From: an uncultured Akkermansia sp.
Lineage (GTDB): Bacteria; Verrucomicrobiota; Verrucomicrobiia; Verrucomicrobiales; Akkermansiaceae
Assembly: GCA_947630815.1 (NCBI GenBank)
Contig: CANRJD010000011.1
Location: 1-35,156 of the forward strand
Direction: 5' to 3'
Length of the DNA stretch: 35,156 nucleotides
In this document: one piece after another, positions 1-35,156 of the stretch
Layout of the letters: every line of letters starts with the position of its first letter
How positions within the stretch are numbered: the first letter of the stretch is position 1
Notes under the pieces: model-generated
Seen by the model: the letters and a program-made list of their open reading frames with translations, nothing else
Told to the model about the DNA's origin: nothing
Databases searched by the model: none
Translations under genes and position numbers: made by a program

Positions 1-31
1 AATAATTTAAATAAGTTGTTGATGCTAAATT

Positions 32-2503
32 CTATGCATTAAATCCTGTCCCTAGGTTTTCTAATGCGTTTGCCCTGGGGTCAAGCGCAGCCTGCATCAG
101 CATTGTGCGCCCTCTTTTATCCTTTTCGTTGGGGTCGAGCTTTCCCTCCTTCGCGCCATGTTCTTTGAGGTGTTTCACGGTTTCATTCCGCCAGTAGTCA
201 TCATCGATCTCGTTGCGTGCGATTTGCAAGGCTGTCTTGCCCGCTTTATTCTTGATGTTCGGGTTCGCTCCGGCGTCCAAGAGGGCTTGAACGACGTGAT
301 AATTTTGATGTGTCACGGCCATCATGAGGGCCGTGTTGCCCTCGTTGTCCTGCGCGTTGATGCGGACGCCATGTTGCATGAGAAGACGCACTGCTTGAAG
401 CGCTGATTCAACGTCTTGGGTGTAGGAGAAGGTAAAGAGAGGTGTTCTTCCCTTGGTATCGCGTACGCGCGCATCGGCGCCGGCACGAAGGAGCTGGTCA
501 ATCAGTTCCGCTTCCTCTGCGCGGAAAAGCAAGGTTTGACCATCCTGATCGATTGGCTTGTTCACGTCAACTCCAGCTTCGAGGAAAATGGAAAACACGA
601 GGTTTCCCCAGTCCTTTACCCCCATCGCGGTTGGTGCTATGGAGAAGATGAGATTACCGTTTTCATCGACTTCGTTTGGACTCTCACCCGCTTTGAAAAA
701 CGCACGAAAAGCGCTGGTGTTGTCGAGGCTGTTGCCTTTTTCTTTTGCCCATGCCACCAGATCTGGTTTGTACCCGTGCCGTTTGAGAATTTGGATGATG
801 TCAACATAGTCCTCGCAGGGGCGGTGACTGTAGAATCCGAGGCGACCGGAAGCGGAATCCGAATCGGAGAGGAGGCGTTGGGTCATATCCTTGGGGATAC
901 GAGCGCCGAGCTTAAGCAGAGGCTCGATCTTCTCCGGGTCCACGATTTGCAGTTCACCGGGGTCGATCCCCTTTTCCTTGAGCTGCTCGACGACCTCTAC
1001 CGAGCCTTCTGCCATAGCGAGACTCATGGCTGATTTCTCTTCGCATTTCACGGTTGGATCCACCCCGGCATCCAGCAGACGCTTGGCAATCTTGCCGCCG
1101 CAAGTGCCGTTGACCATGAGGGTGGTCCACCCATCTTCCCCCTTTGCCAGGGGATCGGCGCCGGCATCGAGCAACATGAGGGCCAGCTTCTCCCGCCCGG
1201 CGGGGGACGATATCTCCGGCCTCAGTTTCCGAGCGAGGATATCCTTGGGCACGTCCGCCCCCGCCTTAATCAGCTGCTCCACCATGCGCAGGATGTCCGC
1301 TTCAGACTTTTTGCTCACGCGGTAGTTGCTTCCACCATAGAGTCGGTCTTTGAATCCACCATAGGCAGCATAATAGATAACGCCATTTCCAGCGGAATCT
1401 TTGGCATGTATATCTGCCCCTGCATCCAGCAGACGTTTCACAATCTCGGTGCGATGCGTAGAATTTTTCGTCTCGCCCGCTGAATTGGCAGCTGCCATCA
1501 GCGGGGTCAATTGATTATCTCCTGTCGCGTTGGGGTTAGCTCCGCGGGCAAGGAGGAGTTTTACATTGGTAAGGTTAACCTCGTCCGCCGCTTGGTGCAG
1601 AAGCGTTGCTTTGCCCAGCTCTCCAAGATTAACATTCCATTCCCATCCCCCCACGTGTCCAGACAATGCGTTCACGTCGGCATTGTCTTCGGCGTCAATG
1701 AGGGCAGGAGCGGCTTCTTCTTGCTTCAGCTGAGACGCGATCTTCATCTGCAGCTCGGGGTCGATGATATCCACTTTTGTTCCGAGCGCGCGGAGGAGTT
1801 GCAGCGGTTCCACTCCCACGCTGGAGAGATCCTCCGGGAGAATAAACTTCCTCGCACCGATGCGATAAAGAAGGGCGAATTTCATCGGACTTCCGGAAAA
1901 ATCGCCCATTTTCCATTCCGTATTTTTCAGTTTGCTGAGTTTCTCTGCCTTGGCTCCACGCAGCTGGAGGATTGCACCCGCTTCATCGAAGAAGTTGTCT
2001 CCCGAAAAAAAGTCTTCCTCAATTTCTCCGGGAATGACGTGTTGATAGAAACACATGTCCCGCGCTTCCTGGCGGCTCAGCGGCTGCTTTTCCTTCTCGA
2101 GCGCCGTCAAAAAATCGCTCAGGTCTCCGTGAGATAAGTCGCCGGCTGTCTTGCCGGATTTACTCTTGATGGAGGCATCTGCCCCCTTCGCCACGAGCCA
2201 GCAGACCGCAAGACGGTTGCCCCGCGCAGCGGCATGCATAAGGGCGGTCTGCCCTAGCTTGTCCACGGCGTTGATATCGCCGCCTTTTTCGATGGCTTTG
2301 AGTTTTTTGAGCAGGGAGGCGGCACGCTTCTGCTCCTTGCTGAGCTTGGCACCCTTCGCTTGCTTTCCCGTACCTGCCGGGAAGAGGAGCTCCACTCCTT
2401 GCTGCGGTACACTCCCTGACGCACTTTCCTTCGCTGACGTCGCCCCCGTGAACCAAAGGACACAGACAATGGACAGAAATATAAACCACTTAAAATAAGT
2501 CAA
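32..2503 (-). CDS. Secreted ankyrin-repeat protein (ANK1), 823 aa; TTG start in track, possible upstream ATG at 2540
   Basis: Long ORF with an N-terminal hydrophobic signal (YFKWFIFLSIVCVLWFTGATSA) and many ankyrin motifs (e.g. DKLGQTALMHAAARGNRLAVCWLVAKGAD, DNEGNTALMMAVTHQNYHVVQALLDAGANPN). Confidence 0.9.
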   Translation of the reverse strand: MTYFKWFIFLSIVCVLWFTGATSAKESASGSVPQQGVELLFPAGTGKQAKGAKLSKEQKRAASLLKKLKAIEKGGDINAVDKLGQTALMHAAARGNRLAVCWLVAKGADASIKSKSGKTAGDLSHGDLSDFLTALEKEKQPLSRQEARDMCFYQHVIPGEIEEDFFSGDNFFDEAGAILQLRGAKAEKLSKLKNTEWKMGDFSGSPMKFALLYRIGARKFILPEDLSSVGVEPLQLLRALGTKVDIIDPELQMKIASQLKQEEAAPALIDAEDNADVNALSGHVGGWEWNVNLGELGKATLLHQAADEVNLTNVKLLLARGANPNATGDNQLTPLMAAANSAGETKNSTHRTEIVKRLLDAGADIHAKDSAGNGVIYYAAYGGFKDRLYGGSNYRVSKKSEADILRMVEQLIKAGADVPKDILARKLRPEISSPAGREKLALMLLDAGADPLAKGEDGWTTLMVNGTCGGKIAKRLLDAGVDPTVKCEEKSAMSLAMAEGSVEVVEQLKEKGIDPGELQIVDPEKIEPLLKLGARIPKDMTQRLLSDSDSASGRLGFYSHRPCEDYVDIIQILKRHGYKPDLVAWAKEKGNSLDNTSAFRAFFKAGESPNEVDENGNLIFSIAPTAMGVKDWGNLVFSIFLEAGVDVNKPIDQDGQTLLFRAEEAELIDQLLRAGADARVRDTKGRTPLFTFSYTQDVESALQAVRLLMQHGVRINAQDNEGNTALMMAVTHQNYHVVQALLDAGANPNIKNKAGKTALQIARNEIDDDYWRNETVKHLKEHGAKEGKLDPNEKDKRGRTMLMQAALDPRANALENLGTGFNA

Positions 2504-2513
2504 ATAACAAATC

Positions 2514-2521
2514 GGGGGGGG
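2514..2521 (-). repeat. Homopolymer G8 (+ strand) / C8 (coding strand) between upstream ATG and ANK1 signal-peptide frame
   Basis: atc-gggggggg-tagc on + strand. Confidence 0.9.
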
Positions 2522-2681
2522 TAGCGACGATGTGTGACATAACGAATGCTGGAGTGACTAAGGAAAGTCTATCAGTTTTATCCTGCCGGAGCAAGTGAAA
2601 AAATCACAAAATGTTAAAGTTTCACATTTGCCGCACACGTGTCCCAATAAAATTTCTCCCAGGCTCATCAAACCTATTTTC

Positions 2682-2789
2682 ATGCGTTTGCCTATGTACG
2701 ATTTATTAATAATGTGCGCGTTGCGCAAATTTTTTCGGATCACTAACGTATGCAGGGATTCCTCTAGATCCATCATCGTGATGACCGCT
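2682..2789 (+). repeat. Diverged solo copy of the 149 bp repeat unit found at the right edge
   Basis: atgcgtttgcctatgtacgatttattaataatgtgcgcgttgcgca...taacgtatg...catcatcgtgatgaccgct closely matches the units at 34817 and 34966. Confidence 0.85.
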
Positions 2790-2898
2790 GTCTCACGATT
2801 TTTGATACGTATAAACGATGATATCAGTCAATAAGAGTACTTTCTCCGTTGATGAACTCCTCCCAAATGCGTTTGCCCTAGCTTAATAGGAAGCTGCA

Positions 2899-2904
2899 TT
2901 GACA
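2899..2904 (+). promoter_or_regulatory. Promoter -35 TTGACA; 17 nt spacer; -10 TATGAT at 2922-2927; ATG at 2935
   Basis: TTGACA-N17-TATGAT-gagcgcc-ATG. The track's TTG start is the -35 box. Confidence 0.7.
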
Positions 2905-2934
2905 CACCGGGCATCGAGTGCTATGATGAGCGCC

Positions 2935-3381
2935 ATGAGCACCACTGTGAACGAACATCAGCTTGCCGCCATTAAGAATTGGGCGGCAGAGGGAATGGAT
3001 CTCAACGGCATTCAGAAAAAGTTGCAGAGTGAGTTTGGTTTGCACCTTACATTCATGGAAGTAAGGTTCCTGATGTTGGATCATGGGATAGAACTTGTCC
3101 AGGAAGATGCCCCTGCTGCAGCAAAACCCGATGAGGCCGACGAAGCGACACAGGACACACCGGAGGACGAGGCCAGCGGGAGTGTGCGTGTGGAGTTGGA
3201 TGACTTGCAGCTTCCCGGCACACTACTCTCCGGGAAGGCGCATTTCCCGGGCGGGGCAGAGGGCGCATGGCAGATAGACCAGCTCGGACGCTTTGGTTGG
3301 AGTCAACTTACCGGCACACCTTCCCCGGAGGAGATGCAGAGTTTCCAGCAGGAGCTCACCGCCATGCTGCGCCGTGCATGA
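2935..3381 (+). CDS. Conserved hypothetical protein (MSTTVNEHQLAAIKNWAAEGMDLNGIQKKLQ...)
   Basis: ORF 2899..3381 with the start re-assigned to 2935 from promoter position. Confidence 0.8.
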   Translation: MSTTVNEHQLAAIKNWAAEGMDLNGIQKKLQSEFGLHLTFMEVRFLMLDHGIELVQEDAPAAAKPDEADEATQDTPEDEASGSVRVELDDLQLPGTLLSGKAHFPGGAEGAWQIDQLGRFGWSQLTGTPSPEEMQSFQQELTAMLRRA

Positions 3382-3422
3382 TGGGAAAAGCGGAGAATAT
3401 GACCCCATCGGGATGTTCTTCT

Positions 3423-3893
3423 CTATTGCTCGTTTCCTCTCGGATGCGTTGGCTGTGGCACCAAAGGTAAATCCGAAAGCGGGTAATTCGGCACGCGGGT
3501 GAGCTGCACCCCGTAGAGATCCGCGATGGCTCTCGCCTCCGATTTTTCGTAATCATCGCCGTAGTAGATGATTTTCACCCCGTGAGCGCAGAGCGCCTGC
3601 ATGCAGGATGTGCAGGGCATTGTCGTACAGGCTACGATTCTCGCCTCCCCTCGCTTGAAAAGACTGCACAGATTAATTTCCGCATGCAGCATGAACTTTT
3701 GCCGTTCATCGCGAGATGCCCAGAAATCAGCCGGTGCAGTAAAGCCGGGGTAAAGTCCATTGTAGGCGGTGCCGATCACGCGGTTATCGGCGTCCAAAGC
3801 GGCCGCGCCCACCTTGCGGTAGGGATCCTCCGAGCGCAGGGCAGCGACATGCGCCAAGGCCATGACATATTCGGGAATGGAGAGGCGAGCCAT
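3423..3893 (-). CDS. Deoxycytidylate (dCMP) deaminase-like protein
   Basis: HAEINLCSLF ... TTMPCTSCMQAL matches the zinc-binding HAE/PCxxC cytidine-deaminase motifs. Likely start MARLSIPEYV at 3893. Confidence 0.85.
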   Translation of the reverse strand: MARLSIPEYVMALAHVAALRSEDPYRKVGAAALDADNRVIGTAYNGLYPGFTAPADFWASRDERQKFMLHAEINLCSLFKRGEARIVACTTMPCTSCMQALCAHGVKIIYYGDDYEKSEARAIADLYGVQLTRVPNYPLSDLPLVPQPTHPRGNEQ

Positions 3894-3912
3894 GCCGTCG
3901 GATGGTGAGAGA

Positions 3913-5202
3913 TTAGGCGTCCGGGAATATTTCGTCTTCCACCATCTGCTCGAGGGTTTGTCGGCGCCGGATGAGGGTGAACTTATCGCCATCCACCATG
4001 ACCTCCGCCGCCAGAGGACGGGAGTTGTAAGTGGAAGACATGCTGAAGCCGTAAGCGCCGGCACTCATTTCCGCCAGCAGTTCGTCCGGCTTCACATCGG
4101 GCAAGCTGCGGTTCTGCGCCTGGAAATCGCCGGATTCGCAGACCGGTCCCACAACGTCCGCCACGATGGTATCGCCGCTGTGTTGACGCACGGGCCAAAT
4201 TTCGTGGTAGCCCTCGTAGAGAGCAGGGCGAATGATATCGTTCATCCCTGCATCGATCATCTTGAAATGCTTGCTCTCGCCATTCTTTTCGTACACACAA
4301 CGGGTGAGCATCACCCCGGCATTGCCCACCAAGCGACGTCCGGGCTCCATAAGAATACGCAGCCCCAGAGGCTTGAGGAGGGGGATAAGCGCCTGCGCAT
4401 AGGAGGTGATGGTAATCTGTTCCGGGTGTTCTTTCCACCAGTCTGCGGATCCGGAGGCAAGGCACCCGTCATACACGATACCGATACCGCCGCCGATACT
4501 CCAGAATTCAATGCCATAGAGCTCTTTGAACTTGGCGGCCAGAGGCGCCACCTTTTGCACGGCTGTCACGAAGGGCTGCACGTCTGTGAGTTGAGAGCCG
4601 ATGTGCATCTGTAAGCCGCGGATGCGCAGGTGCGGCATTTCCGCTGCAATGGCAGCGTAGAGTTGTTCGATGCGCGTGATATCCACACCGAACTTATTTT
4701 CGTTTGTGCCGGTTGTGATGTACTTGTGTGTATGAGCATCTACATTGGGGTTCACGCGCACAGCTACGGGCGCCTGCTTGCCCATATCAGCAGCGATGCG
4801 GTCGATGGCGCGCAGTTCATTCTCACTCTCGCAGATAAAGCAATAGATGCCGCATTCAAGCGCGTAGCGAATTTCAGCCTCCGTTTTGGCCACGCCGGCG
4901 TACGTGCATGCTGCCGGGTTGCCTCCCGCACGGATGATGCGCCACAATTCTCCCCCGGAAACAATGTCAAAACCCACACCACGCTTCGCCATCAACTGGA
5001 GGATTGCACCGTTGGAGCATGCTTTGACGGCGTAGGCAATGTGTACGTCCAGGTCGGCAAAGGCCCGATTAAATTCGTCCAGGTCGGTCAGGATCGTTTT
5101 GCGGCTGTACACAAAGGTAGGTGTGCCACAGGTTTCTGCAATGTCTGCCAGGTTCACGTTTTCGCAGTAAAGCGAACCGTTTTTGTAAGCGAATTGGTGC
5201 AT
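3913..5202 (-). CDS. lysA: Diaminopimelate decarboxylase
   Basis: 429 aa fold-type III PLP decarboxylase: YAVKACSNGAIL, GFDIVSGGEL, HIGSQLTDVQPF, EPGRRLVGNAG, CESGDFQAQNRSLP. Confidence 0.93.
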   Translation of the reverse strand: MHQFAYKNGSLYCENVNLADIAETCGTPTFVYSRKTILTDLDEFNRAFADLDVHIAYAVKACSNGAILQLMAKRGVGFDIVSGGELWRIIRAGGNPAACTYAGVAKTEAEIRYALECGIYCFICESENELRAIDRIAADMGKQAPVAVRVNPNVDAHTHKYITTGTNENKFGVDITRIEQLYAAIAAEMPHLRIRGLQMHIGSQLTDVQPFVTAVQKVAPLAAKFKELYGIEFWSIGGGIGIVYDGCLASGSADWWKEHPEQITITSYAQALIPLLKPLGLRILMEPGRRLVGNAGVMLTRCVYEKNGESKHFKMIDAGMNDIIRPALYEGYHEIWPVRQHSGDTIVADVVGPVCESGDFQAQNRSLPDVKPDELLAEMSAGAYGFSMSSTYNSRPLAAEVMVDGDKFTLIRRRQTLEQMVEDEIFPDA

Positions 5203-5232
5203 AGGATGGGATATCGATTGTTGTTGAAAGAA

Positions 5233-6384
5233 TTAGTTGTGGGGAACATCAGGCGTATCGGCCTTGTTTTGCGGTTCAGAGTGTGTCGCATCATCAATAA
5301 TTGCGGCCACCCACTGTAAGTCGGTAGAGTGCTCCATGGCCAGCTTCAGGAACATGGTAATAGGCACCGCCAGCAGCATGCCAATGGGACCCCATACCCA
5401 GCCCCACACAATCACTGAAATCAAGACCATAGAGGTAGCCATGCCGAATTGCTTGCCAAGGAAGAGGGGTTCGATTCCGTTGCCTATGACGAAATTTATG
5501 CCCAGGTATCCCCCCGCTACAATGAACATGCTCCCCCAATCCCTCATAATCAGCGCCAGCAAAATAGGCGGTATGGCCGCTACGATGGATCCGATGGTCG
5601 GTATGAAATTCAGTACACATGCCACAAACCCCCACATGAAATCAAGGGGAACCCCCATGCAGTGGCAGAGTGCCCATGCCAGCAACCCGGTACTCACACT
5701 TGCGAGGGTTTTTATGATCAGGTATTTTTGAACGCCTCGCAGCGCATCGAGCACCGTCAGTTTGCTCTGCATACTGTTCGGCAGGCTGTTCAGATTGCGC
5801 CGAAAAAGCGGGGCTTCCCCCAGCATGAAGGTCATCAAAATGAGCACTAAGACCGTCACCGACATGAAGGAGAGTACCTGCCCGGTGAGCGATTGTGAAA
5901 AGGCGATGATTTGTTGGCTATTGACGATATCGAGGAGGTTCGTCTGGGAATCGAAGAGATTGTGCAACTGCTCGTGAAAAGGAAGTTCTTTGGCCAAGTC
6001 GAGGAGATCATTCACACGCGACTTAAGACGCGGCATAAAGTCGCCCTGCAGGGTTGCCTTCATATCCGCTGTCAAAAATTTCATGAGGTAAACCAGCCCA
6101 CAGAGCACGGCCATATCCACGATGACCGTGCAGGTCACAGCCAGCCAATGTGGGAAGCGTATCCCTCTGCGCATGAGGTCGATGATTGGGTAACTCACAA
6201 TAGCGAGAAAGGCAGCCAATACAATGGGCGCCGTCACTTCCCGTGTGTATTTTAGGCCAAAGAGCACAATGAAGGCTGCTGCTGCCACCAAAAGGGCGCG
6301 TGCCCCATCACCCATTCCACTCTGCATTTGTTTAGCTTGCTCCGTCGAGTATCCTTCTGGCTTCACCCTGCTCATCGCCGCCAT
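5233..6384 (-). CDS. AI-2E family transporter / permease
   Basis: Multi-TM protein with FIPTIGSIVAAIPPILLAL and IGPIGMLLAVP-like motifs. Start MAAMSRVKPEG at 6384, preceded by ggagg; the track start lies in the hairpin repeat. Confidence 0.85.
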   Translation of the reverse strand: MAAMSRVKPEGYSTEQAKQMQSGMGDGARALLVAAAAFIVLFGLKYTREVTAPIVLAAFLAIVSYPIIDLMRRGIRFPHWLAVTCTVIVDMAVLCGLVYLMKFLTADMKATLQGDFMPRLKSRVNDLLDLAKELPFHEQLHNLFDSQTNLLDIVNSQQIIAFSQSLTGQVLSFMSVTVLVLILMTFMLGEAPLFRRNLNSLPNSMQSKLTVLDALRGVQKYLIIKTLASVSTGLLAWALCHCMGVPLDFMWGFVACVLNFIPTIGSIVAAIPPILLALIMRDWGSMFIVAGGYLGINFVIGNGIEPLFLGKQFGMATSMVLISVIVWGWVWGPIGMLLAVPITMFLKLAMEHSTDLQWVAAIIDDATHSEPQNKADTPDVPHN

Positions 6385-6466
6385 TCTATCCTCCCAACCT
6401 CCATATTTCAAGGGAGAATCGTACCATGAACGTTTTTTTCCTCCCTCGGCTTGTAAGTTTCGCCAC

Positions 6467-6494
6467 GGCAAACGCATTTTCTAATGCGTTTGCC
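6467..6494. repeat. Dispersed hairpin repeat, perfect 12-bp arms
   Basis: GGCAAACGCATT-TTCT-AATGCGTTTGCC. Confidence 0.9.
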
Positions 6495-6515
6495 ATGCAT
6501 GTTTCGCATCTGAGC

Positions 6516-6545
6516 TTGACAGAGTCGGCAGCTCATGGATATAAT
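6516..6545 (+). promoter_or_regulatory. Consensus sigma70-like promoter TTGACA-N18-TATAAT
   Basis: TTGACA 6516-6521, TATAAT 6540-6545. Confidence 0.8.
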
Positions 6546-6572
6546 GACCCCGGATTTTCGACGGCACGATAT

Positions 6573-7886
6573 ATGGCCATCAGGTTTCGTACAACAGACA
6601 CCGCTCGTGGTAGTATCGAATCGCTGCGTCATCGTACGCGGCGGCGTGCGGTTGTTCTGATGGTCATCATCCTCTCCGCTCTATTGGGTATTTTGTATGT
6701 TACCAAGATTCTCATAGCGACGCCTCCCATGACCGAGTTTATCGTGTACCAGGGAGATACTGTTCAAGATGAGGTTCAGACAACGCCAAAAGTTCGTGAT
6801 ATTTCCGGTGGCAAGCCGCCTGCTGCGCCTCCTGTGGCGCCCATTATCGCAGCTACAACAGATATAGCCAATCCGTCATTTACCATGGATGTGGATATGG
6901 ACACTCCCGCGATGTCCACGAGTGGCTTTGATTCGGTGGGCGGCAATGGCTTGGGCGATGGTATGGGTGAGGGATCCGGGCGTGGAGGTATGGGCGGTAA
7001 GAAGGTAGATTCTGCTTTCGCCGGCTACTTCTGGGATCTGAAGCGCACGGCGAATGGCAAACCGTCTGCCTACGAGAACGAAATTAGCAACGAACAGGTT
7101 CTCGAGTTCGAGAGCAATTTCTACAACAAAGGTTGGAATCCCGACGCGCTCGTTATGTACATGCGCTCCAAGCTGCAGCTGTACAGTACCTGTTTCTTCA
7201 TGCCGAACTGCAAGGACAACGAGGCGGTGCACGCCTACGATCCTACCGGCAAACAGGGGCTAAAAAAGAGCCGCTGGCTTGTTGTGTACCGCGCCAAGGT
7301 GAAAGCTCCTGCTAGCGGGACGTTCCGCTTCGTGGGGGCGGCAGACACAGTGATGGCCGTGCGTTTTGACGGACGCAACGTCTTGGCTTGCGGTCTGCAC
7401 AACCTGCGCAATGCCACGTGGAATGAACCGTTCGAAGACAAAGAAAAACGTGCCACCCTTATCGTAGGGTACGAGGGTATCAAAGAAGTTTGGGGAGTTA
7501 CCGATAAGGAGCTTAAGGATGCGGAGAGTATGAAGGAACGCAAAGCGAGCCCCATTGTAGGTTTTGAGGTAGGCGACCCCGTCACCGTCAAGGCCGGTGA
7601 GTGGTACGAAATGCAGGTGATGATTTCGGAAATTGGCGGCGGCGAGTTTGGCTTCTGCTTACTCATCGATGAGGAATCCGGTGAGAAAAAGACCGATAAG
7701 GATGGCAACCCCATCTTCCAACTTTTCCGAACAGCCTTTTCCGCCCCCAATGTTGAATCTGCTTATGAGACCATCCTCGAAGAGAACAAGGTGGGCGATT
7801 TCCCTCTCTTGAAAGAAATTCCATACGATCCGGATAGCCGCATTTGGGAGGCTAAACCCGTGGATCTCTCTGTGAAGATGAAGTAA
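6573..7886 (+). CDS. Membrane-anchored protein with Gly-rich linker and PA14-like domain
   Basis: TM VLMVIILSALLGILYVTKILIA, linker GGNGLGDGMGEGSGRGGMGG, then SGTFRFVGAADTVMAVRFDGRNVLACG (PA14-like). Confidence 0.75.
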   Translation: MAIRFRTTDTARGSIESLRHRTRRRAVVLMVIILSALLGILYVTKILIATPPMTEFIVYQGDTVQDEVQTTPKVRDISGGKPPAAPPVAPIIAATTDIANPSFTMDVDMDTPAMSTSGFDSVGGNGLGDGMGEGSGRGGMGGKKVDSAFAGYFWDLKRTANGKPSAYENEISNEQVLEFESNFYNKGWNPDALVMYMRSKLQLYSTCFFMPNCKDNEAVHAYDPTGKQGLKKSRWLVVYRAKVKAPASGTFRFVGAADTVMAVRFDGRNVLACGLHNLRNATWNEPFEDKEKRATLIVGYEGIKEVWGVTDKELKDAESMKERKASPIVGFEVGDPVTVKAGEWYEMQVMISEIGGGEFGFCLLIDEESGEKKTDKDGNPIFQLFRTAFSAPNVESAYETILEENKVGDFPLLKEIPYDPDSRIWEAKPVDLSVKMK

Positions 7887-7900
7887 CTCCCTTTCCGGGG

Positions 7901-7934
7901 CAGGGCAAACGCATTAGAAAATGCGTTTGCCCTG
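7901..7934. repeat. Dispersed hairpin repeat, perfect 15-bp arms
   Basis: CAGGGCAAACGCATT-AGAA-AATGCGTTTGCCCTG, just after the PA14-like gene; may act in transcription termination. Confidence 0.9.
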
Positions 7935-7944
7935 CCGTTTTGTA

Positions 7945-7973
7945 TTGGCAAACTGTGCAAGGTGTGCTAATAT
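7945..7973 (+). promoter_or_regulatory. Promoter TTGGCA-N17-TAATAT
   Basis: -35 7945-7950, -10 7968-7973, upstream of the small lipoprotein ORF. Confidence 0.6.
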
Positions 7974-8016
7974 GCCTTAGCGATCTTCTTCTGACATTTA
8001 ACTTTTCCGTATTATT

Positions 8017-8163
8017 ATGGGTGTACTATTGAGACGAGTGGTGATTGTGCTTGGACTGTTGGGGTGCATGTGCAGTATGAGCAGCTGCACAACGGTCACG
8101 CAGTTCTTGCATTATTTGCTGAACATACCTGGTCAACTACTCAACTCTGTCACACCGAGATGA
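8017..8163 (+). CDS. Small lipoprotein-like peptide, 48 aa (below track cutoff)
   Basis: ATG..TGA encodes MGVLLRRVVIVLGLLGCMCSMSSCTTVTQFLHYLLNIPGQLLNSVTPR: hydrophobic leader followed by Cys. Confidence 0.75.
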   Translation: MGVLLRRVVIVLGLLGCMCSMSSCTTVTQFLHYLLNIPGQLLNSVTPR

Positions 8164-8555
8164 GAGGGAATCGACGAGTCATACTGGCGTTGCCGGTGGT
8201 TGCCGTGGTGGTGTCGTGTCAACAGGGTCCGCCTCCCAGGGGGAGTTTGGGCGTACGGACGTATTCGGATGCCGTGGTGCACATAGGGCAGGTGGATCCC
8301 GCGTATCAGGCCTATTTCCGTCCTCAAAATGCTGCCAATTATTCACTAAACGACCAGCGCCGAGCGTACATGGCAGCCGCGCAGACAGCGCGTACTCCGG
8401 TGCGCGCCTCGGATTATCATCCGGGGGATGTACGGCGCGTCGTGTCATCCAGTCGCAGGAGTCGCGTTTCCGGCAAGGCACGTGTGGTGCGGCGTAAATT
8501 GAAGAGTTCGCGGAGGCATGCTGTTGCCTCGCGCAAACGCTCGTCGAACCGCTGA
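8160..8555 (+). CDS. Putative lipoprotein with basic C-terminus
   Basis: MRGNRRVILALPVVAVVVSCQQG lipobox-like signal. Start overlaps the 8163 stop as ATGA. Confidence 0.7.
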   Translation: MRGNRRVILALPVVAVVVSCQQGPPPRGSLGVRTYSDAVVHIGQVDPAYQAYFRPQNAANYSLNDQRRAYMAAAQTARTPVRASDYHPGDVRRVVSSSRRSRVSGKARVVRRKLKSSRRHAVASRKRSSNR

Positions 8556-8575
8556 TTTTCACTCCCGATTCTCAC

Positions 8576-9239
8576 ATGGGAACGCTCTCGAAAAATGACG
8601 ATGTGTCAGAGGTTGCGCCCCTGCAGGACACAGCGACTGCCGAGATGATGCGGGGGAGTGATGATGTTGACGATCGGGGAATGAGGGAGCAGGAACTTTC
8701 ACGTAATTTGTTGGGTTCATTGTGGGGCAGTGGATTGCTTTTGCTATTGATCGGCGGGCTTTATGAGTTGTACGCGTGGAGCAGCGAGGGGCGTGCTCAT
8801 TGGCTGTATTCGGCATTGGTGGTCGCCGTGCCTTTGGTGGTCATTGTAGCGCATGTGCGGCGAATGCGTAGGCTGCGGCAGCCCATTTTTCGGCTGGGTT
8901 TTATCGTGTTTCTCGCAATGAATTCGCTGGTTTTGCCGGTTCTTTTCTATTTGCCAATGCTCTGGTTGAAGTTGTTTGGTCCATTCTTTGCCCTGGGGTA
9001 TGGGCTTAGTTTTTTGTGGTATGGAGCGACCTACAACAGCCTGCCTCATTTGTTGACAGCGAGTTTACTTGTGGTAGGAGCCGTGGTCGGCATCCCATTC
9101 TGCTATAGTTTAGCTCCGGCTTTGGGTGGAGCCGTTGTCTTCATCGCGGGTATTGCTGTTCTCGTGTTGGCGTATCGCATGGGTAAAATTCGGGAGGCAC
9201 GAGTTGCCGCCAAGATTCAGGCATTGCGCAAGCAGCAGC

Positions 9240-9262
<23 letters not shown>
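8576..9262 (+). CDS. Multi-pass membrane protein of unknown function
   Basis: 228 aa with several hydrophobic helices. Confidence 0.7.
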
Positions 9263-12574
<3,312 letters not shown>

Positions 12575-12744
12575 TCAAAAAGTATAGGGGTGCCCAGGCC
12601 GGTTGATCACGTTCATTTCCGAGCGCGAAGAGCTGAGGTGGCAGTGCGCTCCGTGAGATGAATCAAGTCGAACTGAATTTTAGGCTTGCAATATCAAAAT
12701 AGAGAAAAATTGCGCCTTAAATACCCTCTGTTTTGCGATTGTGG

Positions 12745-12773
12745 TGTACATCTCTTTTTGAAAGAGATGTACA
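12745..12773. repeat. Perfect inverted repeat with 13-bp arms
   Basis: TGTACATCTCTTT-TTG-AAAGAGATGTACA. Confidence 0.9.
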
Positions 12774-12918
12774 GCATAAAATGCGATAAATTTTTTTCAA
12801 TAAAGAATTTGTGTCTCGATGTGTCTGCGATAACAAACGAGTCTGATTGATGTTTTGTCATCTATCTCGTTTTTTCTAATATTTCAATGATAATACTTTA
12901 TGAAGCGAATCGGTGAAC

Positions 12919-12937
12919 ATCTCTTTCAAAAAGAGAT
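12919..12937. repeat. Second, related inverted repeat
   Basis: ATCTCTTT-CAA-AAAGAGAT within gtgaacatctctttcaaaaagagatatac, matching the 12745 element. Confidence 0.8.
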
Positions 12938-12989
12938 ATACTGGCGGAAATCGGGAGTTGAATCACCCGTTGAGAACCATATAAGCCAC

Positions 12990-14081
12990 ATGGAAAGAAT
13001 CATAAATATCATAGCGTTTGTTGTACTGTGTGTCGCAGTATATTTTGGAATCCAGTACTCGAGTCGAGCCGATGATGCAAGAAATGAGGCAGAGAGAATA
13101 CACAAACAGATAGAGGAACTTGAGTGCGATATCGAAGAAATCAGCCAAGAACAGGACAATCAGGATCTTGAGGGCTTGAAAGAAGAAAAAAGAGGATTAG
13201 ACGATACGATCTTTTCTTTGAAGGAGGATCTTGGAGTTGATGGTGGGGAGGGAGAAGGTGAAAAGCTGGTGCTGAAGAACAGACGGAGGAGGATGAGGAG
13301 GGTGAGACCGAAGAATAATTTTTTAAAAGAAGTTAGAAAAATGGGAGTATTCATACGAATTCTGGCTATAGTTGCTGCATTATGGGCGATTTTTGTATAT
13401 TACAAGGCGACGAAAAATGAGAAGCAACTGAGTAATAATCGAATCGAGTTGCGTGCGCTCCAAGAGAAGTATCATGATACACAGGCACGATGCGAAATAG
13501 CCATTGAGAAGAAAAATTTGCTTCGCGATGATATCAGGCTCAAGCAGAGAGAGGTGCGAAGCCTGCGGAAGAAACTCGCGGAAAAGCGCAATAATGACGC
13601 AAACAGGGAATGGCAGGAACGTGAGAAACAGGAGCGTGCAAGGCGGGAACGTAGGGCTCAGCAGGAAGAGGAAGAGCGTGCAAGCCGAGCACAGCGGGAA
13701 GAAAAAGAGCGTGCAAGGTGGGAGGTTCGGGAACAAGAACGGAGAATAGAATACGCTAGAGACCGATTGTTGAATCAAGTGACGCCACCCTATATCCCTT
13801 CTGATGAGATTCCCAAAAATGATTTTGGAACGATGGATAGATTGAATTCAGCTTGGAGCGCAACCATAAGGGGGTTGATTAGAGCGGCACAAAAAAGAGA
13901 TCGTAAAAAAATTCAAGAGTTGGTAAAGAAACTCCGCAAAACAGCAGACTCGGCTGATACTTTCCTAAAAGGCGCAAAATATACTCAGGAAACGGAAAAG
14001 GTCATTCAGGCAGTGTCTGACATACTTCAGGCGATCAAAGAGATACAAGAATTGCAAGGAAGAAGGAACTCGCAACGGTGA
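12990..14081 (+). CDS. Coiled-coil membrane protein with two TM segments
   Basis: TM IINIIAFVVLCVAVYFGI and IRILAIVAALWAIFVYY; long K/E/R-rich heptad region (REKQERARRERRAQQEEEERASRAQREEKERARW). Confidence 0.75.
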   Translation: MERIINIIAFVVLCVAVYFGIQYSSRADDARNEAERIHKQIEELECDIEEISQEQDNQDLEGLKEEKRGLDDTIFSLKEDLGVDGGEGEGEKLVLKNRRRRMRRVRPKNNFLKEVRKMGVFIRILAIVAALWAIFVYYKATKNEKQLSNNRIELRALQEKYHDTQARCEIAIEKKNLLRDDIRLKQREVRSLRKKLAEKRNNDANREWQEREKQERARRERRAQQEEEERASRAQREEKERARWEVREQERRIEYARDRLLNQVTPPYIPSDEIPKNDFGTMDRLNSAWSATIRGLIRAAQKRDRKKIQELVKKLRKTADSADTFLKGAKYTQETEKVIQAVSDILQAIKEIQELQGRRNSQR

Positions 14082-14105
14082 CAATGGGGTGACTTCTTAC
14101 GCAGA

Positions 14106-14134
14106 TTGACAAACGGCGGGGATTGCGATAGAGT
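14106..14134 (+). promoter_or_regulatory. purN promoter TTGACA-N17-TAGAGT
   Basis: -35 14106-14111, -10 14129-14134, ATG at 14144 (9 nt gap). Confidence 0.75.
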
Positions 14135-14143
14135 TTGTGGCGT

Positions 14144-14722
14144 ATGAAGACGCGACTTGCAGTGCTTGGCTCGGGTTCCGGGTCAAATTGCCAATCCATT
14201 TTCAACGCTATAGATGATGGGCGGTTGAATGCCGATGTCGTCATCGTGCTTTCTGACAATCCGGACGCTTTTATTCTGAAACGTGCGGCCCAGCGCGGCG
14301 TACCTGTCGGCATCCTGAATTGCCGCGGTTTCAAGAACAAGTTTCCGGAGGAAGAGCAGGCGGCTCTTGCCCGACAACTTCGGAAAATGCAGGTGGATCT
14401 GATTTGCCTAGCGGGCTTCATGCGTTTGGTGAAGCAACCCTTGCTGGATGTGTTTCCCCGCCGTATTCTGAACATTCACCCCGCCCTGTTGCCAAATTTT
14501 CCGGGTGTAGAGGCCTGGAAGCAGGCGCTGGAGGCAGGAGCTACCCAAACCGGCTGCACGGTGCACTATGTGGACGCCGGCATGGATACGGGCGAAATCC
14601 TCATGCAAGCCTATGTGCCCGTGCTGCCCGGAGACACGCCGGAATCGCTCCACGCACGCATTCAAGTGCAGGAGCATATTCTTTATCCGGCCGCCATTCA
14701 ATCAGCTCTCTCGCGACTCTGA
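14144..14722 (+). CDS. purN: Phosphoribosylglycinamide formyltransferase
   Basis: VLGSGSGSNCQSI, LAGFMRLVKQPLLDVFPRRILNIHPALLPNFPG, GCTVHYVDAGMDTGEIL. Confidence 0.95.
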   Translation: MKTRLAVLGSGSGSNCQSIFNAIDDGRLNADVVIVLSDNPDAFILKRAAQRGVPVGILNCRGFKNKFPEEEQAALARQLRKMQVDLICLAGFMRLVKQPLLDVFPRRILNIHPALLPNFPGVEAWKQALEAGATQTGCTVHYVDAGMDTGEILMQAYVPVLPGDTPESLHARIQVQEHILYPAAIQSALSRL

Positions 14723-15360
14723 GTGTTGCCCGATTTCTCGCGCGTCATCCAGCGCATGAGCGCATAGAGCGCCGCCAGCAGAAACACACCGCCCACGATC
14801 AGCCCCGTTTCATCCTTCACGGCGTGAACCAGGGTCTCCGGGGACTTCAGGATATCCGGGTGCTCGCGGCCGACTTTATCACCAAACCACGCGAGCACGG
14901 CGCACCAGATGGCGGAACCGGAAATGGTGGCGAGGGAGAACGTGAGAAAATCCACGCGTGCCAGCCCGGCAGGGATGGAGATCAGATGACGCACCACGGG
15001 AAGGAAGCGTGAAAAGAAGATGCCTGGCGCCGAATAACGCTGCATGAATAATTCCGCTTTCGTCAGCTTGTGCTCCGGCATGAAGAACCATCTGCCAAAG
15101 CGCAAGATGAACGGGCGACCCACCCACAGCGCCATGGCGTACATGATGCATGAACCGACGTAAGAGCCCACTGTACCAGCCGCCACCACGCCCCAAAAAC
15201 TCATTGTCCCGTCCGGATGCGCAGCCAAAATCGCCGCAGGCGGCACCACCACCTCACTGGGTACCGGCAAGATAGAACTTTCCATCGCCATAAGCAAAGC
15301 CACTCCTGCGTAACCGAGGTCTTCAACCCACTGCATCCAGATGACCAGCCATTCGTGCAT
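14698..15360 (-). CDS. DedA family membrane protein
   Basis: ESSILPVPSEVVVPPAA, GTVGSYVGSCIMYAMALWVGR, FFSRFLPVVRHLISIPAGLARV. Confidence 0.9.
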   Translation of the reverse strand: MHEWLVIWMQWVEDLGYAGVALLMAMESSILPVPSEVVVPPAAILAAHPDGTMSFWGVVAAGTVGSYVGSCIMYAMALWVGRPFILRFGRWFFMPEHKLTKAELFMQRYSAPGIFFSRFLPVVRHLISIPAGLARVDFLTFSLATISGSAIWCAVLAWFGDKVGREHPDILKSPETLVHAVKDETGLIVGGVFLLAALYALMRWMTREKSGNTQSRERAD

Positions 15361-15366
15361 GCGCCT

Positions 15367-15395
15367 ATTATGCCTGCCGGGCACTGGTTTGGAAA
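15367..15395 (-). promoter_or_regulatory. dedA promoter TTTCCA-N17-CATAAT, 6 nt before ATG
   Basis: -10 complement of 15367-15372, -35 complement of 15390-15395. Confidence 0.55.
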
Positions 15396-15403
15396 GACTT
15401 TTC

Positions 15404-15432
15404 TTGCTCCTTTACGTCGCTGATGCTAGAAT
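15404..15432 (+). promoter_or_regulatory. lpxB promoter TTGCTC-N17-TAGAAT, 6 nt before ATG
   Basis: -35 15404-15409, -10 15427-15432. Confidence 0.65.
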
Positions 15433-15438
15433 GCGTGC

Positions 15439-16557
15439 ATGAAATTCTATGTGGTGGCCGGCGAGAAAAGCGGCGATAAGCAGGGGGCTCTGCTCATGCA
15501 GGAGCTGCAGAAATTGCGCCCGGAAATTTCTTTCGCCGGACTGGGAGGCAGCCGCATGCACGCTCTGGCACCGGATTCCATCGAGGATTGGGCAGAGCAA
15601 GCCGCCGTTATCGGTGTGGTGGAAGTGCTGCGCCACGCGCGTTACTTCCTGCGGCGTCTCAAGGAGATGGAGGAGCGCATAGTGACCGACAAGCCGGATG
15701 CCCTGCTGCTCATCGATTATCCCGGCTTTAATCAGCGCCTTGCCAAGCGCGTGAGGGCACGCTGCCCGGGCATCAAAATCATCTGGTTCATCGCTCCCAT
15801 GGTGTGGGCCTGGCATAAAAGCCGCATTCCCAAGCTTGCCGCCATGCTCGATCTCATGCTCTGCACCTTCCCATTTGAGCGCCCCCTTTTTGAGAAGGCT
15901 GGTCTGCGCACCCGTTTCGTCGGTCATCCTTTGGCCGATGAAATCATGGCCACGCGCAATAGCGACGTCCGCGATGCGCAGCTTATAGGTTTTTTCCCCG
16001 GCTCCCGCAAGCGCGAGGTGGATCGCCATTTCCCCATCTTTCTGCAGGTGGCCACACGCTTGCGTTCCTTGCATCCGGAGTGGAAAATCGAGACTTCGGC
16101 CTCTTCCCCGGAGCTGTTGAAAAAAATGCAACGCATGGCGAACCGTGCCGGAGTGCCGGAGGATGTCCTGAACATCCGCTTGGGGAATTACCACTCCCTC
16201 ATGGATCGCGCGCAAGCCGCACTTGTGACCTCCGGAACCGCCACCTTGGAAGCGGCGCTGCACAATCTCCCCTTTGCCTTGGTTTACAAGGTGGCTTGGG
16301 GGACCTACCTGCTCGGTCGCTTGTTGCTCACCATCCGCTTCATCGGCATGGTCAATATTCTGGCGGATTCTGCCATCACGCGCGAGCTTATCCAGCACGA
16401 ATTTAACGCAACCAACTGCATTGCCGAGCTGGAGAGGCTCATGCAGCCATCCGAGCGTGATAAGACATTGCGCGACATGCACGCCGCAGTTTCTTGTCTA
16501 GCGCAGAGCAAGGGGGCTGCCGCTTCAGCCGCCCAGGAAATCCTTCAGCTCTTTTGA
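15439..16557 (+). CDS. lpxB: Lipid-A-disaccharide synthase
   Basis: VVAGEKSGDKQGALLMQEL, FAGLGGSRM, VWAWHKSRIPKLA, FVGHPLADE, GFFPGSRKREVDRH, SGTATLEAAL. Confidence 0.95.
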   Translation: MKFYVVAGEKSGDKQGALLMQELQKLRPEISFAGLGGSRMHALAPDSIEDWAEQAAVIGVVEVLRHARYFLRRLKEMEERIVTDKPDALLLIDYPGFNQRLAKRVRARCPGIKIIWFIAPMVWAWHKSRIPKLAAMLDLMLCTFPFERPLFEKAGLRTRFVGHPLADEIMATRNSDVRDAQLIGFFPGSRKREVDRHFPIFLQVATRLRSLHPEWKIETSASSPELLKKMQRMANRAGVPEDVLNIRLGNYHSLMDRAQAALVTSGTATLEAALHNLPFALVYKVAWGTYLLGRLLLTIRFIGMVNILADSAITRELIQHEFNATNCIAELERLMQPSERDKTLRDMHAAVSCLAQSKGAAASAAQEILQLF

Positions 16558-16749
16558 AGACCGGAGACGGCGAAGGCTTCGCCCATGTACGATGGACGAT
16601 TTGGAAAGTGAGTGCGCGTTGCGCGCGGGGATGCGAGGGGAATGTGATGAAGCCGTGCGCGGGAGTGAGGACAGTGCGGATGCGCTGCCGTTTTCTCTAC
16701 TTTTCCGCTTTCCCCAAACGCGTTCGCGTTGGCAGATGGATCAAGATGG

Positions 16750-18129
16750 CTACTCCATCCCTTCTAGCCTCTCCTCCTCTTCGGCCTCTTGGCGCTTCTT
16801 TCGATTTTCATCCCCCGGAGCGCGGTATTTGATGCGGATGGCACAGGGGAAGAGGGGATCCTGATGGCACGAAATTTGGCCGGGGAGTTGCATGCCGTCA
16901 ATGATCGCACGCATTCTTTGATCGAACTGCCTCACTTCCTGAATCTCCTCGATCACCGCTACGATATCAATATCCTCTTCAAGGGTCTTCCCGGAGAAGA
17001 AATTTTTGAATGCAGCTTCTGTGGGGAAAGTCATCAACTCATTCTCCATGGCAAAAAGTCCGGTAAACTTCTCGTTAGGGAAGAGGCTCTTTTTCCATTT
17101 GCGACCTTTCTTCATCTGCTCATCTGACATATCGAACCACTCTCCCCCCCAAGTCGGGTCAACGTGCGCCCAGTGATCTCCCAGATAAACGAGATTCCAC
17201 GCATGACCTTCGTCGCTGTCTTTCATATCCCCGGCCATCATGCAGCATGGAATTCCTGCCATCTGAAGCAGCAGCCAATTTGCTTGCGCATACGAGTCAC
17301 ACACTCCTTTATGTTCAAGAATCATGTGCTTTCCATCCCATGCACTGTACTCTTCAGAGCAAGACCCGCCTTTCAGTGCGCTGGCAGGCAAAGAACCCGC
17401 CTGAATCAATTTGTGAGTGTTGTACGCTTGAAAGTCATATTCACAATTCTCAGCAAACCAGTTGAAAATAGCCTCCGTCATGATGCGCATACTTGGAGCA
17501 TCATCGAGCACCTCAGCTTTGGCCTCCGCCATCTTATCGACACTCATGCCCTCATCATCAATATCCTTCTTGATTTTCTCGAGCAATTCCTCAGCTACCT
17601 CCAACGCCTCTCTTTCCTTGGGTTTCAGCTCAACGCTGTCCGGGTCGCGGTAGGCTTTTAGAATGCGCACAACTGAAGTGTTTGTGATTTCGCAAAAAAG
17701 TTCCCTATCTTTGTCATTCTCGAGCGCCGGCTCCGTGCTTTTCTTTTTCTTCCGCTTGATTCGCGACGGTTGGCTATCTTTTTCCTCATTCAGAATCCTA
17801 TAGGTGGCTCCCATCCCTCCGAGACGATGCAAAGGTATAACGTCGAAGAACTCTTCCTCACTGAAATCCTCCCACAAGTTCTTGGGTAACTTGATCCGCA
17901 GATATTGTTCACAGGTGATGGCCCGTGTCAGCAATTCCTCGATGGCTTGTTGGTAATTTGCGGGGCAGACCAATTCCACGGAATCCATGTCCTCCTTTTC
18001 ACTTTCTCCCCCGTTCTTCTTGCTCCCGGCCCATACCATTGACGCGCTTACCGCCATGCAAACTCCCATCCGAACGATCCCTTTGATCGCTTGTTTCATG
18101 CCTATGATGTCTGTTATGCGTGTGAGCAT
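16750..18129 (-). CDS. Secreted/membrane transglutaminase-like protein
   Basis: GGSCSEEYSAWDGKHMILEHKGVCDSYAQANWLLLQMAGIPCCMMAG...HAWNLVYLGDHWAHVDPTWGG: Cys-His-Asp motif. Start MLTRITDIIGMKQ at 18129. Confidence 0.85.
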   Translation of the reverse strand: MLTRITDIIGMKQAIKGIVRMGVCMAVSASMVWAGSKKNGGESEKEDMDSVELVCPANYQQAIEELLTRAITCEQYLRIKLPKNLWEDFSEEEFFDVIPLHRLGGMGATYRILNEEKDSQPSRIKRKKKKSTEPALENDKDRELFCEITNTSVVRILKAYRDPDSVELKPKEREALEVAEELLEKIKKDIDDEGMSVDKMAEAKAEVLDDAPSMRIMTEAIFNWFAENCEYDFQAYNTHKLIQAGSLPASALKGGSCSEEYSAWDGKHMILEHKGVCDSYAQANWLLLQMAGIPCCMMAGDMKDSDEGHAWNLVYLGDHWAHVDPTWGGEWFDMSDEQMKKGRKWKKSLFPNEKFTGLFAMENELMTFPTEAAFKNFFSGKTLEEDIDIVAVIEEIQEVRQFDQRMRAIIDGMQLPGQISCHQDPLFPCAIRIKYRAPGDENRKKRQEAEEEERLEGME

Positions 18130-18136
18130 TGATGCC

Positions 18137-18165
18137 ACAATACCATTTTGCCCACCGTTTCGCAA
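18137..18165 (-). promoter_or_regulatory. Promoter TTGCGA-N17-TATTGT, 7 nt before ATG
   Basis: -10 complement of 18137-18142, -35 complement of 18160-18165 (= track TTG start). Confidence 0.6.
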
Positions 18166-18331
18166 GAAAAAACGCGAACTATCTACGATTTAATTCATTT
18201 GCGATTTGCGATTTTCTGGCGTTCCTCAAAAAACTCTCGACGCCATCGCTTTCCGGACGAATCGCTACCTAAACTGGTGCCCATTTTTCGACACATTGGA
18301 AGTATCAAGGCCATGACATCATGTCATGATC

Positions 18332-18820
18332 TTATTTTTTCTCGGAAGCTTGCTGCTCTAGAATCCTGTGAAAGACAAAATAATCATCCTGAGCTTTTCT
18401 GATCAAGCTGAACACTTTAGCGTATTTAGGATCTGTTTCTCTTTGGCTCCCCCAATAATAACATCTTGCAGAAGGAAAAGGTATCGCGCCTTTCTCCAAC
18501 ATAAGCGCCACCATCTCTTCATCATTTAAGTAAAAAGCAATCGAAAGCGGGGTCATCGTCGAGGTGCCCACGCTTAACATATCATTCAATTCTTCCGGAT
18601 GAGACCTGATGTGCTCCATTACCTTATCTCGTGAAACTTTTTCATCTCGATAGTCCAGTAAAAGAATCAGCATTGCGCTCTTATAGTGCCGTTTAGCACC
18701 GGGTACTGAGAATTCAGGATGATTGGGGTTTCCTGGACGATAAACGCACTGACCCTCCGCATACACGGAAGGAAGAAGCAGAGACAAGCCTACAAATGCG
18801 GTCAAAATATTCTTTTTCAC
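18332..18820 (-). CDS. Small secreted 'LEKGAIPFP' family protein, copy 1 (GTG start)
   Basis: VKKNILTAFVGLSLLLPSVYAEGQ signal peptide; ...MTPLSIAFYLNDEEMVALMLEKGAIPFPSAR (degenerate ankyrin-like). Confidence 0.8.
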   Translation of the reverse strand: MKKNILTAFVGLSLLLPSVYAEGQCVYRPGNPNHPEFSVPGAKRHYKSAMLILLLDYRDEKVSRDKVMEHIRSHPEELNDMLSVGTSTMTPLSIAFYLNDEEMVALMLEKGAIPFPSARCYYWGSQRETDPKYAKVFSLIRKAQDDYFVFHRILEQQASEKK

Positions 18821-18826
18821 AGGCTT

Positions 18827-18855
18827 GTTATGCCACACTAAAAGCCTTGGGTCAA
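18827..18855 (-). promoter_or_regulatory. Promoter TTGACC-N17-CATAAC, 6 nt before GTG
   Basis: -35 complement of 18850-18855, -10 complement of 18827-18832; conserved in the second copy. Confidence 0.6.
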
Positions 18856-19174
18856 GATTTAAAAATTTTTGACACAGCGGCGGGAGGTATGTCCTCCCGA
18901 AAGAAAGTCTCTGCCCTTGAATCCCGCTTCGCCCCGCTTTGGGATGCCCTCGGAGTCGCAACCGGACAAAAGTAGCGTACACACCATGTGTTGCAAGCAC
19001 GTCATTATGCTGGCAGAAAAGCGCAAGAAGAAACGTAAGGGAGAGGAGCGCCAAGGAAGTTGAAAAGAGGGGGATGTGAAATTGGTTCGGTAGTTATGGG
19101 GCTGTCCAACTATAGTCGGCGGTGTGAGAGGGGGGCGAAAGCCCCCTACTCGATAACCAGATGCACGTATAATT

Positions 19175-19783
19175 TCAGTTCTCGCTCTTGAGAATCATTT
19201 TGTTCAATTCATACTTTTGCTGTGCCCTGTGTATCATATCTATGATTTCCGGCTTTATTTCACCGCCGTAAATACATGAAACCATGTCTATGATATCTGT
19301 TCCTCTCTCATACGGGAAAGGAATAGCTCCTTTATCCAGCATAGCTTTAGCTAATTCAACATTAATCTTTGATATCACAACCATCAGGACTGTCATAGCA
19401 ATCCCATCATGGAAGCAGACATCATTAACTTCCTCGGGATGTTCTTCTATTGCCTTTAACATCCTTGCCGGAAATTCCTTTGCATCATCCTCACATTTGA
19501 CGCTGTTAATAACTTCAAAGAGGTGACTACGGTACTTGAGTTCAATTGCTTTTTTGCTATCCATAAAAGCAGGGTGTTTTGGATCTCCCGGCACTTCAAG
19601 TGAATCGGCATAAACGAAACTTACCGTTATGACCTTTTTAGGAGAAAGATCTTCTATTTTTTGCTTTATAGGTATGTATCCATCCGGGAAAAATATAACT
19701 GTCCCGTCTGTATAGGTTACAGCATCTTTGGCAAGACCATAATATAAAAGGTCTCTAAGACCTTTTAACTGCACTGTGCCCAA
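19175..19783 (-). CDS. Diverged 'LEKGAIPFP' family paralog
   Basis: EEHPEEVNDVCFHDGIAMTVLMVVISKINVELAKAMLDKGAIPFPYERG aligns with the flanking copies. Confidence 0.7.
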   Translation of the reverse strand: MGTVQLKGLRDLLYYGLAKDAVTYTDGTVIFFPDGYIPIKQKIEDLSPKKVITVSFVYADSLEVPGDPKHPAFMDSKKAIELKYRSHLFEVINSVKCEDDAKEFPARMLKAIEEHPEEVNDVCFHDGIAMTVLMVVISKINVELAKAMLDKGAIPFPYERGTDIIDMVSCIYGGEIKPEIIDMIHRAQQKYELNKMILKSEN

Positions 19784-19799
19784 CGGTAAAAACTCTTTT

Positions 19800-20195
19800 T
19801 TATGCTGCTAAGTTTGTAAATATGGAGATCATACACGGGCTTTGAATTCCAATAATCTTCCATAATAAAAATAATTGCCCATCATTCGTCGTCCACCACC
19901 ATTTGGCGAAAGCGTACCAGCAAGCTTCTCGCCATAACGTTGGCAGATCATTAAACGGAATCGCTTTTCCCGTTCCCCATAGTTCAGGCTCTCTTTCATC
20001 TCCCCATATTCTATTATTGATCACCTCATCTCTTGTTCTAGGCGTGCCTTCCATTACTTTGCGTATGTCGCATGCGGCACGGGAACTTGAACCAAATACC
20101 GATGAAACATTTTCAGGAGACAATTCTTTATGATTGGAAACTATGGGGGGCTCCGCCTGCAACATTTGAACGAAGGGGACTACTATTAGTGGCAA
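19800..20195 (-). CDS. Hypothetical protein, possibly a degenerate paralog
   Basis: 131 aa ORF; LPTLWREACWYAFAKWWWTTNDGQLFLLW weakly resembles LRDLLYYGLAKDAVTYTDGTVIFFP of the adjacent gene. Confidence 0.4.
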   Translation of the reverse strand: MPLIVVPFVQMLQAEPPIVSNHKELSPENVSSVFGSSSRAACDIRKVMEGTPRTRDEVINNRIWGDEREPELWGTGKAIPFNDLPTLWREACWYAFAKWWWTTNDGQLFLLWKIIGIQSPCMISIFTNLAA

Positions 20196-20230
20196 AATGA
20201 TTTTTTCATGTCTGAATGAGGGCTTTGTAT

Positions 20231-20891
20231 AAACTGGTGCCCATTTTTCGACACCTTGGAAGTATCAAGACCATGACATTATGTCATGACCTTATTTTTT
20301 CTCGGAAGCTTGCTGCTCTAGAATCCTGTGAAAGACAAAATAATTATCCTGAGCTTTTCTGATCAAGCTAAACACTTTAGCGTATTTAGGATCTGTTTCT
20401 CTTTTGGCCCCCCAATAATAACTTCTTGCAGAAGGAAAAGGTATCGCGCCTTTCTCCAACATAAGCGCCACCATTTCTTCATCATTCAAGTAAAAAGCAA
20501 TCGAAAGCGGGGTCATCGTCGAGACGTGCGCGCTTAACATATCATTCAATTCTTCCGGATGAGACCTGATGTGCTCCATTACCTTATCTCGTGAAACTTT
20601 TTCATCTCGATAGTCCAGTAAAAGAATCAGCATTGCGCTCTTATAGTGCCGTTTAGCACCGGGTACTGAGAATTCAGGATGATTGGGGTTTCCTGGACGA
20701 TAAACGCACTGACCCTCCGCATACACGGAAGGAAGAAGCAGAGACAAGCCTACAAATGCGGTCAAAATATTCTTTTTCACAGGCTCGTTATGCCACACTA
20801 AAAGCCTTGGGTCAAGATTTAAAAAATTTTTTGACACAGCGGCGGGAGGTGTGTCCTCCCGAACCCCGAAAGAAAGCCTCTGCCTTGAAGA
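20231..20891 (-). repeat. Direct repeat copy 2 (~650 bp)
   Basis: aaactggtgcccatttttcgacac...gtcctcccgaa...gaaagcctctgcc; matches 18271..18918. Confidence 0.9.
20292..20780 (-). CDS. Small secreted 'LEKGAIPFP' family protein, copy 2 (GTG start)
   Basis: Near-identical to copy 1; differences include SVGTST/SAHVST and CYYWGSQ/SYYWGAK. Confidence 0.8.
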   Translation of the reverse strand: MKKNILTAFVGLSLLLPSVYAEGQCVYRPGNPNHPEFSVPGAKRHYKSAMLILLLDYRDEKVSRDKVMEHIRSHPEELNDMLSAHVSTMTPLSIAFYLNDEEMVALMLEKGAIPFPSARSYYWGAKRETDPKYAKVFSLIRKAQDNYFVFHRILEQQASEKK

Positions 20892-21074
20892 GCGGTTTCG
20901 CCCCCCTCCATGCCCGCAGCAAGCGCAGGAAGCACATTCTTGCACATCGTGAGCGAGCCCGTGAAGTAGCCCCTCTCAACCTCTCCCGCCAGTTCACCGC
21001 ATCCCAACGAAGCATGCAAAGTGCCCTGTCAGGCACTTGCGAACGTTAAAAACTCTACAAATCACAAAATGTAG

Positions 21075-21145
21075 TAGTCTCGCCTGGGTTCGAACCAAGA
21101 CTAAGGGAACCAAAATCCCTTGTGCTACCATTACACCACGAGACC
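21075..21145 (-). tRNA. tRNA-Gln (anticodon UUG)
   Basis: Minus strand GGTCTCG-TG-GTGTAATGGTAGCAC..AGGGA-TTTTGGT-TCCCT..CTTGG-TTCGAAC-CCAGG-CGAGACT-A: cloverleaf folds, no encoded CCA. Confidence 0.9.
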
Positions 21146-21232
21146 GTCAGTCCTTCGCAGGAAGCGCAACGTGTGTAGCACAGCTTTTTGGAAAAGTCAA
21201 GAGGAAATGCGTTGTTTTCTTTACGAATTTCC

Positions 21233-23569
21233 TCATGTTTTAACGCCCCAATTAACCGTGCCCGCTTTGTTCTTGATGTTCGGATTCGCTCCGGAGTCTA
21301 AAAGAGCTTGAACGCCTGTAGTCTCGCCCATCATCACGGCCATCATGAGAGCGGTGTTGCCTTCGTTGTCTTGCGTGTTGATGCGGATACCTCGTTGCAT
21401 GAGAAGACGCACCATTTCGGATCTGTCTCCATAAAAGCTGCAAAAAAAGAGAGGCGTTCTTCCCTTGGCGTCGCGCACGCGAGCGTCGGCGCCGGCACGA
21501 AGAAGCTGGGCAATCAGTTTCGCATTACCTGCGTAGAAAAGCGGGGTTTGACCATCTTGGTTGATCGGCTTGTTCACGTCAACTCCTGCTTCAATAAAGT
21601 CAGGCATCACTTGATCAATGCGCCGCATGGATTCAGAAAAGAGCATGATAGAGGAGTCGCAGATTTTATCAGGCACCTCAGCTTGTACAATGTTGGCGAG
21701 GAGAGAGTTGCCGTCCCCATCCGTTTCATTCGGATCCTCGCCTGCTTTGAAAAATGCACGAAGGACTGCCATGTTGAATTTCTCGAATAACGGGCTTTCG
21801 CGGTCCTTTCCCCATGACGCCAGCTCCGGTTTGTACCCGTGCTGTTTGAGAATTTGGATGATATCAACGTAGTCCGCGCAGAGTCTAGCGGGAGCCTTTC
21901 CACCATAACGTACATTCGTAAAATCAGACATGAGACGGTAGGTCATATCCTTGGAGATGCGGGCGCCGATCTTGAGCAATGGCTCGATCTTCTCCGGATC
22001 TACGACCCAAAGTTCGCCGGGGTCAATTCCCTTTTCCTTGAGCAGCTTTACGACCTCTACTGCGCCTTCTGCCATAGCGCGATTCATGGCGCTAGGTTCT
22101 TCACTAACCCACCTATCTGTGCTGATTCTCCAGCTGGTTTTCTCGAGCTTTACGCACGGATCCACTCCGGCATCCAACAGACGCTTGGCGATCTTGCTGC
22201 CCCAAACGCCGTTGGCCATGAGAGAGGTCCACCCATCTTCCCTCTTTGCTAGAGGATCGGCGCCGGCATCGAGCAGCATGAGAGCCAGCTTTTCACGCCC
22301 GGCAGGGGATATCTCTGGTCTCAGTTCCTGAGTGAGGATGTCTTTGGGCACATCCGCCCCCGCCTTGATCAGTAGCTCCACCATACTTAGGATGTCCGCT
22401 TCGGCCCTTTTACTCACGCGGTAAAACGTCGAATTTTCCCGATACACATCTCCACATCCTCCGCAAGCAGTGTAATAAATGACGCCTTTTCCTGCGGAAT
22501 CTTTGGCATGTATATCAGCCCCGGCATCCAGCAGTCGTTTCACAATCTCAGTTCGATGTGCAGCTTTTTCCGCCTCCCGCGTTGCGGAATTGGCAGCTGC
22601 CATCAGCGGGGTCATTTGATCATTTCCTTTCGCGTTGGGGTTAGCTCCGTGAGCAAGGAGCTGTTGCACATCGGGGAGGTTCACTCGACTCGCTGCTTGA
22701 TGAAGAAACAGTGATGTGTTCACATCCGCCTTGGCTCCGGCGTCAATGAGAGTGAGAACAAAGTTTGCGCCTTTGTTGGAATACTCCTCCAATGTTTTAT
22801 TCGGATCCTGGAGCGTTGCACCCGCTTTGAGGAGCGCTTTCAGCATTGCCCCGTCGCCCTTTTCGATGACCGCTTCCACGAGCTTTTCGTTCTTGGCGTC
22901 TAGTCCGGTGTTCAGGAGAGCTTGCAGCGTTTTCGCATCGGAGATGGAGGAGAATATTTCCGGATTTTGGAGCAGGGGAGGATCTTTTTTCAGCTGTTCA
23001 AGAGCGGTTTCTTTTTGCTTCAGTTGAAGCGCAATCTTCATCTGAAGCACGGGATCGACAATGTCCACTTTCACCCCGAGCGCACGGAGGAGCTGAAGCG
23101 GTTGCACGTTCGCCACACTGGAGAGGTCCCCCGGGAGAATGAACTTCCTCGCACCGATACGATAAAGCAGAGCGAGTTCCATCGGACTTCCGGAAAAAGA
23201 ATCCATTTTCCATTCCATATTTTTCAGTTTACTGAACTCCTCTGCCTTTGCCCCACGCAGCAGAAGGATCTCATCCGCTTCCTCGAGGTAGTCTTCCGAA
23301 GAAAAAAAGTCTTCCTCAATTTCAATTTCGCCCGGAACTTCGCCTTGATACGCGTACATATCCCGCGCCTCTTGGCGACTCAGCGGCTGCTTTTCCCTCT
23401 CGAGTGCCGTCAGAAAATCGCTCAGGTCCCCGTGAGATAGGTCGCCGGCTGTTTTGCCGGATTTGCTCTTGATGGAGGCATCCGCCCCCTTTGCCACGAG
23501 CCAGCAGACCGCAAGACGGTTGCCCCGTGCAGCGGCATACATGAGCGCAGTCTGCCCGAGCTTGTCCAC
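21233..23569 (-). CDS. Secreted ankyrin-repeat protein (ANK2), paralog of ANK1; open frame extends to 23788 and beyond without ATG/GTG/TTG
   Basis: 778 aa from GTG 23569. In-frame upstream translation LAYFKRFIVSFAACVICFTGTASASVPQRGVELLFPAGTGKQAKG... has no stop and includes a signal peptide homologous to ANK1. Confidence 0.85.
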   Translation of the reverse strand: MDKLGQTALMYAAARGNRLAVCWLVAKGADASIKSKSGKTAGDLSHGDLSDFLTALEREKQPLSRQEARDMYAYQGEVPGEIEIEEDFFSSEDYLEEADEILLLRGAKAEEFSKLKNMEWKMDSFSGSPMELALLYRIGARKFILPGDLSSVANVQPLQLLRALGVKVDIVDPVLQMKIALQLKQKETALEQLKKDPPLLQNPEIFSSISDAKTLQALLNTGLDAKNEKLVEAVIEKGDGAMLKALLKAGATLQDPNKTLEEYSNKGANFVLTLIDAGAKADVNTSLFLHQAASRVNLPDVQQLLAHGANPNAKGNDQMTPLMAAANSATREAEKAAHRTEIVKRLLDAGADIHAKDSAGKGVIYYTACGGCGDVYRENSTFYRVSKRAEADILSMVELLIKAGADVPKDILTQELRPEISPAGREKLALMLLDAGADPLAKREDGWTSLMANGVWGSKIAKRLLDAGVDPCVKLEKTSWRISTDRWVSEEPSAMNRAMAEGAVEVVKLLKEKGIDPGELWVVDPEKIEPLLKIGARISKDMTYRLMSDFTNVRYGGKAPARLCADYVDIIQILKQHGYKPELASWGKDRESPLFEKFNMAVLRAFFKAGEDPNETDGDGNSLLANIVQAEVPDKICDSSIMLFSESMRRIDQVMPDFIEAGVDVNKPINQDGQTPLFYAGNAKLIAQLLRAGADARVRDAKGRTPLFFCSFYGDRSEMVRLLMQRGIRINTQDNEGNTALMMAVMMGETTGVQALLDSGANPNIKNKAGTVNWGVKT

Positions 23570-23799
23570 GGCGTTGATATCGCCGCCTTTTTCGATGGCT
23601 TTTAGCTTTTTGAGCAGGGAGGCGGCGTGCTTCTGCTCCTTGCTGAGCTTGGCACCCTTCGCTTGCTTTCCCGTGCCCGCCGGGAAGAGGAGCTCTACTC
23701 CTCGCTGCGGTACGCTCGCTGATGCCGTCCCTGTGAAGCAAATGACACAGGCTGCGAATGAAACTATAAAGCGCTTAAAGTAAGCTAAATAACAAATTC

Positions 23800-23807
23800 G
23801 GGGGGGG
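23800..23807 (-). repeat. Homopolymer G8 (+) / C8 (coding) between upstream ATG (23826) and ANK2 signal-peptide frame
   Basis: aaattc-gggggggg-tagcgg. Confidence 0.9.
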
Positions 23808-24155
23808 TAGCGGCGGCGTATGTCATAACGAATTGTATAAAATCCACAGACAGCTTAACATTTTTTCCACTTTAGCACAAGAGCAAAAGAAAATAAAAAT
23901 GCTCCAGCCACACCCGTCTCATGAAAAGAGCGATCCCAACACGCGGTTATCGGTGCGTAATGTAGCATAATTTGTTCATAATTTAAGATTTACGATTTCA
24001 ATGCTAGCATGCTACGCGTGTTCCTGCGAAACAAAAGCAAAGCGGAATTTTCGAAAATGATGATGCGTTGATAGAAGGAAAGCATCTGCTGTTACGCTAT
24101 GCCGGGTTCACTGCTATGCCGAATCGTCAATGGTTTGACATCGTACGTCGTACAT

Positions 24156-24183
24156 GGCGAACGCATTTTCTAATGCATTTGCC
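24156..24183. repeat. Dispersed hairpin repeat (imperfect) with adjacent TACGAT-type tail in minus orientation
   Basis: GGCGAACGCATT-TTCT-AATGCATTTGCC, preceded by tcgtacgtcgtacat. Confidence 0.85.
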
Positions 24184-24204
24184 CTGGTGTGCCTGGATTC
24201 ATTC

Positions 24205-24233
24205 TTTACATGTGTGAAGAAAATGGGTAAAAT
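24205..24233 (+). promoter_or_regulatory. Promoter TTTACA-N17-TAAAAT, 9 nt before ATG
   Basis: -35 24205-24210, -10 24228-24233. Confidence 0.65.
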
Positions 24234-24242
24234 ACGCACATC

Positions 24243-26177
24243 ATGAAGAGAAGAAGATACATTGCGATGCTCGCAGTTATGGTTGGGTTGCTTGTGATGG
24301 AGCCGGCACAGGCAGACTTTTCGCTCACGAACTTATTCAAGGGGGAAGGGCAGACGACGAGCGCCTCTACTGAGATGAGGGCAAAGGGCGTTCCCGCGCT
24401 ACGATATATCCCCATAGAAACGTCTGGTGTGGTGGCTGCCGGCGGTGATTGTGCGCCTGCGGCAGCGGCAGCGCTGGTCGAGGATTTGTGTGTGGAGGAG
24501 ACGGGCGAAGATGCTGCACAGAGCGTGGGGAGTTTCGCCGTGAGCATCGGGAAGGGAGGTGAGCAGTCATGCCGAGAGTTTTTTTCCATGCAGCGTGCTG
24601 TAGAGCAGCTGGTGGCAATTTCTCGCATGAAGCAGTATTTTTCAAGCGTGCAGAACGGTAGCGTACAGAATGCGGCGCAGGCGAGTTTACAAGCTTCGTA
24701 CAACGAGCGAATGAGCGAGTTGAAGGAGAGACTCCGCAGCTTGCATGTGGCACCGGTGTATGTCGTGTTTACGGCGGCAGCCGGGAAGGAGGAAGGTTTC
24801 CGTCAGTTTGTCGAACAGATTGAGAAGCGTTTAGCGGCGCAGACGCCTGGCTGGAGCTCATGTGAACAGGGGCAAATGCTGGAATTGCCGTGGAATACTT
24901 TCATGGAACGCGCCATTGATGCCCTTCAGCTTTCCGGAAATGAGCGCAGCGAGCTGCTTTCCGAACTTGCAACGCACAAGTTGTACGTCCTCACTCAGCG
25001 GCAACCCGGAGTGTTTCGTATCGTTTTGGTAACGGATAAACCGGAGGCGCCGTGGCCGACGGAGGACGCTCAATCTATGCTGGCTGCGCCGGAACTCAGT
25101 GGTATGGATGCCCATGCAGGAAATATTCAGTTGGCTGTGTGGATGCCTGCCGAGATGCAGAGCTGCCTGGAGGAATTTGGCGGCTTGTCGGGTCCTCTTG
25201 AGCCGATGCAAAAGCTCTTTGCAGATCTGGCAGCGACACAGACCGGAGATTCTCAGGCTTTTCAGGCCGCTGCCAATGGGGTGGAAACGTTGCTCCGTGT
25301 GGTAGAAAAATCCAGAGCGGTGAAACCCCGGCTACCCATGACACTTCAAGTATGGCGAGATGGCGATGAGACGCAAGTGAGGTTCTCTGCGGATGCCTGT
25401 GGCGCGTCTTTTGAGCCGGGAGAAATTCGGTACGCGTCCCACGCAGAATCCTGTGCCCTTTATGTGGAGAGTACGCGTTTTTGCAACTCGAGTGAGGTGG
25501 ATTGCAGTGGTGTCCCTGATGCTGTTCTCGATATCGTTTCCGGAGTGTATCTGACGCTGGATGAGGGGCTCAAGGACAGAGCGAGCATGGGAATGATGCT
25601 CATGAAGCTGTTTCGTCCCCAAATTCGTGGTGTTTGTAACGCTCTTTCGCAGATCAGAGGAGGTCTTTCTTCCCCCATGGCTCTCATGCTTGGTCGCGGT
25701 GGGCAGCGGACAGTCTCCGGCGCCCTACGCCTTTCTGTCACTAGTCGCTCCGCTGTAGAGGGAGGCTGGCGTGACCTCATCGACCAGCTCAAAACTATCG
25801 CCGGGATGGTGCTGTCCACACCGCCGGAGCAGCTCGATAATTTGCCTGTCCTTTCGCAGGACGAGCCGGATGGTGCCGTGCGTTACGCGCTTGCGTTCCC
25901 TGTTGCCGACGGAGCCTGCGAACCGCAATTGGTGTTGGGCGATGGGAAGTTGGTGTTGGCTACGGATCGCGCCGCTGCCGATGCCCTGAGTAGGGATTCC
26001 GGCTCCGGCGAACCCTTTTGCGGCGCTGTATTCGCCTTGAATGTGGATGAATTGCTCCACATAAGCGACGGACGCAATAACGCCACAGAAGCAGGCAAAT
26101 CGGCCGGGAGAATTGACGGGCAAGTCACTGTGCAAGATGGCATGCTGCTCATCAAAATGCAAGTCACCGATAAGTGA
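24243..26177 (+). CDS. Secreted protein of unknown function, 644 aa
   Basis: Signal peptide MKRRRYIAMLAVMVGLLVMEPAQADFS; no catalytic motif recognised. Confidence 0.8.
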   Translation: MKRRRYIAMLAVMVGLLVMEPAQADFSLTNLFKGEGQTTSASTEMRAKGVPALRYIPIETSGVVAAGGDCAPAAAAALVEDLCVEETGEDAAQSVGSFAVSIGKGGEQSCREFFSMQRAVEQLVAISRMKQYFSSVQNGSVQNAAQASLQASYNERMSELKERLRSLHVAPVYVVFTAAAGKEEGFRQFVEQIEKRLAAQTPGWSSCEQGQMLELPWNTFMERAIDALQLSGNERSELLSELATHKLYVLTQRQPGVFRIVLVTDKPEAPWPTEDAQSMLAAPELSGMDAHAGNIQLAVWMPAEMQSCLEEFGGLSGPLEPMQKLFADLAATQTGDSQAFQAAANGVETLLRVVEKSRAVKPRLPMTLQVWRDGDETQVRFSADACGASFEPGEIRYASHAESCALYVESTRFCNSSEVDCSGVPDAVLDIVSGVYLTLDEGLKDRASMGMMLMKLFRPQIRGVCNALSQIRGGLSSPMALMLGRGGQRTVSGALRLSVTSRSAVEGGWRDLIDQLKTIAGMVLSTPPEQLDNLPVLSQDEPDGAVRYALAFPVADGACEPQLVLGDGKLVLATDRAAADALSRDSGSGEPFCGAVFALNVDELLHISDGRNNATEAGKSAGRIDGQVTVQDGMLLIKMQVTDK

Positions 26178-26199
26178 TGTCAGGGCCTTTCCGCAGGGA

Positions 26200-27345
26200 C
26201 TAGGAGGGCAGCAGACGTACAGTACGGTCGGCCCGGGGCAGGGTGATGGTTACAGTGGTGCCCACCCCCTCTCGGGAGATGATGCTGAGCGTGCCGCCGT
26301 GCTCGCGGATGATATGGCGCACAATGAGCAGCCCCAGCCCATGCCCCTTTTTCTTGGTGGAGCGGAAAGGTTCGTACATACTGCCCATCACCTCGTGCGA
26401 GATGCCCGAGCCGTTATCACCAATGATGATGCCGATATCGGAGTCATTGTATGAGGTGCGGATTGAGATGCCGCCGCTGGTGCCGGGCAGCGACTGCAAC
26501 GCATTTCGGATGAGGTTGTAGAGTGCGCGGAAAAGCTGATCAGCATCCGCATTGATTTCCGGGAGATCATCCGGCAGTTCGCTTTGGATGGACACCCCGC
26601 GCTCTGCAACCTCCGGCGCCAGTACGCGAAGCACGTGTGCGATTACGTCATTCACCTGCGCCTTGGTGCGCACGGGTGTGGAAGGTCGCATAGATTCCAG
26701 AAATTGGTGCAGCAGGGTATCCAGGCGCTGCGTTTCCTGCAGTGAGTCATCCACCAATTCGCTCAGAGCGAGCCGGTTTTTTGCATCCAGTTTTTCGAGT
26801 TTATCCAATTTTCTCTTCAGGAGCTGCAGGGTGAGTCCGAGCGAATTAAGAGGATTGCCGATTTCATGTGCTACGGCAGAACTCAGAAAGGTAAGCAGGT
26901 TGAATTGTTCTGCCTCGGCGTTTTCTTCTCGGCGCTCCTGCGCTTCGGTATCATCCCGCACGAGCAGCAGATACTCTTGCTCCCCTGCGAGTGGGGAAAT
27001 GAAGAAGTTGTAGTGCCTGCTGGTCGGGTAATTCACATGCACATCGCGTACAATAGCCGCCTTACTCGCCTGCAACTCTTGCCAGCTGCACGTGCCGCTC
27101 ACCAAACGCTCGAAAGGTTCGCGCAGCAGCTCACGCATTGAGTGGTTGTAGATGCTGCATGCGGCCTTGTTCGCAAAACGAGCCTTACCATCTGAGGAGA
27201 AGAGAATGAGCCCGTCGCGCAGTGCGTCAAATACTTCCTGCAACAGCCCTTTTTCCGTGGCAAGTCGTGTGAAAAGTCGGCGCACGTCGTCCGCTCCGAA
27301 GTTGTCGAGTCGTGTGGCAATTTTTTCGATCGTATCGCGTTTCAT
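26200..27345 (-). CDS. PAS-containing sensor histidine kinase (soluble)
   Basis: H-box AVAHEIGNPLNSLGLTLQLL, N-box ALYNLIRNALQSLPG, GDNGSGISHEVMGSMYEPFRSTKKKGHGLGLLIVRHIIREHGG. Confidence 0.9.
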   Translation of the reverse strand: MKRDTIEKIATRLDNFGADDVRRLFTRLATEKGLLQEVFDALRDGLILFSSDGKARFANKAACSIYNHSMRELLREPFERLVSGTCSWQELQASKAAIVRDVHVNYPTSRHYNFFISPLAGEQEYLLLVRDDTEAQERREENAEAEQFNLLTFLSSAVAHEIGNPLNSLGLTLQLLKRKLDKLEKLDAKNRLALSELVDDSLQETQRLDTLLHQFLESMRPSTPVRTKAQVNDVIAHVLRVLAPEVAERGVSIQSELPDDLPEINADADQLFRALYNLIRNALQSLPGTSGGISIRTSYNDSDIGIIIGDNGSGISHEVMGSMYEPFRSTKKKGHGLGLLIVRHIIREHGGTLSIISREGVGTTVTITLPRADRTVRLLPS

Positions 27346-29690
27346 AAGCTGAGCAAAACTTCGCGAAAATCTATGGGAATCTCTGCACAGGCCACACGAT
27401 TGGCCCACTCCAGTGGCGTGCTCCGCCCATCGACAAGCAATGTCGGGGTTGTCTCCGTCGGCAGGGCGTGCAGGCGCAAAGTGAAGCAGAGACGCTGCGG
27501 GCGGTACTGCCCGGTGCGGCGGTGGGTGAGCAAGAGTCGGTTCTTTTCAGTGCGGCAAGTGAAGGTGTGCAGCAGGTAGGCTCCATAGCGGTGTGCCAAC
27601 CCATCGCCCTCATCTTCGTAGAGCATACTGAGTTCCTCTACGTCGGGGGCGAACCACAGATCCAAGCTGCAGGGGGGAGAGGGTAATTCGCCTACGTACT
27701 GCTGCACCGGCCAACGCGGCACTATTTTGCCGCCTCGTACAAACACAGGTATGTGTTCATCCGGCGTTGGCACTGTGGTCTCGCCATCCGCAGTGGGAGC
27801 AGGGCTATCATCCCACAGGGAAAACCATTTGCCAGGGGGCATGTATAGGCTGCGCTCTTCCTGCCCGGGGTGGTGCACGGGGATCACGTACAGTGCGTCT
27901 CCCAGGAAAAACTCACTGCTGCGCCAGTAGGTATCCGGATTCTCCGGGAACATGAGTGCGAGTGAGCGAATAATGGGTGTGCCTGCTGTTGAATAACGGT
28001 AGAAACAGGTGTAGAAGTACGGCAGCAGACGGTATCTTTCCTCAATGGCACGCCTCACGATGTCCTCCGTCTTTTTATCGAAGCACCAGGGCTCTTGTCC
28101 CCCGAACTCCCCGTTATTATGATTGCGGAAAAAGACATGGAAGGCAGCCATCTGCATCCACCGGCGGAAAAGTTCCGGTGTGGGTCGCCCCAGGAAACCA
28201 CCCGTATCTGCACCGCAGAAGGAGACTCCACTGGAAGAAAGGCGCTGGATCATGAGGTTGGCCATTTTCAGATTTTCCCAGTCTGAGTAGTTGTCCCCCG
28301 TCCACGTGGCGGCCCACCTTTGCAAGCCCGCAAAGCCTGAACGAGTCAGCACGAAGGGGCGTCTCCCCGGCGCGCTTTTTTCCATCCCGAGTCGCGTGGC
28401 CTGTGCCATACACTGACCGTAAACGTTGTGGGCCTTCAGGTGCGAGCAGGCAAATCCATCGTACGCGTGCCGCGTGTCATCCGGGAAGGTTTTATCCGGG
28501 AAAATCACCGGCTCGTTCATATCCGTCCAAATTCCCCGCACGCCGTATTCGCCTACTTCGCGATGAAAGAGATCTGCCCACCAGATCCGCGTGGTTGGGC
28601 TTGTGAAGTCCGGAAAGGTGCATAGCCCCGGCCACACCTCTGCCTCCAGCAGGGCGCCATCGTGCCGTCTGCAAAAGACGTTCTTTTCAAATCCACTGCG
28701 CCACACGTAATTATCCGGATTAATTTTGATGCCGGGATCCACGATGGTGACTACTTTGAACCCTTGCTCGCCGAGGCGGCGAATCATGCCGGGGGGATCC
28801 GGGAAGCGCTCGCGATCCCAAGTGAGGCTTTGATAGCGCTTCATGTGGTGGATGTCCAGATGGATGGCATCGCAGGGGATGCGTCGGGAGCGCAGCTCAC
28901 GCGCTACATCGGCTACATTGGCTTCCGGATAATAACTCCACTTGCTCTGGTGGTAACCGAGCGCCCAGAGCGGCGGCAGTGGAGCCAACCCGGTGAGTCT
29001 TGTGTACATTTGCACGGTGTCCAAAGCATCCTCCCCGCAAATGAAATAGTAATCCATCACTCCGCCATCCGCACCGAAGAGCAGGCGATCCTTGCGCTCT
29101 CTGCCAAAATCGAAGTAAGAACGCATGGTGTTGTCGAAAAAGATGCCGTACTGCGTGCCCCGGTTCAGGCACAGGAAAAAGGGGATATTCTTATACAGCG
29201 GGTCGCTCTCCGGCGTGAACTTGTAGTGATCCGCCCCCCACATTTCAAAGCGCATTCCTCGCATATTCAGGGCGCAGGGCTTATCCCCCAGGCCAAAGAA
29301 ATGCGCTTCATCCGGCATCTGCTTAAGAACCCACACCAGCTCATCGCCGGTTCGATCCTGGGTGCGATGTCCCATCCCCTCCGCGTCAGCGCACAGCAGC
29401 CTGCCCCCCGCATTTTCGTAGAATTCAAGCCCGCCGTCACTCTTGCGGATTTTCAGAGAAATACGCCCGGCGCGCAGGTTGAAAGCATCTTCTTGCTCGC
29501 TTTCCTCGATGTCAACCCTGCTTGGTCGGTACTCCGGACTCACTCCGTAACTCGGTATATTCTCGAATACCACACCTGTCACGTAGCGACACCGCACCAT
29601 TCCGTTCTCTGGGAACGAGAGGCGCAGACGCGCCGCCGGGAGCTCCAGCTCCAGCGTCCTCTCATCAATCCATTCGTATGACAAATTCAT
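27342..29690 (-). CDS. Glycoside hydrolase family 31 (alpha-glucosidase/xylosidase-like)
   Basis: ALGYHQSKWSYYPE, GIWTDMNEPVIF (nucleophile motif), WTGDNYSDWENL, CGADTGGFLGRPTPELFRRWMQ. Confidence 0.93.
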   Translation of the reverse strand: MNLSYEWIDERTLELELPAARLRLSFPENGMVRCRYVTGVVFENIPSYGVSPEYRPSRVDIEESEQEDAFNLRAGRISLKIRKSDGGLEFYENAGGRLLCADAEGMGHRTQDRTGDELVWVLKQMPDEAHFFGLGDKPCALNMRGMRFEMWGADHYKFTPESDPLYKNIPFFLCLNRGTQYGIFFDNTMRSYFDFGRERKDRLLFGADGGVMDYYFICGEDALDTVQMYTRLTGLAPLPPLWALGYHQSKWSYYPEANVADVARELRSRRIPCDAIHLDIHHMKRYQSLTWDRERFPDPPGMIRRLGEQGFKVVTIVDPGIKINPDNYVWRSGFEKNVFCRRHDGALLEAEVWPGLCTFPDFTSPTTRIWWADLFHREVGEYGVRGIWTDMNEPVIFPDKTFPDDTRHAYDGFACSHLKAHNVYGQCMAQATRLGMEKSAPGRRPFVLTRSGFAGLQRWAATWTGDNYSDWENLKMANLMIQRLSSSGVSFCGADTGGFLGRPTPELFRRWMQMAAFHVFFRNHNNGEFGGQEPWCFDKKTEDIVRRAIEERYRLLPYFYTCFYRYSTAGTPIIRSLALMFPENPDTYWRSSEFFLGDALYVIPVHHPGQEERSLYMPPGKWFSLWDDSPAPTADGETTVPTPDEHIPVFVRGGKIVPRWPVQQYVGELPSPPCSLDLWFAPDVEELSMLYEDEGDGLAHRYGAYLLHTFTCRTEKNRLLLTHRRTGQYRPQRLCFTLRLHALPTETTPTLLVDGRSTPLEWANRVACAEIPIDFREVLLSL

Positions 29691-29723
29691 CCCCTAATCG
29701 CAGATGCCCTCAAAGCAGATTGC

Positions 29724-30068
29724 CTAGCCGGGAGGCCATTGCATGCTACGTCCGCCGAGTATGTGAATGTGCAGATGAGGCACGGTTTGCCCGCCGTCCG
29801 AACCGGTGTTAAGCACCGTGCGGAAGCCACTCTCTGCAATGCCCTCCGCCTGCGCTATTTCACGCACTTTGAACATCAGGTGCGCCAGCAGCTCTGCGTC
29901 TTCCGCCTTAGCCTCGGCTATGTTCGGTATCGGCTTGCGCGGCACCAGCAACACGTGCACTGGCGCCGCTGGCGATATATCACGGAATGCCACGCACAAC
30001 TCATCCTCATAGACAATCTGTGCCGGGATCTCTTTGTCGGCGATCTTCTGAAAAAGAGTTTTTTCCAT
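29724..30068 (-). CDS. HIT family protein (histidine triad hydrolase)
   Basis: VLLVPRKPIPNI...GGQTVPHLHIHILGGRSMQWPPG; AGGAG upstream. Confidence 0.93.
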   Translation of the reverse strand: MEKTLFQKIADKEIPAQIVYEDELCVAFRDISPAAPVHVLLVPRKPIPNIAEAKAEDAELLAHLMFKVREIAQAEGIAESGFRTVLNTGSDGGQTVPHLHIHILGGRSMQWPPG

Positions 30069-30170
30069 TGCGCTCCTGTTTTACCATGCCCGAAGCATGC
30101 TTGCAACTCAATTCTGCGTCCCGTTTCAGGCTGACTTTGGAAAAAATTCGTTTGATGTAAAGAATTTGCA

Positions 30171-30199
30171 TTGCCAAATCAAAAAAAATCATGTAGAAT
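30171..30199 (+). promoter_or_regulatory. rplS promoter TTGCCA-N17-TAGAAT
   Basis: -35 30171-30176, -10 30194-30199; start codon at 30263 leaves a leader of about 57 nt. Confidence 0.65.
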
Positions 30200-30262
30200 A
30201 CCCCGCCTTCTGTGGAGGTGCTCCTTCACTTCCGGGCGCGAATTTTTCAACAAGTACCTAAG

Positions 30263-30607
30263 ATGAACATTCTCGATAAAATTGGTCAGGAGCAGCTTAA
30301 GAGCGATGTAACGCCCTTCAACGTAGGCGACACTGTGAAGGTGCATTGCCGTGTGATAGAAGGCGGTAAGGAGCGTGTGCAGATATTCCAAGGGATAGTG
30401 ATCGGAAAGAGAGGCTCGGGAGTCAACGAGGCGTTCACTGTCCGCAAGATTTCCTACGGTGAAGGGGTGGAGAGGTCTTTCCCTCTGCATTCGCCGCGCA
30501 TTGCCAAGATTGAGGTAGCTTCCCGTGGGAAGGTCCGCCGAGCCAAGCTCAACTACCTGCGCGACCGCGTCGGCAAGGAAGCCGTCACTGTGAAGGCGGC
30601 TCGCTGA
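30263..30607 (+). CDS. rplS: 50S ribosomal protein L19
   Basis: [67 protein letters not shown]...[16 protein letters not shown]. Confidence 0.97.
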
Positions 30608-30636
30608 TGCTCCCTTTCTCATCTCCCCTTTTCAAG

Positions 30637-30664
30637 GACGCGAACCTAGTTCGCGTCTTTTTTT
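30637..30664 (+). terminator. Rho-independent terminator after rplS
   Basis: GACGCGAAC-CTA-GTTCGCGTC-TTTTTTT. Confidence 0.9.
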
Positions 30665-30707
30665 GCGGGTATCTCTCGTTTTTTTGACTCAGGCTGGCAG
30701 GGGGGGG

Positions 30708-31124
30708 CTACTCGGGTTGAGTGCCAATGCAATGATGCCAAGCTTGAGGAATCCGGCAGGGACGTCCTTGGGGAGCCTGAACGAGCGCGAGACGCTGGCG
30801 GACCGTGACGCAGAGCTTATCATCCTCCGCGCGGCGAATCTCAAATGTAAAGTAAATGGAGGACTTTTCCACACTCTCAATGCCTCCCAGCACCCTCATC
30901 TCATCTGCCACGAAAGCGGGAGAGTGGTAGTGCACCTCATGACTCACAAGCACGCAATGCTTGTTCTCTTCCTTGGCTAAGCGAGCCCAATCGATGCCGA
31001 TGGCGGAGGACATTTTAGTACGGCATTCTTCCACCCAACGCAGGTAGGCCAAGTTGTGCACCACGCCTCCGCAATCGGTATCGTAGTACATCACTTGATA
31101 GGGGAGTACGAACAGAGCATTCAT
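30708..31124 (-). CDS. YbgC/4HBT-type acyl-CoA thioesterase
   Basis: VMYYDTDCGGVVHNLAYLRWVEECRT hotdog thioesterase motif; GRPCRIP tail. Confidence 0.88.
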   Translation of the reverse strand: MNALFVLPYQVMYYDTDCGGVVHNLAYLRWVEECRTKMSSAIGIDWARLAKEENKHCVLVSHEVHYHSPAFVADEMRVLGGIESVEKSSIYFTFEIRRAEDDKLCVTVRQRLALVQAPQGRPCRIPQAWHHCIGTQPE

Positions 31125-31143
31125 CGTGCGGGGAGAGAAAAGA

Positions 31144-31178
31144 GAAGCAGGGGAAAGCCACACGCTCTCCCCTGCTTC
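31144..31178 (-). terminator. Hairpin terminator downstream of the aminotransferase gene
   Basis: GAAGCAGGGGAAAGC...GCTCTCCCCTGCTTC; moderately T-rich on the minus strand (tctcttttctc). Confidence 0.65.
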
Positions 31179-31191
31179 CGTAAATGTTCAA

Positions 31192-32283
31192 TTAACCGAG
31201 GTGGAGGATGTCAACGATAGCGCTCGTCACTTCCTTCATATCGTCCATGGTGAGTTCGCCCATGTGAGCGATGCGGAAGGTCTTATCCTTCAGGTCGCCA
31301 TAGCCGTTGCCGATTTGCATGTTGCGCTCAGCCAAGGCCTTGTTTAATTCACCAACGGAAATGAGCTCATCTTTGCCCTTGGGATGGGAATCAATCACCG
31401 TGAGTGTCTTGGAGAGATACTTACGGTTCGGGTACACGCGGAAATACTCGTCCGCCCATGCACGTGTGAATTTGGCCATCTCCTCGTGGCGGGCGAATCG
31501 TGCCTCAATGCCTTCTTCATCCACGATGTGCACAAGTTGCTTGTCCAGCGCATACATCAGCGAAAGACACGGGGTCGAGGTGTACTGATAGTTTTTCTTG
31601 TCAATGAAATCCCAGAGGGTGCGCAAGTCAAAGTACAACCCACGGTTTTCCACCTTCTCGGTACGCTCATACGCCTTGCGACTCACAGCGCAGATCGCCA
31701 ACCCCGGGGGCAGCGCCAGCGCCTTCTGAGTGGAGGTGATCAGTACGTCAATTCCCAGCTTATCCGTTTCGATTTTGGATCCCACAGCAGAGGACACTGC
31801 ATCTACGCACCAAACCACATCCGGGTACTTCTTCATCACCTCGGCAATCTCCTCAACCGGGTTCTGCACGCCTGAAGAAGTTTCGTTGTGCGTCACTGTG
31901 ATGAGGTCATACTTACCGGTGGAAAGAGCGGCGTCGACCATCTCCGGTGTAGTGGGTTCGCCCATCGTGCTCGAGAATTTATCTGCGGGCACTCCGTTTG
32001 TTTTAGCCATTTTAAACCACTTGTCACCGAACGCCCCGATAGAGAATACCGCTGCCCGCTTTGCCGTGCAAGAGCGGATGGCTCCCTCCATGAGTCCGGA
32101 ACCGCTAGAGGTGGAAAGCAGGATACGGTTCTCAGTGAAGAGCACCTTCTGCATGTAGTCCGAGATGTGTTTTTGGAGTGCAGAAGCCGCCTTAGAGCGG
32201 TGGCTGATCATGGGGCCGCTCAGTTCCTTCAATATCGCATCCGACACGATGGTCGGTCCGGGGATAAATAATTTGATTGCCAT
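31192..32283 (-). CDS. Class-V aminotransferase (alanine/serine-glyoxylate type)
   Basis: LFIPGPTIVSDAILKELSGPMISHRSKA, VTHNETSSGVQNPVEEI, WCVDAVSSAVGSKIETDKLGIDVLITSTQKALALPPGLA. Confidence 0.9.
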   Translation of the reverse strand: MAIKLFIPGPTIVSDAILKELSGPMISHRSKAASALQKHISDYMQKVLFTENRILLSTSSGSGLMEGAIRSCTAKRAAVFSIGAFGDKWFKMAKTNGVPADKFSSTMGEPTTPEMVDAALSTGKYDLITVTHNETSSGVQNPVEEIAEVMKKYPDVVWCVDAVSSAVGSKIETDKLGIDVLITSTQKALALPPGLAICAVSRKAYERTEKVENRGLYFDLRTLWDFIDKKNYQYTSTPCLSLMYALDKQLVHIVDEEGIEARFARHEEMAKFTRAWADEYFRVYPNRKYLSKTLTVIDSHPKGKDELISVGELNKALAERNMQIGNGYGDLKDKTFRIAHMGELTMDDMKEVTSAIVDILHLG

Positions 32284-32404
32284 AGATAGAATGGATTTTA
32301 ACTGCTCATACTCTACCACCTCGCACACGCTTTGGCGAGCGTTTTTTTACGTCCGAATCAGCGAATTTTTCCATGCTCAGAAAAGGGAACGGAAGTGAAG
32401 AGCA

Positions 32405-34756
32405 TTATTCACCACTGCTCACTTCAAACAACCAAGTCAGTTCATCAGCATCGGTCATTTGCACCTCGCGCAGCACCAACTCTTTACCTGCTACGGCGGC
32501 GTCCTGCTGTTCCTGCAGCAAACGGGAGAACTCGGTGCGTGCTTCTTGGGTAAGTCGCTCGCAGAGGCAGAGTTGGATATCACGGAAATTGATGACCATG
32601 AGCTGCTCCATCACCTTAGGATCTACCTCAATGCGTGTTCCTTTGCCTGACACTCCTCCGCGGTGAGGCTTGGTCATATAGCTGAGCTCTTTTTCGCAGA
32701 ATGACGCAAACTTTTCATCCGCGAAGAGGTTGGCATATTGTCGGACGGCCTCGGCTCTTTTCTTCTCGGGAACCTCCAGTACGCGGTTGACGATGTAGTA
32801 AGTGCCGGCGAGGCTGTGAGGGTTGTGCTTTTTCTGGGCGCTGGAGCTGTGGGTATGATTGGCAAAGCGCAACATGCGGGCGATAACTTGTCGCCGAAGA
32901 TCATAGCGTATTTTGAGTTCAGGACTGTAGAAGATCATCCCTCCCCGTTCTTCTCCACGCGCGGGCAATCGGCAGAGCTGTGGGTCTTGCTCCACCAGTA
33001 CCACCTTGTTGCGTTTGGCCACCGCCGGCAGCCTCAGCAGGTCTTCTGCCGTGTAACTCACACTTCCTTTCAAATTTGACTCCCATTTTTTTGCCTGAGG
33101 AGAGGCGCTAAGGGAGAGTTTCTGCGGTTCACAGGTCAAGTGCTCCGGTGCAAGAGCGGCTAAATTGTCCGCTCCATTGGTCTTTGTTTTTTGCGAGCCG
33201 CCGATAGTTGGCATAGCAATCCGCAATTCCGGCAACAAGAGAACCTCGCCTGCTGTCGTACCCTCCTGATTGATTGGCAAACGCAGCGCCACGCTCTGTC
33301 CATTTTCATCCGTGATGCTGCGCAGAGTATCGTCTTTTGTGGTGATGGTAACCGTTCCCCCGGGCAGAGTTTCGCCTTGTGCGAGTAATCTCAGCTCCCA
33401 TTTTCCGGCTGCATCCCCTGGGCTTATGGTTGCGTAGTAAGCGCTGCCGTCCAGCTCGTGGGAGAGTGTATCCGCACGATCTGACTCGCTTGGGCGTAGG
33501 TGATATATGGTCACTGTCCCTGTATCGAGTCTGCTATTTGTGTCACCTAATAAAGGCTTGATACAACTTGGAACAGCTTGCCCAGTCAACACCGGTTTGA
33601 TTCTTCCGCGTACGTTTTTTTGCTCGATGGTTGTGGTTTCATCTGCGTGCGTCTGTGACGTGTTCTCCGGCGCAACGTCCTGCGGTTGCTCGGTTTTATT
33701 GAGTTTCTCCGCCTGAGCAAGTATGTCGTCCGCCTGCTCGATTAATTCATCACGATTGTGCCACACATAATACCCACATAATGCCACTCCGACGAGGATA
33801 AGAAGGGCCTCGCTCACCCTCAACAATTTTGATATCAAATGTTTTGTCTGGGGTGCACTCGGTTGGTCTCCTTCACCGGGTGTCGTGAAGGACTTATCCT
33901 CCACGTGCGGCGTCGTGGCAGGGGAGGGAGGCAACGGTTGCGAACTTGGAGGGGGCGGTCCATCAACCAATTTTTCCGTAACTTCAATGACAGGTATTCC
34001 GGACAGTGTGGCTTGTCGTTGCATACGGCTGCCTATAAATCCGAGCAGCTGCACCTGCGCTAGATCCATGAACTCTTCGCTGCTGTGAGTCGATATCGGT
34101 ATGCTCCAACTCAGGTCGCTGCGTAAGAAATCTGCCTCGTGAAGCAGACGCAGCATATCTGTCACAGGGGTACCGGCTGGAAGGGCGAGCATACAGGCTT
34201 CCTTGTACTGCGGCGTTTTGAGGAGAGCGGCAAAACGCTTGTGCCCGGTGTAGCGCTGCCATGTTGGTTGCACTTGCGCCTGCAAAGCCTCCTCAGCTTC
34301 TCTCCACTGCGGCAAGTTTTCATTTGTCAGCCATCGGGCTGCACCGCGCCAACTCTCTGCCCAGAATCCACTTAACTCCAGCACCAGTAAAACGCCCGCC
34401 GGCGTCAGTCTGTACGAGTTCTGCCAAAGACTACGCACTTCTTCTTCTGTGAGCACGAGAAAGTGCGCAATGTAATCTGCACTCGTCACACCGCCGCGTT
34501 GCGCCCAGCGTATGCTGCCAAATATGTGTTGCGTACCTTTGCTCGTAAAGTCGGGAAGGTAGAGAAATTGAGGCTCAAGGTCCATGCTCTTCTTCCCTAT
34601 CCCATTGCGAGCCAAACTTACCAGCTTGCTTTCCAGGGCAGGACTCATACGCGTTTTTCCGACCACAGCGTACCCCGGCCTGACAGCTCGACATATCCGT
34701 TGCACTAAGCTTCCGTGAACGGCTCGCGACTTCGTATAGATGAGCTGAGATGCCAT
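32405..34756 (-). CDS. Large single-TM protein, N-terminus resembling GTPase-associated (GAP1-N2-like) adaptor domains
   Basis: 783 aa. N-term MASQLIYTKSRAVHGSLVQRICRAVRPGYAVVGKTRMSPALESKLVSLARNG...GSIRWAQRGGVTSADYIAHFLVLTEEEV; TM ALLILVGVALCGYYVW. Confidence 0.6.
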   Translation of the reverse strand: MASQLIYTKSRAVHGSLVQRICRAVRPGYAVVGKTRMSPALESKLVSLARNGIGKKSMDLEPQFLYLPDFTSKGTQHIFGSIRWAQRGGVTSADYIAHFLVLTEEEVRSLWQNSYRLTPAGVLLVLELSGFWAESWRGAARWLTNENLPQWREAEEALQAQVQPTWQRYTGHKRFAALLKTPQYKEACMLALPAGTPVTDMLRLLHEADFLRSDLSWSIPISTHSSEEFMDLAQVQLLGFIGSRMQRQATLSGIPVIEVTEKLVDGPPPPSSQPLPPSPATTPHVEDKSFTTPGEGDQPSAPQTKHLISKLLRVSEALLILVGVALCGYYVWHNRDELIEQADDILAQAEKLNKTEQPQDVAPENTSQTHADETTTIEQKNVRGRIKPVLTGQAVPSCIKPLLGDTNSRLDTGTVTIYHLRPSESDRADTLSHELDGSAYYATISPGDAAGKWELRLLAQGETLPGGTVTITTKDDTLRSITDENGQSVALRLPINQEGTTAGEVLLLPELRIAMPTIGGSQKTKTNGADNLAALAPEHLTCEPQKLSLSASPQAKKWESNLKGSVSYTAEDLLRLPAVAKRNKVVLVEQDPQLCRLPARGEERGGMIFYSPELKIRYDLRRQVIARMLRFANHTHSSSAQKKHNPHSLAGTYYIVNRVLEVPEKKRAEAVRQYANLFADEKFASFCEKELSYMTKPHRGGVSGKGTRIEVDPKVMEQLMVINFRDIQLCLCERLTQEARTEFSRLLQEQQDAAVAGKELVLREVQMTDADELTWLFEVSSGE

Positions 34757-34762
34757 ATGCTC

Positions 34763-34791
34763 CTTTTAGCGAATTTTGCGTGTCTTGTCAA
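34763..34791 (-). promoter_or_regulatory. Promoter TTGACA-N17-TAAAAG, 6 nt before ATG
   Basis: -35 complement of 34786-34791, -10 complement of 34763-34768; G8 tract just upstream (34805-34812). Confidence 0.6.
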
Positions 34792-34816
34792 GATAGACTT
34801 CACGCCCCCCCCAGGG

Positions 34817-35156
34817 CAACCGCATTGGAAAATGCGGTTGCCTATGTACGATTTACGATTTACGATGTACGATTTATTAATAATGTGCGCGTTGCGCAGA
34901 TTTTTTTTGGATTATTAACGTATGTCGAGGGCTCTCTAGGGGCATCATCATGATGACCGCTAGACCAACCGCATTAGAAAATGCGGTTGCCTATGTACGA
35001 TTTACGATGTACGATGTACGATTTATTAAGAGTGTGCGCGTTGCGCGGATTTTTTTTGGATTATTAACGTATGTTGAGAGCTCTCTAGGGGCATCATCAT
35101 GATGACCGCTAGACCAACCGCATTAGAAAATGCGGTTGCCTATGTACGATTTACGA
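34817..35156 (+). repeat. Tandem array of a 149-bp unit (2.3 copies, runs off the window)
   Basis: caaccgcatt recurs at 34817, 34966 and 35115 (period exactly 149). Each unit has the hairpin, TACGAT-type tail, gcgcgttgcgc and tcatcatgatga palindrome. Confidence 0.93.

Follow-up and report, generated by a model that had tools for sequence, protein, structure and literature searches.

A poly-C signal-peptide leader as a putative on/off switch of ankyrin and other exported proteins in uncultured rabbit-gut Akkermansia

The window, by which we mean the whole stretch of 35,156 nucleotides that was analysed from an uncultured Akkermansia sp., contains two paralogous ankyrin genes on its minus strand, here called ANK1 and ANK2. 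Each is preceded by a short leader in which a start codon is separated from the signal peptide by a tract of eight cytosines. The features of both loci are as follows.

2566..2573, minus strand: promoter-like box of the extended -10 type, GATAGACT, about 26 nt upstream of the ANK1 ATG, recognised from sequence only
2538..2540, minus strand: leader ATG of ANK1, first base at 2540, 19 nt upstream of the C8 tract
2514..2521, minus strand: C8 tract, frame switch of ANK1 (eight Gs on the plus strand), OFF as assembled and ON at 7 or 10
2432..2513, minus strand: remaining ANK1 leader and signal peptide (ICYLTYFKWFIFLSIVCVLWFTGATSA), from translation, with the cleavage site placed by eye
32..2503, minus strand: ANK1 body of 823 aa with ankyrin repeats (Pfam Ank_2, E 4.5e-45)
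23824..23826, minus strand: leader ATG of ANK2, first base at 23826, 19 nt upstream of the tract
23800..23807, minus strand: C8 tract of ANK2, OFF as assembled and ON at 9 or 6
21233..23799, minus strand: ANK2 body and signal peptide, without an in-frame ATG, GTG or TTG close to the tract

On the coding strand the ANK1 leader runs ATG (2540) TCA CAC ATC GTC GCT A, followed by the eight Cs and then by GATTTGTTATTTGAC... Translation from this ATG with 8 Cs yields the 16-residue peptide MSHIVATPPDLLFDLF and then a stop. With 7 Cs it yields MSHIVATPPICYLTYFKWFIFLSIVCVLWFTGATSA..., in which the ATG is joined to the signal peptide of the 823-aa ankyrin protein, and with 10 Cs the same product carries one extra P. 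The initial annotation had proposed this reading, and its poly-C(8), which lies at exactly 2514-2521, its ATG at 2540 and its stop at 8 Cs against a signal peptide at 7 or 10 Cs were all recovered from the sequence and its translation. The protein passes the Pfam ankyrin test by a wide margin (PF12796, 152.6 bits against a gathering score of 27.3), and the GATAGACT-type box is inferred to act as a promoter. A bare run of eight Cs was rejected as evidence, since the window holds four such runs against 0.99 expected, and four or more were reached in 7 of 100 shuffles. The weight of evidence lies instead in the position of the tract, and this placement recurs at ANK2 and in some 70 relatives.

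Some further repeats were recorded in passing. A C8 run on the minus strand (30700-30707) comes straight after the TAG codon that ends a thioesterase-like ORF (30708-31163) and thus cannot alter its reading frame, and another within 34805-35156 adjoins long intergenic repeats (AACCGCATTRGAAAATGCGGTTGCCTATGTACGATTTACGA) that also occur near other genes of the genome (e.g., L015). A small-protein region is duplicated within 18332-20945, where two "EGQCVYRPGNPNHPEFSVPGAKRHYKSAMLILLLDYRDEKVSRDK" ORFs, one at 18332-19054 and one at 20292-20945, are nearly identical. L018 (G000 C58:6511) and L017 (C10:3517) have the longest C runs seen in the genome, C12 and C11, and neither belongs to the leader family.

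The initial annotation saw a single gene, whereas comparison of sequences indicates that ANK1 belongs to a large repertoire, of which ANK2 is also part. At least seven genes with the common leader are found in the 2.09-Mb genome of the window, from which only the stretches around tracts and ankyrin genes were taken for analysis. The further copies in this genome are listed below.

C13: leader with C9, needs 10 or 7
C32:15857: leader with C9, needs 10 or 7
C35: leader with C8, needs 9 or 6
C66: leader with C7, needs 8, before a Sel1-like protein
C100: leader with C9, in frame and therefore ON
C32:11939: close paralogue without a tract, in frame from its ATG

The set was extended to 70 leader genes drawn from some twelve Akkermansia genomes, of which the majority are rabbit-gut MAGs, the host being inferred from the isolate name "Lapin". 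Their layout consists of a promoter-like box, an ATG, 16, 19 or 22 nt, a poly-C tract of 6-11, TTTGTTATTA, and a signal peptide. A genome scan places the family in uncultured rabbit-gut MAGs: 11 of the 76 Akkermansia genomes have 4-15 ankyrin matches each. The DNA pattern C6-N(1-12)-TTGTTATT is frequent in the same 11 and almost absent from the others, and the control with a reversed pattern came out near zero; in one further genome (G065) the leader is present on a beta-barrel gene. The anatomy is well conserved: the ATG stands 16 to 22 nt before the tract in 68 of 70 leaders, at a distance equal to 1 mod 3 in 65 of 69, TA directly precedes the tract in 63 of 70, and a pattern search found a box like GATAGACT or GGTAGATT upstream of the ATG in 60 of 69, mostly 32-40 nt away. 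The family also shares the motif xLLLxxxKRF, after which come a hydrophobic stretch and a small-residue cleavage site. The leader fits the layout of an SSR contingency locus, in which the frame depends on the length of a repeat placed between the start codon and the body, and that of an Opa-type switch, in which the repeat lies within the signal-peptide coding sequence of an exported multigene family. A phage or prophage leader was rejected, as none of the seven matches in viral_contigs had the leader followed by a long ORF and they were judged to be chance.

Tract length varies over the family (C6 once, C7 in eight copies, C8 in 33, C9 in 21, C10 in five, and C11 once), and of the 14 closest ungapped pairs, whose flank divergence reaches up to 12.4% over 97-140 nt, 11 have tracts of unequal length. 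The flanks of these pairs differ by substitutions only. In the clearest case, L098 and L101 have C11 and C8 with 97 of 97 flanking bases identical, and the C8 of ANK1 (OFF) faces C6 (ON) and C7 (OFF) in its close relatives in the sister genome. The tract thus changes faster than its flanks, between species or loci and not within a clone; lengths were taken from one genome per species, and all rabbit assemblies are MAG consensus, without read- or strain-level data for this species. The earlier proposal that ANK1 is phase variable gains support from this comparison, through the fast tract, the stable flanks and the ON and OFF sister copies, while switching within a population and expression have not been shown. 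Lost mismatch repair was rejected as a driver of slippage, since mutS and mutL are both present (mutL runs off a contig); their presence counts against the model, as slippage should then be restrained.

MAG data and a majority of OFF copies might also suggest homopolymer errors of assembly or decaying pseudogenes. Neither would account for the same layout at 6-11 Cs in independent MAGs, for flanks of about 100-140 nt without length changes in the closest pairs, or for bodies of up to about 850 codons that stay open with pairwise dN/dS of 0.17-0.54, pairs with both copies OFF included, and we give this explanation next to no credence. Purifying selection thus maintains long, unbroken frames in OFF copies. 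The same fact could be taken to favour transcriptional slippage or ribosomal frameshifting on the poly-C, which would give a fixed in-frame share at any tract length, for slippage can be promoted by poly-C and most copies are selected while out of frame. A programmed signal would favour one class of shift, but the needed shifts among 69 copies are mixed: 34 need one C less, 26 need one C more, and nine need none and are ON. Programmed frameshifting was rejected on this ground, and we regard the frameshifting explanation as a whole as very improbable. With nine copies ON, the share falls short of the one third that chance alone would give (binomial 1e-4, though the copies are related).

The start codon is the more delicate point. 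In 52 of 60 OFF copies, ANK1 included, an in-frame start, mostly TTG, lies just after the tract, and leaky expression from it is possible in many of them. For ANK1 this is the TTG at 2503 pointed out in the initial annotation, which is in frame with the 823-aa ORF, and leaky starting there is not excluded. It could be argued that translation normally begins at this TTG, that the tract and the ATG are incidental or amount to a short leader ORF, and that the gene is constitutive; TTG TTA TTA is in frame after the tract in most copies, and a protein begun there would still carry the signal peptide. Yet eight OFF copies with long open frames, among them ANK2, C13 and L094, have no in-frame ATG, GTG or TTG between 60 nt before and 45 nt after the tract end, so that no start except the leader ATG, with the tract at a different length, gives access to their conserved signal peptide. 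Moreover, an extra T in the ANK1 lineage puts the usual TTG out of frame with the ORFs still intact, poly-C and no Shine-Dalgarno sequence precedes the TTG, and the conserved ATG and long tract would be left unexplained. A constitutive TTG start is therefore unlikely in our judgment. Use of the upstream ATG, which had been no more than an inference from ANK1, is favoured by the conserved order of ATG, tract and signal peptide and by three tract-less copies (L141, L143 and C32:11939) that are in frame from the ATG. L105 and L106, with short or interrupted tracts, are out of frame and count against the model. The codons from ATG to tract vary at second as well as third positions and show no clear protein-level selection, and codon-position evidence for their translation was not used.

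The leader is not confined to one kind of protein. It precedes two ankyrin families as well as the following genes.

L211 (ON), L226 (ON), L217 (OFF) and C66 (OFF): Sel1-like proteins
L220: Sel1/TPR-like protein, not scanned against Pfam
L212, L215, L218, L224, L228, L242 and L244: outer-membrane beta-barrel subfamily (OMP_b-brl)

Distant relatives of this barrel, as far as their starts were readable, have plain MKKT-type signal peptides without the leader. Judged from these comparisons, the leader is a shared element over different exported proteins and not one gene family. Similarity upstream and downstream of the tract is hardly correlated among copies (r = 0.17). C100 and L138 are 94-98% identical over 1.2 kb up to the tract and about 50% thereafter, with bodies of which one belongs to ankyrin family 2 and the other to family 1, and the pairs C32b/L223, L127/L223 and L138/L221 show the same pattern. 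Conversely, L104 and L107 show no relationship upstream (about 47%) but agree at 98-100% of positions downstream. The simplest reading of these alignments is recombination through the short conserved junction at the tract, by which bodies are exchanged beneath resident promoters. That the leader serves both as switch and as splice point, with bodies exchanged at the poly-C/TTTGTTATTA junction, remains tentative, and we would give it somewhat less than even odds. If it is true, a locus varies both its expression and which exported protein it expresses, and a gut commensal would then possess a system that combines on/off switching with antigenic variation.

Taking the evidence together, we propose with a probability of about 0.83 that ANK1 encodes a secreted ankyrin-repeat protein under phase variation and belongs to a bank of genes that switch independently of one another. 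What is observed is the layout, its conservation, the differing tract lengths of close relatives and purifying selection on OFF bodies; slippage inside a population is inferred, as are the start site, expression and the role. Transcription would start just upstream of the leader, and the ribosome would initiate at ATG 2540 and cross the poly-C tract within the signal peptide's extended n-region. The frame would be shifted by slipped-strand mispairing at the Cs, with 7 or 10 of them giving the full secreted protein and 8 or 9 an abortive peptide of 16 codons or shorter. The genes of this bank encode different exported proteins and are mostly OFF in the assembled consensus, and the bank may serve to limit how many variants phage, host or competitors meet at any one time.

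Poly-G tracts following ATGCAAGAC...CAACATATAG gate two further genes and represent a second switch type.

G000 C109:2723 (L075/L284): AT3-SGNH (acyltransferase-3/SGNH) protein MQYIYSQHIVRGG..., G8, ON at 7 or 10; its counterpart in the sister genome (L269) has G9
G000 C4:14320 (L025/L271; L270 in the sister genome): G9, ON at 8 or 11; Mrr/ResIII restriction enzyme (Mrr_cat_2 and ResIII; PADLOC REase_MTase_IIG) resembling type IIG/ISP

A shortened relative of the latter restriction-helicase gene lies at C16:10450. The sequence ATCGTCGCTA adjoins the tracts of both ANK1 and the opposite-facing acyltransferase gene, a hint of inversion that consists of only 10 bases. No inverton motif was found in the window, where a single weak inverted pair (16 nt, 81% match) lies near ANK1, and an invertible promoter was rejected in the absence of inverted repeats flanking the promoter.

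Switching by slippage is familiar from mucosal pathogens. In Neisseria, a CTCTT repeat in the signal-peptide coding sequence switches the Opa genes (PMC4534519), which resemble the present family as multi-copy, complete genes independently turned on and off through signal-peptide-region repeats, with bodies that recombine and clones that express none, one or two (PMC4534519). The Opa repeat differs in being a pentamer on one beta-barrel family, whereas the Akkermansia leader has a mononucleotide C tract on ankyrin, Sel1-like and beta-barrel proteins and does not meet the Opa membership criterion of a CTCTT pentamer on Opa beta-barrels. To our knowledge there is no homology between the two. By analogy, the leader switch may work like Opa without being a member of that family. 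Within the genus, Amuc_1413 of A. muciniphila MucT shows slippage from G9 to G10 with the variant in 87-91% of reads, which suggests a dynamic mixture (PMC13055324). It shares a mononucleotide G/C tract of 8-10 and a frameshift to an early stop, but it is a lone gene of EPS biosynthesis whose tract lies at codon 55, without a common leader or multigene family, and is not a signal-peptide switch (PMC13055324). The cps1 capsule inverton reported in 2026 likewise varies a surface trait, by DNA inversion at inverted repeats and not by tract slippage (PMC13343947). The A. muciniphila genome paper of 2011 listed homopolymeric tracts in 17 genes, including the acyltransferase Amuc_2098 with C10 (PMC3048395); these long G/C tracts near gene ends were proposed as slippage switches, and an acyltransferase with a G tract occurs here too, but the ankyrin leader family is not described and the word "ankyrin" is absent from that paper. 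In the open-access literature we found no paper describing ankyrin phase variation or this poly-C leader.

Ordinary gene calling will misplace the starts or drop the signal peptides of leader genes. The exact sites given here allow tract length to be counted in existing rabbit-gut reads, and the question of the driver, whether phage, immunity or competition, is thus directly testable. In the literature found, phase variation in Akkermansia has so far involved only single genes and one capsule inverton. That ankyrin, Sel1-like and outer-membrane proteins have a poly-C signal-peptide leader in common, and that most of them are OFF, argues for strong selection on exported-protein diversity in a commensal, and these rabbit-gut Akkermansia species appear to carry an on/off gene bank like the surface-protein switches of pathogens.

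Follow-up and report, generated by a model that had tools for sequence, protein, structure and literature searches.

A common poly-C leader, usually out of frame, precedes ankyrin and other predicted exported proteins in a group of Akkermansia species: probable translational phase variation

The window considered here, which is the whole 35,156-nucleotide stretch from an uncultured Akkermansia sp., encodes two large ankyrin-repeat proteins, ANK1 and ANK2, both on the minus strand. The ANK2 open reading frame (ORF) has 854 codons (positions 21233 to 23797, with the stop at 21233). Its Pfam matches are to ankyrin repeats only (Ank_2, E = 1.8e-43, plus Ank_4, Ank, Ank_5 and Ank_3), 33-residue tandem ankyrin repeats are present, and these matches settle the predicted fold class. 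The sole ATG upstream of this ORF is at 23824 to 23826. From there, the minus strand reads ATG ACA TAC GCC GCC GCT A-CCCCCCCC-GAATTTGTTATTTAGCTTACTTTAAG; these leader codons, through the final A, occupy 23808 to 23826, which places the ATG 19 nt from a run of eight Cs (C8) at 23800 to 23807, the proposed slippage site, and GAATTTGTTATTTAGC is directly 3' of the tract. As read from the sequence, frame 0 of the ATG encodes only the short peptide MTYAAATPPEFVI, which is closed by a TAG at 23785 to 23787. Because the tract is C8, ANK2 is out of frame with its sole ATG; the two are in frame only with nine (or 6, or 12) Cs, and a protein begun at the ATG with C9 would have 864 amino acids. The leader, the tract and the short peptide match, base for base, those in the preliminary description of this DNA, and the computed frame agrees with its statement that the ATG enters the long frame at nine or six Cs.

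The bases that follow the tract form a conserved motif, GAATTTGTTATTTAGCTTACTTTAAGCG (23772 to 23799), in which both wrong frames encounter a stop and the right frame begins the signal peptide. The long frame opens with ICYLAYFKRFIVSFAACVICFTGTASA at 23797 (ICYLAYFKRF...). The ORF listing, the family comparison and the dN/dS values described below all point to a coding segment from 23570 to 23797 that carries the signal peptide (..KRFIVSFAACVICFTGTASA). Read by eye, the signal peptide of the family has a basic n-region, a hydrophobic core and an AxA-like site, and these are conserved in the family. The segment was first described as 73 codons without a usual start codon; it is in fact 76 codons long, but the rest of the statement stands, as no ATG, GTG or TTG was found in the ORF frame between the upstream stop and the GTG at 23569, and a separate check of the eight codons that follow the tract showed no start codon. 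A sigma-70 promoter scan of this strand revealed no clear promoter for ANK2. At the other end of the gene, near 21233, the sequence stops abruptly (KNKAGTVNWGVKT), the paralogues run on with KTALQIAKE..EHGAKE, and a tRNA-Gln gene (21074 to 21145) is located about 90 nt downstream. The C-terminus of ANK2 looks truncated or recombined.

The ANK1 ORF (32 to 2512) also encodes ankyrin repeats (Ank_2, E = 4.7e-45), and its switch-leader ATG, again read from the sequence, is at 2538 to 2540. Its C8 tract (2514 to 2521) likewise leaves the gene out of frame with its ATG. ANK1 would be in frame only with seven or ten Cs and ANK2 with nine or six, and so the earlier proposal that the paralogues require different tract lengths is correct. 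The window has slightly more C7 runs than expected (9 versus 3.85, a number reached in 4 of 100 shuffles); therefore, the tract alone is weak evidence, and chance is ruled out because the position of the tract is conserved in the homologues. At 30700 to 30707 and 34805 to 34812 the window has two further C8 runs, which lack the leader and were rejected as switch members. Between ANK1 and ANK2 (18332 to 20945) there are two near-identical ORFs (18332 to 19054 and 20292 to 20945) that share KKNILTAFVGLSLLLPSVYAEG.. and look like a local duplication of a small, probably exported, protein.

The source assembly is a 2.09-Mb draft in 130 contigs that is 87% complete, and a DNA search of it gave nine matches. 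Six ankyrin copies in this genome have the leader, namely ANK1 and ANK2, each with C8, and copies on contigs C13 (nine Cs), C32 (nine), C35 (eight) and C100 (nine). Only the C100 copy, which is cut by the contig end, is in frame (ON); the computed frame is OFF for both the C13 and the C32 copies. A Sel1-type gene on contig C66 has the same leader with seven Cs and is out of frame with the leader ATG, and another in-frame ATG occurs further upstream. One ankyrin paralogue has no tract (locus L040, 11897 to 15748). It begins MKSLTVATSLNLLSTYFKNFTILLLASILMLAGASRADE and has what we consider the native arrangement, an ATG and about 20 residues followed by the signal-peptide core. Most of the approximately 40 runs of C8 or longer in the source genome lack the leader and are not switch members. 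Two similar non-ankyrin sites (L046 and L056, on C36 and C125) have ATG..CACCTTGTTA-C8 and then a short hydrophobic frame; possibly they represent a separate, unrelated tract family. Three more loci (L013, L027 and L055, on C4, C16 and C109) have C8 or C9 tracts with a similar flank (CTATATGTTGA 3' of the tract) and no long ORF.

Of 77 congeners covered by a profile search, 11 sister species (G064 and G066 to G075) have strong homologues. The leader motif itself occurs in 14 of these 77 species, whereas the genomes sampled from the rest of the order lack it (388 genomes searched in all), and a reversed control pattern had no matches. A scan of named genomes produced only distant relatives with 27-33% identity, in two Akkermansia MAGs and one Fusobacteriia MAG. 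We tabulated the 5' ends of the homologues together with leader matches found by pattern in the source genome and 12 congeners (13 genomes). The table has 90 copies with C5 or more, of which 83 (13 genomes) have C7 to C11. Taken from the assembly consensus, with one genome for each species, the tract lengths are C5 in six copies (a few of these six are incidental matches), C6 in one, C7 in 10, C8 in 38, C9 in 28, C10 in six and C11 in one. The ATG is present in all of the tract-bearing copies, and it is 16 or 19 nt from the tract in 86 of the 90, a difference of one codon. In most copies both wrong frames stop three to seven codons past the tract, and stops like the TAG of ANK2 are near-universal. 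Up to 14 tabulated switch copies are present in one genome. In one species (G068; L106, L112, L116, L144, L149, L164 and L165), the nine tabulated switch copies are all exactly C9 and all OFF, and they belong to different frame classes.

The table of tract length versus frame, which had been suggested as a check on the C8 run as a switch, shows a tract in a fixed position, 5 to 11 Cs long; where flanks are nearly identical, the tract length differs and other indels are absent. It also addresses the concern that the frameshift is an assembly error. Homopolymers are error-prone and the source assembly is a fragmented draft, so such an error could be imagined for ANK2; however, a single-site error is untenable because 13 genomes share the pattern, with the same anatomy and the same excess of out-of-frame copies, and errors would not follow the frame class of the linker. 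Nor do the genes resemble ordinary pseudogenes, since ORFs of several hundred to more than 1000 codons are open and their dN/dS is low. We regard homopolymer error or pseudogenes as an extremely improbable explanation.

The in-frame state is rare. Only 10 of the 83 copies with C7 to C11 are in frame, compared to a mean of 22.8 expected when tract lengths were shuffled among copies so that neither the distribution of lengths nor the frame class of any copy changed (10 or fewer occurred in 0.02% of the runs, P = 0.0002); some of the tabulated copies are paralogues within one genome and not fully independent. With copies of C6 or more, the number is 11 of 84, or about one per genome. The single-copy beta-barrel gene has C7 to C9 in its orthologues from seven species, and all seven are OFF. 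Because in-frame copies are so few, the repertoire looks default-off, and the likeliest reading of these consensus sequences is that OFF cells form the majority in the sampled populations. Since random slippage would give more in-frame copies than this, selection or some other cause is needed; cost, immune selection or bet-hedging might each contribute.

A scarcity of in-frame alleles would also be expected if the out-of-frame gene were the working form, that is, if the OFF genes were expressed because RNA polymerase slips on the C tract or ribosomes shift frame, and the genomic tract length mattered little. The C tract is a plausible slippery site, and the purifying selection on OFF copies described below would fit such recoding. 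However, the OFF copies have frame offsets of +1 in 39 cases and +2 in 34. As the two are about equally common, a programmed frameshift in one direction cannot read all of these genes, and slippage in both directions would be demanded. In addition, the tract-less copies and some C5 copies are in frame without a long tract. Recoding is therefore, in our opinion, an unlikely explanation compared to a change in the tract itself.

Comparisons between copies suggest that the tract changes quickly. In the six pairs that are most similar on both flanks, the tract length differs in all six, and there is no indel across the 140-nt flank. For example, two near-identical copies in G072 are C8 (OFF) and C7 (ON). 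Where the flanks of a pair agree in 90% or more of their positions (18 pairs), the tract lengths are equal in six, a share of 0.33 that is the same as the background of 0.33; therefore, tract length is decoupled from ancestry. The out-of-frame copies appear to be under purifying selection with no decay, as dN/dS is less than one in 249 of 249 OFF-OFF pairs (median 0.25). The ANK2 orthologue in G070 has C10 and is also OFF, and dN/dS between the two is 0.49 over all 232 codons compared and 0.29 over the 76 disputed codons upstream of the GTG, which bears out the suggestion that this segment was selected as protein. As in known contingency loci, a 5' homopolymer sets the frame, its length varies between conserved flanks, the OFF bodies are kept functional, and in-frame and out-of-frame alleles both occur, the former less often than expected.

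The proposed switch assumes that translation begins at the ATG. A different possibility is that the protein is begun past the tract, at the TTG of TTTGTTATTA, perhaps by reinitiation once the short peptide has ended, and that the ATG merely opens a regulatory upstream peptide. In most copies TTG TTA TTA is in the ORF frame directly 3' of the tract, so a protein begun there would keep its signal peptide, and such a start would account for an ATG that is kept out of frame. However, 11 OFF copies, including ANK2, have no ATG, GTG or TTG in the first eight post-tract codons, and pairs among these 11 still have a median dN/dS of 0.27. The ATG is universal in the tract-bearing copies and its spacing changes by whole codons. 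Furthermore, the ATG is in frame in all eight tract-less paralogues (native N-terminus MKSLTVATSLNLLSTYFKNF..) versus 10 of the 83 copies with tracts (Fisher P = 5e-7). A TANANT box is also positioned consistently: 86 distinct upstream regions contain 81 matches, of which 69 end 24-31 nt upstream of the ATG, and about 36 matches in all are expected from shuffles. With the box in this position, the first start codon on the mRNA is likely to be the ATG. Together, the start-less OFF copies, the tract-less paralogues and the box position favour the ATG as the predicted start, and we consider a post-tract start very unlikely. Constitutive expression from a non-canonical codon, which the preliminary description had named as a possible refutation of the switch, is disfavoured by the universal ATG and by the conservation of the 11 start-less OFF copies.

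The leader is not restricted to one type of protein. Downstream of it are ankyrin family 1, ankyrin family 2 (GWKVPHGVGVLFHGK..), Sel1-repeat proteins (PF08238, E = 3.4e-25 in L165) and an outer-membrane beta-barrel protein (PF13505, E = 2.3e-8 in L158). Two copies with family 1 and family 2 bodies, L104 and L154, have 99% identity over 300 nt upstream and 55% over 100 nt downstream. Similarly, a Sel1 gene and a beta-barrel gene of G068 are 85% alike over the 80 nt that precede the tract and 93% alike over the 30 nt that follow it, and then diverge. The pair L165 and L192 resembles L104 and L154 in that promoter and leader are alike before unrelated bodies, with a breakpoint near the C tract. 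Such alignments suggest that switch genes exchange their promoters by recombination around the C tract. The use of one leader by unrelated exported proteins and the significant rarity of in-frame copies are both additions to the preliminary description.

Reassortment of promoter/leader and body among copies, together with about one in-frame copy per genome, might also suggest that most copies are a silent archive that recombines into a few expressed loci, and that the tract merely keeps the archive off. Archives, however, usually lack a promoter and start, and these copies keep the ATG and mostly a promoter-like box. The single-copy beta-barrel gene has the same switch in seven species with no close archive copies. 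The pilS/vls type of organization, with donors that lack promoter and start and one expression site, is not what we find. Silent cassettes are thus a quite unlikely primary explanation, although archive recombination can operate in addition to phase variation.

ANK2 very probably belongs to a family of repeat proteins, predicted to be Sec-exported, that are subject to translational phase variation by a C-tract frameshift. Translation would begin at the ATG and run through the C tract, and replication slippage would add or remove one or more Cs. In the ON state, signal peptide and ankyrin body would be in frame; in the OFF state, translation would end a few codons later. Each gene has its own tract and so would switch independently, and since most assembled copies are OFF, a cell would presumably export a small, changing subset of its repertoire. 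We infer from the sequences that slippage is the mutational process, that switching is live, that the proteins are secreted and that having most copies OFF is of benefit. We are evenly divided on a wider proposal, in which promoter, ATG leader, C tract, the stops of the two wrong frames and the opening codons of the signal peptide together form a portable cassette that is OFF by default. Recombination would have spread it onto two ankyrin families, Sel1-repeat proteins and an outer-membrane beta-barrel protein in one gut-type clade, and a cell would display a small random subset of a large repertoire while selection in the host keeps most copies OFF.

Contingency genes of Neisseria, Haemophilus and Campylobacter have poly-G/C near the 5' end and switch independently to give combinatorial surface phenotypes. 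They share the out-of-frame start with the genes described here, which differ in that a single leader with stops in both frames serves exported proteins that are not homologous, the lineage is a probable Akkermansia-type commensal and the in-frame fraction is unusually low. In A. muciniphila, the EPS/capsule gene Amuc_1413 is reported to undergo phase variation at a G9 tract, and deposited genomes have 8G and 10G alleles (PMC13055324). Like the ANK2 family, it has a coding-region G/C homopolymer, with a reversible +/-1 frameshift, and out-of-frame stops nearby; unlike it, Amuc_1413 is a single, normally ON gene with the tract about 55 codons in, does not encode an ankyrin, Sel1 or beta-barrel protein and has neither a shared leader nor a paralogue family. 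Long mononucleotide repeats in the first A. muciniphila genome are concentrated at gene termini, and phase variation by slippage was proposed for them (PMC3048395), but they are in 17 scattered genes with no common switch leader. The cps1 locus provides another phase-variable surface property in Akkermansia, by DNA inversion rather than slippage, as it is controlled by an inverton (PMC13343947). As homopolymer phase variation has been reported in Akkermansia, the mechanism is already known; what is new is the marked OFF bias and a leader common to several protein families. A role as exported proteins for surface interaction has been proposed for the ankyrin proteins of the genus (PMC10540074). 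A literature search on ankyrins and phase variation found no paper on phase-variable ankyrins, and one on a shared poly-C leader returned unrelated systems only.

These observations have a practical side. A standard gene caller that accepts only ATG, GTG and TTG would begin ANK2 at the GTG at 23569 and lose the signal peptide, so that the annotation of such secretomes would be systematically wrong. That OFF alleles are in excess also raises the testable question of which host factor disfavours the ON state. The best-known phase-variable repertoires are those of pathogens. In the present case, a lineage that is probably commensal appears to have, in each genome, several exported proteins that can switch independently under a common leader, which suggests that its ankyrin proteins are displayed by few cells at a time.
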